From: Phaeodactylum tricornutum CCAP 1055/1 | Taxonomy: Eukaryota > Bacillariophyta > Bacillariophyceae > Surirellales > Neidiaceae | DNA: 64,000 nucleotides | Direction: 5' to 3' | Assembly: GCF_000150955.2 (NCBI RefSeq) | Contig: NC_011669.1 | Coordinates: 1,007,667 to 1,071,666 of the forward strand | Shown: positions 1 through 64,000 of the stretch, piece by piece | How the letters are laid out: the number at the start of each line of letters is the position of its first letter | How positions within the stretch are numbered: position 1 is the stretch's first letter | The notes under the pieces: generated by a model | What the model saw: the letters and a program-made list of their open reading frames with translations, nothing else | The model's database searches: none | Told to the model about the DNA's origin: nothing | Translations under genes and position numbers: made by a program

Positions 1-3000
1 ACCATTCTGGAAGAAGCCTGCGACACCACCGCTGCTACAACAACAACGACACCAAGCAACGACGTGGACAAGACGGAACGCGTGCGCATTCTCGCCGCGA
101 CCGGGATTGCACACTTGTCCAGTAACGGAGCCGCCGATGCCACTTCCGGCAACACCGCCAAACGTTCCAACGTCCTCGATGAAGCTCGCCAACAGGCCGA
201 TCAAAAGTTTACCCAAGCGGGAAAGATTGATCCCTTCTTTCCCATGACCTGGATTGGCCGCGGTATGCTCAATTTGTGGCAAGGAAAACACGATCAGGCG
301 ACATTTTTCTTCCAAACCACCTTGAAGCAATGTGGCCCCGTTTTGCCGGCCTTGCTCGGCACGGCTGCCGTGTCTTTTGCTCAAGGAGACTACACCGCGG
401 CGCAAACGGCGTACGGACAAGCGCTCCGAAAGTACCCCCATGCCAGTGGGGCCGCCTCCCGCGTAGGATTCGGACTCGCCTCCTACGCACTCGGACAAGT
501 CGACCGCGCCAAAGCAGCCTTTCGACGAGCCACCGCCATTGATCCAGAAAATGTGGAAGCCATGGTCGGTACGGCCATTCTCGATATGGCCAGCGTCGAC
601 GTGTCGGACAAAGACTACGCCGCCAAAATGGAAGAAGCGATCCGCGTCATGTCCATGGCCAATCTACTCAATCACGAAAACGCCATGGTGCAGAATCATT
701 TGGCGAATCACTACTTTTGGAAATGGACTCCTGTGAACGGCACGGTGGAAGTGACCAAAGGATCGCAGTTGGTTCAAATGCCGTCGCAAGCCGTGCCCTT
801 GGAACCGGGAGAACGTATACGGATCGGAACCAAGTTTGAAACCACCGTTCAAGATGTTGAGGACGATAGTAACAACAACACGGCTTCGACGTTTACCGTT
901 ACCGACAGTTGGAGCGAAGGCTCCGCGACTGGCCTCAAGGTCTGGAAGAAGGACTACGATCGCGTAATTGCCTTGGCGAAAGGAGCCTACGGTAGTACCA
1001 ACGTTCAGTCCATGCAGGCCGAATCTCTATTCTTCCTCGCGCGGGTCTACCATGTGCGAGGGGAAACCGACCACGCCCTCAAATTTTACGAAAAGGCCTG
1101 TAAACTGGCGCCAGCCTTGACCCCGGCGCGGTTTGGATTGGCACAAACATTAATTGTGAAGGAAGACTATAGCGCAGCCAAGAAACAGCTGCAGCAAGTG
1201 TTGGCGACGGCGTCCAACGCGACGGACGCATTGGCATTGTTGGGATTGCTGGAAGCACGGTCCGGCAAGCAAGTGGAGGAAGGGTTGATGCATTTGCGCA
1301 AAGCAACCGAACTTGATCCCCTCAATACCGATTTGGTAGTGTTGGAAGCCATGGCGTTACAAAAGTACGAAAATAACAACGTCAAATCCCTCGAGCGGTA
1401 CAAGAAAGCGTTGCTGTTAATGGAGCGAAAAACCACGAAAGTGTCGTACGAGATCTACGCCAATTGCGGTGTCCTATGCCACGAACTGAAGAGGCACGAC
1501 GAAGCGCTGGACATGTACCGACGTGCGCTAGCTGTCTTGGACGAGGATGGGTTTAAAGGAGCCGCCGTTTTTCAGCTAGCGGATGGCCCTGAAAGAGGAA
1601 GAATTCGACACGTGGACAACGCCATGTTTAACGCATTTGTCAATTCCAATCTCTTGGTGGAAGTGCTTGATAGACACAGTAAAACCTTCGTCAAAGTACT
1701 GGATGTACTCGAGGCGGACGTTGCGGGAATATTGTCGAAAGGGGATCGAGTCTCCTTGGGAGACGGATTTGAAACCAAGGTAGTGAGTTGGGAGAGCAGA
1801 GACGGTGCTATTGTGCTCGAGCTGGCTGACGAATACGATCCAATGGATACTGACTCCAAGAAGGCGCCTCTCTTGGTTGTTCGCGAGAACAATCTTCTCT
1901 CGATACCAGAAGCAATCACTGTTGCTTTCAATATAGCTCGGCTCCACGAAGCCACTGGGCGGACTGTCGCAGCGATTGAGATTCACAAAGCCATTCTGAA
2001 GCGAAATCCGGCCTATGTCAATAGCTATTTACGTCTAGCATGCATTGCTGTGGACTGTGGATCATTGAAAGAAGGTTCAGAATGGCTCAAGATTGCGGCT
2101 AGTACTGCACCTGGTAATCCTGAAGTCTTGACGCTGGTTGGAAATCTTCATCTTTCACTTTGCGATTGGGCGCCAGCACAGTCCGTTTTTGATGGCCTTC
2201 TTTCCAAGAAGATCCCCAATGTTGATGCATACGCTTCACTCAGTTTGGGTAACATTTATTTCGCAAACCTGCACGTGAACGAGGACAAACGGTACGATAA
2301 GCATTTACAGTATGCAGCCGACTATTATCGCCGCATCCTCGCCAAGGATCCAGCCAACGCCTATGCGGCCAACGGGATTGGCACTGTGCTAGCGGAAAAA
2401 GCTGAAATTTTTAAGGCCAAGGAAGTCTTCAATCGCGTCCGTGAAGTCAGTGGAGACAGTATTCCTGATGCCCTGTTGAATCTCGGCCACATTTTTTTGG
2501 CTCAGAAGAAACATCCGGAAGCTCTCCAAATGTACACGAACTATATGAAGCGGACGGAAGACGGGACGACGCCTACTACGGCCAAGAGCAGGGTGGATGA
2601 CGTGGTCAGCGTGTTGCTGTATATAGCTTTTGCCTTTTTTGATTGGGCCCGGCATACCGAACTGGCCAATGATTCGAGTGCAGCGCCAGCTGACGGGAGA
2701 TATAGAGAAGCTATGCAGCATTTGAATCTGGCCATTGGCAAAGGCAGCAAGCAAGATCTCGTACTCAAATACAATCTCTGCATGACCAAGCTGCAGGCAG
2801 CCAATTGTGTTTTACAAAAACTGACACGTAATATCCCCCGATCTGTCGAGGAAGTCGAGGAAGCCTTACGAGGACTGGAAGAAAGTTTTCAGATTGTGGA
2901 ACAGATTGTCAAGGACAAGGCCGACGGAAAAAAGGTCAATATTTCCTCAACGACGTTGCAAGATTTCGTGAAACACTGCAAGGCTAACATTTTAAGTGCA

Positions 3001-3762
3001 CAATCTCATTTAGAAGACGAACGAAAACGTGCCAAGGAGGCCGAAGTGGAGCGTGAAATTCGCCGGCTGGCCGCTGAAGAGGCGACAATCAAAGAGAGAC
3101 TCAGAATGGACCAGGCTGCAATGGATGCCCACAAGCTCCAAGAAGAAAAGGATCAAAAGGCAGAGGCCAAAATGAAACAGGTAGAAGAGCTGCAATCTAA
3201 TTGGCGCGAAGAGAAGGAGACTAAGCAATCAGAAAAGGAAAAGCGGGCTCGAGGCCGAAAGGATGAAATGACCGCGGACGAAGTCGGGCTTGTGGTGGAA
3301 GACGACAATCACCAAGCAACCAATGGTCACGGTTTGTTCGATGATTCCGACGATGACAGCGAAATAGTCGATTCTCTACCGAACGAAACGAAGGGAATTG
3401 GAGGTCTAGAAAAGTCGACCTCTTCAACTAAGGATTTGTTTGGAGATAGCGATGACGACCAGAGTGGTAATGACGAGGACAGGAAAGGGACCGTCAAGCC
3501 AGACGCTACCAAAGCTGCAATCACGAGCATGGATTTGTTTGGAGATAGCGATGAAGACGACATCGAGGTTGCGTACGGAGCGACCAAGCCCACAAGCGAG
3601 GAGAGCAAAAAAGAGCCGCCTGCAACAAGCAATGACTTGTTTGGAGACACTGATGAAGATAGCGATGCCGAACCGTCCACAAACAGTGCAAAGAGACCCA
3701 ACGAATCAGGGATTGCGGAATTGGATGATGATGGACAACCCAACAAGAAAGCAAGGTTGTAA
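1..3762 (+). CDS. CTR9: CTR9-like TPR subunit of the PAF1 complex (5' partial)
   Basis: The protein is almost entirely tetratricopeptide repeats (about residues 20-870), followed by a charged Arg/Lys/Glu coiled coil (about 1000-1090) and an acidic Ser/Asp-rich tail. This is the CTR9 plan: CTR9 is the TPR scaffold of the nuclear PAF1 complex, which travels with RNA polymerase II and promotes H2B ubiquitination and H3K4 methylation. The opening TPR stretch and the long TPR array followed by a basic coiled coil fit CTR9 better than generic TPR proteins. The frame is open to base 1 and the only early start-like codon is GTG at 64, so the true start lies upstream of the window. The tail holds four copies of a short L-F-G-D-S-D type motif, an acidic style also seen in the partner subunit Leo1. 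No introns are needed. An unrelated TPR protein is the main alternative. Confidence 0.85.
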   Translation, partial: TILEEACDTTAATTTTTPSNDVDKTERVRILAATGIAHLSSNGAADATSGNTAKRSNVLDEARQQADQKFTQAGKIDPFFPMTWIGRGMLNLWQGKHDQATFFFQTTLKQCGPVLPALLGTAAVSFAQGDYTAAQTAYGQALRKYPHASGAASRVGFGLASYALGQVDRAKAAFRRATAIDPENVEAMVGTAILDMASVDVSDKDYAAKMEEAIRVMSMANLLNHENAMVQNHLANHYFWKWTPVNGTVEVTKGSQLVQMPSQAVPLEPGERIRIGTKFETTVQDVEDDSNNNTASTFTVTDSWSEGSATGLKVWKKDYDRVIALAKGAYGSTNVQSMQAESLFFLARVYHVRGETDHALKFYEKACKLAPALTPARFGLAQTLIVKEDYSAAKKQLQQVLATASNATDALALLGLLEARSGKQVEEGLMHLRKATELDPLNTDLVVLEAMALQKYENNNVKSLERYKKALLLMERKTTKVSYEIYANCGVLCHELKRHDEALDMYRRALAVLDEDGFKGAAVFQLADGPERGRIRHVDNAMFNAFVNSNLLVEVLDRHSKTFVKVLDVLEADVAGILSKGDRVSLGDGFETKVVSWESRDGAIVLELADEYDPMDTDSKKAPLLVVRENNLLSIPEAITVAFNIARLHEATGRTVAAIEIHKAILKRNPAYVNSYLRLACIAVDCGSLKEGSEWLKIAASTAPGNPEVLTLVGNLHLSLCDWAPAQSVFDGLLSKKIPNVDAYASLSLGNIYFANLHVNEDKRYDKHLQYAADYYRRILAKDPANAYAANGIGTVLAEKAEIFKAKEVFNRVREVSGDSIPDALLNLGHIFLAQKKHPEALQMYTNYMKRTEDGTTPTTAKSRVDDVVSVLLYIAFAFFDWARHTELANDSSAAPADGRYREAMQHLNLAIGKGSKQDLVLKYNLCMTKLQAANCVLQKLTRNIPRSVEEVEEALRGLEESFQIVEQIVKDKADGKKVNISSTTLQDFVKHCKANILSAQSHLEDERKRAKEAEVEREIRRLAAEEATIKERLRMDQAAMDAHKLQEEKDQKAEAKMKQVEELQSNWREEKETKQSEKEKRARGRKDEMTADEVGLVVEDDNHQATNGHGLFDDSDDDSEIVDSLPNETKGIGGLEKSTSSTKDLFGDSDDDQSGNDEDRKGTVKPDATKAAITSMDLFGDSDEDDIEVAYGATKPTSEESKKEPPATSNDLFGDTDEDSDAEPSTNSAKRPNESGIAELDDDGQPNKKARL

Positions 3763-4049
3763 AGGGCAAAGTGACGCAATATTTTTATACATAATTCGAT
3801 ACTTTAAAAGATGTTAAAAGGTAAAACATGAATTCTCCCATTTATAGTTAGTCTTTTTCAACACAGTGTACTCTTTCCACCAAAGCAAGGAAAAAAGAGT
3901 TTCGGAAAGTATAGTGATACGGGAGGAAGTTGCAAAATAGGAGTCATAGCGCTGTGTATGGCGAAACCTATCCCGATGCGGCATAGGTTTGCGTTGTTTC
4001 CATTCCCAAAGTAATAGTTGTAGTACAAGCAGCAGAATGCATGCCGCTC

Positions 4050-5555
4050 CTACGGCTCAAACTCCTTCCATACGTCCAGAGCCCGACTTAGTTCTTCTTG
4101 CGTTATATCACTGACACAGATACTTTCTCCAATTTCTGTAATCAATGGAATACGCTGTTCTCCATGACGGTGCTCTACCGCATCTTTGCAGCTCTGCCAG
4201 GCCAAAGTCGGATTCAGATCAGCCGAATGGGTCGGCAAAGCCAAACTTTGCATACAATTCAGCACGCGCTGGACTGTTTCACGGGGAATGTAGCCACGTA
4301 AATAGCTCAAAATGCAACAGAAAAAACCGTCTACGTTGACGGCTTCACCGTGCATAATATCTGCACCGGGGACCATTTCAAGTAGCTTGGAAAAGGTGTG
4401 CCCGTAGTCAACACAGCGTTCTAGTGTAGTCTCCCAAAGATTGGGACCGAGTTCTTCCAGCATGATTTGAATGGACAAATCGATAATTCGGGTACCAACG
4501 TTAGCGGGTATGTTGTCTGTGACTTGAAACCTAGATTCGACCAAAGCGGCACCATGGGTTTCTAGCAATTCAAACAAATCGACGCTACGAACGAGGGCTA
4601 GCTTGACGATTTCGCCAAAGCCATTGCAAATGTTGCGTTTATCTTGAGAAGCAATGAAGGCCGGATCCAATAAACAGGACGAGGGTGCATAGAACGATCC
4701 AATTCTGTTTTTGTACGTCTCGTCGGTCGCACGGCAGCAAAAGTCGACACCATTTTTCACTCCTACGCTAGCGTCCACAATAGACAGCAGTGTGGTAGGG
4801 ACCCGAACGAAGGGGACACCACGTCTGTAGAGACAAGCTGCCATACCGGCAATGTCTAACAAACAACCGCCTCCGATAGCTAAGAATGGCTCCCGACGGC
4901 GGAGCTTGTAAGCGCACAAGTCGTCAAGAATTTGGTCCACGGCGGTAGGTCGCTTCGCAGGTTCCCCACCGGGCAGCACAGACGCGGTAAGTTCAATCCC
5001 ATGCGCTTCGAAGTACCCACGAATCTTCGAGCCGTGTAGAATATCGATTGCCTCGTCAATTACGGCAAACCGACGATTGTATCCTTCCGGATGATATCCA
5101 GTCGCCTCCAGGAGCTGAGGATTGGCAGGATCCAGAATTGTACCATAGGGGATCACGTTGACGTCATAGGAAATGGGCAACGTGAAGATATTTCGCCATC
5201 CGCGGGTCTGTGTTAGAACGGTTGTCTTGGTAGTCACCAGTGCAGCGGGAGTCTTCTCCACATTGGTTGTTTCCTTGGTGAGATTCTTGGAGAAGGAAAA
5301 TACATTCTTCGGTGCCCGTTCCAGTGGTTTCAGTACAATAGTAGTGCCGGTGGAAGAATTCGTTTCAGTGAATTCTTCCGAGCTGGATGCTGTCTTGTCC
5401 TCACCACTGTCGTCGGAGGAGGTCGTGGAGGTAAAACTAGAAAGAGAGGTGGAACTCATTCGATTGGACCGAGAAGTTGAAGCCGATGATGTCGTTTCCA
5501 CGAGCACCAACGCGGATCTCACTCCCGTAGGTAGCGAAGTCCAAGCTTCCAACAT
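4050..5555 (-). CDS. Sugar phosphate cyclase, EEVS/DDGS type (3-dehydroquinate synthase superfamily)
   Basis: The fold contains the NAD-binding G-G-G-C-L-L-D motif (about residue 225), a P-T-T-L-L-S-I-V-D-A-S-V-G-V-K-N-G segment (about 265) and three likely metal ligands: E in G-E-I-V-K, H in D-Y-G-H-T-F-S, H in H-G-E-A-V. K-N-G after V-G, and the E-L-x-P-N-L-x-E stretch before the D-Y-G-H motif, are typical of 2-epi-5-epi-valiolone synthase and desmethyl-4-deoxygadusol synthase rather than of true dehydroquinate synthase, which has G-G-K-T. Such enzymes cyclise sedoheptulose-7-phosphate toward gadusol or mycosporine-like sunscreens. The frame is open to 5669 but only through a GTG; the first ATG is at 5555. 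The first ~110 residues are Ser/Thr-rich and unlike the family, so an upstream exon is possible. Which cyclitol it makes cannot be told from sequence. Confidence 0.8.
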   Translation of the reverse strand: MLEAWTSLPTGVRSALVLVETTSSASTSRSNRMSSTSLSSFTSTTSSDDSGEDKTASSSEEFTETNSSTGTTIVLKPLERAPKNVFSFSKNLTKETTNVEKTPAALVTTKTTVLTQTRGWRNIFTLPISYDVNVIPYGTILDPANPQLLEATGYHPEGYNRRFAVIDEAIDILHGSKIRGYFEAHGIELTASVLPGGEPAKRPTAVDQILDDLCAYKLRRREPFLAIGGGCLLDIAGMAACLYRRGVPFVRVPTTLLSIVDASVGVKNGVDFCCRATDETYKNRIGSFYAPSSCLLDPAFIASQDKRNICNGFGEIVKLALVRSVDLFELLETHGAALVESRFQVTDNIPANVGTRIIDLSIQIMLEELGPNLWETTLERCVDYGHTFSKLLEMVPGADIMHGEAVNVDGFFCCILSYLRGYIPRETVQRVLNCMQSLALPTHSADLNPTLAWQSCKDAVEHRHGEQRIPLITEIGESICVSDITQEELSRALDVWKEFEP

Positions 5556-5881
5556 CGAAGCCGACAGGGTTGCATGACTGCAATCTTTTGTGGCCTCTTC
5601 CCTGTCGTTGACAAACACACGAGTGAGAAAATATCGCAAAACCGAACGATTCAAAACTGCATGCGGCACTTATTAATATCAGGCAACCAACTAAAAAAGA
5701 ATCCTTAAAGACGGTTACACGGAATGCCAAGAGGGTTGCCAACGCAACCGTGTTAGTTCCAACAGATCAGCACGTACCGAATAGATGCTAGAGCAGCATC
5801 AGACGATCCTTTTCGCAGGCTCTTGAGCGTCATACTGTGATATCTATTGCCTGTTGAGGTTGAAACTTTTGAAATTTTTGG

Positions 5882-6422
5882 TTAGCGTTCTCTAAAAGAA
5901 TGTGAAACTGAAGAAATGAAGGTTGTTGTGTTAGTTCCTTCTGAAAGTCCAGAGCCTTGGTTCTCGTGTGCGTAGCGTTTTCGTGAGCCACGGTCGGATT
6001 CGGAATCCAAATGCGGTTCAATCAGTATATACGCAACATGGTATGGCGTCCAACGGCCTAGCACGTCAGTCTTGCACACTTGGCCGTGATCGGATTGGAG
6101 GAAACTAAGTCTTTTCGCGTTAGTCCTGTGTACTGAAAGTAGGATTTCTTGCTCGGGACTACTTTTCATTGGTTGAGAATGACACATATTTACACGCGGT
6201 TGCTTTAGAATAAGCTTACAAGATCGACCACGTCGAGTCTCTTGTTCGTCTTCACACGTCATTTCCGTTACAAGAATATCCACGGCCGAACATACTTTCA
6301 CAATTCGATGGACAACTTCAATGTCTGACGGAGGACAGACCAGTTCAGATTTTTGAAACCCGGTGAATATTTCTTGAGAAAATTCGCGAACTGAAAAGGG
6401 ATGGGAAAAAGTGGAAACTTCT
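5882..6422 (-). pseudogene. Unrecognised ORF ending at the edge of the inverted-repeat element
   Basis: A minus-strand frame stays open from the border of the inverted-repeat element (6423) to a stop at 5882, about 180 codons; its first ATG is at 6301. It matches no family I recognise. Because the frame runs into the transposon terminus and has no good start outside it, it may be the 3' part of a host gene cut by the insertion. No continuation is recognisable on the other side of the element. It may also be chance coding. Confidence 0.25.
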
Positions 6423-6725
6423 AGTGGTGTAAGCTCCCCGGCGTCTCATCCTTTCCAAAATTATCTGTTCAAGAAATAAGAAAAGACGGCGACATGTCTT
6501 AGCAAGCCAGTCAGTCAGCCAATTTCGAGGAAAACCGCTATTTCGGCCTCTGCGACATGAAAAAATCGCTATTTCGGCCGCATCTGAAAATTTCTAAGTA
6601 CTTTAGATTGAGCGCGAAACGGCTGGTAAGTAAATTTAGCAATTAGAAAATAATCCAATGCTTGGTGAATGCTCTGTATATGATATAGCAGAGGTATCGC
6701 GCTGGCATGGATGAGCTGCTTCCAA
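6423..6725 (+). repeat. Left terminal inverted repeat
   Basis: About 300 bp, inverted relative to 8864-9426. It holds the paired cgctatttcggcc motifs around 6536-6580 and, near its inner end, an ATG at 6707 beginning M-D-E-L-L-P-T. The same start appears in the opposite arm. Confidence 0.75.
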
Positions 6726-8332
6726 CCCTTCAAGCTTTAATCAGTCTAGAGAGGACAGCAGTTGACTGTGAACACTTTACCCACGCATACAGAGAACAAT
6801 CTGTAGCCCAGGAGTTTTAAACAACGAATACACGTTAAGTGTGGATACACCACCAGTCTTTTGAATGAACGCCACTCTGCAAATGTCTCTTCTTTTAGTA
6901 GCCGCAACTGACAGTGCACTCGGGTAGAGTATGTAGACTGACGGGATGGACGACCTTGCAGTCAAATAAGATGGGAAACAGTACGAGACGTGAATAGGGA
7001 AGAAAACTTACTGTTGGCTTTTGAGATAGATTTTGTTACACAAGAATAAAAAGTTGCCTTTGACACTTAGAAAGGGGTCGGAAGAGTATAGCACAAGCCA
7101 CTTACAACGGCTGTTCCCAAGCAACAATACCCTGCAGCAGCAGCGTTCGAGAATGAATTTGGTGGACCTATCGGGGCTGCACTCGCAAATTTCGCACTCC
7201 CTCTTGTAGTTCTAGTACTGGCGTATTGGAGATATGTGGATGGAGTTGACTTTCCTTCACTGTTGGCGAGTCTTGGGGAAACAACGAACACATGACCGGA
7301 AGCTTTTTTGGCAGATAGTCATCGGAAATCCCGTGCTTTGTCCTCGCTGCAACGACAGCGATTCCGTATTGTTGTTACTTTGATTTGCCTTCGGCATTCT
7401 TTCTTGGTGTCTATTCCAAGTATCCTGGAACATTTTTCCCTGTGAACTAGTACAGGGATCTCCCGTCAAAGGGTAAATTGGTTGGCATACCGCATCAATG
7501 GATATGCGCATTCACATTTTTGACAAATTAAGAGCAGACTTGGTGAAAAGTCCCCATGAATGTGCCAAGTTCCTGGTGCAACAGCTGGAAAGCAGGTGAT
7601 AATCACAAATTGGAAGAGAAGGTGGCGTCAGAGGTGAACGGTATCGAGGAATTTATGGATATGATATCAAGTACTCGGATTGACGGTCTCCCCAGCTGGC
7701 GTCGGACTCACTGTTGGTCTTTGCCAGCACCGTGGCGGCTTGGACGCTTTGAGAAAGTTTTATTGTGTTTGTGTTTGGTAAGAGTGGATGAGATGACAAG
7801 TGTGGAGTGAGTGGTGATGGGGGTTGGAGGGCAAAGGTGCCGTTGCTCCACTTAGGATTGGTGAAAACGGTGCAAAGTTGTAATTCCAGAACGGTATGGC
7901 AAACGGAGGGAACAAAAATTCCATAGGCAAAGTTTCTGAACCTGCCAACGCGAAGACTGGTGATGTCTGCATTGGAATTTTACAAATGCTGGCCATAGGG
8001 AGAGTGAAATTGCTGGGGTGGTGCTGTAGGACTGGAGTTTGCCATAGGTACCAAGGCTACTCGGAACCAATAGCTCCATTCACAACAGTGACCAAAAAAT
8101 TGAGGGGATATGATGGTTGCCACGCTTGTGGTAGGGTCAAAGGATACGGACGACTAGTTCCAGTTTGGGGGGGGGGGGGGGGGGGGGGGAGTGGAGGACT
8201 TTTCCAGAGACACTGGAGCCTGGATGGCAGTCACCATAGGGGTTGATGGGGGAATTGCCAAGATGTGCAGAGTGGATGGTGACAGATGATTTGCCAAGTC
8301 TGCTATGCGCATAATGGGACTAGGCGTCACAG

Positions 8333-8882
8333 TCACTTGTACAACATTATTGGATGGAGATGTTGCCGGTTGGTTTGCGTGTGGTGTCGGGGTCTCATTT
8401 CCATTGGGTGTTGCAATAATAGGGGAGCCGTTGCGCGAGTAGGAACAAACAATTGATCAGAAAAGGGTGAATACATTGTTGTCCCCGGGGGAAGGGGACA
8501 CTGCCTTGGCAGTTGCTGCTGCAATGGTGGCGTCATTTTCCCGGGCACGCGCTGCTTCTTTGCGACGTTGCTTTTTGAGCCTTTGGCGTTGCCTTTCTGC
8601 TTCAATGCGTTGCGCTTGCAGCAGCTTGGCACGTCACGGTTTCTCAATTTCCTTTTGAGTTTGGATTGGTGCAAAGTCGGAATGAGAGCAGTGGAGTTGG
8701 GCGATGTAGGGTAGAGCTTTCTACAATTTTTCTGGGCATGCCAACGGTTGAGACTCCAGCAGAGTTCTATACAACAATTTATTGGCTGCAAGCTCAATCC
8801 CAGTCCCCGGATTGGGACTTCTGACTGGAAAGAGTTTTGTGAAGTCCGTCCCCGGTTCATGGGTTGGAAGCAGCTCATCCAT
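8333..8882 (-). pseudogene. Degenerate gene inside the inverted-repeat element
   Basis: From an ATG at 8882 inside the right terminal repeat, the frame encodes M-D-E-L-L-P-T-H and about 50 residues, then meets a stop. A similar frame continues with a highly charged Arg/Gln/Lys coiled-coil segment (about 8540-8640) and then Pro/Ser/Thr-rich sequence, with further in-frame stops. It resembles no transposase I know and could be a captured host gene or an accessory transposon gene. Confidence 0.3.
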
Positions 8883-9426
8883 GCCAGCGCGATACCTCCG
8901 CTATATTATATACAGAGCATACACCAAGCATTTGATTTTTTTTAATTGACAATTTTACTTAAAAGCCGTTTCGCGCTCAATCAAAAGTACTTAGAAATTT
9001 TCAGATTTGGCCGAAATAGCGATTTTTTCATGTCGCAGAGGCCGAAATAGCGGTTTTCCTCGCCCATTTCCGATAGACTTATCAAATCCGTCGGATTTGG
9101 ACATGTCTCAACAATTTTAATCCTGAAATTGAGTCAGCCAGCCTAAAATGTCAACATAGCAAGTCAGCCAGCCTAAGACATTGTTTATTCTTGACTTAGC
9201 AAGTCAGCCAGCCTAAGACATCGTTTAATAAAGCGATTTTATTGTTAGTGATATCACGGTCAAAAGTCAGTATAAGCATGGCTAACTTGCTAAGTCAATG
9301 TCTTAGGCCGGCCAACTTGCTAAGTCGACAACTTGGGCTGGCTTGCGCTAAGACATGTTGCCATATTTTCTTATTTCATGAACATATTTTTTGGAAAGGA
9401 TGAGACGCCGGGGAGCTTACACCACT
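8864..9426 (-). repeat. Right terminal inverted repeat with subterminal repeat block
   Basis: The inverted partner of the left arm, expanded by about 260 bp. The extra block carries three direct copies of a unit like agtcagccagcctaagaca (9131, 9157, 9197) and reversed copies near 9281-9350. Such subterminal arrays are typical transposase-binding sites in DNA transposons. Confidence 0.7.
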
Positions 9427-9611
9427 TGGGTCACAGAGAAGCATTTTCAACAAAAAGGATTTCAAACCCAGATATTCCAAGGAGCTCCTCTACTGCCAAG
9501 CGTCCCAGGAGTGAAATAGATGGAATCTCACAACTGTACATCTGCCCATATGTGCTAGAGTGAAACAATGGACTGTACCATCTTTTGTCATTGGGTGCTA
9601 GTCCTGCACAC

Positions 9612-9691
9612 ATGATTAGAGCCATGCTATGGAAACAAGGGCATCCATACTATGATTAGAGCCATGCTATGGAAACAAGGGCATCCATACT
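9612..9691 (+). repeat. Tandem duplication, 40 bp x 2
   Basis: The 40-base unit beginning atgattagagccatgctatg at 9612 is repeated exactly at 9652. It falls inside the SWIM-finger coding part of the MULE transposase and duplicates the S-M-A-L-I codons, breaking the frame there. Confidence 0.85.
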
Positions 9692-10829
9692 CATTCTTGT
9701 ATTTGCATGGGCAGTGGACTCTGAATGTTTCTGTATCTACCTCCACATCCCTAGTAGATGTAACAGCATTGTTTTGGAAGTGAGAAACCTGGGCTCTCCA
9801 CAAGGTCTTCTTGTGATGAAAAATCACAACTTTTTGCTTGGCTGCCTCTTCCATGCATGAGGTATGCTTTTTTGGGCAAAATCTGTCATGATATACACCA
9901 AGGCAACATGTCTCTGGGACAAGAGGCGTCTAACACTGTCCATGGAAGTGTGAGTCAAGGTGGGAATCATGTTGAGACTGTTTCCTTTATGTTGGCCTTA
10001 TTGTACAACCCAATGTATACACGGTTGATAAATTATAGCCACACAATGCTACAATTTGATACTACGTTGTAGATAGAATTGCTTAGCCTTAGCATTGTTT
10101 GTTGGACATCTATCTAGGATTCACTAGCTCTAGATCTTGGCCTCGTTGCCATTTCCTTTTTCCTGGCTCTGTCGTAGGACAGACGCAGTGGCCAGACGAC
10201 TGTCCTCGTCGGGTTCATTACCCGTGTGTGGCATGCCGGAGGAAAATACGAAGCGTCTCATAGGAAACCAAATATTTGCGTTATGCACCCAAATGTTTGC
10301 AACATACACAACTCTGGTTCCGTTGCATGAGGCGTATAAGACGACTCGTCTTATCAAACCTGATATGCTAGGAACGAAATATTCCTGATTACCATACGGT
10401 TTCCCTAGATGAAAGTTGTCAACAGATACTGTTGGCACCATCCGAACTCGATGGTTTGGCGATCACATAGGTGATCCAATCATCTCGACAAAAACTATGT
10501 CAATGGTTCGATAGCCAGTACATTGGCTACGGGGTTTCTACGTTCGTACATTCTGTTTCCAACACAAAAGGTTTCATTTTGGAATCTATATTTTAGTCTC
10601 ACAATCTCAATCTAAAAACCTACCGATTAAAACAATCGGAGCCTCTACGAGGCTTTCCCCCCAACTTCTACTCTTTCGTCGTATTCTACAAATACACTCG
10701 TAAGCAGGTAGAACTTATCACGGTATGATCAGGGTTGTCCCATATTGGAAGCCATGGGAGTTGAACTCAAGGATGGAGAATAGGACACAGTCCCACAAAC
10801 TACAAGGAGAGTGACAAGCAGGATTGGTT

Positions 10830-11125
10830 ACTCACCAAGTGGTTCTGTGTGGCATTTATATCTAGGAAAGGTATTACTCTATGTGGGAGTAAGATTATCT
10901 GGCACATGGTAAGAGGTCTTCCATTTGTATGGACAGGCCAATTCTCATGGACTAGTAGTAGAATAATCTTCCTCTCATTGTTTTAGAAATTCATTGATCC
11001 AAATATTACATTAGCATAGGTCCTTGTATCCACTGTCTAACCTGTGGGGAGCATTGTAAACAAGCTGAGTTTTACAGTCCCTAAGTCCGCTTAGGTGTAT
11101 CACAGGTTGTTTGTAATAATGCCCA
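10830..11125 (-). repeat. Inverted repeat arm A inside the MULE region
   Basis: Reverse-complement similarity to 12270-12603. The best-kept stretch is tacacctaagc, then tagggactgtaaaactca, and gctccccac near 11040-11105. Similarity fades outward. The arms bracket the transposase catalytic fragment, giving a ~1.8 kb inverted-repeat-bounded unit. Confidence 0.6.
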
Positions 11126-12269
11126 CTTGCATTTACCAGGTATTGTCAACATTGCATTATTCCTGTCTTTTGTACATACATTGGTTGTACTATGTAACAA
11201 AATCTGTCAATGTACATCCGTATTCAATCCATTTCTTAGATGTCTCACAGCACTCAATATGTTTTTTGATCATCCGCTTAGAGAGTCCAATAAGTTGGTC
11301 AAGAATAGGTTGCTGTCTCAGCTCTTCAAAACACTATTGATTTGCTCATCAGCATTGTTGAGTAACTGTAGCAAGGCTTGTTCTCTTGCAAGAATAAAAA
11401 TGTAGCAAATTGATCTTTTCTTTCTTCAAACCAAATTGCAACTTCTTCATCAAGATGCTGGAGGTTTAGGAGAGATTGTTCATATGCCTTCTTTGTTTGA
11501 CATTTTGCTAAGTTGTACACTGCTGTAGAGACAATGTCTGGTATCTTGCGTTTCACTCCATGACCATGCACATTCCCAATCATGTGCCTGAGACATTGAC
11601 CAAATTTTACACCCATTGAAGCAATAACAGCCTGGAAAGAAGAGCTCTGAATCCCTTTGTCATAATCTGCCAAGAAAGCTTTGACCCCACCAAAATCATT
11701 CTGAAGCTGTCTGCCAAACCAAGTCCAATTGTCCTCATTCTCAATTTACAGACAGCATAGGTGAGAAGACAAGTTGATTGTTTCCATCATGTGTAACTGC
11801 AAGCAAGATTGTATGCTTGAAGACATGAGTTGTGATAGATGTTCCATCACTTGTAATAACACAAATAGGGCCTTCTTTCCATGCATGCTTTGAGAAGGAA
11901 AAGGAGACATAACAGCAGTAAAATTGTGGACATTCACACTGCCAGGTACTTTCAAGTGTATGTAGCAAAAATGTGCCTTGTGGGTCTGATGTAGTCAATC
12001 TTCTGAAGTACGACTTTAGTAAGAAGTATTGTCCAATGTGTATATGCACTCCATCCTGTTGCTTGGTGGTTACAAGATTGTGGGCCTGGGACTTCCTTAT
12101 GTGTATCCCACTAGACCTGTGTGCAATATCTCAAATTTGCTTTGCAGAACCAGTGCGCCTATTAAGGCTGGGGATATATCCTGCAAGAGGAGCAGAGACA
12201 CTCTGTTACGGAGTACTACCAAAGCTCAACCAAAGACGGATCACTGTTATGACAGTGTGTGGTAAACAA

Positions 12270-12603
12270 AGGTGGTAATTATGAGAAACAACCTGCAATA
12301 CACCTAAGCAAGCTTAGGGACTGTAAAACTCACTTGCTGACGATGCTCCCCACGGGTTAGACAGCAGATGCAAGGACCTATGCATAGAATGCAATTTGGA
12401 TCAAAGAATTTCTAAAACAATGAGTGGAAGATTACATGCTACAAACTAGTCAATCTGTTGTTCAGTCCAGTGAACAATCCCACAAAGTGCCAGCTCATCA
12501 CTGATCTTCCACACCTTCCATTATCTCAATAGACAATCTTTCTCCCACATGTATATATACCTCCAGAACTATGAGTCCCATGCACAAAACCTATGGTGAG
12601 TAG
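12270..12603 (+). repeat. Inverted repeat arm B inside the MULE region
   Basis: Partner of 10830-11125 in opposite orientation, including the shared tttctaaaacaatgag segment at about 12410. It lies in the gap between the N-terminal and catalytic transposase blocks. Confidence 0.6.
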
Positions 12604-13560
12604 CTGTTCTTCTTCAGTCCCACGCTATGTCTTGTGATAGCCCCTTTATTGCTTCAATTGTATTTTTGATGTTCCAATTATATCCCAGTCCATCTTGGTT
12701 GTGTAAACCGACAAGTGGAGACTAAGCACATGCGGCTTGGGAAACATAGCAATTGTAGAAACGCTTCAATTATTGTGAGTCCACGTGGCCACGGAACAAG
12801 GCTTTGGTATCACTTCTGTGCATGCCTCTTTAACTCCATGTGCATAGTTTTAATTCACACTTGCGACATCCGTGTGTAGTGAATAATTTCCACAAGACAT
12901 GTTGCAAGGAGGTAAACCACAACAGGGTAACTCAATTATGGTAGATTTGCGCAATAAGGCCAACACAAACTCCATACAAGATACGTAAGCGCTGCTCCAT
13001 TGGATTGGCTCACACTTACACTTTCCTTACCAAGGTGAAGCTGTCTGAGGGACATGCCGCAAGGTGGTGTACTGTAACACTCCCCATTGGCCTGTATTGA
13101 TACGGAAGCTTTGTAGTTTCTCTTCCAATGCAATTCACTGTCAGAGCACATATGGATACCGTGATATGAAGTAACTTTCCACTGTCCAGTCAACAAATGA
13201 TACTCTCCTCTTACAGGCAATGCATAGAGATGGCATTGACAGACCAATTCTACATTTTTCCAGTGTGTTCTGAGTGCATGTATGCAGTTGGCTTTGTAGC
13301 ACTTTGTTGGCTTGTTCTCCAATATTCTGTAGTGCTTTTGGACTACTTGGTTGTGGTTGAACCAGGCAGCTTGAAGGGCATCAAATGATGAGAATATCTG
13401 ACTGACAGCAAGCTTCATGATTACTTCAATGTTTGTGTGTGGATTGTGTTGGTGTTCCAATTTCTGGTCAACAAACAAACACAACATTATTCTGACAGGG
13501 CCTGATTTGATGATTGTGTGTTGCCATCTCAACCTTTTTGGTATGCATTTATTCATGATA

Positions 13561-14009
13561 TGTTTTCAAAGCAAATTTTCCTTTTAAGTGATACATTTTA
13601 TTCAATGAAAAAGGCACGTGCAGTGGTTAAGCACCCATTTAGTGGATTTGGCATGGTCCCAGCACCCATTTAGCGAATTTCTCTAATAAATTCTGCTCGA
13701 GATGAGAGCTTGCTCCTTTCAAACCTCTTTATGCGACATGTCGCTTTCTGCCGGACGTGTCACACTTGAATGCCAATCTTGACAGCATTACACGCTTCAT
13801 AGCTAGATAAGGTTCGCGTTGTCGACCACCCTCCTGTCCACGCAGTTTTCATTCCAATCCGCGAACCTCAATGAACCCGTGAACCTCATCGAACGTTCTA
13901 TTGCATCGGATGTGATATTTGGAACATCATTGAACCACAGCTTCCCCGGACTGCTGCTAGAGGATGAATTCAAAGATGAACTCTAGTTGTCTCACAAACC
14001 ACCGAGAGT
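13561..14009. other. Intergenic, no gene seen
   Basis: Holds two nearby copies of agcacccatttag (about 13630 and 13660) at the outer edge of the transposon island. The remainder is presumably the promoter and leader of the NmrA-type gene. Confidence 0.5.
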
Positions 14010-14933
14010 ATGCCCCAACGCGTAACTGCCATGACAAGCAACTCTCTATTCCTTGTTGGTGGCACAGGTAGTCTTGGCCAAGCGATAGCAAAAGGACTCC
14101 GCTCGGCCGAAGGTTTTTCTGCTTATGTAGCCCTGGTTCGTCCAACTTCCATCGATGGTATTGAAGCACTTTTACTGCGAGGAACGGGTTGGACGGTTGT
14201 GTCTGTTGATTTTAGTGATCACGCTTTTCTAGAGGTGTCCTTAAAAGGGGCCAGGACCGTTGTGTCTACAATCAGCGGTAACGACCTGGTCGCTGTGGAG
14301 TCTGCTGTCATCAAGGCAGCCAAGAAAAATGGTGCAACCTTGTTTGTCCCTTCGCAGTTTGGATTGGATTTTCGTCGCTGGGGAAATTCGTTTCCTCTTT
14401 TGGCTGTAAAGAATGCAGTTCTTGAGGTTGCCAAAGAAATCAATCTCCCCACCCTGATTGTTTTCACTGGCATGTTCTCGGACTTCATTTTTTCTTTCTT
14501 GGTTGACCTCGAGGAGAGCAAGGCGCGTGTGATTGGTGATGGAAGCGGAAAAGTGTCCTTCACACTCCGATCGGATATTGGGTACGTTCTTGCAAAGGCC
14601 TTGGCTGACCCAACATATAAGAAAGGCGGGACACTTTCAATGCAGGGCGACACTATGTCATGGAGAGATGCCCTAGCCTTACTCGAAAAGGCTACTGGGA
14701 GAGATTTGGCACTGGAATATATAAATCCTGAATCCGCCCTCCTTTTAGAAAAAGATCTTTTGCAAAAGGGTTTGGACGGAGAGCTGGGATTGTACTATGC
14801 TGCGTTTGGACACCATCTTCTCGGGGAGCCACAGCGTGGTACCAATGGAGGTGATACAAGCGCTGAGGCCCAGACTTACGGCTTGACCCTCGAATCACTG
14901 GAAACGACCTTGAACCGTATCTACAGCACGTAA
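14010..14933 (+). CDS. NmrA / isoflavone-reductase-like NAD(P)-binding protein
   Basis: A 307-residue single-exon protein. The N-terminus has the Rossmann dinucleotide motif V-G-G-T-G-S-L-G (about residues 16-23), followed by a V-P-S-Q-F-G segment (about 112) and a conserved K in the next helix. This is the layout of the atypical short-chain dehydrogenases of the NmrA / isoflavone reductase group, which reduce small metabolites or sense NADP. No targeting signal is evident, so a cytosolic location is likely. It converges on the beta-hydroxyacid dehydrogenase, with only ~96 bp between stops. It starts ~450 bp from the transposon island. The substrate cannot be inferred. Confidence 0.75.
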   Translation: MPQRVTAMTSNSLFLVGGTGSLGQAIAKGLRSAEGFSAYVALVRPTSIDGIEALLLRGTGWTVVSVDFSDHAFLEVSLKGARTVVSTISGNDLVAVESAVIKAAKKNGATLFVPSQFGLDFRRWGNSFPLLAVKNAVLEVAKEINLPTLIVFTGMFSDFIFSFLVDLEESKARVIGDGSGKVSFTLRSDIGYVLAKALADPTYKKGGTLSMQGDTMSWRDALALLEKATGRDLALEYINPESALLLEKDLLQKGLDGELGLYYAAFGHHLLGEPQRGTNGGDTSAEAQTYGLTLESLETTLNRIYST

Positions 14934-15029
14934 TTTTCTTGATTGCAACTACTTGAAATTCATCAGAACCAAGATAAATAAGTATGCTCGCCAGTATGGG
15001 CCATGCTCAATTCATTTATTTATACTTCA

Positions 15030-16379
15030 TTACTCCTTTTTCATTCGCTTGTTAGAAAATTCGTTGTTTGAGACTTTGTGAATACGCTCAAACACGGCGC
15101 TAAAATCTTCATCGGCAACGCGGAGATCAATATCCTCTCGCGCCGAGCGGTAGAGACTTTCGGCAGTGTCCATGACAGAGTACTCTACTCCGGCACGTTT
15201 GGCCATTTCCGACGCTAGGGCCATGTCCTTGTGCGCGTGCTTTAACGGAAAGTTCGGGCCGTGATCTCGCGTTACCATTTTAGGTCCCTTCAAGTTGAAC
15301 ATGGGATTCTGGATAGCCCCTTGGCCAATCACTTCAATCATCTTGACGGGATCTAAGCCAACTGCTTCAGACAAGGCGAGGCCTTCACCAAAGGCAGCCA
15401 GCATCGTCCCCATCAAGCTATTAACCACCAGCTTGGCGCGAGTTCCTGCTCCTACCTCGGCACCAAAAAAGTGGCTGGCTTTACCCATGGCTTTAAAACC
15501 GTTGTCCACAATTTCCGAAAACAGCTCTTCCGAACCGGCACACAGAAATATGAGCGCTCCAGTTGCAGCGGGACCTTTGGAACCAGACACTGGGGCTTCC
15601 AAGAAACGTCTGAGAGATGGAGTAACGAGTTCGTCAGTGAAGAGATCGGTGAGCGTGCAAGAAGCCCGACTTCTCTCCACCACTTACCCTGCCTTTGCCA
15701 TGACAGCTTCACTCATGCGCTGCATATCGAGCTCCGCCAGAGTGGCGCAGTCCACGATAGACTTTCCCTCCGTCACACCGGCGAGCACTCCGTCATCCCC
15801 TTCGAAGACCGCTTTGCTGGCTTCCGGCGTGGAAAGCATGCAATACGTGATACCACATTCCTGCACCACTTCACGGGCCGTATCCTTTACGATCACCTTC
15901 ATGCTAGGAAACTTTTCGACCAAGGCCTGGCACTTGGAACCAGTGCGGTTCCAGATTACCAACGGCTTGTCATCCGATCCAGCTACACCTTCCGACAAGA
16001 GACGGGCTGCCATGCCCTCTCCCATAATGCCGAGACCAACGAATCCAATCGCTGACATTTTAAGATTTGATGTTGATGTTGCGTATGAGCTGAAAAGTTG
16101 TTGTCCCGGTCTGTTACGAATAAAAAAAAGGGGACACGGTGAGAAGAAGATACGGAAACCTCTAATACACTCTTTATAGTTGCGGTAGACTCTCGTCGTT
16201 GAGCGGTCTACCGACACTCCGTCGTCTTTCATTCCGGTTGTCACCACCGGAAGAGGTCCTATCCGCACGCACCTCACCCCCCGTGTCGGAAGAGGGACGG
16301 TGAATGCAAGCGACAATGTTGGCATCCGGCACAGAACCGCGACCAGCACCGCCAGCCTGGACCCATCATACGATCGCAT
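15030..16379 (-). CDS. 3-hydroxyisobutyrate dehydrogenase / GLYR-type beta-hydroxyacid dehydrogenase
   Basis: Two exons, 16379-15688 and 15609-15030, with a 78 bp GTAAGT-CAG intron; splicing rebuilds A-K-A-G-R-F-L-E-A-P-V. The enzyme core starts with G-F-V-G-L-G-I-M-G (NAD(P)-binding), continues with the substrate motif A-P-V-S-G-S-K-G, and has the catalytic Lys in R-A-K-L-V-V-N. Family members oxidise 3-hydroxyisobutyrate or reduce glyoxylate and succinic semialdehyde. About 107 residues precede the core. The stretch after the ATG at 16379 is hydrophobic and runs into S-L-A-F-T-V-P, which resembles a diatom plastid signal. A second ATG at 16058 right before the core could give a cytosolic form; dual targeting is inference. 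The frame upstream to 16424 lacks an ATG. Confidence 0.85.
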
Positions 16380-17062
16380 GTTCCCCAAACGGAATACGAG
16401 CAATTGCACGTGGCTTATGATCAATCTTCACTCAGTCACTTAGGGCTTTTTATACTCACCAACAACAACCAAAATTTTACTTTGGTTTGTTCGACTTTTG
16501 GAGGGTTTATGAGGAGGCGTCAGGGTCTGTTTTCGACGAGTTATACGGCGCAGAAAGAAAACGGCGTTCGGAGTTCCATAGAATATCCCCGGTCGACTTG
16601 GAGGGATTGAATGGTCACGCGCTGTGCAAACTCAGGGCGCAGTTTCGTTGTGATCTCCTATTTCCACATAACCTTATGAAACTTTGTCATCTGAAATTTT
16701 GTTTGGCGTCGAGCTTACAGATACATAAGATTTTCAGTTGGTTGCCCCCCCTCGTGAAATGAAAACTTCCCAACTTTGTTAACTTATTAAGTTGCCGAGC
16801 TCTATTTACAAATACTCGGAGAGGCATCGGCTTAACAGGAAAGTTAGATCTTTTCTACATTCGTGTAGGGTTGTGAGGCCAAGGCTATGTATTCAAACGA
16901 TCGGCCTCGTCTATTGGGCGGAGTGGACTCCATCCAAAAGACCTCGCTGCCGAAACAGCCAGTTCAACCACCTGCTTGGACCAGAACGTAAAACAAAGGC
17001 AGAAAAGGTGTTTTGCGTTAATCGGTTCCACAATGAGCGACCGATCAGATTCACGACATGGA
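16380..17062. other. Intergenic, no gene seen
   Basis: Between two minus-strand genes. It holds the upstream region of the beta-hydroxyacid dehydrogenase and the 3' flank of the MsrA gene. The open frames here lack ATG starts and recognisable domains. Confidence 0.5.
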
Positions 17063-17866
17063 TTATAGACGTACCTCCCAGAGCAACCAGACAGCAACCA
17101 ATCCCAGTATTGGTTTGATTATAAGACTGTCTAGTATCGGTTCCCGCTCTTTGATGTTGGACACACCAATCAGGGTGGCGGCCAGGTAGATGGATATCTT
17201 GACGGCGGTCTTGGACCAAAATCGCTGGTGTATGCTTTCCGCCGGCGTAAAGGTGTTGGTAGTAGGCACTACCCGATCCACCACAATCGTGCGTACTGGA
17301 GCCAATGACTGTTCGCGGTAGGCTTCGGTAGCCCGTGCGGCGTCAGCCTGAGCAGTCGCTTGTTGGGTTGGCGACAGGGGCCAGAGCACGCTCTGGTACT
17401 GCATCTTTGCGGAAATCTGCGAAGCGTCGTGATTTTGCCAAAAAACCCGCAGCAGTTGGCAGTACGCCACAACATTGGGGTCGTACTTGACCAGGACGGC
17501 TTCGGTATGACCGTCGCCGTTACAGACGGTCAAGTAGGACGGTTGGTCGACCGATGTGGACTGTGTCGCGTTGGCGTACCCAGCCGTAGCCTGTAAGACT
17601 CCGGGTGTAGCCAGAAATGCTTCTTGGGGTTTCCAGAAACATCCCATTCCAAAAAGCGCATACTCCGCACATTCTTGAGACGAAACGCTTGATGTTTTTG
17701 CTACCGGATCGTCCTTCGTGGTTAATTGAGCGCGTAGCAGAGGGGTTGGTTTGGCTGTCGAGGGCCGACTGATTGTGTGCACCAAAAGGCGCAATGGCGC
17801 CGATGGGAAGAATCCCGCACTAGTAGAACCTGTCAAGAAGGCCAGTGCACCGAACAATTTTATCAT
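17063..17866 (-). CDS. Peptide methionine sulfoxide reductase MsrA with membrane anchor
   Basis: About 267 residues. The MsrA core is clear: G-C-F-W with the catalytic Cys (about residue 75), then the G-D-G-H-T-E-A segment and Y-D-P, and Q-N-H-D-x-S-Q in the active-site region. MsrA repairs oxidised Met-S-sulfoxide. The start chosen (17866) begins M-I-K-L-F-G-A-L-A-F, a signal peptide ending near T-S-A-G-F-F; this suggests plastid or secretory targeting. The longer frame to 17953 adds a non-signal leader. After the reductase core there are two hydrophobic stretches (about residues 223-265), unusual for this mostly soluble family. G-C-F-W is followed by K-P-Q-E instead of the more common G-x-E, a variant I believe also occurs in other MsrAs. 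Confidence 0.85.
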   Translation of the reverse strand: MIKLFGALAFLTGSTSAGFFPSAPLRLLVHTISRPSTAKPTPLLRAQLTTKDDPVAKTSSVSSQECAEYALFGMGCFWKPQEAFLATPGVLQATAGYANATQSTSVDQPSYLTVCNGDGHTEAVLVKYDPNVVAYCQLLRVFWQNHDASQISAKMQYQSVLWPLSPTQQATAQADAARATEAYREQSLAPVRTIVVDRVVPTTNTFTPAESIHQRFWSKTAVKISIYLAATLIGVSNIKEREPILDSLIIKPILGLVAVWLLWEVRL

Positions 17867-18305
17867 TATCGTCGAATATTGGACGACGAATGTGCGGGCT
17901 TCCGGCCCAATACACGCGTTTGCTGTGGCATGCTGTGGTTGTCCTTTGGACAATGCAGTTCACTGTCAATTTTTGGGTGAGGTTTGCTGAGTTTTAAGGG
18001 TAGGGCGACTACTGCTGGGAAGTACTTCCACTGTATAATGATAGATAGCGTGCTCCAGTCATACAGTCAGTCACTGTCACTGTCAGTAATTACAGAAACC
18101 ACCGAAAACAATTTTAACCGTACACATTCTATCTACAAAAGCAAACGTAAGGAACCCAATTGCAAGGAAATTTAACAACTACAGAAGTGCCCCTTGCCAT
18201 ACCTCTCTGAGTACCCCTTGAGTCCATATATGGAATGAAACTCTGGTCAATTGCGCTTCTACACAGTACACGCCTGTATGCCCCGATTGTTTTCAATAAT
18301 TTGAT
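17867..18305. other. Intergenic, no gene seen
   Basis: Upstream of the MsrA start and downstream of the SGNH gene. No open frame or RNA gene is supported. Confidence 0.5.
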
Positions 18306-20213
18306 TTACCCACAAACCGTTAGCCCCATTAGTTTGAAGGTACCACCGCTGGTTAACTTCATGCTCATTCTAAAAGTGGAATGTGCAGGAACTCTTGATG
18401 GCATCTCAACACCTACCACATAGGTCTCACTTGTGCTCCTTTTGTGGACCCCAGAAACATCCACTGAGGTCAACTCTGACCATGTTGTAGCCCCATCAGC
18501 CTTGCTCAGAAATCGTATTTTTGCATTTGAATTACTCCATTTCTCTCCGTAGCTCTTCATAGGAAAAAGAGTCACCTTGCCAACTGGCTGGGTCAAATTG
18601 CGGAACTCCAACAAAAGCTCCGATCCTTGCTCAGCCGGGACCCAGCCAAACTTGTGGCGATTTGAAACTTTGCCAATACTCCATTTTCCTTGACGCTTTA
18701 AAAACGGAGCAAACACATTTTGAATACTAGAGCTGGTTTCATTACTTGCCAAACCATTGATCCAGGAAAAGACGCATTGCGAGGCATTTCCTTGGGAACA
18801 TGGCCCAAGAGAACTCTCGCGATCTTCTGCATCTGCCTGCCATGCTTTGGTGACCTCCTCCAGACGTAAATTGTTGGTGAGCATGGGTGGAAGACCTGTC
18901 GGCGAGGGCTGATAGTAAGCATTTTCTTCTATCGTAGTGTGGCCGCTAGTCTTGCGTGACTCGTCTTGTCTAACTAATGCTTGTTTGCCCCATGCCTCAA
19001 TGGAACAGTGCCTGGTAGCTAAGTTGAGCATGTGGTAAGCCATGATCCAGGACGTTGCCAAGTGCATACCTTGCCCAGGATGTAGCTCTCCAACAAAGTT
19101 TCCATCCTCAGAATACCATTGCGGTGAAAACAGTGTGCCGTGAGTGTCCCCATACACCCAATCCCGTACAACGTTGGCAAACGATACAAACGAAAAGCCG
19201 TAGTAGCTTGCCAAAACTTGAATCTCTTGAGATAAAATTGTGATCTCCTTGATCTTGTTGACGGTATTACCAAGGTAGTCGTCTAGCCAGATGAGAAGCG
19301 GTCGCTTTGAGCATGATTTCTCGCTCATCACCGAACGAACAAAGGACTGAGCCATTTCAGAGACAGCGTCGCGACCACCTTTGCGTGTGGTCAAACCTGC
19401 GTCGTTTGTGGAATGCCCATTGATGACAATATCTGGATAGAAATCATCATCCGGAGAAGTCCCGTATTCCCAGATAGCTTGACCTATTTTTGTATTGACT
19501 CCCCCCAGAGCCCGATTGTGGACCTTTATGAGTAGTCCTCCAGCAAGTCCATTGACAAGAGACTCCAGCCGAGTTGCCCAGGCACAGTGCCTTCCGTGAC
19601 CTCCCTTGATTGCAAAGCAGTTGTTTCCCTGAGTCACGGACCCCCCAACAACAAGAACCTGAATGATGCGAGGCTCGTCTGCGGTATACGAAGCCTGATC
19701 AAATGTTTTGATTTGTTGCAAGTATTGGTATCGGTCCCATCCTTGTTCCAGAATACGTTTCACGGTAGCCCAATCTCGTGTTGTGGCTTGAAGGGAGTCC
19801 GGCAGTCGAGGTGATATCATGTCAAGCATTTCCAGCATCATGTTGCGTTGGCTAAAGTCTAGATCTACAGAAAGTCGACTTTCCTGTAGGATCCGGTCGG
19901 CATACTGTGTCCACAAGCTGATTGCGGATTGGGATCCAACGTATTCGCAGAGTGTGTTGTACGTCATAGCCGCAGCGGAAGTTTTTAGCTTCTTTTGTGT
20001 GTGCATTTTGTCCCGTTTTCTAGACGCTGGCGGCACTTGGATGTTACCCGTACATTTCCCCCGGACGCAAGAAGCCGACGAGATAGTTTCGCCCCGCAAA
20101 GAAGTCGACTTTGATGATCCCCTGATATCGCTAGTAAGCGATTTTTGCAAGAGCGAAATACAGACCAACGTGCAGAACGCCAGGACGGTCTTCCATCCTC
20201 TAGAGCAAAACAT
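18306..20213 (-). CDS. SGNH/GDSL-fold secretory-pathway protein, type II membrane
   Basis: A 635-residue single-exon protein. A single hydrophobic segment at residues 8-25 follows a short basic N-terminus, giving a type II anchor or signal. The SGNH-hydrolase blocks are visible: G-G-S-V-T-Q-G with the nucleophile Ser (about 190), a Gly in the A-L-G-G-V-N-T segment, Asn in I-N-G-H-S-T-N-D (about 266), and a candidate catalytic Asp/His pair near E-L-H-P-G-Q-G-M-H (about 379). Enzymes of this fold are esterases or carbohydrate acetyl-esterases/transferases. A C-terminal ~200-residue domain looks beta-rich and has paired Cys. Location is probably Golgi, ER or cell surface. The substrate is unknown. 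Confidence 0.65.
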   Translation of the reverse strand: MFCSRGWKTVLAFCTLVCISLLQKSLTSDIRGSSKSTSLRGETISSASCVRGKCTGNIQVPPASRKRDKMHTQKKLKTSAAAMTYNTLCEYVGSQSAISLWTQYADRILQESRLSVDLDFSQRNMMLEMLDMISPRLPDSLQATTRDWATVKRILEQGWDRYQYLQQIKTFDQASYTADEPRIIQVLVVGGSVTQGNNCFAIKGGHGRHCAWATRLESLVNGLAGGLLIKVHNRALGGVNTKIGQAIWEYGTSPDDDFYPDIVINGHSTNDAGLTTRKGGRDAVSEMAQSFVRSVMSEKSCSKRPLLIWLDDYLGNTVNKIKEITILSQEIQVLASYYGFSFVSFANVVRDWVYGDTHGTLFSPQWYSEDGNFVGELHPGQGMHLATSWIMAYHMLNLATRHCSIEAWGKQALVRQDESRKTSGHTTIEENAYYQPSPTGLPPMLTNNLRLEEVTKAWQADAEDRESSLGPCSQGNASQCVFSWINGLASNETSSSIQNVFAPFLKRQGKWSIGKVSNRHKFGWVPAEQGSELLLEFRNLTQPVGKVTLFPMKSYGEKWSNSNAKIRFLSKADGATTWSELTSVDVSGVHKRSTSETYVVGVEMPSRVPAHSTFRMSMKLTSGGTFKLMGLTVCG

Positions 20214-21299
20214 TTTCCCGTCCCCTTGACTTTGCGTCGTGCCGTCGCTGTTTCTGCTTTCTTTCAGTCAACTGTGTTTGTGGTGCATCTTTGCTCTAGA
20301 GAGTGAGAGGTGAAGCCGATACAAAAACTACCGACAATCCCGCTCAAAATTGTCCGAGTTTGAGAAGGCAGAATTACGATTTTATTTCAGGAAATATGAC
20401 TTTTGACCGTTGTCCCTGTTGAAATAGATAGCATGAAAGCTAAGTGATAAGCTTCATTTGCGCAGGCTCGCGTTCAAATCGCCTAGGCGACAAAAAGATA
20501 AGTTCGTCAGATTACTGCCACCGCTTATTTTACTTAAATAAAAATCCACTTTTGCGAACTCGGATAATATTTTCAACGACCTCGCTGCGATGGAAATAAG
20601 TACTAAGCAACACAGAACGGCCAATGTTACCTTTTCATTATTGACTCTTTTTATTTTGAATTTATGTAAACGCGATGCCCCAGGTTTTCCCTAATATGCA
20701 AAAATATATCGATACCAGTGAACTAAACCCGGATCTTTCTAATACATGTGTTCGCATGATTTTGAGAATTTCCGTTAGAAATCTAAATCGTATCCTATCA
20801 TGTGCTGGAATTCACTATAAGAATACACAGAATTTGAAAGGCCCAATGAGAAACTTGGTTTAGGTGTATGTCTCGGATCCTGTACCCACGACTGCTTTCG
20901 TGTGTCTCCCTCTCCGACCAAAACTACCATCCTTCCCACACGAACCAGACCTCAAGGGTCGATCGACGGACGTTTCGGGTCTCTGACCCGCACCGGCGAA
21001 CACATCCGATTGGGATCCGGAAGGGACTTTCCCACCCCATCTACCCCGCAACCCCCTACTCGTTTCATACACGGATGGGGTTTTCCCTTGTCACAGTCCG
21101 TGCCAGGAAATAAAACAGCAAACCGGTCTCACAGTCCAGTAGAGTTGCATTCCAGTTAGGTAGGTACGATCCTTACAAACAACACGTGACCCGAATTGCG
21201 TGCACTAGCATTCAATCACATTATCCAAAGAGTGAGTGGATCATTGCTACGCTACAGCTATATCCATACATTGCTTTGGAAGTTGATACCGACCGAACA
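20214..21299. other. Divergent intergenic region
   Basis: Separates the SGNH gene (minus) from the TPR gene (plus). A degraded tRNA-like patch with a B-box-like gttcaaatc lies at about 20420-20500. The last ~400 bp are CT-rich and probably hold the TPR-gene leader. No convincing ORF is present. Confidence 0.45.
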
Positions 21300-23459
21300 A
21301 TGCACAAAACACAAAGAATGACCTCTTCTCGTCCGCAAGCATCCATTTCCGAGGTTTCCGACGACGACAGCAACCACGGCGACTTGTCCGACGTCGAAGT
21401 GTCGCACGAAGAGCACGTTCGGACGCTCACGAATCGTGGCTCGTACAAAAGTATTCACAAGTCCTCAACTTCCCGCAAGCTCATTCGCTTCCATCTCATG
21501 CCGCGGGTACGATCCAAGAAATCCCCAGACCGCAGTTCGATCGCGTCCGACAACGCTACCGTCGAAGGCGTGCGCTCTGTCGTTTCGCAGTACACGCAAG
21601 CAAGTCACGACACGGTCAACGTCTCCAACCGCACCAAAGCTGGACGCGAGAGTCGCAATCATCCGCACGACAAGAAGAATTCCAAAACGCGTTGGTCTAA
21701 ACTCAAACGTCTCGTGGGCGTCAAGACGGCACCGGACGATCCCGGTGCTCCCCGATTGTCCTCCAAGTCCACCGACTCGGCGGAACGGGTAAACACCGAT
21801 GATCCGATCGCCAATCGACGTCGCGTTCGTAGTGCGGACGATGCCGTTACCTATTCCCGACGTCCAAGGTCGGCGTCCGTCGCCGTGACGAGTAACGCGA
21901 TCGAAACCACGACACCAGCACAAGCCTTCGAAGACCAGTCCATTTGTGGACGTCTGGACGGCCTCGACATTTTAGCCTTGGGTGGGGCCGGACTAATCAC
22001 TTTACCCGCCGATACGGCGCTACCGGCCGACTGGACCTTTCCGACGTACTCCGTCACCGGACAGAGTTTGTACCAAACGGCGCCGCGAATTGTGGCCGAG
22101 ATGCTCTGGACGTCCGCTGGACGGTCTGCTCCCGAAATTATATTGGAAGGATTCATTCCCGGCGGCGAGGATCGATGGAGTGTCCGTGTGGAACAACGAC
22201 CAACGGACGCTTCATCTTTCGCAAGTTCTAGCACTGTATACCGCAGTCAATCGCTGCCAGGATTGCAGCCAGCCGACACGGACGAATTCGAAGCTTCCGA
22301 AGACGGCAGCGTGCGCTGGCCCAGTTACAAACTGTGGGACTCTCTATGGGGTAGCGAACCGCAACCCACCAATATGACCAATTTAGATAAGGTTCCGAAA
22401 GACGACGATGATCCCCTGCTCAATCTGATTTCCGACTGTTCCATCCCCATCGATGTGGACGAAGACACTTTCGTGATTGCCAATCGCGCCCACTTGGTCG
22501 TGATTCAGGAAATTGCCGCTGGACCCTTGGCCAAGGGACAATTCGAAAGCGCTCTAGCAATCTTTGCGCGACTCCTCAAGGGACTAAATCTGATCGAAGA
22601 CCAGAACCTGCGCTTTCTCAAGGGCACCGTTTTGCACAATATCGGTATTGTGGAAATGTGGCGCGGTCAGTACGAACGTGCACTGGAAAATTTTACGCTC
22701 GCCGTCAAGGAACGATCCCGCTATTTGCCCAAACGCCATCCTGACTTGGTGGTTTCGATCGTCCGCCAAAGCGTCGCGCTCGTCGCACTGGGTCGGTTTG
22801 ACGAAGCCTTGGTTGCGCTCGAGAAGGCCCTAGACATGGTACCACCAGTTGCCGACCTTGTACGGGCCAAAATTCTCAATAATATTGGCGTCGTACGCTT
22901 TCTACAACGCGATTTGACCGCCGCGTTGCCGAGTTTCACCACCGCGCTCGAAATTTTGCGGCGCTGGCTGGACGGACCCATCCGACGCGAGTCGATCGTA
23001 TTTGACGCCGCCACGACGCTCTCCAATATCGGCAAACTGTATTTGGAACGACAGGATTACGACTTGGCCTATTTCGTGTACGAAGAAGCGCTTTTGCTGC
23101 AAACAACGGTCTTTCGTAAGGATCACGACATCGTATTGAACGGTCTCACGAACCTGGCGTTGGCCAAGGTAAAAACGCGTCACGTCCAAAAGGCCGTACA
23201 GATTCTGCAGGGTTGCTTGCGTTCGCAAAACAGTCGGTTTGGACCGCAGTCGGCCTCGGCTGTGGAGACGACGGGTTTGATCGGGCACTTATACGCCAGC
23301 GAGGCTCAGTACGAAGAGGCCCTCCAGTGCTGGAAGACGGTAAAAAAGTGGCAGAAAACGCAACTGCCAGCGAACCACGCCGCCGCAATACAGACGAGAG
23401 CGGCGATCGACAAAGCGGAACACACCATTGGTCAAACGAGTAACTCGGGCTGGATTTAG
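21300..23459 (+). CDS. Kinesin-light-chain-like TPR protein
   Basis: About 719 residues from the ATG at 21300; the frame further upstream opens only with GTG. The N-terminal half is basic and Ser/Arg-rich (about residues 1-200), then a globular part with a W-rich stretch. From about residue 410 to 700 there are consecutive TPRs of the 42-residue kinesin-light-chain type, recognisable by repeated A-L-x-x-Y/F-x-x-A-L, N-x-G and L-Y-x-x-x-x-x-Y-x-x-A. Such repeats bind peptide partners. The family is expanded in diatoms and usually has no assigned role. The N-terminal basic region is low-complexity and may be a regulatory phosphorylation target (inference). No introns. Confidence 0.7.
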   Translation: MHKTQRMTSSRPQASISEVSDDDSNHGDLSDVEVSHEEHVRTLTNRGSYKSIHKSSTSRKLIRFHLMPRVRSKKSPDRSSIASDNATVEGVRSVVSQYTQASHDTVNVSNRTKAGRESRNHPHDKKNSKTRWSKLKRLVGVKTAPDDPGAPRLSSKSTDSAERVNTDDPIANRRRVRSADDAVTYSRRPRSASVAVTSNAIETTTPAQAFEDQSICGRLDGLDILALGGAGLITLPADTALPADWTFPTYSVTGQSLYQTAPRIVAEMLWTSAGRSAPEIILEGFIPGGEDRWSVRVEQRPTDASSFASSSTVYRSQSLPGLQPADTDEFEASEDGSVRWPSYKLWDSLWGSEPQPTNMTNLDKVPKDDDDPLLNLISDCSIPIDVDEDTFVIANRAHLVVIQEIAAGPLAKGQFESALAIFARLLKGLNLIEDQNLRFLKGTVLHNIGIVEMWRGQYERALENFTLAVKERSRYLPKRHPDLVVSIVRQSVALVALGRFDEALVALEKALDMVPPVADLVRAKILNNIGVVRFLQRDLTAALPSFTTALEILRRWLDGPIRRESIVFDAATTLSNIGKLYLERQDYDLAYFVYEEALLLQTTVFRKDHDIVLNGLTNLALAKVKTRHVQKAVQILQGCLRSQNSRFGPQSASAVETTGLIGHLYASEAQYEEALQCWKTVKKWQKTQLPANHAAAIQTRAAIDKAEHTIGQTSNSGWI

Positions 23460-23620
23460 TGCGACACACGCTTTCACACATAAACACACAAACGTTTACA
23501 AGCACACGTACGGCCGGCTTTAGACAAGGAGACCAACAGGCCATCACTTTTATGGACTTTATAGATTCCTGTTGTACCAATATCTAATTTCTTAACGCAA
23601 TAAATCTCTGCTTTTCTTTA

Positions 23621-24691
23621 CTACTGTCGTGTTCGATTTGGTCCAATTTTGCGTGGTTGCTTGCTGTTGACCGGGACAGACTGGATGAGTGGGGTCAGTT
23701 CGGAGGCCATCCGCACGAGACGGGCCGCTTCGTCTTCGCTGGCCTTGCCCGATCCAGCAAAGCGGACTCGCCCAACCCCGTCGACTAGAAAGACGAATCC
23801 CGTCATGACATTGTGCATACGCAGTGCATCCTTAAAGAGAGCGAGGTCGCTGCCAAAGTAGAGCAAAGTCCGATCGTGTTCCTCCACTGGCGTATTCTTC
23901 TTCATCAACCCCTGTACGGGTCCTTTGAGTATCCACTTGTTGAAAAATCCTTCCGAAATGTTGAGACGGATGACTTCCACACGGTCCTTGTCTTGCAGAG
24001 CTTCCCGGAACGGATCGATCCAGGAGGACAAAAGTTGATAGCCGTAATCGCGAAAACTAATGGCCACGAGGGTGCACTGCGCCTGGGTGTCGCGTGATCG
24101 ATTCTTGCGCACAAAGTAGTCCGGTACGTCAACCGTCTCTCCCGACAAGGACTTTAAATTGCACAAGTTGGGAAACGGACGGGCTCTCGATTCCGGAATG
24201 AGGGACGGGCTGGTTAGCAAAGGCTTGTCTTCGCAGGTTCGGAGATCCTTGAGCATCCAAAAGTATCCGTAAGCCAACTCCGTGTAGCGCTTACGGGGAG
24301 CTCCTCGTATCGACCGGTGTTCTACGTGGGTTCCACCCGGAAGTATCGTTGCGCTGATGGAATCAGGGTGCATGACGATGCCGGGGTGGCGGTGGGAGTC
24401 GTCCGCCAGAGGCTCATCGGGGGAAGAGCTCGGATTCGAAGAAAAGTGAGCGCTCGCGGAGGGTCGACGCTGTGAGTACGGGTGACCCGCTCCTCCACAA
24501 AAGATTCCCAAACCGTTTCCCGGTGCGGTCGTCTTACTTGTGTTGCTATAACTGCTACTGTAAAGGCTACTACCGTTCGACAGCCAACGACAGGCTGTCG
24601 CAGTGGCTAGGACCTCGTTGGGCTGCCTTGTTCTTGCCCAACGAATTAGATCTCTTCGAGCAAGAGGACATGCTAACCCACGCGCTACCAT
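23621..24691 (-). CDS. ATP10-like mitochondrial F1Fo-ATPase assembly factor
   Basis: A 356-residue single-exon protein. The first ~45 residues are Arg/Ala/Ser-rich without acidic residues, a mitochondrial presequence. Residues ~130-345 match the ATP10 family: F-P-N-L-x-x-L-S-L-S-G/D style opening, T-L-V-A-I-S-F-R-D-Y-G, the N-I-S-E-G segment and the thioredoxin-like ending with V-F-L-V-D-G-x-G-R-V-R-F-A-G-S-G. ATP10 is an inner-membrane assembly factor that chaperones Atp6 into the Fo sector. It is the convergent neighbour of the TPR gene (161 bp between stops). The low-complexity segment at about 45-110 is typical of diatom proteins. Confidence 0.75.
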   Translation of the reverse strand: MVARGLACPLARRDLIRWARTRQPNEVLATATACRWLSNGSSLYSSSYSNTSKTTAPGNGLGIFCGGAGHPYSQRRPSASAHFSSNPSSSPDEPLADDSHRHPGIVMHPDSISATILPGGTHVEHRSIRGAPRKRYTELAYGYFWMLKDLRTCEDKPLLTSPSLIPESRARPFPNLCNLKSLSGETVDVPDYFVRKNRSRDTQAQCTLVAISFRDYGYQLLSSWIDPFREALQDKDRVEVIRLNISEGFFNKWILKGPVQGLMKKNTPVEEHDRTLLYFGSDLALFKDALRMHNVMTGFVFLVDGVGRVRFAGSGKASEDEAARLVRMASELTPLIQSVPVNSKQPRKIGPNRTRQ

Positions 24692-25274
24692 ATTCGTAGT
24701 GACTGGTAGATAGATGGTGGCAATTCACGGTGGTCAATTGTGGAGTCAACCAATCCAATAATGTCAGATACGTCGCAATGTCGAATATTGGGGGTTGATT
24801 TTGGAAAAACCTACAGTTAACTGTCAGTGTCTGACATTGGAGGACGCGGACGAGTGGTACGGGACAACAACACGATGATGCGTTTTGTCGCTTGCTATAT
24901 TTACATGAACTGTGGCGTGCATCACTGTCAATCTCTCGTCTGATCTCTACTGGATTCGAAGCGGACGACGACGTCGTTTCAGATATAGTGGGGACTTACA
25001 CTTATCCACAGTCAGTAAGATTCATTTCTCTAAATAGGTATCTAATTTACAATTCACGTTTCTATTTATTGAACCCGCATCCTTCGGCCGCAATCCAACG
25101 CTCTACCCATTCCACACGCAGTGACAACGGCTGCTGGTTCCCTCCGAACGACGGAACGAAACGAAATCCCCCATCATTATCCCTCCCGGCAATCTCCAAT
25201 CGCAACATCGCTATCGATCCAAATTCTTCTCGTTCTTTCTCTGGCGGAACCGCACCTTTCGACGGCATTTAGTC
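24692..25274. other. Divergent promoter region, no gene seen
   Basis: Between ATP10 (minus) and the small tail-anchored protein (plus). No supported RNA gene or ORF; presumably holds both promoters. Confidence 0.45.
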
Positions 25275-25736
25275 ATGGGCAACAACAAGAAAACGAACAA
25301 GGACGCATTGCGTCAACGCAAAAAGCCGGAAGCACCGGTACCGGACGATACCGTGGACGACAACGACAGCGACGACAAGATTCCGGACGACGTTCGCGCC
25401 GTCAAGGACAAACTCGAAGCAGAAACGGGCAAAACATACCGCTACCGTCCAGCCAAAAAGGATCTTCCGTCCATATCGGACATGCTGGTACACGGATCAC
25501 CCGAATCGCAGGGACGACCCCGGACTTGGACGGAAACGATTGGTTACCCCGTGGCCCTCGCTGCCGTCTTTCTCATCAGTTTGCTCATCTTCCATCACGC
25601 GCCCCACAGTCAATCCAAACGCAACAAATTTGTACTGCCCAAAATGCAAAAACGACCTCCAGGCAACGCCGCTACCGCAGCCCAGACCTCGTCCCGGACG
25701 GACAACGAGAAGCATCCGTTGCCATCCAAGGATTGA
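25275..25736 (+). CDS. Small predicted membrane protein, unknown
   Basis: A 153-residue protein with a Lys-rich start, an Asp-rich stretch (about 22-40), and one strong hydrophobic helix at about residues 90-108 (P-V-A-L-A-A-V-F-L-I-S-L-L-I-F), then a basic tail. The short segment K-D-L-P-S-I-S-D-M-L before the helix could be conserved. I recognise no family. A single-pass ER or organelle membrane protein is the simplest reading. ATG at 25275 has a good context. Its stop is 120 bp from the stop of the acid phosphatase on the other strand. Confidence 0.6.
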   Translation: MGNNKKTNKDALRQRKKPEAPVPDDTVDDNDSDDKIPDDVRAVKDKLEAETGKTYRYRPAKKDLPSISDMLVHGSPESQGRPRTWTETIGYPVALAAVFLISLLIFHHAPHSQSKRNKFVLPKMQKRPPGNAATAAQTSSRTDNEKHPLPSKD

Positions 25737-25856
25737 CCGTGTCGCGCCACCCTCGATTCAACACTATACGCCAGCTTCGTAACATACGTTAGATGTGTGG
25801 TTTTAAAAGAAATTATTACATAAATGTTTGTGTCGAATTAATTTTCAGGTCGCTTA

Positions 25857-27770
25857 TCAAGTCATGACTAGGTCGGGAAGGGTTCCCTCGTCCGCCGTGT
25901 GGTTGGATTCTGCTAGAGATGCTCTCTGTTTATGGTCCGAATAGCCATCTCGAGTATTGGTGGTGGCCAAAGAGATTCCATCCTTTTCGTTCTCGTCGTC
26001 AAGAACCAAACCGTCTTCGTCGTCGTCCAACGGTAGCCGGTACCGTTCCCGCCGTCGAAAGCCCGATCTCGTCAGCAAACACACCGTCCCAACGGACCCC
26101 ACCGCGGCACTCCCCACCAGCAGCATCAACAAGGCCAGAAAGCCTCCAGGACTCGTCACGACACGTACGGCCTGGTTCACGGTCTCCGCCACCGCATCCG
26201 CCGTGGGATACCGTAGTCGACAGTCCCAGTCGGGTGTCGCAAACGGTTCGACGTGATCCAGCAGAACCTGAATATCGCAAAGCTCGGCGTCGTCGGGACA
26301 GTCGTCCATACGGGACGTCAAAACTTGACCGTTGTACACCAATCGAAAGGCGTAGTCGGACGGGTACCGCGTCCGATTGGCGACCCCGTCTAGATTGATG
26401 GCGTGCACTTCCAGGACGAGCAAACTCGCGTACGGCGCCCAGATTCCATCCCACACGTGCGGACCCAGCGACGCCAGCATTGGCATGATGGTCGTGTCGT
26501 GACCCGAGTACAGTGCCAGCTTCGCTGGGGGACGGACCGGACAGCACACGGTCGCTTCCCCGTGGACGATGCCCCGGACGACCGACACGACTTCGTGCCA
26601 CAGTGGTTGCATCCCGAGCTTGGCGTACTCGGCATCGTTGGCCCCGTACACCATCGTGTAGGATTGGACATCCCAGTCGTACAATCGTTGGAACAAATCG
26701 ACGCCGTACTCGGAAGTTTCGCGCCGCACGTGATCGCGCGGTGCGTCGTGGAGTGCCCCGGTCCGACGCGTCGGATCGGTGCCACGGTAATCGTTCACGG
26801 CGTCGGGCAAATCCCGATCCGTGCACATTGTTGTCATCAAACAATCCACCGCCATCATGTCTCCCTCAATCCGCAGCACGTCTCGCATAAAGCGCCGGAG
26901 TAGGAGCGTTTCGGCCGACCGTTCCACGGCCCGGTACGCATTGGACGCGGCGAAGCGTTGGCGGAGTTCGGCCAAACGCGGACACACGGCTTCGTTGGGA
27001 TCCAGGACGTCCCGTGCACGATCCGCAGTGTGCAAGGGAATGACGGGGTAGGAACCGTGTGTGTCGACGTGCGCGCGTATTTCGGGACCCAACAGGCCGC
27101 GCAACAAGACTTGACCGGACATGAGGGTGCGTTGGTCATCGTCGGCACGGTACCACAGATTCGTATCCGACCAGGGCACCGCTGCAGTCGTGACGTCCAA
27201 CAGGCGCATGCGGGGATCGTGATTTTCGCGCGACGCGTCGTACACGTAGGCGTCCCGCAAATGCTGGCCGTTGGTGAGTTCCTGTGCGTATCCTCGAAGC
27301 AAGAGCTGTCCAAGTTGACAGGTTCCGTTGAAATAGTTGGAGAGACCGTGTTCCGGATGCTGCAAGGCGTCGTAGCGTTTTTCGAAAAGAAACGTGGCGT
27401 TCGGGTCGTTGCTGGATGCGGCTGTGCCGTCGGTGGATGGTGGCGGAGCCAGGTAGGTGGTCAAATCGCAATCCCAGACCCCCGTCTCCTTGCTGGCGGC
27501 GTATCCTTCCCAACAGTTGAGTCCAGATGTCCAGGGCGTCCGAGCCCCGTGACGGATAATGACCGACGCGTGCTCCAATCGCGATTCGCCGAAGGATTGG
27601 TCGGCATTTGCGAGAGGCGGAATCGTCCGCAGCGCCATTTGCGAGGGTGTGGAACAATACGGGGGATAGAAAGGATATTTTTGGTACCAATCATCGGGAC
27701 TGTTGGATCGTTGAGCCTTACATAGTATCGGTAGTATGCAAAGGACGAGAAACCGCAAAGAATGCGGCAT
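25857..27770 (-). CDS. Histidine acid phosphatase, membrane-anchored
   Basis: About 637 residues from the ATG at 27770, which begins a clean signal peptide (M-P-H-S-L-R-F-L-V-L-C-I-L); the frame to 27902 adds a leader that does not look like a signal. The catalytic R-H-G-A-R-T-P (about residue 75) and the distal Y-S-G-H-D-T-T (about 410) are the branch-2 histidine phosphatase signatures, which form a phospho-His intermediate. The family includes phytases, MINPP, glucose-1-phosphatases and 2-phosphoxylose phosphatase. A C-terminal transmembrane helix (about 550-575, leucine-rich with Gly/Val) follows. The protein should sit with its enzyme domain in the lumen or outside the cell. It is head to head with the inositol-phosphate synthase fusion. 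Substrate not determinable. Confidence 0.85.
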   Translation of the reverse strand: MPHSLRFLVLCILPILCKAQRSNSPDDWYQKYPFYPPYCSTPSQMALRTIPPLANADQSFGESRLEHASVIIRHGARTPWTSGLNCWEGYAASKETGVWDCDLTTYLAPPPSTDGTAASSNDPNATFLFEKRYDALQHPEHGLSNYFNGTCQLGQLLLRGYAQELTNGQHLRDAYVYDASRENHDPRMRLLDVTTAAVPWSDTNLWYRADDDQRTLMSGQVLLRGLLGPEIRAHVDTHGSYPVIPLHTADRARDVLDPNEAVCPRLAELRQRFAASNAYRAVERSAETLLLRRFMRDVLRIEGDMMAVDCLMTTMCTDRDLPDAVNDYRGTDPTRRTGALHDAPRDHVRRETSEYGVDLFQRLYDWDVQSYTMVYGANDAEYAKLGMQPLWHEVVSVVRGIVHGEATVCCPVRPPAKLALYSGHDTTIMPMLASLGPHVWDGIWAPYASLLVLEVHAINLDGVANRTRYPSDYAFRLVYNGQVLTSRMDDCPDDAELCDIQVLLDHVEPFATPDWDCRLRYPTADAVAETVNQAVRVVTSPGGFLALLMLLVGSAAVGSVGTVCLLTRSGFRRRERYRLPLDDDEDGLVLDDENEKDGISLATTNTRDGYSDHKQRASLAESNHTADEGTLPDLVMT

Positions 27771-28269
27771 GGTAGTGTTGATGACGGGTTGTGTCGAAGA
27801 AGATTCACAGTCAACAACCCGATCTGACCGGACGTGCCAGTACCCATGGTCGACCCGACCCGGTTTTCTCTCCCACGAGTCACGAGGTTCTTGGACCACC
27901 ATAAGAATCTAATATAACCCTACCCTGCTTTACATGGCTCGTCCTTCCTCCGGTACGACGCACGGTTCCTTATTTCGTGTAGACTTCCAACGGGGGGGGT
28001 AGGCAATATATAGAGCATGTCGTATAGCGCAGAGCCCCTACCGCCGACGGCACGGGTGCGTTGTCGGAAATGGCGTTCCTGGTTTCTCGCCAAGGAGTCT
28101 GTCTGTCTCTCTCCTCCCCGGCATTCGTTCCCACCCTACCGCATCGTTCCAACATCCGACGACTACAAGGCAACGTGTACCCAATACGTACGTGTCAACG
28201 CACCATTGCCATTCGCGATTTACGTTTTAGAACACCCGTCCATTGCCACCACTGCACTCTTGTCGTCGC
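27771..28269. promoter_or_regulatory. Bidirectional intergenic region, phosphatase / INO1 fusion
   Basis: 499 bp between two divergent ATGs. It includes an atatata stretch near 28008 and a run of eight or more G at about 27992. The placement implies a shared promoter region. No operator-like motif is identified. Confidence 0.4.
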
Positions 28270-31200
28270 ATGAAGCCGTCGGGTTCACCATTGGCGGGTC
28301 AAGCTCGCTCCAGTCCCCGCAACGGTACTCCTTCGTTCGTTCGTGATCGGACACAACAACAACAACAACGCCTTGTTAGTAGCAATACGCCAGGATCAGC
28401 GTCTCGGGATGCCTGGAACGAGGCGTCGTCGGTGACGAGCGACGGGGCATCCTCGGCCGTTTCGGTGACGAGCAGCTACCGACACCACCACGGTGGACCC
28501 TTCATGTCACCACAATCGTATCCTGTGCCACAGACACCCCTACCGGTCCTCGTCAAGGATGCGCAACACAAACCCAAAACTCTCGGAAGTTTCGGTGTCC
28601 TCGTCGTGGGGTTGGGTGGGGCCAACGGTACGACCATGCTCGCCGGTGTACTGGCCAACCGACTGGGCAGGCACTGGTACGGACCAAAGGGGGAACCCAT
28701 GACACCGAACTATTACGGATGCATTACCCAATTGCAACAAAAGGGAGTGCACGGCGGAGTGGGCTACAAGGATCGAGTTAAAGGGCTCGCCGATGCCTCC
28801 ATGGCTGCCATTGGAGGATGGGTACGTTCCGTGTTCCGTATGCAGGCGGGGAACCTGTCGCTGTCTACTGGTTTGTGCGTTGCTGCTTTGATCTACGCTA
28901 TATTGGTACCGCTCACTCAATGCAGTTTTTTACTTGCTGTGCTCGTTCGTTTCTCTGTCTCTCTCTCTTTGCTACTCGCTTTCTAGGATATACGTCCCAC
29001 TCCACCGGGCGATGCCTTGTTGGCGGCACAAATTCTGGATTACGATCTGGTCCGCCAAATGAAGGACGAAATGAACAAAACCAAAGTATTCCGGGCCGTG
29101 TACGATCACCGTTTTATTGGAACATCACAACACACCACCGCCACACACGTACTGACCAAGGAAGAAGCACCGAACGATGCTGAAGCTCTCAAATGCTTGC
29201 GTGCCGATATCCGGTACTTCAAGTGGCGTAACGGCGTGGTCGGTCACACGACCGTCATATGGAGCGCCAGTGTGGAACCCAACTGTGAATTACTCGAACA
29301 CTACTCGGCGGCCAAGGATTTACTGGACGCCATTGACTTGACGGAAGACGAACGTGGTGGTCCGCTACCACCGTCCATCTTGTACGCCACGGCGGCACTG
29401 TTGGAAGGGTGTTCCTTCATCAACGGTGGCAGTCAGAATACCTTGGCTTGTCCCGGTCTGAACGATTTGGCCCGACAACAGTTGGGCGTGTACTGTCTGG
29501 GCACGGATTTCAAAGCGGGCCAAACCAAATTCAAGACAGCGGCGGTGGAGTACATTCGAACCATGGGACTCAAACCGAAAGTGATTGCCTCCTCTAACCA
29601 TCTTGGCAACAATGATATGCGCAATTTGTCTACCGCCAAGACGGCGGCCAGCGCCAAACTTCGAGTCAAACACGATATCTTTTCAGCCTGGCAAGAAGAC
29701 GACCTGGACCACAAAGTAAGCATTATGTTTACGGAATTTATCAACGACGAAAAGCGAGACTTTGTCGAGTACACCAGCCTCGGATTTTTGGGACAAACGC
29801 ATACCATGGTGACGTACACCAGGGCGTCCGATTCCGTTTTGTGTGTGCCGCTCATGTTGGATGGTGCAGTGTGGTGTGATTACTTCTCGTCGCGAAGCTG
29901 GCCCTACGAAAAAGTGTCCAAGGCTCTCGCGTATCTCTTCAAGGTACCGGAAGGTTCCGCCAAAGGCGTTGACCCTGGCTTTTTTCGACAAATGCAAGAG
30001 TTGGAGACGCAAGTGTTGGCCGCGCATCAAGCCAAGGTTGGTAAGAAGCCGGAACAGAGCTCGGCGAAGAAACGCGTCCGTATCCGTCCGGAGGAAAAGA
30101 CCACCGAGTGGGCCATTCCGCACGATGCTCGAATCGTTTGCGCTGGTTTAGCCTGCGTTGACATGCAGCTCAACCAAGCCAGTGGTGGAGACGGAGGAGA
30201 GAATATTGAGAGTTTTGAGGGAGAACACAGTATTGGTGGTGGGAGCGTAGCAATGGCTTGCAAGACATTGGCCAGACTGTGTCACGGAGCCCCGCTAGAC
30301 GATGGCTACATGCAAGTGACACCTCCGGTAGTCCATTCTGTGGTGCCCCTATGTAAAATCGGTAAAGACAGCACTGGTGATAAACTTATTTCTCTGCTGG
30401 AGTACTGCGGCGACACTTGTCGAAATGTGGAAACCAAGTACATCAAAACGGCTCGGGAAAAGGATCCGCACGCCCGGACGGCGCTGTCGGTGTTGCCCAT
30501 ATACAAAGACGGACGGCGAGGATGCTTCTTTGATGCCGCTTCGAACTCGACCTTCTCCGCCCGGGAAGTGGTCGAGATGATAGGAAGTCTTTCCTCAGGA
30601 TCGTCGGGACCTGTGCTAGATACATCACACATGTCGTTCGATGACATTGAAAACTACCACGCTGACTTGGAGCAGATGACCCCGATCTACGGAGCCTTTT
30701 TGTTCGGCTATCCGCATTTGCTTCCCAAAATTCAGGGCGAGGCACTCGCCCAAACGTTACTGGAAGCAAGAAGCAACATGATTGAAGGAGGTATTACCGT
30801 ACTTGATTTGAACGGCGTCCCAGAAACCACATTCCGTATGACAAATTCGTTGCGGTCGGTGACGGATCTGAGAAACGATCCGGTCATTGGTGCGGCCCTC
30901 GAGCACGTGGATATTCTGCACCTCAACGAAGACGAACTCGCGTTGCTGACCGGGTGCACGATTCGAGGCACGCCCGGAACGCAATCGGAGGATGACTACG
31001 CTATTGCTAGCGCCGTGAATCTTTTTCTGTCGTGCGGCGTAGCAGTGGTAGCCGTGACGCGGGGACGCAAGGGTAGTTTTGTCAGTTGCAACGATCGCGA
31101 ACGTTTCCGCCGGAGTCCCACGCTCCCGACCTCTTGGATTGACGGTACGGCCCATATTGGTGCGGTGGAACTCGCTCCTTCGGCGTCAATCAATGGCAAC

Positions 31201-31821
31201 GGGGCTGGCGATGCGTTCACTTCGGGTTTGCTGGTGGCCGCCATGCTGCGCCATACGGGCATGACCGTCCCGCCGCCGCCGCGGGCCCACAGCGGTACAG
31301 GATCCCCGGCCGTGTCGAAGCACTCGCACGAGCGTGCGGGATTTTCGGGGCCTTCCAGTCCTTCACCGAAAGCGAAAAAGAAACTGACACCGTACACTCT
31401 GTACATGCGAGAAAACTACGTGACGTTGAAGAAGCAATGCCAGGACGACAAGAAAGCGATCTTTACAATGTGCCACGAACTGTGGGAAAACGAGTCCGCC
31501 GAGGTCAAGACGTTGTACGATCGGCGCGCGAGTGAAGAGAACGACGCGAACGAGCAAAGTGATTCCACGACGGTACTTGACGCGATGGAAACATTCGATT
31601 CCATCCGCCTCGACACGTCCCACCAAAGCTCGGTGGACGAAGGCGTACCGCGCAATCTCTACATGACCAACCGATCGTTGAATCTGGAATCGGCCGTACA
31701 ATTCGCGAGTCTCGTGGCGGCGTACCACATTGACGCCAGTACGAGAGATCGCGCCCACATTGATGTGAGTCAACTGATTGAACGAGCCATGGTGTTTCCA
31801 TCCGGTCTGGAGGAAATTTAA
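28270..31821 (+). CDS. Inositol-3-phosphate synthase fused to PfkB-family kinase with HMG-box-like insert
   Basis: Exons 28270-28821 and 28987-31821; the 165 bp intron (GTACGT...CTAG) joins G-G-W to D-I-R-P, restoring a conserved INO1 block. The 1128-residue product has a Ser/Gln-rich leader (1-100), then full INO1: glycine motif G-L-G-G-A-N-G-T-T (114-122), [11 protein letters not shown] and N-H-L-G-N-N-D with downstream catalytic Lys. INO1 converts glucose-6-phosphate to myo-inositol-3-phosphate using NAD. A short basic linker leads to a PfkB sugar-kinase domain from about 564, with G-G-G-S-V-A, H-L-N-E-D-E and N-G-N-G-A-G-D-A-F (about 921, catalytic Asp). Between this and the last kinase helices lies an insert (about 935-1070) with an HMG-box-like stretch. 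The fusion is seen in one uninterrupted exon. Confidence 0.9.
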
Positions 31822-32928
31822 GGAAATTGGAAGTTCGTGCTATAGAGCAAAACCACGAATGCGTTCGCGCAACGCCGGTGGACGATGCATCCGTTTGGAA
31901 TAGAAAAGGGTTCTTGGTAGGGTGCTGCCGATTCCTTCACACTCCGCACATTGGCACTCGCAGCCAACGAACGCTAGCCTCATTCTATAAATGTAAAACA
32001 GTCCAGCTCCGTTGGGGCTATGGTCGGAGCGAATTTTGGTCCCGTGAACCAAGCCCCTCGAAAACAACGGTCTCCCTCGAGCCAAAAGTTGGCAGGCCCT
32101 CGTACACTACGATCCGAATGCTAAGTAGCCCCTGTGTCGCTAAACCACCCTGGCCTGGTTGGACCATTCTTCTGATTGTAAGCAGTTTGTCATTCCCGGT
32201 ACTCGGTTGTGGTTGACAGATCGCTTGAACCATACATTCGTGCCCTTTCCGAATTTCCCTAAGTATTCACAGATTTACATGTTTTCCTATTGTCGCGTTT
32301 TCCGACCGTCGATAAATCACAGACATATCCCCGGGAATTCGATCCAGTCCAACCCTATCGACAATCCAGTCCGGTAGCGGGAGATGTATGATACCGTGGG
32401 TGGAACCCACGCGAATCCCTGGACTCGTGATCCGCAACCACACGACCTTTTCCAGTCCCGTTCCTTCGGGATGCGGACGCGGGCCATGCCTGCTTCGCGT
32501 GGGACGAGTGGTACGGACCGTTTCTCAACGGTCGTTAGGGTGAAGGAGGTATCATGTGGTAGTTTCGTCGTCCGCGAATTCTGTCCAACGGGCAACCGGA
32601 ATCAACAGTGCGGGGTGGATCGATTTCGTACTCTTCCCTTTCCCTCACCGTCCGAACCGAAAACCACAAACAGAAAAAGGCGGAGGCTGTCTCGTAAACG
32701 ATCTTGACTTACAGTCAACCGCACGTTTACTACTAAACCTCGACGAGTATTGATTGCTGTTCGTTGGCATTTCCTTTACTTGGTTGTGTGCTTGTGTGTT
32801 TTTGTGTGTGTAGTGTTTCATCGTCAGGAAACAACCAACAATTACAACAACAGACCGAATCGAATCACGTTTCCGGTTCCATCATTACTTTTCCCCAACC
32901 CGATTCCGCCAAAGTTCGTTCCACGACG
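31822..32928. other. Intergenic, no gene seen
   Basis: 1.1 kb between tandem plus-strand genes. Open frames here lack ATG starts or recognisable sequence. The last ~170 bp are probably the leader of the transporter gene. Confidence 0.45.
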
Positions 32929-34184
32929 ATGCCTCCGTCCAAGAAGGAAATGATGGATGTGGAATTGGCCCAACCGCTCGTACACCACAAGCACGGTGAT
33001 TACTCCGACAGTACCCACAATCCGCCATCGCACCCTCCGGCCAACCACAATGCCGTCGTCAAACACGGGGGTGGTCTCATGTCCCCCAGCAACGTCAAGG
33101 CCGTCACAGCCTGCACTCTCTACAGCTTTTGCAGTGTCAGTATGATTCTGGTCAATAAGAGTCTCGCCAGTAGGTACGTACCCAACGACGGATGTGTGTT
33201 TGTGTAGAAGTGTGCTACGATTGGAACTGTTCCAATTGGAAACACCGTGTGTCTATTGGTTTGGTCCGTTTCAGAGGCAGAAAACAAACGTGGACTCACC
33301 CGCTCTTGTTACTTTTATTCCGAATCTGTAGTTACGGGCACTTGTACCAAGGTGACTTGAACGTTCTCCTCGTTGTCTTTCAAGCCGTCACGGCGGTCGT
33401 GTGCGTCGAGATCTGCCGCAAAGCCGGCTGGGTGGAATACCCTCCCCTGACCTGGGCCGTGGCCAAGTCCTGGGCTCCCGTCAATATCTTTTTCTGTCTC
33501 ATGCTCTTCACCGGCATGGCGTCGTTGCAATTCAACTCTGTACCCATGGTTACCGTCTTCAAGAACGTTACCAACATCCTCACCACCGCCGGAGACTACG
33601 TTTGTTTCGGAGCACGGCCGGAAGGACTGGTTTACGTCGCCTTTGGGGTCATGCTTTCGGGTGCCGTTGCCGCCGCCTGGAACGACGTGGAAATCACTCT
33701 CGTTGGTCTCTTTTGGATGGCCATGAACTGCGTCGCCACCTGCGGATACGTGCTCTACATGAAATTCGCTACCCAGTCCGTCAAAATGTCCAAATTCGGC
33801 ATGGTCTACGTGAATAACGTACTCTGTATCGTATTTTTGTTGCCCGCCGCCTACGCGCTCGGACAAGTGGACATGTTCTGGAACACACCGGATTTGCACA
33901 CGATAGATTACGGCATTAAGAACTTTTGGGCCGGCTTTGTCGGATTCTTTTTGAATTTCGCCTCGCTCAACTGCGTCCAAACCACCGGACCCACCACGTA
34001 CGCCATTGTCGGATCACTCAACAAGGTACCCGTTGCCATGCTCGGGTTCTTTCTCTTTGACAACGTCATTACTCCACAAACGTGGTTCTTTATTGGTGTC
34101 AGTATGTGCGGAGGATTCCTCTACAGTTTTGCCAAGATTTTCGGAGGCCGGCCGAAGGTAACGGCCCGTCAAGATTCCGAGTAA
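32929..34184 (+). CDS. Nucleotide-sugar transporter, GDP-mannose type (VRG4-like)
   Basis: Exons 32929-33173 and 33332-34184 with a 158 bp GTACGT-TAG intron; splicing gives N-K-S-L-A-S-S-Y-G. The 365-residue protein has about nine or ten hydrophobic helices of the drug/metabolite-transporter fold. The helix-10 stretch G-S-L-N-K-V-P-V-A (about 307) corresponds to the G-A-L-N-K GDP-mannose-binding motif of yeast Vrg4 and plant GONST1. V-N-N near 240 may stand for the second, F-Y-N-N motif. These proteins exchange GDP-mannose for GMP across the Golgi membrane, feeding glycan synthesis. The frame before 32929 begins only with TTG, so 32929 is the first ATG. GDP-fucose is a possible alternative substrate. 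Confidence 0.85.
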
Positions 34185-34648
34185 CGTAACACGATTATCT
34201 GCTTCCCGAGGCCCTTCGCAAAAGACCTTTTTTTAAGGATAAAGTGGTAATCTAACAGTCCATGCGTGTGTGTGTGTGCGTATTTGTGTATTTAATGTTG
34301 GTATGAGGGTGTAGATAGACGTTGGTGACGCATGGATGATGCACGTGTGTTTGCAATGAGTGGAAATTGCTGTGCCTATATCAGTTCTAGCTACGCGACA
34401 ATTTCTGTTGAATTACGCATGCGCACAACACACAAAAGTTGAACGCCAACGCCGAATACGAATTACGTTATTTTAGCAAAACAAAGATGTCGAGACCGAA
34501 ACGAGAGAAATACTCGTTCCGATTCCGCCAGGGGTCATCGCAAATGGGTCAAGGGTAATGGAAGGAATTGGGCATGAAAGGTGCATAGCACACCGATCAT
34601 GGCCAGGAAATAACTCAACATGTAGGCGTTCCGCCCCCTACGCTTCTT
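34185..34648. other. Intergenic between convergent genes
   Basis: Contains a short (gt)n tract near 34266-34280. No gene seen. Confidence 0.5.
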
Positions 34649-35369
34649 TTAGCGGCCACGCTTCAGCGACTTTTCAATCTCCGCGTACTCCTGGTACAAA
34701 CGCTTGCGTCGTTTCTCCGGGAGCGGGTACTTGAATCCGTACGACGTGTAGTGTCCAGCGAGTACGTTGATACTAGTGTACAAGGTACTGAAAGAGGGTT
34801 TGCCAGCCACCTTGGGGAAACGACGGTAGTAGGAGACAAAGTCGACCATTTCCTTCTTCATGTTTTTGCCAAACTCTTCCATCTTCTCGGATCCCTTGGC
34901 CATGCCGGTGGCCACCACCATGTGTTGGCGGACCTTGACGGCGTCCTCTTCGTACTTGAAGGTGAGTCCCCAATCTGTGGGGAACTCGTAGTCGACGGTC
35001 TGGGGAGGGACGACAATCTCGGCCAACGCCGCTCCCGGTAGCGTCGTCGCAATCACCGCGGCACTGGCGGTTTGCAAAAAATTGCGACGCGCCGTAACCG
35101 ACGAAGAATCCTGAAGGTGGAAAAAGGTCAAAACGTCACGAGTAAGTCAGTGAAACAGCGAAAGGAAGGATTCCCAAAACGAACGAGTGTGGTAGCGAGA
35201 ATGCGATGAGTCCGCGGTCCGAACGACTCGAGGACTCTCGCAATCCACGAGATTGATATCATCCTACACACACACAAACACTGTGGGTACGTACGGGCAT
35301 CTGCATCGGTGTGAAAGCCGATGCGCACGTTGTCACGGCAGCGATTAGAAAGAGAGACGTCTTCATCAT
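34649..35369 (-). CDS. PsbQ-family extrinsic photosystem II protein, thylakoid lumen
   Basis: Exons 35369-35295 and 35110-34649; the 184 bp intron (GTACGT...TTCAG) falls just after the signal peptide. Exon 1 encodes M-M-K-T-S-L-F-L-I-A-A-V and ends A-S-A-F-T, the classic diatom plastid import motif. Exon 2 opens with T-A-R-R-N-F-L-Q-T-A-S-A-A and cleavage-like A-L-A, a twin-arginine lumen signal. The mature ~125 residues are helical and end with P-L-P-E-K-R-x-x-R-L, the PsbQ C-terminal signature. PsbQ (PsbQ' in diatoms) stabilises the Mn cluster and PsbO/PsbV binding at the lumenal face of PSII. Total 178 residues. It could be a PsbQ-like NDH/PSI-associated relative, but targeting and length favour the PSII role. 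Confidence 0.8.
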
Positions 35370-36093
35370 GGTTACAATAGGTTAAATGGTGATGCTTGGA
35401 TAGTTGCTTGGTTGCTTGGTTGGGTGGGTGAGACAGGCTGTGTGAGTCAACGAAGGATACTGTGCTCAGATATAATACGGTGATGCGACTGTTCGCAACT
35501 CGTCTCGGGTGGTGGTTGATTTTTTTGGATTGACTTTTGACTGTGAGCTGTCCGGGTCCGGGTGGCAGCAAAAATCACCGCCAAGCGTATGTAGGTGTAG
35601 ACGCGTACGTAGAGTGATGGGTTGTGTCCCGTGTCTTTTGCTGATGGAAAACAATACCGCAATCTTTGTCGTGCGCCACCGTTACGAGTAGCACCGTGGA
35701 ATGACGTATGTCCGTCTGTAATTCCATCAGAGTTCCCGGCTCGCGGACAGGCCAGCGAGTCGCGTACGACTGAATACCGGTAGCCAGGGTTGGGACTGTG
35801 CGCCTGGACTTTCCCGAGCGGAGGGACAGAATATGGGCGACTACCCTCTCTAGTAGAGGTAGGTATAACACAGTAGGCACTATCCATAAAAAAGCAACTT
35901 GTCATGTCTCGAGTCGGCTCGAAGACTAGCGAAAGGTTGATGAGGACTCGAGAAATGGAATAGACTCCTCTCTAGAATTTGAAGACCACCGTATAAGTTG
36001 CCGTGCGCTTACATTAGTACTAGAGCAATGCACAACATCAAGAAAGAATGGTCCCAGACACCATTTCCTACTCGCACATCATTTACGGTTAGT
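35370..36093. other. Intergenic, no gene seen
   Basis: Upstream region of the PsbQ gene and 3' flank of the EF-hand gene. Open frames here run through the promoter and lack domains. Confidence 0.45.
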
Positions 36094-36811
36094 TTACAAA
36101 TTAATTTCTCGCGCGAGTCGGCAAATACTCGTGCGGTTCAACAACCCGTCACCGGTGGAATCCACTTCGCGGATCATTTCCTCCAAATCGTCGCGGGTGA
36201 CGGAATCTCCCAAAAATTCGGCCGCTACTCGTTCAAGATCCTCCAACACAATCATCCCCTTGCCGGCCTCGTCCAAAAGGTCAAAGGCGCGTTCCGCACG
36301 ACTCTGTTGATTCCATGCCGCCACCGTCAGAGCCTCCAAATTACCTTTGGTCGTCTCCGTATCCGACTCAGCCCAACAGGACCGTACGTCGCTGGTGGTG
36401 ACGGCGCACAGTTCCAACTTGTTCCGTAAATTTGTTTTTATCCATGTCACGTTCTCCTCCTTGTCTACCAAACAAACAAATTAGACAAAGTAATACACAG
36501 GCCGTTAGATGCAAACGTGGAAACAATATTGGTGTGCGTGTATGCGGGGAGACTCGTGTGGGTCGTACCTTTGGAAAAGTCGGTATCGGCGAACAAAGCG
36601 TTCATGGCTTGTCGGACGGGCGGAGGCACGTCGGCGGGAGGGGCCGCTGGTATCGCGGTCCGTGCCCGTTTGCGTGTCCGTTGTTTCGGGGGCTGAGCAA
36701 CAGAGTCGATCCGAAAAGGTCCATGTCGTGCAACGCGTTCCAGTAGTGTGAGTGACACACAGTTCGTACTCACGTGATGTGCACAACGAAACTGTGGAAA
36801 TTACTTACCAT
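36094..36811 (-). CDS. Centrin/calmodulin-like EF-hand protein
   Basis: The coding part is 36692-36569 and 36464-36094, joined by a 104 bp intron (GTACGA...GGTAG) giving F-S-K-D-K-E-E-N. The C-terminal half has two EF-hand-type loops in a helix-loop-helix context: D-L-L-D-E-A-G-K-G and D-S-T-G-D-G-L-L-N. The first lacks several Ca ligands and the second has Ser instead of Glu at position 12, so Ca binding may be weak. The basic N-terminus (Q-R-T-R-K-R-A-R) resembles centrins. I place the start as an ATG at 36811 immediately followed by GTAAGT, spliced at 36692; this gives M-P-P-K-Q-R-T and about 165 residues. The alternative is an unspliced start at 36773. Both are in frame. Confidence 0.6.
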
Positions 36812-36940
36812 GGTCCTCAAAGTGATTGATTCATTCAAATGACAACGAAAGAAGTGAGCTTGCAACGATGGGAACGGGAAAAGAAACCTGTAACTAGAAT
36901 ATATATATAAGTTTTGTGTCTTTTGAGCTATGAAAATGGA

Positions 36941-37012
36941 TCCGATATGATGTAGGTGGTTAGCATACTTGCCTTTCACGCAGGATACCCGGGTTCGAGT
37001 CCCGGTATCGGA
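36941..37012 (+). tRNA. tRNA-Glu (anticodon UUC)
   Basis: 72 nt. The acceptor stem tccgata pairs with tatcgga; the anticodon stem cttgc/gcagg closes a loop ctttcac with anticodon ttc; the T arm has ggttcgagtcc. A T-run after the gene serves as the Pol III terminator. CCA is not encoded, as expected for a nuclear tRNA. Identical to the gene at 44697-44768 on the other strand. Confidence 0.95.
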
Positions 37013-37201
37013 ACACTTCTTTTTGTCATCTGCAACTTGCCTTTTCGTTAATGTAAAGTTCTAGTGCATTGCTCTTGAGAAGAATAGTGGAGAGAAGTTT
37101 CGCTGACTTGGGTCGTTCAGGTCGGTAGCGGTCGACGTGTATCGATGCATCATCATACAAGGCTGCTAATGTAAGTATATCGTGCCCTATCGTTTAAAAT
37201 C

Positions 37202-39590
37202 TTAAACCAACCCATTGTGGCGTAGGAGAGCATCTGGTGTTGGTTCACGACCGCGGAATTGTTTGAACACTTGCATGGGATCGACACCTCCTCCCAAACT
37301 CAAGACTGTATCCCGGAACTTTCGTCCCACTTTCTTAACTTCTTCTTCGTTGTCAAGGCCAACTTCTTCGAACGCCGAGAAGGCGTCGGCCGACATGACT
37401 TCGGCCCACTTGTAGCTATAGTATCCCGCGCTGTAACCACCGGCAAAGATATGCTGAAAGGTGCACAAGAAACGATCCTCGGGTAACGGTTCACTGTACG
37501 GTGTGTACTTGGCCGCCATACGGCGGTGGACGTCAAAGACGGATTCGCCTTTTCCACTTTCGCCAGCCTCCGGGTCGAAGTTGGAGTGCAACTCCATGTC
37601 CAATTGACCAAACAGCAACTGACGACAGGACATCATACCAGCATTGAACGTCTTTTGTTCACAAAGCTTATTGAACATTTCCTCGGGCATCGGCTCATTC
37701 GTCTTCCAGTGCTTGGCAAAGCCGTAAATAGTGGGTCTATCGTAACACCAGTTTTCCATGAACTGTGAAGGCAATTCGACGGCGTCCCATTCGACGCCGT
37801 TGATGCCAGCCACATCTCCCACTGAGGCAGTGGTTAACCTGACGTAGCAAGCAGGTGCAACGCGTTAGACATGGAACACCTTCTTTTCCAAAAATTTCCT
37901 TACACACATTGTCCACTTACATGTGCTGCAGACCGTGTCCGAATTCGTGAAACAAGGTTTCGACCTCACGAAATGTCATGAGAGACGGCGTGCTACCGAC
38001 CGGTGGAGACCCGTTGCAGGTCAGGTAGGCTACAGGCACGTCGCGTTGTACGGCTTCCGACTTACCGACACACACATCCATCCAGGCACCGCCGCGTTTG
38101 TCTTCAGGACGCGAGTATGGGTCCAAAAAGAAACTGGCAATGTGCTTGCCGGAATCGGCGTCGTACACCTTGAAAAAAGAAACGTCCTTGTTCCAAACTT
38201 CGGCGTCGCCGTCCGCTTTCTTGACTTCAATGTTGAAAATACGCTCAACCAGCTGAAACATACCATCCAGAACAGAGGGCAAGGCAAAGAACGGACGAGT
38301 TTCTTCTTCGGTCAAATTGAACTTCGATTCTTTCAACCGTTCGCTCCAAAAGGTGGAATCCCACGGCATCAACTTGTCGAGGTTCTCCGTGCTGTATTCC
38401 TCGCCACCCTTTTCCCGCGCCAACGCCGTGATTTCAGCAAGCTCCTTTTCGGCCGCTGGCAAGGCTTTTTCCGCAATCAGATCGGATAACTCACGGACAG
38501 CTTCCACCGACGGTGCCATTTTGGAAGACAAACTGAGTTGGGCGTAGTTGTCAAAGCCCAGAAGCTTGGCAGTTTCTTGCTTCAGTTTGAGAATCTCGTA
38601 CAAGAGTGGTACATTATTCTTGTCGTTACTCTGCTCCGACGCCCGCTGAATGCTAGCCTTGTAGACCTGTTCGCGTAACGCCCTGTCCGGAAGGTGACTC
38701 ATGACGGCAATGTAGGACGGCATGTCGAGAGTAATGCGCCAAGGTCCTTTGTTGGCGTCCATTTCCGGGACCTCCTCATCTTCCTTGCCATCTTTGGATT
38801 TCAGTGAATTGATGTGCGCTTGGGCCCACATGGCCTTGGCGGAATCGGGCACGCCTTCCAGCTTACTGCCGTCTTCGATCGTGACGCTGAACGCCTTGGT
38901 TTCGTCCAAGACGTTGTTGGAAAAGGTTGTACTCAGCGACGCCAGTTTCATTTTGATTTCGTTGAAACGTTTCTTGTCGTCACCCTCCAACCCGACACCA
39001 CCCAGTGTCATGGATCGTAGCGAACTCTCGACAGCCCGACGTCTCTGGGACAGTGCAAAGGAAGCGTCATCCGTACTTTTGATCTTTTCGTCAATGGCCG
39101 AGAGCGCGTCGTACACCGGTTTGCTCTGACGGAATTTACTCATGGCTTCCACGATTTTGGGCTGATTGGCCTCGTACGCTTGCCGGAGTTCGTCTCCATT
39201 CTTGACACCGTTCAGGTGTCCGGCGACGCCCCAGGCGTAGCCGAGGCCGAACTGCATGCGTTCCAGTTCCGGCAAGACGTCTTCAAATTCCATACTACCG
39301 GATGCTTGCGTCAGTTTTGTCTCGAAGGAATCAAAATCCTGATTCATCTTGGACAAGAGATCTTCCACGGCAGGTGTCAGATCGGTGGGCTGAATGGAGG
39401 CGAATTTGGGCAAATCCTCCTGCTGGAGGAGCGGGTTCGCCACGTCGACGGATGCGGTCGACATGGTGCGGGAGGAGCAAGTGCGGGCAGCAACGGGAAC
39501 GCTACGGGAGGCAGCAACACGAGTGAAGGCACGGGCCGAAGAACTGAACCAGGCCATGTAACCAAACGCGTGAACGTTGGCAAGTTTCAT
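37202..39590 (-). CDS. M3 family metallopeptidase (oligopeptidase A / thimet-like)
   Basis: Exons 39590-37921 and 37838-37202; the 82 bp intron (GTAAGT...GTCAG) restores [11 protein letters not shown]. The 768-residue protein carries the zinc site H-E-F-G-H (about 551-555) with the third ligand, a Glu, in the downstream N-G-V-E-W-D-A-V-E segment. This is the M3 family that degrades short peptides, including cleaved targeting peptides in organelles. The N-terminus after ATG 39590 is rich in Ala, Arg and Ser, with A-R-A-F-T-R-V, fitting an organelle signal; a second ATG at 39557 gives a mitochondrial-type presequence. Plant relatives (OOP) serve in both plastids and mitochondria. It diverges from the next gene with a (gt)n tract in between. 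Confidence 0.9.
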
Positions 39591-40096
39591 ACTAAACGCA
39601 CGAGAAATGTAGGCATTCGAACCGACCGGGTCAGCGTGAGGGAGAGTAGTGTGTGTGTGTGTGTGTATAATCGCGAGGAGGACGACAGAATAGGATCGAA
39701 CGAGATCTTTCTGTCATCGTCATGGACGCGGTACGGAGTCAGACGGGATTCTACAGGACTCCGTCACGGGACGGACGCCAAGGAAACACACTCGTATGAT
39801 GACGTGGACCAGGTTTCGGTAGTCGCTTTTGGTCTGTCGTGCCTCAAGTTCCACGTTTCAACTGTTCGCGGTATATGGAATACAAGGTGAAACCCGACAT
39901 GGGACGGACACCAAACATCAAAAATACTCCCCTCCCTGCCACGACCATGTCGATCTCACACAAAAGTGCCCAACCGTACGCCCTAGCCCGAGTGATCACC
40001 TTTTTATCTCAACGCTGGAGGACATGTTGGTGTCAGTCCATAGACCTAATCATTGCAAGCGTCAGCATCGTTGATTGCGAAGAACTCACGGGAAGT
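39591..40096. promoter_or_regulatory. Divergent intergenic region with GT microsatellite
   Basis: Between the M3 peptidase and an unknown plastid protein. A (gt) tract lies at about 39649-39666. The plus-strand frame is open from 39839, and an in-frame ATG at 39875 could also be a start for the next gene. Confidence 0.4.
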
Positions 40097-42466
40097 ATGC
40101 GACTCGAGACGGATCCGCAAAGGTCTGCTGGCGGTATGATGATACTCCTGATGATGAATCACTTGGCTCGAACGACCGAAGCCTTCGGTACTCCTTCCTT
40201 GCTTCGATCCGATCTACGAAGCTTTGGTAGTTTTCCGAAGCCAAAATTTCGTTGGCGACCGATCAAAGGTGTAGGCATGGATGGCGATGGGGACGAAAAT
40301 ATCCAAGAGTTGTACCGACAAGTTGCCGCCAATGATCCGGAATGGTTCGAAGCGTTCGTGGCCGACGTTTTGGGGGACGATCAAGTTGATCCGGAATTGG
40401 TGCAGCTGGCACGGGACAGTCGCCAACAATTCGCAGTCGTTCCGGAAGCGTCAAAAGCAACGACCATTGACGCTGACGTTGTCGCGTCACGGCATAGCAG
40501 CAGTTCCGCACCGACGAGTCAACCCGATCCGGCAAAGGTGGAATCGAACGGGACGGCACAGAACGGTCAACCACAAAAGTCTACGCCAGTCGCCACGGCG
40601 ATCCCATCATTGTCCATTTCAGCAAATACTGTAGAAGTCGAGACAGCCATGAATAGAGACGAGTCGCTGATGGTCGAAAATCTTACAACCAACGTCATTG
40701 TGGACACGACAAAAACAACGACTGGATCGGTGAAGCCAACTGACGACAACAAAGAAACTGGCCGGACTGGAAATAACCATGAGACATTGATCTCTGTTCC
40801 CAATTCTACAATCAGCATTCCCAATTCAACAATTAACAAAGCTGTCCGCCAGCAGGAATCCGATACCAGCTCGCCAGAGGTCTCCAAAGCACTGGTAACG
40901 TCCGTAGCAACGACCGAAATTGCCATAAAGCACGAGCACAACGACACCGTCGTTTCCGAGGCGTGTTCCGTAGAGGAAGCAAAGAACAGTACAAAGTTAA
41001 ACACATTTGCATCAAACTCGAGTGTCAACGAAATAGCACAGGCGATGTATGAAAACGAAACGATTGAGAAACAAAAGGATGCTTCTCGAGTATCCGCGAC
41101 GCTCGACGCGGACGATGAATGGCCAAGCTCGAGCGTCGTGACGGGAGACGATTCAAAACCAATCGCGTTGCCGGTGAAAAACCCGCGACTCGATAATTCA
41201 ACGAAAAACTCTCTGGGCAAAGAAAAAAAGGAAAGTGGCGCCCACCAAAACAACCCACTAGTAGCAACGGAAAAGAAGACCGCTAAACCGGATGGTGGTG
41301 TCCGGAGAGGTGATGATGACCAGCCAGCAGACACCCCAACTCGGGCTACTACCACCAACACGGATTTTGAGGAGGAGTCAAATCTCATTATTTCCTACTT
41401 CTGTCCGACATTGAATGTTTGGCAAAAAGTACCGTTGTCAAAAATGATAGAGTTGGGTTACACGCAAAAGGATGTCATTTCTCTCGAAGCCGATGCGTTA
41501 GAGTTGATCATCGAAGAACAAGTCCGCAAGCCTTCGGGCGGTATTCCAGTTCGATGGAAAGTTCCAAAGGGAAGACGCACAGAAATTGCAATTCAAAACG
41601 CGGAGATGAACCTTCTTTCGGAGGAGGCAGATAAAGCCAGCAACGATCAACCACCCATTTCACATCGACCAGCGGGACAATTGGAAGAGGACATCAAAGG
41701 AGCGTTCATGGCTAATCCTCTTGGAAAAGAAAGATATGAAGAATCTTCTACAAGAGATTCTACTGGATCTAGCAAGCCCGCAGTCGCAAAAGGGACGAAA
41801 CAAGAATCGACTGGTGATGCAACTGGAAAATACGATCGCAACGTGCCTGGGGATCAAAGGAGGACCCAAACTACAACGGAAGGCAATAGTGGCCCAAGGC
41901 CGCGAGTGGCCGCATCATCTAGTCGAGATGGTAGCTCAATACAAGACGAAACGAAAGATGGCAACCGTAGAAGGAGACCTCCGCCAGGAATTAGAAGGGG
42001 CGATGAGTTTCTAGACGAATCTAGGGCGACCGCTCCTCATGAGAGAGCGGAAAATACGGATCGACGGCAACGGCCTCGTCCACGTGAGCGTCGGAGCTCA
42101 GGGGAGAGCCGTCGTGAAAAAACAATATACAGTGGCCGCGGGTCTCAGCCGTCAAAGCAACGAGCGCGAGACGATCCCCCGTCGTCCAGTTCAGGTGTCT
42201 GGCCCGATATGGATACATTTCGAAGGCTCTTGAGGAACGAGGCTGGATTGCGACTCAAAATTTTAGGCGACGATTGGGCTGATGTGGTAAAAGAAGAGAG
42301 TGATTGGAGATTGAATCTCTATAAAGACTGGCTATGGACTGTGCATAACGGGATTGGGCGACCGGTTGTTGAGAGTCGAAGCGACCGCATGCGTCGACAG
42401 CGCAAATTTCGTGAAGAAGTGGGTCCACCGCCACGAAGATCCTCCAATAGTCGGTCCAAGCCATAG
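40097..42466 (+). CDS. Predicted plastid protein with disordered centre, unknown
   Basis: About 789 residues from the ATG at 40097; other in-frame ATGs at 39875 and 40136. The start at 40136 gives M-M-I-L-L-M-M-N-H-L-A ending T-E-A-F-G, a diatom plastid signal. Three parts follow: a small acidic N-terminal segment with D-P-E-W-F-E-A-F-V; a Ser/Thr/Asn-rich disordered stretch of over 300 residues; then a compact conserved-looking domain (about 430-490) with Y-F-C-P-T-L-N-V-W-Q-K-V-P-L. The middle is followed by an Arg-rich linker and a C-terminal W-rich domain (D-D-W-A-D-V-V-K-E-E-S-D-W-R). I recognise no family. The tripartite layout suggests a scaffold or nucleic-acid-associated plastid protein, but that is inference. 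Confidence 0.6.
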   Translation: MRLETDPQRSAGGMMILLMMNHLARTTEAFGTPSLLRSDLRSFGSFPKPKFRWRPIKGVGMDGDGDENIQELYRQVAANDPEWFEAFVADVLGDDQVDPELVQLARDSRQQFAVVPEASKATTIDADVVASRHSSSSAPTSQPDPAKVESNGTAQNGQPQKSTPVATAIPSLSISANTVEVETAMNRDESLMVENLTTNVIVDTTKTTTGSVKPTDDNKETGRTGNNHETLISVPNSTISIPNSTINKAVRQQESDTSSPEVSKALVTSVATTEIAIKHEHNDTVVSEACSVEEAKNSTKLNTFASNSSVNEIAQAMYENETIEKQKDASRVSATLDADDEWPSSSVVTGDDSKPIALPVKNPRLDNSTKNSLGKEKKESGAHQNNPLVATEKKTAKPDGGVRRGDDDQPADTPTRATTTNTDFEEESNLIISYFCPTLNVWQKVPLSKMIELGYTQKDVISLEADALELIIEEQVRKPSGGIPVRWKVPKGRRTEIAIQNAEMNLLSEEADKASNDQPPISHRPAGQLEEDIKGAFMANPLGKERYEESSTRDSTGSSKPAVAKGTKQESTGDATGKYDRNVPGDQRRTQTTTEGNSGPRPRVAASSSRDGSSIQDETKDGNRRRRPPPGIRRGDEFLDESRATAPHERAENTDRRQRPRPRERRSSGESRREKTIYSGRGSQPSKQRARDDPPSSSSGVWPDMDTFRRLLRNEAGLRLKILGDDWADVVKEESDWRLNLYKDWLWTVHNGIGRPVVESRSDRMRRQRKFREEVGPPPRRSSNSRSKP

Positions 42467-42544
42467 GTTTAACTCCGGCCAGCTTTAGGGCTCATTTTGA
42501 ACAGACCTCTTTAAAAAGCTGCTAAATAATTCTAGGGGAAGTGT

Positions 42545-43592
42545 TTAATCGTCGGAAACCCAATATTGCGGGATAGCGCCCAAACCGATATCGGCGTCAA
42601 AAAGAGACCACGGCAAATTCTGCGCACCGGGCCACTCTGGGAACCAGCCGTCCTTGGCATGGCCAAAGGCAATCACATCGGCCAGCCCGAGCAAAAAGAG
42701 CAACACAAAAATGGAAGAGAACCCAATCAATTTGGATTTCAAGAGCTCGCCTTTGATCAGATCAGGATTCTCTCTGTAAGAATCCAGCTTTTCTTGTGCT
42801 GTCTCTGGGTTGCAAACGTCTGTCGAAGTATTAAGAGTATCGAAGATAGCACGAACGGTGAGTGGATTGTTGTTCTTGTTCGCCTCGGCAAAGGCAGAAT
42901 AAGTCAAGCTATCAAACACGGATAGAAGGGTTGGTAAGAGACATATCCAAAATGTTACATTGCAGAAAACCACACCCATTTATCACATACTAGCCTCGAT
43001 CCGCGAGAAAGTTGCCTTCTACGGGATACTTTCTCACAAGTTCTTCAACCGAAGGGCAGTCATCAAGGATCTTTTTTATGTCGGCAATGCTCAAGTCTTC
43101 TGGGTACCCACATAAAGGGTTTAATCCCAGCTTCTCCCCTCCAAGCGTCGGTCCTTTTCCTTTCAAGCCTTGGATTGTTTTAACATTGTTGTACATTCGT
43201 GGAAAGGAACTTCTAGCGATGCCGGCGCCGCCCGATGCGCCAAAGAACCACCTGTCGCCGCAAGGAATAGCCAGTGTCACAAGCAAGTGTTAGAGGCAAA
43301 GACAAGGGTTATTGAGCCCTGCCACTCGGTTCTTGTTACGCCATCGATTTACATACAGAAAGAAGGAGACACGTGCCGTGCCGATGTCGAGCTGTTCGAC
43401 TACTCTGAGATGCGTCTGCGAATACAACAAAATCCAATGAGAAAAGACTGTTCATACTGGAGTCGAATTTACCTCATCCGGAATGTATCCTACCTTCGGT
43501 CGGAACGATGGCGCTCTGATCGGTGCAAAGGCACCAACAGCGCACGCGCTTATTAAAAGAATACCTGTGGACAGAAACATCACCATGGTCAT
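42545..43592 (-). CDS. Predicted plastid membrane protein, possibly photosystem-associated
   Basis: At least four exons: 43592-43473, 43415-43357 (tentative), 43251-42991 and 42911-42545. The last intron (GTATGT...ATAG) is firm and rebuilds R-G-Y-L-T-Y-S-A-F. Exon 2 is proposed only because it restores phase (GTATGT donor, GCAG acceptor). The N-terminus is a hydrophobic signal ending A-V-G-A-F-A-P, a strong plastid motif. The mature part has a Gly/Ala patch (F-F-G-A-S-G-G-A-G), paired Cys (L-C-G-Y-P and D-D-C-P), a segment with D-V-C-N-P, one transmembrane helix (about 215-235) and a Trp-rich C-terminus. I do not recognise the family firmly; diatom-specific PSI subunits such as Psa28/Psa29 are worth comparing. 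Confidence 0.6.
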
Positions 43593-43877
43593 CAAGACGA
43601 GAAGGTTCGTTGTGATCGTCTGGGCACCAGAGAGCATTGACCGTGAGATTGACTGGGATTGGCAAAAACAAAGGTTCAATTCTGACGTGTTTTTGGCGCC
43701 AATTCGAGACAGGACTCGATTTTTCCCATTTTTTGCATCGACAACTTGCTTTCTCGATCCACTCCCATGTTGACCTTGACCGTGGGTGCAAAGATCCAAC
43801 AGTCCATCAACACAAATTCAGGTTCATTGTAACGTTGAAAAAGAATTTTTTTAGTAACTTGCGCCAGTGCCAACAAT

Positions 43878-44452
43878 ATGAAGACTCTGGTTTCGATGTT
43901 TGCTATCGCTCTTTCTTTCTTACTAATAGCTCGAGTGCAGCTCTCGGACGCCTTCGCGATGGCGCCAGTAACACGAGGAAATATGTGTCGCTTGGTGTCT
44001 TCTTCTCGAACAATCTTGTTCGATACTAGCATGGAGAAAGAGCGTCGCATGGGCGAACTAACAAAACCAGAACAGAAAGTGTTTGACATTATGGAAGCAA
44101 TTCACAATTCCAAGTATCTATTCCGCGTTGTCGTAGTTGGCAAGGGAGCCATTCTGGAAACGACAACAGAACTCGGTCCCGTCATGAAAGTAACACAGTC
44201 TCCGAGTACCGGCGCCAATCTTATGACTTTTGCGTCGAAAGACCAGTCGACGGAATTTCATTTGCAGCTCTCCAACGTTTACAAAATTGTTATTACCGAA
44301 AACGAAACACCCGCCAAGGTTCTACGGATGTGAGATTATTGAACGAGAAGGGGGAGGCAATGTGCAGCTTGATTTTAAAAGAAGAATCGAATGACGCGGT
44401 CGTCTGGTATGACACCTTGGTTGCGGAACACGGACAGGAGATCCAGTTGTGA
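43878..44452 (+). CDS. Predicted plastid protein with an apparent frameshift
   Basis: From ATG 43878 the first 151 codons encode a signal peptide ending S-D-A-F-A-M (plastid motif) and a compact domain (K-Y-L-F-R-V-V-V-V-G-K-G, then F-H-L-Q-L-S-N-V). The frame stops at 44333 after E-T-P-A-K-V-L-R-M. Reading one base back, the sequence continues without pause as R-L-L-N-E-K-G-E-A-M-C-S-L-I-L to a stop at 44452, looking like the natural end of the same beta-rich domain. Either one base is missing (or two extra) in the assembly, or the gene is genuinely truncated. There is no slippery heptamer and no room for an intron. The fold recalls small heme-utilisation or related proteins, but I cannot name it. 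Confidence 0.6.
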
Positions 44453-44696
44453 AATTGCATTCGGCTTCGCTATGGGGTGCGAGGCCTTGACTGTGAATAA
44501 ACGGTCACGTTCGCTATGGTTTATGTTTGAAGGAGTTTAATGTCATGTGACGCAAAAACTAGGGGCGCCTATTGGAACGAGAACGAATAGACACAGTAAT
44601 CAATGTTTCAACGTAAAGATCAGTGTTTATGATAGCGTATGGTTGAAAGATGGCGCGATGACAGATCATTCATAGTGAGTCTATAGAAAAAAGTGT

Positions 44697-44768
44697 TCCG
44701 ATACCGGGACTCGAACCCGGGTATCCTGCGTGAAAGGCAAGTATGCTAACCACCTACATCATATCGGA
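44697..44768 (-). tRNA. tRNA-Glu (anticodon UUC)
   Basis: Identical in all 72 positions to the tRNA at 36941, in the opposite orientation. Both copies are followed by acactt and a T-run, showing shared terminator sequence, whereas the upstream flanks differ. Confidence 0.95.
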
Positions 44769-45376
44769 GCAGATAACTCCTGAGAAAATGCGAAAAACAT
44801 GTTATTAGTAATATGTTTTTCCCAAGTGTCACCTTGTTTTTCGTTTCTTTTTTACATTGCGATTAGATATTTACAGGTAGTAACCATACTCCAATCTACA
44901 GAGCTGCTACCTAGAGAGTACGTAACTCGGCTTTACAGTTAACATTCACACATTAAAGGAAATTACTGAAATTTTACAGCGTCACCATCTTAAAACTTGG
45001 TTTTAGATATTGCAATTGGGACTGTTCCATTCTTGCTGTACATCGTAAAAACAGTGATGACAAGGCAAGATTCCACTTTCGCTAATGAAAAGCAAGGCAG
45101 ACTTTCCCAATGCATTGCCAACAATTATTCACTTGCTATATTCACAATGGTTTTTCCTCATTCTGACCATGGCTTCCAAACTAGCAGTACCAGCAGCCAA
45201 AACCGTCTTTCTCCTGAAATGTTTCATTTCTCTTGAAGCAACCCGCGCTTGCAGTCAACCAAAAGAATTTAAACCTTTTCAGACAGATCCTCGGCAACAT
45301 AGAAAATTTCCGCCGTCCTGACATTTACGTTTCGATATCTACATTATATATTGTGTAACTTAGGTCTCACATTAAA
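44769..45376. other. Intergenic, no gene seen
   Basis: AT-rich stretch between the tRNA and 5S rRNA genes. Short open frames lack features of real genes. Confidence 0.45.
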
Positions 45377-45490
45377 AACGACCATACCACGATGACAGCA
45401 CCGCTTCCCGTCCGCTCAGCGAAGTTAAGCATTGTCGGGCTCGGTTAGTACTACGGTGGGGGACCACGTTGGAATACCGAGTGTTGTTCT
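45377..45490 (+). rRNA. 5S ribosomal RNA
   Basis: Recognisable by conserved 5S blocks: gaccataccacg at the start, the loop A/C region ccgctcagcgaagttaagc, the gtagtac-like agtactacggtggg, and gaataccgagtgttgtt at the end. The 5' aacgacca and 3' tgttgtt pair as helix I. A T-rich run (tcttttg) follows, the Pol III terminator. Exact ends are uncertain by a few bases (5S is usually ~118-120 nt). It is not in an array here and no 18S/28S is nearby. Confidence 0.9.
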
Positions 45491-45731
45491 TTTGCATTTC
45501 CTTTTAATATCGACTGTAAGGTCGCCAAAAAATGCAAAAGCCATCTCAAGCCCATATTTTAGTTTTGTGGTACTAACTAGAACTGTCTGTTAAAACCGGT
45601 GTATTAACTGGAGTTTTTCAAGTAAGAAAGGCGCACCAAGAATACGAATTTGTGTAAGCATCAGTGTAAAACCAGACAGGACTCTCGACTAGACATTTCT
45701 GTACATCAAATGTAAATAAGGGATGGGTCGC

Positions 45732-47696
45732 TTAATCTGCCTCGTCTGTATCTGGGTCGTTGTCATTTGTGTCGTCTTCTGTATCAGCAGACGCCTCTTC
45801 CTTAAAGTCATCAGTCCCCACACTATTTAGTACATCATTGATTGCACTCGAAAAGTCTTCTCGAGTTACAACACACGCTTCGAGCAAAGAGCCACTGCGG
45901 GCATGTGATGCAAACACCTCTATCGCACGCTCCAACGAATGGCTCGCTGCCGCTCGGGAGACCCCGGCCAACGACGCTCCAGAAAAGCCGTCGCACTCAG
46001 CTGCTAACATTTGGAGGAGTTCGTCATAGGACGGTAGGTCTATAGTGGCTTGCCTAGCCGCTGCGGAACCGATGGGGGCATCGCGTACCAAGAGCCGGCC
46101 TGCTTCGTGCATACTCCGCGTGTGCACTTGCAAAATACTCACACGCTGATCGACCGTCCGTGGCGGTGGCACCTCGATTTGCACTTCAAAACGACCAGGT
46201 CGTAAAAGAGCAGGATCAATAAGACTTCGCTTGTTGGTAAGCCCAATAACAAGTGTGGGAACACACAGGGTGTCTACTCCGTCCATTTTAGCACTGCCAC
46301 AGACAATTAAGAATTAGTGTGATTGTTTACAAGGCAAAAAGCCAGCTGCCCAGCAGGAAGTAAGGCGATCAAAACTTACAGTAATTGGTTGACCACACTA
46401 TCGCGGGCGACCCCAGCATCACCTTGATCTCCAGAGCCACCACGGCCTCCCCTGGATCGAGCGATGGCATCGAATTCGTCCATGACGATGACGTGAAGAG
46501 CGGCTCGCTCAACTGATTCTCCTCCGTCGCTTTCCCTAATACGAAAGTAGTCATATATGTCCGGAGGATTATCGAAAACCTCCCGAAGATTCTTCTCGCT
46601 GCTGCCAACAAACTTGTCCATGACTAATGTAAGTGAGCAAGAGAGCCAAACGATAAGTTCTGATCTTTGTCAGGAAATGGCGTGCCAAAATCATGAACTT
46701 ACCTTCTGGACCGGAAACCACCGTAATCGGACGCAATGGCGAAAGCATTTGACCCAGCTTCCGCGCAAGCAAAGTTTTTCCACACCCCGGCTTACCGTAC
46801 AACAGTAGTCCACGAACAGGCTGAATGCCAAGCTCCTGTAAGAGAAGTGGCGGTGCGGCCAAAGGAGTCCATACCCGTCGCTTGACTTCTGCAAGGACAT
46901 CATCCAGCCCTCCAATCCCTAGATTTTGCCCTTCAAAAGATGATCCAGCCCCAGCTAGAGCTACCAACTCTGAAACCTTTGCCGATGCAGATTTTCCAGG
47001 GTCATTTGCTAGAGTCTCCGTCTGGTTGTCTACGTTGTCTCCTTCAAGGGACTTCTGGAGTTCGATTTTCTCCCTTGCAAAGTTTTGAGGATACAAACTG
47101 GAATCCACTTGTTTCATAAAATTTTCGCCGGTTGGGCTCGGGGTGGTTCTACTGCTCAATACCGAGCGGCTAGAGTGTTGGTCGACAACCGCTTTAGATC
47201 TTCTATCTGCTTCCCATTGTCGCCGCTGTTCAGCCTCCGTGCGCCGCTTCTCTTCGTCTGTCTTTCCGAGGTCCACCGTAGATTTCTCGGGCTGTCTACG
47301 TTCCAAAGACAATCCCGCTCGCTGAATATTTCGCTGGGCTTTTTTTATCAGCTCTGGTTCTTTTGCTTCGGCTTCAATTATGTTCAGCACGTTGCCGATT
47401 CTGGTTTGAAGCTTCGGAGATCCCGTAATGATCCAGCGATCCAACAGGCTAGTCAAGTTTTCAAGTAGACCCTCGATGTACTTGTTGTTTTTTACTAGAA
47501 TCTCCTCGTTTTGATTGGTGGCTGAAATGTTTGAGCCGCGATCAACATTTGCTTGAGATGGCAGAGATATCAATGAAGTCGAGGGGGGGAAGCGTCCAGC
47601 CAGCACATTAGGTCGGACAAAAGCTGTGGCTACAAGAAGGACTTGAGAATAAATAACGAAAGGAAGCAATCCTTTTCGCTTATGTTCTCCTGTCAT
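45732..47696 (-). CDS. NSF-like AAA ATPase, predicted plastid-targeted
   Basis: Exons 47696-46703, 46623-46380 and 46293-45732; introns of 79 and 86 bp (GTAAGT...AG) rebuild G-P-E-V-M-D-K-F-V-G and N-Q-L-L-A-K-M-D-G. The 599-residue protein begins with a signal ending V-A-T-A-F-V, a plastid-type motif. A coiled, Arg/Glu-rich N-terminal part (about 60-200) precedes one AAA module: Walker A G-K-P-G-C-G-K-T (about 310), sensor V-G-S-S-E, Walker B V-I-V-M-D-E-F-D (about 380), and R-P-G-R-F arginine finger. The spacing and G-L-D-x-x-L-x-x-V-K-R-R start are those of the NSF D1 domain, but there is no second AAA module and no NSF N-domain. The tail is acidic. Confidence 0.8.
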
Positions 47697-47863
47697 AATG
47701 ACGCGATCCCTTTCTCAATTCTAGTAGCCTTCCAATGATGTAAATCGATCAGGAATGCCAAGGTGCATTCACACTTTTTGTCAAACGCTCGTTGGCCTTT
47801 TCGTTATGAAAAAAATTGAAACCATCGCTCCCACCCAAAGATGAGAGATACCGGATAAATACG

Positions 47864-48151
47864 TTATACAATTCGTGTGATCGAATCGAGGATACGTGAC
47901 TGAAACGTTTCGGGATTCACTGTCAAGTGCTGATCGGCGGAAAGGTACGAATATAGTCCCTCACAAAAATTGGGCTTTTTGCGCGCACCTAGCAAATTCA
48001 ACGCCGACATCACAAAACTTTCCCGTGAAGCCCAACGGTCCAAATTCCTTATGTGACTTGCTAAGAATCCGAGATCTTTGTAGACCCCTTCGGTTGGGAA
48101 CAATTTGGTTCTTAGATGACTTTCCCAAGCAACGGTCGCCAGATCTGACAT
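47864..48151 (-). CDS. Possible small ORF, unknown
   Basis: 95 codons from ATG 48151; the frame opens upstream to 48217 only with a TTG. The composition (Trp, Leu-rich, S-H-I-R-N-L-D-R-W) looks coding, but there is no recognised domain. It lies in the gap between two divergent genes, so could be a tiny gene or the 3' exon of one not otherwise seen. Confidence 0.3.
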   Translation of the reverse strand: MSDLATVAWESHLRTKLFPTEGVYKDLGFLASHIRNLDRWASRESFVMSALNLLGARKKPNFCEGLYSYLSADQHLTVNPETFQSRILDSITRIV

Positions 48152-48264
48152 TAGTATGGCGCTTAAGGCTATTTGTGACGGTTGAGGACCCGAATTGGAA
48201 GTTTGGCTAGTTTTCAATCAAATCACTTTTTCGATCCGTACCTCGGTGGCGAGCCAAATATTCC

Positions 48265-50016
48265 ATGCACTATAAAGCTGAAACGATGGCGGAAGATCGC
48301 TCCTGTCGGAGGGAACTTACCAACTTCTCCCCGTCGCCGCATGCGAAGCGACAAAAACTGTTGCTGAGCGAAGAATCTCGAGCTTGTACGTCGAAGAACT
48401 CTGTCGGCGCAACCGAATTAGCGTCCGCGTTTGCGCTGGCCTCTCTTGCTACGATGACTCCTACTTTAAGCAGCCGAAAAGGAGCTGTTGAAGCTCGGGA
48501 TCCCGAGGATGGTCGATCGCCTTCCTGGGAATCGCACATTCCCCAGAAAGGACCCTTAGTCGTCTCTCCGGAAAAGGGCTCCCCCGGAAGGATTAAGAGT
48601 AGAGTCCGCTTTTCACCGAACGTCGGGGGTGTTGATGCGACGGTCGCTCGACTTGAGTCTTTCCCTCCAAGACGAATTGCCGAAGCTTCCCGCTTGCCCG
48701 TGGGTTTTGCCCGGGGAGGTGGAGTTCCAACGGGAATGCCTAGAGAGTGGTTGGGAGCTAGCTGGGGACGGCAATGCATACCTTCTCCATTGAGCTCACA
48801 AGGTAGCCAGATGCGTCAGCTTACATACGCCCAATCAATGTCGAATGAATGGGTCTGTGATTTTTGCAACGTCGCCTCTTTTCATACCTTTGAGCAGGCC
48901 TGTATGCATGAAGAAGTCTGCCAAATGCGGCGTGTCCTAGTCAGCAATCGTCCCATACATGTATGGCATCCAATGGACGCCCTAGCACTGCAAAAGAACC
49001 ATTCGTATCCGCGTACAGAGCGTATCCACAGTAGTACTAGAGTGGAAACGGAAGAAGCTGAAGTTACATCAAGTCATGACAGGGAATGGTTCCGAGGGTC
49101 AATTTCCTTAGCAAATGCTGAATCTGATCCGGAATGGCTCTCGGAAATGAACTGCTATATTCGATCCAATTGCGTCGAAGTATTTTCCGCGACGCAAGAC
49201 GACGTCGCTCGGTCTTCAAAACGGGGTCGTATTGGTTTGCATCAAGTAGGCGTTCGATGCCGATTCTGCAAGACTAGTACAGGTGATGGGGTAGCCATTG
49301 CAGCTGTCTCCTTTCCTACTTCCATGTCTGGTCTTTACGAATCAGTGAAGCGCTGGCAGCGCGTCCACCTACCTTTATGTCACCAAATTTCTGAAAGTGA
49401 AAAAAGAGAATTGACTCAGCTCAGCAGTATCGATTCATGGACACCAACCACTCGACAGTATTGGGCTGATTCTGCAAAGTCTTTGGGGATGGTCGATACG
49501 GACGACGGAATCCGATTTGGGACAGATATTTCTGGAAGAGCTGATCCCTCAAACAGCGCCGATAAGGTCGAAAAACCAGCCAGTGATTCAGACGTTTCCG
49601 TCAAAAGAGCGTACCTTCAAGATGGAGAGGATATTGTATCTACCGATGACATGAGCATGGTGCCGTCGTATGTGTACTTTCTGATGCGTCAGGTTGAAAA
49701 CTGCCAATTCACAGAAGCTGATCGCTTTGTCGCACGATCGAAAGGTCCTGTTGGTTGTCCCGGCTTTCAGTGTCGGCATTGCCATGGGCACGCAGGTTTA
49801 GGGAAATATTTTCCGATTTCTTCCAGGAGCCTTTCGACTAACAGCACTTCACAGAATATTCACGCTCATATCTTGAAGTGCCGTAAATGTCCACCTCAAA
49901 TCAAAGAGCAGCTAGTTTCGCTGAAAGAAGCGAAAAGTAGAGCGCCCCGTCTCGAGCCGGGTTGGCGCAAGATTTTCTTCGACAAAGTGTGGGAACGCCT
50001 TCACGGCGTACCCTGA
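48265..50016 (+). CDS. Protein with duplicated Cys/His zinc-binding-like module, unknown
   Basis: 583 residues, single exon; a second ATG at 48286 is also possible. The N-terminal third is Ser/Arg/Pro-rich with a basic patch (K-R-Q-K). A C-D-F-C...C-M-H-E-E-V-C pattern at about 195-218 resembles a single C2HC-type finger. Then a module of the form G-V-R-C-R-F-C, F-P-x-S-M-S-G-L-Y-x-x-V-K-R-W, H-L-x-L-C (about 330-375) is followed by a second copy, G-F-Q-C-R-H-C, F-P-I-S-S-R-S-L, H-I-L-K-C (about 500-545). This repeated module occurs in many diatom proteins, as far as I recall, with no known role. A DNA- or protein-binding nuclear protein is the best guess. Confidence 0.7.
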   Translation: MHYKAETMAEDRSCRRELTNFSPSPHAKRQKLLLSEESRACTSKNSVGATELASAFALASLATMTPTLSSRKGAVEARDPEDGRSPSWESHIPQKGPLVVSPEKGSPGRIKSRVRFSPNVGGVDATVARLESFPPRRIAEASRLPVGFARGGGVPTGMPREWLGASWGRQCIPSPLSSQGSQMRQLTYAQSMSNEWVCDFCNVASFHTFEQACMHEEVCQMRRVLVSNRPIHVWHPMDALALQKNHSYPRTERIHSSTRVETEEAEVTSSHDREWFRGSISLANAESDPEWLSEMNCYIRSNCVEVFSATQDDVARSSKRGRIGLHQVGVRCRFCKTSTGDGVAIAAVSFPTSMSGLYESVKRWQRVHLPLCHQISESEKRELTQLSSIDSWTPTTRQYWADSAKSLGMVDTDDGIRFGTDISGRADPSNSADKVEKPASDSDVSVKRAYLQDGEDIVSTDDMSMVPSYVYFLMRQVENCQFTEADRFVARSKGPVGCPGFQCRHCHGHAGLGKYFPISSRSLSTNSTSQNIHAHILKCRKCPPQIKEQLVSLKEAKSRAPRLEPGWRKIFFDKVWERLHGVP

Positions 50017-50106
50017 AAAGGGGAAGGGATCAGTACAGGAATATCATCAGAACAGTAATTTTATCTGTAAACAATTAGAAGCAAGCTTAAATCGGTTACT
50101 ACAGTT

Positions 50107-53100
50107 TCAAGACAAGCGTCCGCTCAAGGATTCGAAGAGACTCTGACCAACACCTCCCAAACTCGTTGCTTGATCGATGTTCTGCGCGGCAGCAGCTTGT
50201 TCGTGAGGCGTGAGACACAAAACAGCGCCAATCACTGGAACAAGATTCTTCTTTTCAGCGGCTGTCTTCGCGTTAAGGAAACTGAGCATAATGTTTTTTA
50301 AATACTCAATGTTCGTAGCGCCACTGTTGGTCTCGCTGCAAGTGCCGTTTGTGTTTCCAGGATCATGTATCGGCATCAACTTTTCGAAGCGATTAAGCTT
50401 CGACTCGGATTCTTCCATCTTTCTCCGCATGTCCTCCATTGCGTCAACCGCCTCCATCTTTTCTGATTGAACGTCAGCGAGAATATTCGCAAGTCGATTG
50501 ATTTCGTTTCGTGCAGTCTTGAGTTCCGCCTGCTTTTCCATTGCGAAAAACAACGGTGTGGCGTCATTACCCCCATTCGAATGCGTTCCGTTTCGAGACC
50601 CGTCCAAGCCATAATTGGTCTGGTCTGTCGATTCCAATTGAAATTTCGTTGGTACAGAGCCATTCATCTCAACAACGCTCTTCAAAGCGTCCTTCATTTC
50701 TTCAATAGCAGCGTTGGCATCCTGAAGTTCCTCTTGCAAGATTCGGATCGTTTCGTTGTCGGTAGCTTTTTCTGACACTCCATTTTCCTCCATGCTTACT
50801 GGTTTTGACTCCATGGAGCCCTCGCCCATCGACTCTTTGACAGTCGTAAGCTCAGATTCGCTTCGTTTAAGTTGTGCTCGGAGAATGGCACTGTCGTCCT
50901 GCACTTCTGCGATCTTGTGTTGCATCTTTGACAGTTCTTCTCTCAGCGATGCCGATCTTTCTTGTTCTGACTCAAGTCGGGAAGTCGACTGTCGCAACTG
51001 CTCAGCAATTCCAGATTTAGATTCAACTGCTTGCGACAAATCCTCTTGAAGTTTGGCTGCTTGTTCCTGAGCAGACTTCGTTTCGGCTCCAGCCGCTTCA
51101 AATTTCTGTATAGCCTCGGATTTTTCTTTTTCCATTGCCGCAACGTAGGCCTTCGCTTCCGCCAACGCCTCCCTACTGGCAATCTCGGCTTTGACTGCCC
51201 GATCCATCGAAGAATCGGCGGTACTTCGAGCCGCCCGTGCCTCGAGCTCGGCTTCTTCCTTGGCCTGAACGGCTGCCGCTGTCCGCGCATTGGCCATCGA
51301 CAACGAATTTTGCGCTTTGCGTTTATAATCAGCCAGAGCCTTTTCGCCTTCCGACTTGGCTTCTTGCACCCGATTCTCGGCCTGCTCCAAGACGATGGCT
51401 GCGTCGACAAGTTTGACCTTGAGCTGTTCCATTTCTTCTTGTTTTTCGGATCCGTTGCGGTTTTGGTGCGTGAGTTGTGACTTCAACTCGTCCACCCGAG
51501 ATTTGAGGTCAAGGTTGACTGCGTTCAATTCGTCCGCTTTTGTATGCAATTCGCGACACTCCACTCTGCGGTCTTTCAGCTCCGTAGCCACCACTTTGAC
51601 GCGAGCCTTGAGATCAGCCAGCTCTTGCTTGCTACCCGCCAAATCAGCTCGAGACGTTTCCAAAGCAGCCTTGAGACTCTCCACTTGCTCATTTGCTTCC
51701 GTCGCTCGTTGCGAACTTTCCACTAATTGGGACTGCAGACTTACCAATTGATCGTGGTGGGCTTGCGCTGCTTGACCCAGGTCACCATCCCGCGCTTGCA
51801 AGAGTTGCTGTGTTCCGGTCACCTCCCGTTGCAATACTTCCAGTTTGAGCTTGTACCCTTCGTTGACCCGTACCAGGTCGTGTAATTGGTCGTTCTTTTG
51901 ATCCAAGGCGGTTTCGTACTTTTCCTGCAACGCCACCCGTTCCGTGATACATGCGTCATGATTCGTACTGGCCAGTGCTTGTTCCAATGCGCGGGCGTGT
52001 TCCGTTTCCAGGGCTTGTCGTTCGGCGGCGTGATTGACTTCGACGCGTTGCATTTGCTGCGAAAATTGTTCCCGTTCGTCGTCCATAGCGACGGCGCTAG
52101 CGTGTTGATGGGTGGCGAATCGCGATGGTGGCAAAGCGGAATCCGCCACGTGGTCTTCCGGTGACCAGCCGGTCTGCAACCGTCCAGTCAACTCTTCCGC
52201 CAGGTTGCCGTTGTCGTTGGCGTATTCCAACCGATCCCACGGTCCCCAGTAGGTAGTGCTACCGTCGTCCACGTCCATGAGAAAGAATTGCGGATACTCT
52301 CCCTTGGCCGCGTGGGCCAGTGTGAACAATTCTTCCCGCCAGGATTTGTGCTGCGGGTCGGCTCCGTCCACAACGTCGTAGAGAATCTGACGGGCGTGGA
52401 GAATGGTAAAAGCTCGTTCTTGACGTTTGTGTGCCGTCTTGTTGAGAGAGTTCATGGAACACAGAACGAGCAATTTCTTAAGCGGTACAGTGCTGGTGAT
52501 TCTGGTGGCAGGCAAATCCGCGTCGACGGCGTCGAGCGTTCCATTGGACGTTGTGGTAGGATCCGGGTCCGTGATGGCGGGGACAAACGCTGCGACCGGA
52601 TTGGACGCGTCGTGTGGTAGGTCGACCACATTCTCGACCGACGACAAATTTTCAACACTCGCGGTTGGCGTCGCCGGATCCGACAGAGACTGGCCTTTCG
52701 CGTCCGGCAATTCGAGCGGTATCTTGTGAACAGAAGGTAGTCCTTCGTCTTTGTCGTCAAAGTTGTCGTGGTCGTCATCGTTCATGTCCTCGTCGGATTC
52801 ATTGATGCGGGGACTGGTTTCGTCGTCAGCCTTCCGTGCATCGTGACGACTCCTCGTCGGACCGGGGGAGTTCGTCGTGCGCACGTGTATCGTGGATTGG
52901 TTGATGCCCCGCGATGGGCGCCACTGGCGCGTCCATTACGGCAGCTCGGTCGGGAAGAACAGATTGTGGATTATAGTCAGCGGCGTCGTCGACGGTTGCG
53001 GGGGTTCCGTCTTCCAAGTCGTGCGAGTCCAGATTCTCCTCCCATCCATCCGCATGGGACCGTACGGGTGCGTGCAATGCTCCAGTCGTCGCTTCCGGTA

Positions 53101-53467
53101 ACGACATTTTTTGCGGCGGCTTTCGGTCGGTCGACGTGCGGAGTGTTTCCCGCTGTTCGGCAACGGCCGACGGAACAAGGAGCGACGGTTTTGGTCGGGA
53201 CGTTGCGTGGACGCGGGGCACCGACAAGGATGGCGGCAGCGGAGAAGTCCACGACGTCGTGACGGGTGGTGGTAATGATCCAGTGTCATTCACGTCGTTG
53301 GTTGTTACGGACACTTCTGCTTTGGCTGTTGCTGCTTCGTCTTCCTGTTGTTGCATGGCGTCGAGATTGAATAAACTAGAGGGCGTGGCGACCGTCAAGT
53401 GAGCCGCCTGTTCCTGCAATTCTTCCTGCGCCTTTTTGGCCCAGTCCGTAAACGACGAACCCCACAT
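50107..53467 (-). CDS. GRIP-domain golgin with thioredoxin/SH3BGR-like domain
   Basis: Two overlapping frames, read as one gene. The first (53467-52826) starts M-W-G-S-S-F-T-D-W-A-K-K-A-Q-E, a golgin-style N-terminus. The second (open from a GTG at 52884, to 50107) is offset by one base and has no ATG of its own near its beginning. It carries an acidic lead, a thioredoxin-like SH3BGR-type domain (about residues 137-235 of that frame: I-L-Y-D-V-V-D-G-A-D-P, Y-P-Q-F-F-L-M-D), a heptad coiled coil (about 275-790), and a C-terminal GRIP domain (E-Y-L-K-N-I-M-L-S-F-L ... P-V-I-G-A-V-L). GRIP domains bind Arl1 at the trans-Golgi, and such golgins tether vesicles. The offset may be an indel at the C5 run (52864-52868) or a short intron not resolved here. 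Confidence 0.7.
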
Positions 53468-54188
53468 GGTTTTAGGCTTGTTCCTGTAATTCAAACACTA
53501 CCAACAATAACAACTACAATAACAAGAGGGATTCGGAAGAGGGGGGATGTTGGAACGGTACAATGGCTGTAACCTCGTTACCCTGAGGTCGTCGAACGGG
53601 CATTCCCCAACCGTGCCCGAAATGCCGGGGACGTCAAATTGTCAAACTGTCACACGGCCGTGTAAGTGCCTACTGGCACTTCTACTAGCACGGCTGACAG
53701 TGACCGTGACAGGGAAACCAGGTTTCCAGAACCCTACTTACAGGGACCCTCGTGGGAAGGGGTCATTGTCGTGAGTGACCGAATCACCGCCGATCACGTC
53801 GGTGCATCCTTCCGTCACGCGCGGCAGGCCGTAGGGTAGGTGTACTCCCATTCGAAACACAATCCTACTCACTCTAACGCAACAGTCACGCACGAACCCC
53901 TCCGGAAGAAGTGTCTGGTGCCACGGTCCGTTGTCGTTGGTTCTTGTCGCCCACGCTTCTCTGTCAACCGAGTCGCCCGAACTCGGCGAATCTACCAGCC
54001 TGACACGCTGTCATTGATCCCTGCCTGCTACTATTTGCTGTCACTGGCTGCTGTTGTTCTTGTTGTCGTTATTGCTAGTTATCTGTAGTAGACGTAACGG
54101 GGTCCATTCCGTGAGTCTCATTGCGCGTCCGCATCCATCCACACCCCGCCGCGCCCTCACATACAAACGAACACGTTGCCTCGGAATC
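53468..54188. promoter_or_regulatory. Divergent promoter region
   Basis: 721 bp between the golgin and PFKFB starts. It includes a palindromic-looking stretch near 53640-53760 with repeated gtgac/gtcac. No gene is seen. Confidence 0.35.
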
Positions 54189-56049
54189 ATGTCGTCGTTG
54201 AATTCCATACCCGCGTCGTCCAGCGTTTCCGATTTGTTGTCGTCGCAACGCTTTCGTCCGCCACCGAACATTGACAACCCCATGCCACATCGCTTGCCGG
54301 AAGGGGAAAACGCCGCTCCTCTCGAAGTCACCGGCACCACCGCCTCGGACAAGATGGTCATTGTCATGGTCGGACTCCCCGCCACCGGTACGTGGGACAA
54401 GAGCGATACACAATCACACATGCACACCCCCTGTACTCACAATCACGTAAATGCACACTCTGACCAAACGCTTTCTCGGCAACGTCACGTCACGATATAT
54501 ATACACACACTTGCATATACTAATCAACTACCATATAGGCAAAACCCACATTGCCAAACGCATTTGTCGTTTCTTGTCCTTTTTTCACGACATTCCTTCG
54601 CAAATATTCAACGTCGGTGACTATCGTCGCCAGTTGTGCGGCGCGCAAATGCCGGCCGATTTCTACGATCCCTCCAACGAGGCTGGACAGTTGGCGCGCC
54701 ACCAGGCCTGCGACGCTGCTCTGGCCGACCTCCTCGAGTACATGAAGCAGGACGGAGTGCGCGTCGCCGCCTTTGACGCCACCAATTCGACCAAAGCCCG
54801 ACGATCCCATATACTGCAGGTGCTCAAAGCCAGTGGACTGGGATGCAAACGCATGTTTGTCGAAAGTGTCTGTGATCACGAAGCGCTCTTGGAAGAGAAT
54901 ATACGGAAAGTCAAACTCTCCACGCCAGATTATCGTGATATGGACCCCGAACAGGCCATGCGAGATTTCAAAACACGACGAGGTACGTACCGACCGTCGT
55001 GATCTTTGCACGACACTGCCGAACACACTTCTTTGGGACTCACCCTCGTGTTGCGGCCGGGGGTTTTAGAAAATTACATGCGCGTCTACGAACCCGTCGA
55101 CGAAACCGACGGACCGCACATTAAAATCATCAACAGCAAACAATTCATTGTCACCAACATTCGCGGTTATTTGCCGCTCAAGGTTGTGCACTATGTCATG
55201 AACCTGCACACGCTGCCGCGCACCTTTTACTTGACCCGTCACGGACAATCCGAATACAATTTGTTGGGCAAGATTGGCGGTGATTCCGGACTGACACCCG
55301 CCGGTTTGGAGTACGCGCGTCGACTGGCGCAATTTGCCCAAACGCACATTGGTTCGCAAACCGTCACGAACGAAACCACGGGTGAATCCGCCACGGTCCC
55401 GCGGCCGGCCCGTCTCTGGACGAGTACGCTACGACGTACTTTGGAAACGGCCCAATTCATCAACCACGAGGCGCTGCAACACACGTGGGACAACGGCGAC
55501 AGCGCCGAATGGCTCCAGTTCCGTCCCATGGCGCGCCGCAATTTGGACGAACTGTACGCTGGAACCTGCGATGGCATGACGTACAAGGAAATTGAACAGG
55601 TCTATCCGGAAGAGTTTGCCCGTCGGCAGGACGACAAATTGTCGTATCGTTATCCCCGCGGAGAGTCGTACATGGACGTGACGCTGCGACTGGAACCGCT
55701 TGCGCAAGAAATGGAACGCACCCGGGAACCCGTCCTGATTGTCGGTCACCAGGGTATTTTGCGAATTTTGTACGCGTACTTTATGGGACTAGACCGCAAC
55801 GAAGCGCCGTACGTGTCCATTCCACTGAACAACGTAATTGAGTTGACCCCACACGCGTACGGATGTCACGAAAAACGGTTCTGCCTGATGCGCAAGGAAG
55901 AAATGTTGAACGATGGACAAGACGAACCGGTCACGAGCATGCCGGTGAAGACGAACGGCGGCACGTCTCACCGGGAGCCGGGTGCCAGTACCGTCAGGCC
56001 AGCGTATTACGCCGCCAACGATCCGGTCATGAATGCACCCAGTTGTTAA
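54189..56049 (+). CDS. PFKFB: 6-phosphofructo-2-kinase / fructose-2,6-bisphosphatase
   Basis: Exons 54189-54387, 54539-54982 and 55070-56049; introns of 151 and 87 bp (GTACGT donors, TATAG and TTTAG acceptors). The first intron splits the P-loop G-L-P-A-T-G-K-T. The kinase part (about 55-260) makes fructose-2,6-bisphosphate; it has G-D-Y-R-R and F-Y-D. The phosphatase part is a histidine-phosphatase domain with T-R-H-G-Q-S-E-Y-N (about 271) and G-H-Q-G-I-L-R (about 439), giving the opposite reaction. The product regulates glycolysis/gluconeogenesis. No plastid or mitochondrial signal, so cytosolic. The N-terminal ~55 residues are Ser/Pro-rich, a likely regulatory extension. Total 540 residues. 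Confidence 0.9.
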
Positions 56050-56435
56050 AAAAAAGAAAACCAATATCGGTGGTTGCTACCGGAGCCAGACCATGGTTAG
56101 CATCCCTTTTAAAAGTAAATAGATGTTGAGAATTGTCTGGACACAGGATAGAGAGCTCTTGGTCGTTTCCGGAGCAAAGAATCACAAATAGAATGAGAAG
56201 CTGGTTTGCAAATCCTATTTAGAATAATAACAGTTTGGTTTGCAAAGCCCGTGTCGAACTTGTTTGTGAGAGGGCACCGGAAACCACATGGAGCTTTAGA
56301 GACCATGAGTACTTAGGGATTTCCAACCTTCCATTACTTCCACAGCACGCAGCGAGAGCGTCGGTCAAAGCAGTCGACAGCGATTGACCTCAAATGGTAT
56401 TATTTGTTTGATGGAGAAAGTGAGCGACCCATGCT
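56050..56435. other. Intergenic, no gene seen
   Basis: Between convergent genes; probably 3' UTRs. Confidence 0.45.
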
Positions 56436-56969
56436 TCACTCCTCCTCGTTCGAACTCTTTTTCTCCTGTTTTTCTTTGCCTTTGTGTAGGAGCACACAAA
56501 TAACGTCATTGTCTGGGATTGGTCCAGACGGAGCTTCTACCAGAATTTCGCTGAGAATGGAGAGGTAATCGTCGTCCAATTTGAGGCCAAACACAAAGTC
56601 GGGCGTTTCAATGTCGCACAACACGTCTTCCTGCATCACAACATCTCCTTCCTTCTTCAACCATCGCAAAACTTTACCATTATCTTTTCCCATATCCGGC
56701 ATACGGACTCGGATTTCTTCCGTATATTTGCTTCGATCAATGGGCGCGGGTACGGATTCCCCGTTATCCTCTACCGCTGCGTCCGTTATCGCGATGGGAT
56801 GGTCCGGGCCGAGGCTGTTCGCGTCGCTCGATGGATCACTACCGGTCGACTTTTCGCTGCTACTAAAAGGCTGCAGTCGGTACGCGGAAGGAAAGTGAAT
56901 AGCTGCGAACGAGGAGGTTGGACGATACCGACACATAGTGTGGCGGAGGGCGAGAATACGGGTCGCCAT
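56436..56969 (-). CDS. Mitochondrial lipoyl-domain-like protein lacking the lipoyl lysine
   Basis: About 177 residues from ATG 56969, beginning M-A-T-R-I-L-A-L-R-H, rich in Arg and Ser: a mitochondrial presequence. Residues ~90-165 follow the lipoyl/biotinyl attachment fold: R-M-P-D-M-G ... K-V-L-R-W-L-K-K-E-G-D-V-V-M-Q-E-D-V-L-C-D-I-E-T, as in dihydrolipoyl acyltransferase (E2). At the turn where E2s have D-K-A, this protein has P-D-F, so the modifiable Lys is missing. No E1/E3-binding or catalytic domain follows; the tail is charged (K-G-K-E-K-Q-E-K-K). It may be a structural or regulatory subunit of a dehydrogenase complex (inference). Confidence 0.7.
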   Translation of the reverse strand: MATRILALRHTMCRYRPTSSFAAIHFPSAYRLQPFSSSEKSTGSDPSSDANSLGPDHPIAITDAAVEDNGESVPAPIDRSKYTEEIRVRMPDMGKDNGKVLRWLKKEGDVVMQEDVLCDIETPDFVFGLKLDDDYLSILSEILVEAPSGPIPDNDVICVLLHKGKEKQEKKSSNEEE

Positions 56970-57481
56970 GGTGACGACGATCGAAGAATCTCCCGGTTCG
57001 TGGGGAAATGAGTCCAAGGCAGAGGTCGTCGAAGCTCGGTTTTTTCGTTGCGCTGGAATTGGAGAAATATCTCCTCGGACAGACCGAGCGACGGTCCCTT
57101 CAGTATTTTCTTCATCTCGGTGACAATTTGACTACAGTGCGCGCATGGTAGCTTTCCTATCCGTCCAACTTATCTTTGTCAATATATATATTTGACAATG
57201 AAGTACCTGTGACGGATCAGACATCCTATCTCGAGTGGATGCGATCGATTATGTATAGTGTATACAGCACGCGTGTATCTAAGGTAAAAGGACTTTGTAG
57301 AATGGTTGTCGAGCGGCTCTGAAGGTTTCGTCAGCCCTACATCGATTCAAGCAACGCACTTTATCGTTCAAGAATGATCCTTTAAAGTTAGCAGGATCGA
57401 GAAAAACGTTAGTGGATCCTATAACATCGTCGGTGTTCTGTTGAGAAGCAACGGACAGTGTCGGTCACTCCACTATTAATC
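56970..57481. other. Intergenic, no gene seen
   Basis: Upstream region of the lipoyl-like gene and 3' flank of the DUF4602-like gene, including an atatatata stretch near 57182. Confidence 0.45.
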
Positions 57482-58033
57482 CTACAGGGGTTTCTTTTTC
57501 AGTCGCAAAACTCCCTTGCTCATGAACCCGATCGAAGGAGCGGGACCGTGTACATCCGACGCGCTGGAACCTTTCTTGTCTTTTCGTTTAGTGGACACGG
57601 TGGGTAGGACAATTCCGGCTTCTTTGGCTTCTCGCAGCTCCCGTACGTGTCGTGCCGCCGCCTTTTTCTGAATGCCACGAACAATCGGTAACGGCACCTG
57701 GTGCTTCTTACGGTGCCTACCCGTCAACAACTTGTACTGCTCGTCTTCAAAATTGCGTTTCTGTTTGCCGACAAAGGCCGTGGCACCGTACGACCGGACC
57801 TGTTGCACGGTCGTATTCCAGTCCAACAACGATTTGGATTTTGGCGGTCGTTTTTCGTTCGGTGTATCGGAAACGGATGCGGGTACCCTCTGACGCTTGT
57901 TTGGCTTTTGCGACAGGGGAAAGCCTCCTGGACATTCCACAACCTCGACGGACCGCGCTTGTTGTTTGCGCTGCTTGGCGGCTTGTACGGCTGTGCGTTG
58001 GGCGGATCGCGGATCGGCCGGACTGGTCGTCAT
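57482..58033 (-). CDS. DUF4602/C1orf131-like nucleolar protein
   Basis: 183 residues, single exon, very basic (many Lys/Arg). The middle reads V-R-S-Y-G-A-T-A-F-V-G-K-Q-K-R-N-F-E, then Y-K-L-L-T-G, K-K-H-Q-V-P-L-P-I-V-R-G-I and an Ala/Lys helix with E-A-G-I-V-L-P. This matches my memory of the DUF4602 family (human C1orf131), a component of the small-subunit processome in early ribosome assembly. Its divergent neighbour is GAR1, another nucleolar protein. If the family guess is wrong, a nucleolar basic protein is still the best reading. Confidence 0.6.
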   Translation of the reverse strand: MTTSPADPRSAQRTAVQAAKQRKQQARSVEVVECPGGFPLSQKPNKRQRVPASVSDTPNEKRPPKSKSLLDWNTTVQQVRSYGATAFVGKQKRNFEDEQYKLLTGRHRKKHQVPLPIVRGIQKKAAARHVRELREAKEAGIVLPTVSTKRKDKKGSSASDVHGPAPSIGFMSKGVLRLKKKPL

Positions 58034-58614
58034 GATTGTTCTATAAAACCAACCGCTGGTACGAATCGGGTTATTCCTTGTCTCGTTTCTATCAAGAGAA
58101 TATGGGGTTGGGAATCCGTCACGCCGCTGTCTTCCGCGTCAGTCTCCTGTAATCTAACAGTACAGTTCGTTTGGGGGGGGGGAGCCTCGTTCCATTGGAA
58201 TGGAAATTGCTCGTTGCCTCGGGGATGTTTCGGGGAGGGAGAAGGAATTGGTGGACTGGATCTATGTCGTTCCGTGTTTGGATTGAGCCAATCCAAAGTC
58301 GATCCTATGGCGCGCCCTTTCATTTCACCACATAACCCAACCCCACCACCCATCGATCCTATCCTTGTGCTCGACAGACCGTACGACAGTTATATGTCAA
58401 TCCATCTCGTGTCGATCCGCCACTTGCAATTGTCAGTGAGCGCTCCCACACCGGATCGGATCGGTGTGTACAACTACACAAGATCAATTGCTTTTTATCA
58501 AATCAAAAACTGCCGTTTCCATTTGTTGTTGCTTGGTGTGTGTGTGAGTCAGTATCGTGACTGGTAGGCAAAACAATTTCCGGATTGATTGTACCCTCTT
58601 GCGTGGTAGGTAGT
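58034..58614. promoter_or_regulatory. Bidirectional intergenic region between two nucleolar genes
   Basis: 581 bp between divergent ATGs, with a short G-run at about 58172. It presumably holds both promoters and the 5' leader of GAR1. Confidence 0.4.
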
Positions 58615-59220
58615 ATGAGTTTTGGCGGCCGGGGTCGTTTTTCTCCTGGCGCTCGAGGGGGCCGTGGTGGGCGTTCACCAGGAGGTCGCGGCGGCGGCGG
58701 ACGCTTTGGTCCCCGCGACGAAGGTCCCCCGGCAGAAATTGTCGAAGCCGGCTGTGTAGCGCACGACGTCGAAAGCGAACTGCTGTGCCAGTGGCAACTG
58801 GCCGACAAAGTACCCTACTTCAACGCCGGTATCTACCTCGAGAACAAACGCAAAATTGGCAAAGTGGACGAGATTCTGGGGAAAGTCAACAATATATTTG
58901 TGACCATCAAAATGGATCCGGGTATCTTGTCCAGTAGCTTTCAACCGAAGGATTTGCTATACATTGGGACGGACAAACTGTTGCCGATATCTCGATTTAC
59001 CAGTCCCGGAGGTAGTAGTGGAGGTCGCAGTGGCGGCGGTGGCCGTGGTCGTGGACGTGGGCCACCCGGTCGTGGAGGGCGAGCATCCGGTCGTGGAGGT
59101 AGTTTCGGAGGACGCGGCGGCGGTGGTGGACGAAGTATGGGCCGCGGGGGCAGCTTTGGTGGACGTGGCGGACGAGGAGGCGGCCGGGGCGGTAGCTTTG
59201 GTGGACGTGGTCGTTTCTAG
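58615..59220 (+). CDS. GAR1: H/ACA snoRNP subunit GAR1
   Basis: 201 residues from ATG 58615. The central ~80 residues (about 45-125) form the GAR1 beta-barrel: G-x-V-x-H (here G-C-V-A-H-D-V-E-S-E), P-Y-F-N-A, I-Y-L-E-N-K-x-K-I-G-K-V-D-E-I-L-G and D-K-L-L-P-I-S-R-F. On both sides are Arg/Gly-rich RGG tails, the hallmark of eukaryotic GAR1. GAR1 binds NOP10/CBF5 and helps substrate release from the pseudouridylation complex in the nucleolus and telomerase RNP. An ATG is absent in the frame upstream. No introns. Confidence 0.95.
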   Translation: MSFGGRGRFSPGARGGRGGRSPGGRGGGGRFGPRDEGPPAEIVEAGCVAHDVESELLCQWQLADKVPYFNAGIYLENKRKIGKVDEILGKVNNIFVTIKMDPGILSSSFQPKDLLYIGTDKLLPISRFTSPGGSSGGRSGGGGRGRGRGPPGRGGRASGRGGSFGGRGGGGGRSMGRGGSFGGRGGRGGGRGGSFGGRGRF

Positions 59221-60687
59221 CACCCGAGTGATCAATGCCAAACGACCAACACGTATGGGTCGGATTCCAAAACCGTCTTTTTGTTACATTAATACTAGCA
59301 CACTTTCACTACATGTAGAATAGTTTGGACCAATTAGGTTGTTTGGTCAACTCGGCATATTGACGTGCAGAAGACGTAAACAAGACACCCTCACAGGCTC
59401 CTGTGAATATTCCAGGATGCTGAAGTCGGGTGGGTCTTTTGCGGAACGAGATATATGGTACAACCTGCTACGTATGATAGTAACACTAGTGGTAATTTGT
59501 TGTACCAAATTGGGTTGTGGTTGGAACAATGACGTGATCCTGCGAGTGCATGAAGACGGGTGGTACTGGTAACAATGTAAGGAGGGCGCATTGGATGGAT
59601 GGATGGATGACATACCCAAGCACTAGTAGTGGGGAAGTCCCACCGAAAGCGTCTTCGTGACTCGCCAAGGCAACCGGAGACACAGCGAGAATTTACGTTC
59701 GGAATCGAACAAAAATTCGAAACAACATGATATCTGTTGACTGAGAGAAAGAGAGAACACACCAACGGAATAGAACAAGTTTGGGAAGAACAATTCTGTG
59801 GACGGTCATTCTCCACGAGATTCTTCGTTTACCGTTCCTGTAGCGTCTCCCGGCGCCGCTTGTCCAACGCACATCGATCGAGGTCGTGGGTTCGAGGTAG
59901 TTGGCGTGACAGGAGTAGCTAGTTCAGGGTGACTCGAGTACTGGTGGTGATTTTGAGGATCTCTCCCCGTTTCGACCGTTCTCGGCGTTTCAATCACGCC
60001 GTCCTCTGACTCCTCGACGCGCGCGCGCAGAAAGCGAGCGAACACCTCGGCGAGAGGTCGACATTCTCTCCCTCCTCACGTTCCGGTTCGGTAAGAATTT
60101 GGATTCCGCGCACAACCGTATTGTAGACCTCGAAGGCGACGTGGCGAGGTCGAAACCCCGTCTCTCGAGCTGCAATTCACATATTTCGCTTTCCTGTGTC
60201 TGTGGAAAATACTACACTACTTTACTGGAGAGTGACGAAATTCTCAAATATTGTGATTGGCGGAATGATATTGAAGATGTCTGTCGTTGCATAAGCAATC
60301 AGCTGGCTAGGAACTCTTTCCACCAATCAGAATTCCATTCGGAATCATCCAGGGTGCCTGTCTCCGAGATGGAACACCAACTGGGCCACACAGGCCAACC
60401 CACCGCGAGAATGACCCCGCGCCCAAAGCGAGTTTCTATTTGGGACCTCGAGCCTCGCACTCCAGCAGTAGGCTGGCTACAGAGGGTTGTACGAGCATTC
60501 GAATTCCCGGACTCCCTCGTTCCGTCGGTGTCGTCGTGGGCACAGACAAGACCCGAAACCTCGAGCGAATGAGAAAAAAGTGAGACGAAATCCACAACCG
60601 ATTTCCATCACTTTTTGGACTACCTGACCAACAAGAAGAATCGGAAAACCAGCCGGCGCAACCCAAAACGATTCCCAAAAAGTCACA
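59221..60687. other. Long intergenic region, no gene supported
   Basis: 1.47 kb between GAR1 and the aminotransferase. It includes a (tgga)n tract at about 59592-59608. Open frames lack recognisable motifs. A transcript or ncRNA could be present but nothing shows it. Confidence 0.45.
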
Positions 60688-62688
60688 ATGAGCGCTCAAT
60701 ATCACTCTTTGGTCACTGCGGCAGCTGCTGTTCGACGGCAGGCTCCGAAAGGAGCTCGTGCTTGGTCCCGTGCACTGCCCTCGTTAGAGGTATGTTTGTA
60801 CAGTGGTTTCTCTGCGTGGATATGTGTATGTGTCGGTAGTAGTGAGACGAATATATATATGACTGAGGCTTTTTTCCGAAATGAGAAATTCGGGGACCTT
60901 GGACCCGAGAACCCTTCAAGGAATCTGGTACGGTTCTGCTGGTCAAAAATGCACAAGCAAGTGTGCAACATTGGTAGATTCGGGCAATTCTCATGGTCGG
61001 CCATTGGAATTCTGGTACGGCCTGCGACGAAGAGGTCCAGCTTTGGGCAACTGGTTATCCGCTTGCATTGGTTATCCGCCAATAAAAACCCAAAGAAACC
61101 TGGAAGCCCGGGTCAAGCGTCTACCAACGCATAGCAATCACTGTGTTGTTTTCGAAAATGATTTCTTCTCGTTCGCAATGGTTGGTGTGTGTGTATTACT
61201 CGTCAGGAGTCTCACACGCACGCTTTCCTTTTCCTTCGGCAGCGCAAAGACAATGTTAAGAGTGACATTCCGGCAGTCGACCCGGCACACTTTCAACCGA
61301 TGGGATCCTGGACGTCCGCCAAACTCAACCAGAGTCGCTCGGAGAATCCCTTTATGATGACTTGGGTCCCGGGGAAGGCGCGTGAAGCCGTCCCAAACAT
61401 GACGCACGGCGAGGGCGTCTACCTTTACGACGACACCGGCAAACAATACTTGGACTGGACCTCACAAGCCGTGTGTGCCAATCTGGGCCACGACATACCC
61501 AAGGCGGTAGTTGAAGCCGCTGCGTACCAAATGTCCACCCTCCCCTTTACGTACGGTGGCACCGGTCTCACCGAAATTCGCACCAGGACCAACCAACTCA
61601 TGGCGGAAATATTGCCGGGTGATTTGCGCGCCGCCGTCTTTCCCAGTTCCGGAGCCGAAGCCAACGAAGCGGGCATTATGATGGCACGGCGCTTTACCGG
61701 CCGTAACAAGATTATTTCCTGGTACCGATCCTATCACGGAGCGACAGCACACGCCGGTGCAGCGACGGGAGATTTCCGACGCTGGTACGGATCCGACAAT
61801 GTCCCCGGATTCGTTAAAGCCTTTAACCCGTTTCCGCTCTTTTTCAATCATGGAGGCAAAGACGCCACGGAAGAAGAACGAGTCGAAGCGGCCCTCAATA
61901 TGTTGGAGGAGCAAATCTTGAACGAAGGACCGGAGCAAATTGCGTCAATAATGATGGAGCCAATTGTGGGTGCCGGGGGATGTTTGATCATGCCGGATGG
62001 ATACATGCAAGGGATTCGTGCAATCTGTGACAAGTACGGGATTCTTATGCACTTGGACGAGGTCATGGTTGGTTTTGGACGTACCGGCAAATTGTTTGGT
62101 TTTCAAAATTACGACGGCGTCTTGCCCGATATCATATCGTGCGCCAAGGGAATTTCCGGAGCGGCCATTCCCTTGTCCATGACGGCCTGTACGGAGGAGA
62201 TTATGAATTTTTTCGAAGACAAGCCGCTCGGATGGGGGTCCACCTACCAGGCACACCCAGTTGCTCTAGCGGTGGCGTACGAAAATGTCAAGTACCTGCT
62301 ACAGAACGATATTGTTGGACGTGTGCAAACCATAGCGCCCATGTTCGAGTCACACATGAAGAGACTGGCCGACAAACACCCCTGCATCAAGCAGTACCGT
62401 GCGATTGGATTGTTTGGTTGCTTGGATGTACAGGATGTTTCCGGAAACAACCCAAAACTACAACACGAAGCCGCACACGACGCCTTTTTACTCTACAAAA
62501 AGGCCTACCACGACAACGGACTGGTCGGTTTGCACCGGTATCCGCACATTCACTGCGCGCCACCGCTGATCATTGAAGAAGAGGAACTCTCGGATGGTTT
62601 TGATCGGCTGGATCGATCCTTAGATGTTTTGGACGACGCGTTAGGCTATCACGTTTCGGATTCCGAAGATGCGGTTGCCTCGTCATGA
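60688..62688 (+). CDS. Class III PLP-dependent aminotransferase, mitochondrial
   Basis: Exons 60688-60789 and 61243-62688, with a 453 bp intron, the longest placed in this window (GTATGT...GGCAG). Exon 1 encodes only the presequence (A-A-A-A-V-R-R-Q-A-P-K-G-A-R), suggesting mitochondrial import. The 515-residue protein has S-S-G-A-E-A-N-E (PLP phosphate contact), Y-H-G-A-T (ring stacking), L-D-E-V-M-V-G-F-G-R-T-G and the Schiff-base Lys in C-A-K-G-I-S-G (about 333). The family includes GABA, ornithine, beta-alanine and taurine transaminases; its omega-amino-acid form is likely, but the substrate is not clear. The W-G-S-T-Y-Q-A-H-P segment is well kept. Confidence 0.85.
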
Positions 62689-63474
62689 CGCGCTTGGTTG
62701 AAACAATCCGACGACGACAAGAATCGTAGGCTCATCTTCCAATATACACAACCTCCTGTCTAAAGTACAAGCCCCTCCTCCTGTTTGTTTCCAGAAGTCT
62801 TTTCAGTGTCTCTCAATGTTTGTGAAATTGAATAAGTTGCAACTTGCAAAAACTATTGACAGACTTTTGTCTATTTACGTAGTAGGAACACTATGTTATA
62901 CCTTGATTTTTCCAGTATGCACGGATTGTGTAGCCTAGCTGTGTGCAGTTTGATTGCTATGAAGAGTAACTCTGTCAAGAACATGCCTATATTTGCGGTT
63001 ATTGTAGAAAGTATTTACTGTTGTGTTTGTATCTGTTGCAGAAATGTACTACCATCTTTTGTCAAGCTCTGTTCCTATTAATTCTTGCTTCACCGTCAGA
63101 GGGCGGTATTCCAAGCACCGTCCAAAAACCGAAGGGACTTCGCAATCCCAATTGGGAACTTTGCGGGAGCTCGAACTCGAAAACGATGTCACCCCAGAAT
63201 TTAAAAAAAGTTCTTTCGTCATGGTTCCTGTAGAGGAATTCCTCACAATGCGAGACAAGCTCCATTATTCCAAATTCCAGGATATGGGACCAAGCTACCC
63301 ACGGGTGTCGTTGGTGTCGTCCTCACGATTGTGGCACGGTCAATGTGGAATGACAGACGCCCGAGCCGCATCGAGAGAACGGATGAGGCTTCGCTCGGCT
63401 CAGGATTGTTCCGACAATAAAAATCCGATCAAAGTGCTCTCTTCGTTTTTTTGTAATTAACTCTGACTGTGACC
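62689..63474. other. Intergenic region with an uncertain ORF
   Basis: A frame open from about 63044 (ATG) to 63460 (about 138 codons) ends just before the next gene's ATG at 63475. It has no known domain and could be chance or the leader of the next gene. Nothing else is supported. Confidence 0.3.
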
Positions 63475-64000
63475 ATGGCTGCCCATCCCGATACCAAAAT
63501 TGACTGCTCTAAAGTCTACGTCAAAAAGTCGTCTTTCTCCAACGAACAGACGGGTGACTTTGATGGAGCCTTCGCCTTTGTTCCGTTTCAAAAAGGTATG
63601 CTGACGACCCAGCCCTCGACTAGTCGACGCCCAAGGAAGAGATGATACGACGCAAATGTCGGACTCGAATGACAATGCAAATTGTTATTTTGCGATGGGT
63701 GCTGGTGACATGTGTGAACTGTTAGCGGATTGTTAGTTTTGCCAAATGCCGATGACAAGGAACGATGGATTGGATTATTGGGCTAACCTGGCACTACATC
63801 ACTTGGGTATCTCGTCACTTACCACGTTTCTTGTTTTTGTTCCTTCCGCAGGTGATCTTGTAGAAAAGGGTGTTATGCGTCGTCTTCCCGATGGCTTTGA
63901 CGGAAACACGGTGAGTCGGATCGGAAGAAGGTTCTCGGATAGTCTGATCCCGCGACGGGAATTTCTTTCCTATTCGGAATGACTGACCAGCATCTCGACT
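63475..64000 (+). CDS. First exons of a gene running off the right edge, possibly SET-domain
   Basis: Exon 1 is 63475-63595 and exon 2 is 63852-63910, with GTATGC...GCAG between them (256 bp); the next donor GTGAGT at 63911 starts an intron that leaves the window. Spliced, the protein begins M-A-A-H-P-D-T-K-I-D-C-S and continues F-A-F-V-P-F-Q-K-G-D-L-V-E-K-G-V-M-R-R-L-P-D-G. The last piece resembles the N-terminal strand region of diatom SET-domain-like proteins as I recall them, but with ~60 residues this is a weak guess. Confidence 0.55.

Follow-up and report, generated by a model that had tools for sequence, protein, structure and literature searches.

A two-exon gene joining INO1 to a PfkB-family kinase

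The gene described here is located on the + strand at positions 28270-31821 of the window (the whole stretch of Phaeodactylum tricornutum DNA analyzed, 64,000 nucleotides). It starts with an ATG at 28270, ends with a TAA stop codon whose last base is 31821, and encodes a product of 1128 amino acids from two exons (28270-28821 and 28987-31821). The initial annotation had given the same span, from ATG to stop, but as a single exon; instead, the NAD-binding start of the inositol-3-phosphate synthase (INO1) domain sits in exon 1, ahead of a 165-base GT-AG intron (28822-28986, + strand, GTACGT...CTAG) that carries an in-frame TAG at its end. We infer the intron from these splice signals and from the INO1 reading, which would continue as GGW/DI across the junction. 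Exon 1 encodes a low-complexity leader (aa 1-108) and the beginning of INO1, with the GLGGANG NAD-binding loop and the YYGCITQ and GGW sequences (PF07994, 4.1e-12). Exon 2, identified by its open frame of 944 codons and its Pfam matches, comprises the remainder of INO1, a linker, a PfkB kinase split by an insert, and the TAA.

Within the 944-codon frame, the INO1 domain (aa 109-524; 28594-30006, + strand, spanning the intron) is followed in the same frame by the PfkB kinase, with no stop codon between the two halves. The last conserved residues of INO1 and the first strand of the kinase are approximately 38 codons apart; the stretch between the domains (aa 525-562; 30007-30120, + strand) is a basic, stop-free linker. 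Codon bias favors this frame over the two others in the kinase part (0.087 versus -0.136 and -0.165) and in the insert (0.169 versus -0.134 and -0.023), and also in the tail, and does so weakly in the short linker (0.05 versus -0.334 and 0.035); the training set included the INO1 core, and the measure is therefore no test for that region. Two separate genes were considered and rejected, as no stop lies between the halves. At the sequence level, then, the INO1-PfkB fusion proposed in the initial annotation is real, with PF07994 and PF01658 followed by PF00294 in one open frame of continuing codon bias.

The INO1 half and its shortened active-site loop

Exon 2 matches both INO1 profiles well above their cut-offs (PF07994, 2.8e-38, 132.6 bits, cut-off 25; PF01658, 3.3e-21, 75.9 bits, cut-off 27), and a phmmer comparison with human INO1 gave 7.8e-41. 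Searches with the INO1 half returned 39 plasmid records and at least 547 relatives on genome contigs, the best 80 of which were kept, and nothing among viral contigs. For the tree, 85 prokaryotic INO1 frames (those of 5 plasmid loci together with the 80 best of the at least 547 confirmed genome-contig relatives) were combined with only two eukaryotic references, human and yeast. The INO1 half groups with human and yeast with a support of 1.0, on a branch (1.459) that is the longest of the 88 tips. Identities are correspondingly low: 103/280 to human (37%) and 99/289 to yeast, compared to 166/277 between human and yeast over the same columns. At yeast positions 327 and 355 the protein carries the human/yeast residues, where 69/85 and 83/85 of the prokaryotic frames, respectively, have others. 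A bacterial INO1 half was rejected on the basis of this tree, with its two eukaryotic references, and of the eukaryotic-type residues at these two positions, and we class the domain by these comparisons as a diverged INO1 of eukaryotic type. With eukaryotic INO1/MIPS proteins (human 9m53, yeast 1jkf, C. elegans 1vko) it shares PF07994, PF01658, the GNND and GQTK residues and most of the active-site residues, but it is far more diverged, has a broken K-x-x-x-K stretch and carries an added C-terminal kinase.

The break is found in the sequence KTAASAK (aa 402-408; 29638-29658, + strand), a shortened active-site loop at the K-x-x-x-K site, as judged from the alignment with the 85 prokaryotic frames, human and yeast. 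The column of yeast K369 holds a lysine in 85/85 prokaryotic INO1s and in both human and yeast, and an alanine (Ala404) here. K408 aligns with yeast K373; the loop is three residues shorter, and the nearest upstream lysine lies six residues before the K373 match rather than four. Other active-site positions are kept and identical in the alignment (yeast numbers D320, K322, N354, D356, K373, D410, and K412). A further lysine, near what we take to be yeast K489, is kept as K503 and is invariant in the INO1 alignment. INO1 had been annotated as complete, which holds for its extent, with the reservation that one active-site lysine is missing.

In the parts of the rice INO1 paper drawn on here, the K-x-x-x-K stretch is described as conserved throughout and essential, and yeast K369 as touching both the substrate and NADH and helping to stabilize charge at O5 (PMC5614600). 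Deletion of the first lysine alone left approximately 70% of the activity of the rice enzyme and loss of both left approximately 14%, whereas an earlier yeast study cited there found such lysine mutants inactive (PMC5614600). The loss of K369 places INO1 activity of the present protein in some doubt. To judge from its position in the loop, K402, close by, might act as a stand-in for K369.

The kinase half and its HMG-box-like insert

The main part of the kinase (aa 563-942; 30121-31260, + strand; PF00294, 54.0 bits, and a ribokinase fold match) belongs to the PfkB (ribokinase) family, with PF00294 matching at 3.8e-13 in exon 2 and at 4.7e-14 in the kinase half alone (52.9-54.0 bits, cut-off 25.8). 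The landmarks of the family are kept, including VD (D576), GGGSVA, the N-x-x-E motif in the form NEDE (N831-E834) and GAGD (aa 923-926, with D926); the GGGSVA and NGNGAGDAF motifs named in the initial annotation were both located, at aa 601 and aa 920. The Pfam match, GAGD, N-x-x-E, the GGG substrate-side loop and the fold are thus common to this protein and to ribokinase, YdjH and fructokinase, from which it differs by NGNGAGD in place of DT-x-GAGD, the usual form in the family, and by a 138-residue insert ahead of the last helices. As the GAGD base and the N-x-x-E magnesium motif are intact, the kinase half is probably active.

A shallow ten-sequence alignment underlies the structure model of the kinase, which is weak (mean pLDDT 51, pTM 0.53); bacterial kinases alone as query gave 0 loci with one alignment and 15 loci with another, these 15 being used only for the structure alignment. 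A fold search with this model returned 950 PDB matches, 227 of them at E ≤ 0.001, the best being 3h49 (5.3e-14). Among the 50 matches listed of these 950, TM-scores on the target were 0.58-0.67, and ribokinases formed the majority, alongside fructokinases, YdjH, and sulfofructose, pseudouridine and deoxygluconate kinases. The top family models were ribokinase (30.8 bits, cut-off 299.65) and 5-dehydro-2-deoxygluconokinase, IolC (28.7 bits, cut-off 300), while two bacterial ribokinases run as controls on the ribokinase model scored 341.6 and 305.6 bits. The best single PDB sequences were ribokinases and adenosine kinases at E 0.015-0.067. No subfamily cut-off was reached among the family models and no clade stands out; the kinase is accordingly described here as having a predicted ribokinase-like fold of no particular clade. 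A PPi-dependent kinase was also considered; the basic residues of Thermotoga TM0415 seem, as far as can be judged unaligned, to lack a clear counterpart next to NGNGAGD.

The myo-inositol kinase reading proposed in the initial annotation gained no support, without being refuted: the family models stay far below their cut-offs, the 50 fold matches listed out of 950 include no Thermococcus myo-inositol kinase (4XF7) and no Thermotoga TM0415 (1VK4), and the 60 profile matches listed out of 119 include no inositol kinase. The Thermococcus enzyme, a member of the same superfamily, contacts inositol through D12, G26, Q136, R140, and D219 in the part of its description used here (PMC5931981). Of these, D12 and D219 would be matched by D576 and D926, and no Q-x3-R is seen in the loop at aa 755-765, where we would place the corresponding site by reasoning rather than by alignment to 4XF7. 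TM0415 belongs to the same superfamily as well.

The Pfam match of the uncut kinase half stops after GAGD, and the kinase chain resumes 138 residues further on. When these residues (aa 943-1080; 31261-31674, + strand) are removed, the PfkB match improves from 54.0 to 64.6 bits and reaches profile position 289, whereas a control with a reversed tail scored 54.3 bits and stopped at position 269. The kinase is therefore whole but interrupted, within the loop that precedes its last helices (aa 1081-1128; 31675-31818, + strand); it had been annotated as a complete PfkB kinase, and indeed all parts are present, although they are not contiguous. The alternative that the 138 residues form a C-terminal extension was rejected on the same scores (64.6 bits without the insert versus 54.3 bits for the reversed tail).

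Inside the insert, aa 981-1036 (31375-31542, + strand) match the HMG-box profile PF00505 at 27.8 bits (cut-off 25.4). The match exceeds the cut-off in short segments (27.8 bits in 70 aa, 27.2 bits in 79 aa) and falls below it in longer contexts (24.4 bits in 198 aa, 22.4 bits in 566 aa, 21.6 bits in 944 aa); it was found in 0/8 shuffles. No PDB sequence matched the segment, and its single-sequence model, which retrieved 0 fold matches, shows one long helix (15-75) where an HMG box has three. The likeness to known HMG boxes lies in the profile match of the cut-out segment, and the differences in its position inside a kinase domain, its score below cut-off in the whole protein, and the three-helix L-shape that is not seen in the single-sequence model. 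We consider it probable from the profile match that the insert holds a diverged HMG box.

Prokaryotic relatives of the kinase half appear to be remote. Searches of viral contigs (15 pattern matches, 121 with an alignment) and of genome contigs (30 pattern matches) yielded none that could be confirmed. Among plasmids one record was found (23.8% identity, E 2e-3), in a sugar isomerase-aldolase-kinase cluster, and among phages one record (E 0.04). Matches were present in 2/10 genomes (best E 0.164), and a scan of 198 genomes of one phylum, run without a positive control, gave 0 matches.

Possible roles of the fused protein

Fusions of metabolic enzymes are already known in diatoms, where three pairs of successive steps have been described (TIM-GAPDH, UGP/PGM and G6PDH/6PGDH; PMC2173943), and multifunctional metabolic proteins are known in oomycetes (PMC2705460). 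The present protein resembles those presented in these sources in having two metabolic enzyme domains in one frame with a short linker, but, were its kinase an inositol kinase, the two would carry out parallel reactions, unlike the successive steps joined in the diatom pairs of PMC2173943. An INO1-PfkB fusion is absent from those three pairs and from table 2 of PMC2705460, and we did not find one in the open-licence literature; within that literature the pairing is apparently new, though it may already be annotated elsewhere.

Bacterial gene order does not support a general link between INO1 and such kinases. Within the flanking sequence examined, which was 8 kb at most and often shorter, PfkB-like frames were detected at 2/80 genome-contig INO1 loci and at 0/5 plasmid INO1 loci, and none was part of the INO1 frame itself. 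In two annotated bacterial loci phospholipid genes adjoin INO1.

Our leading proposal, which we hold tentatively and at slightly less than even probability, is that one chain combines a diverged INO1 with a kinase of the ribokinase family split by an HMG-box-like insert, and that the parts work as follows. The INO1 part would still bind NAD and glucose 6-phosphate and make inositol 3-phosphate, possibly at a reduced rate. The kinase part would use ATP to phosphorylate a small polyol or sugar of the branch from glucose 6-phosphate to inositol phosphate, with myo-inositol, inositol 3-phosphate and a sugar as candidate acceptors. The fusion would hold the two activities at a fixed ratio and place, and the basic insert may position the enzyme by binding to DNA, RNA or a partner protein.

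The kinase could be a myo-inositol 3-kinase of the Lpa3 type, with both halves yielding inositol monophosphate, from glucose 6-phosphate and from salvaged inositol, respectively. This would be in line with the plant myo-inositol kinase, which is a PfkB-family enzyme, and with the divergently transcribed neighbor, which belongs to the histidine acid phosphatase family (PF00328, 3.3e-18). Inositol kinases of the ribokinase family do exist, and the Thermococcus one phosphorylates the 3-OH to give inositol 3-phosphate, the product that INO1 makes (PMC5931981). However, neither set of listed matches (50 of 950 by fold, 60 of 119 by profile) includes such an enzyme, the expected Q-x3-R is not seen at aa 755-765, and the two reactions would be parallel where the diatom fusions named in PMC2173943 join successive steps; we therefore consider this reading unlikely. 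A similarly low probability is given to a kinase whose substrate is a nucleoside or a sugar, such as fructose, ribose or some other hexose or pentose, either feeding the substrate pool of INO1 or unrelated to it. The ribokinase and IolC models at the top of the family scores, the ribokinases that make up most of the 50 listed fold matches, the ribokinases and adenosine kinases that head the PDB sequence matches (E 0.015-0.067) and the sugar cluster around the plasmid relative all point in this direction, but the scores are very weak next to the 305-342 bits of the ribokinase controls and do not select a clade.

It is also conceivable, though again improbable, that the INO1 half is enzymatically dead and serves as a sensor of NAD or glucose 6-phosphate or as an oligomerizing scaffold for the kinase, with another INO1 gene making inositol. 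The alanine at the otherwise invariant K369 (85/85, human and yeast), the loop shortened by three residues and the longest branch of the 88 tips are consistent with this, as are the contacts of yeast K369 with substrate and NADH (PMC5614600). Against it, the remaining active-site residues that were checked are kept, K503 included, K402 might substitute, and the rice enzyme lacking the matching lysine remained approximately 70% active, falling to approximately 14% only when both were lost (PMC5614600). Very unlikely, in our view, is an artefact in which two genes were joined by an assembly error, or in which splicing or polyadenylation within the linker escaped notice: the fusion is known here from one genomic sequence alone, but the 944 codons are free of stops, linker included, the halves lie in frame approximately 38 codons apart, and the codon bias continues.

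Returning to the proposed two-enzyme chain with its HMG-box-like insert, its production as one polypeptide would name a partner of INO1 and thereby offer a clue to the wiring of inositol phosphates in this lineage. Metabolic enzymes that carry a nucleic-acid-binding module are rare, and a kinase interrupted by an HMG-box-like segment would be one of them; the lost K369 allows one to ask which lysine INO1 truly needs. A more far-reaching and highly improbable version is that the chain makes inositol 3-phosphate and that its own kinase re-phosphorylates this product, or adjacent free inositol, in a channelled, lipid-independent route to higher inositol phosphates, with the insert tying the enzyme to chromatin; it would then sit where higher inositol phosphates would act.

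Several other genes were identified in the window. The histidine acid phosphatase-family gene mentioned above (25857-27770, - strand) diverges from the fusion gene at a distance of approximately 500 bases; it contains RHGARTP and SGHDTT motifs, has prostatic acid phosphatase as its best PDB match (8.9e-6), and by eye resembles a signal peptide at its start and a membrane helix at its end. As the histidine acid phosphatase family includes phytases, a link of this neighbor to inositol supply is possible. The next gene downstream, on the same strand as the fusion, belongs to the triose-phosphate transporter family (33174-34181, + strand; PF03151, 1.3e-11). Further away, a frame at 55003-56046 (+ strand) has a partial 6-phosphofructo-2-kinase match (PF01591, 2.1e-7) followed by a branch 1 histidine phosphatase domain (PF00300, 9.8e-32), and may be the final portion of a PFK-2/FBPase-2 gene with two domains. 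Two tRNA-Glu (TTC) genes are present on opposite strands, at 36941-37014 and 44695-44768.
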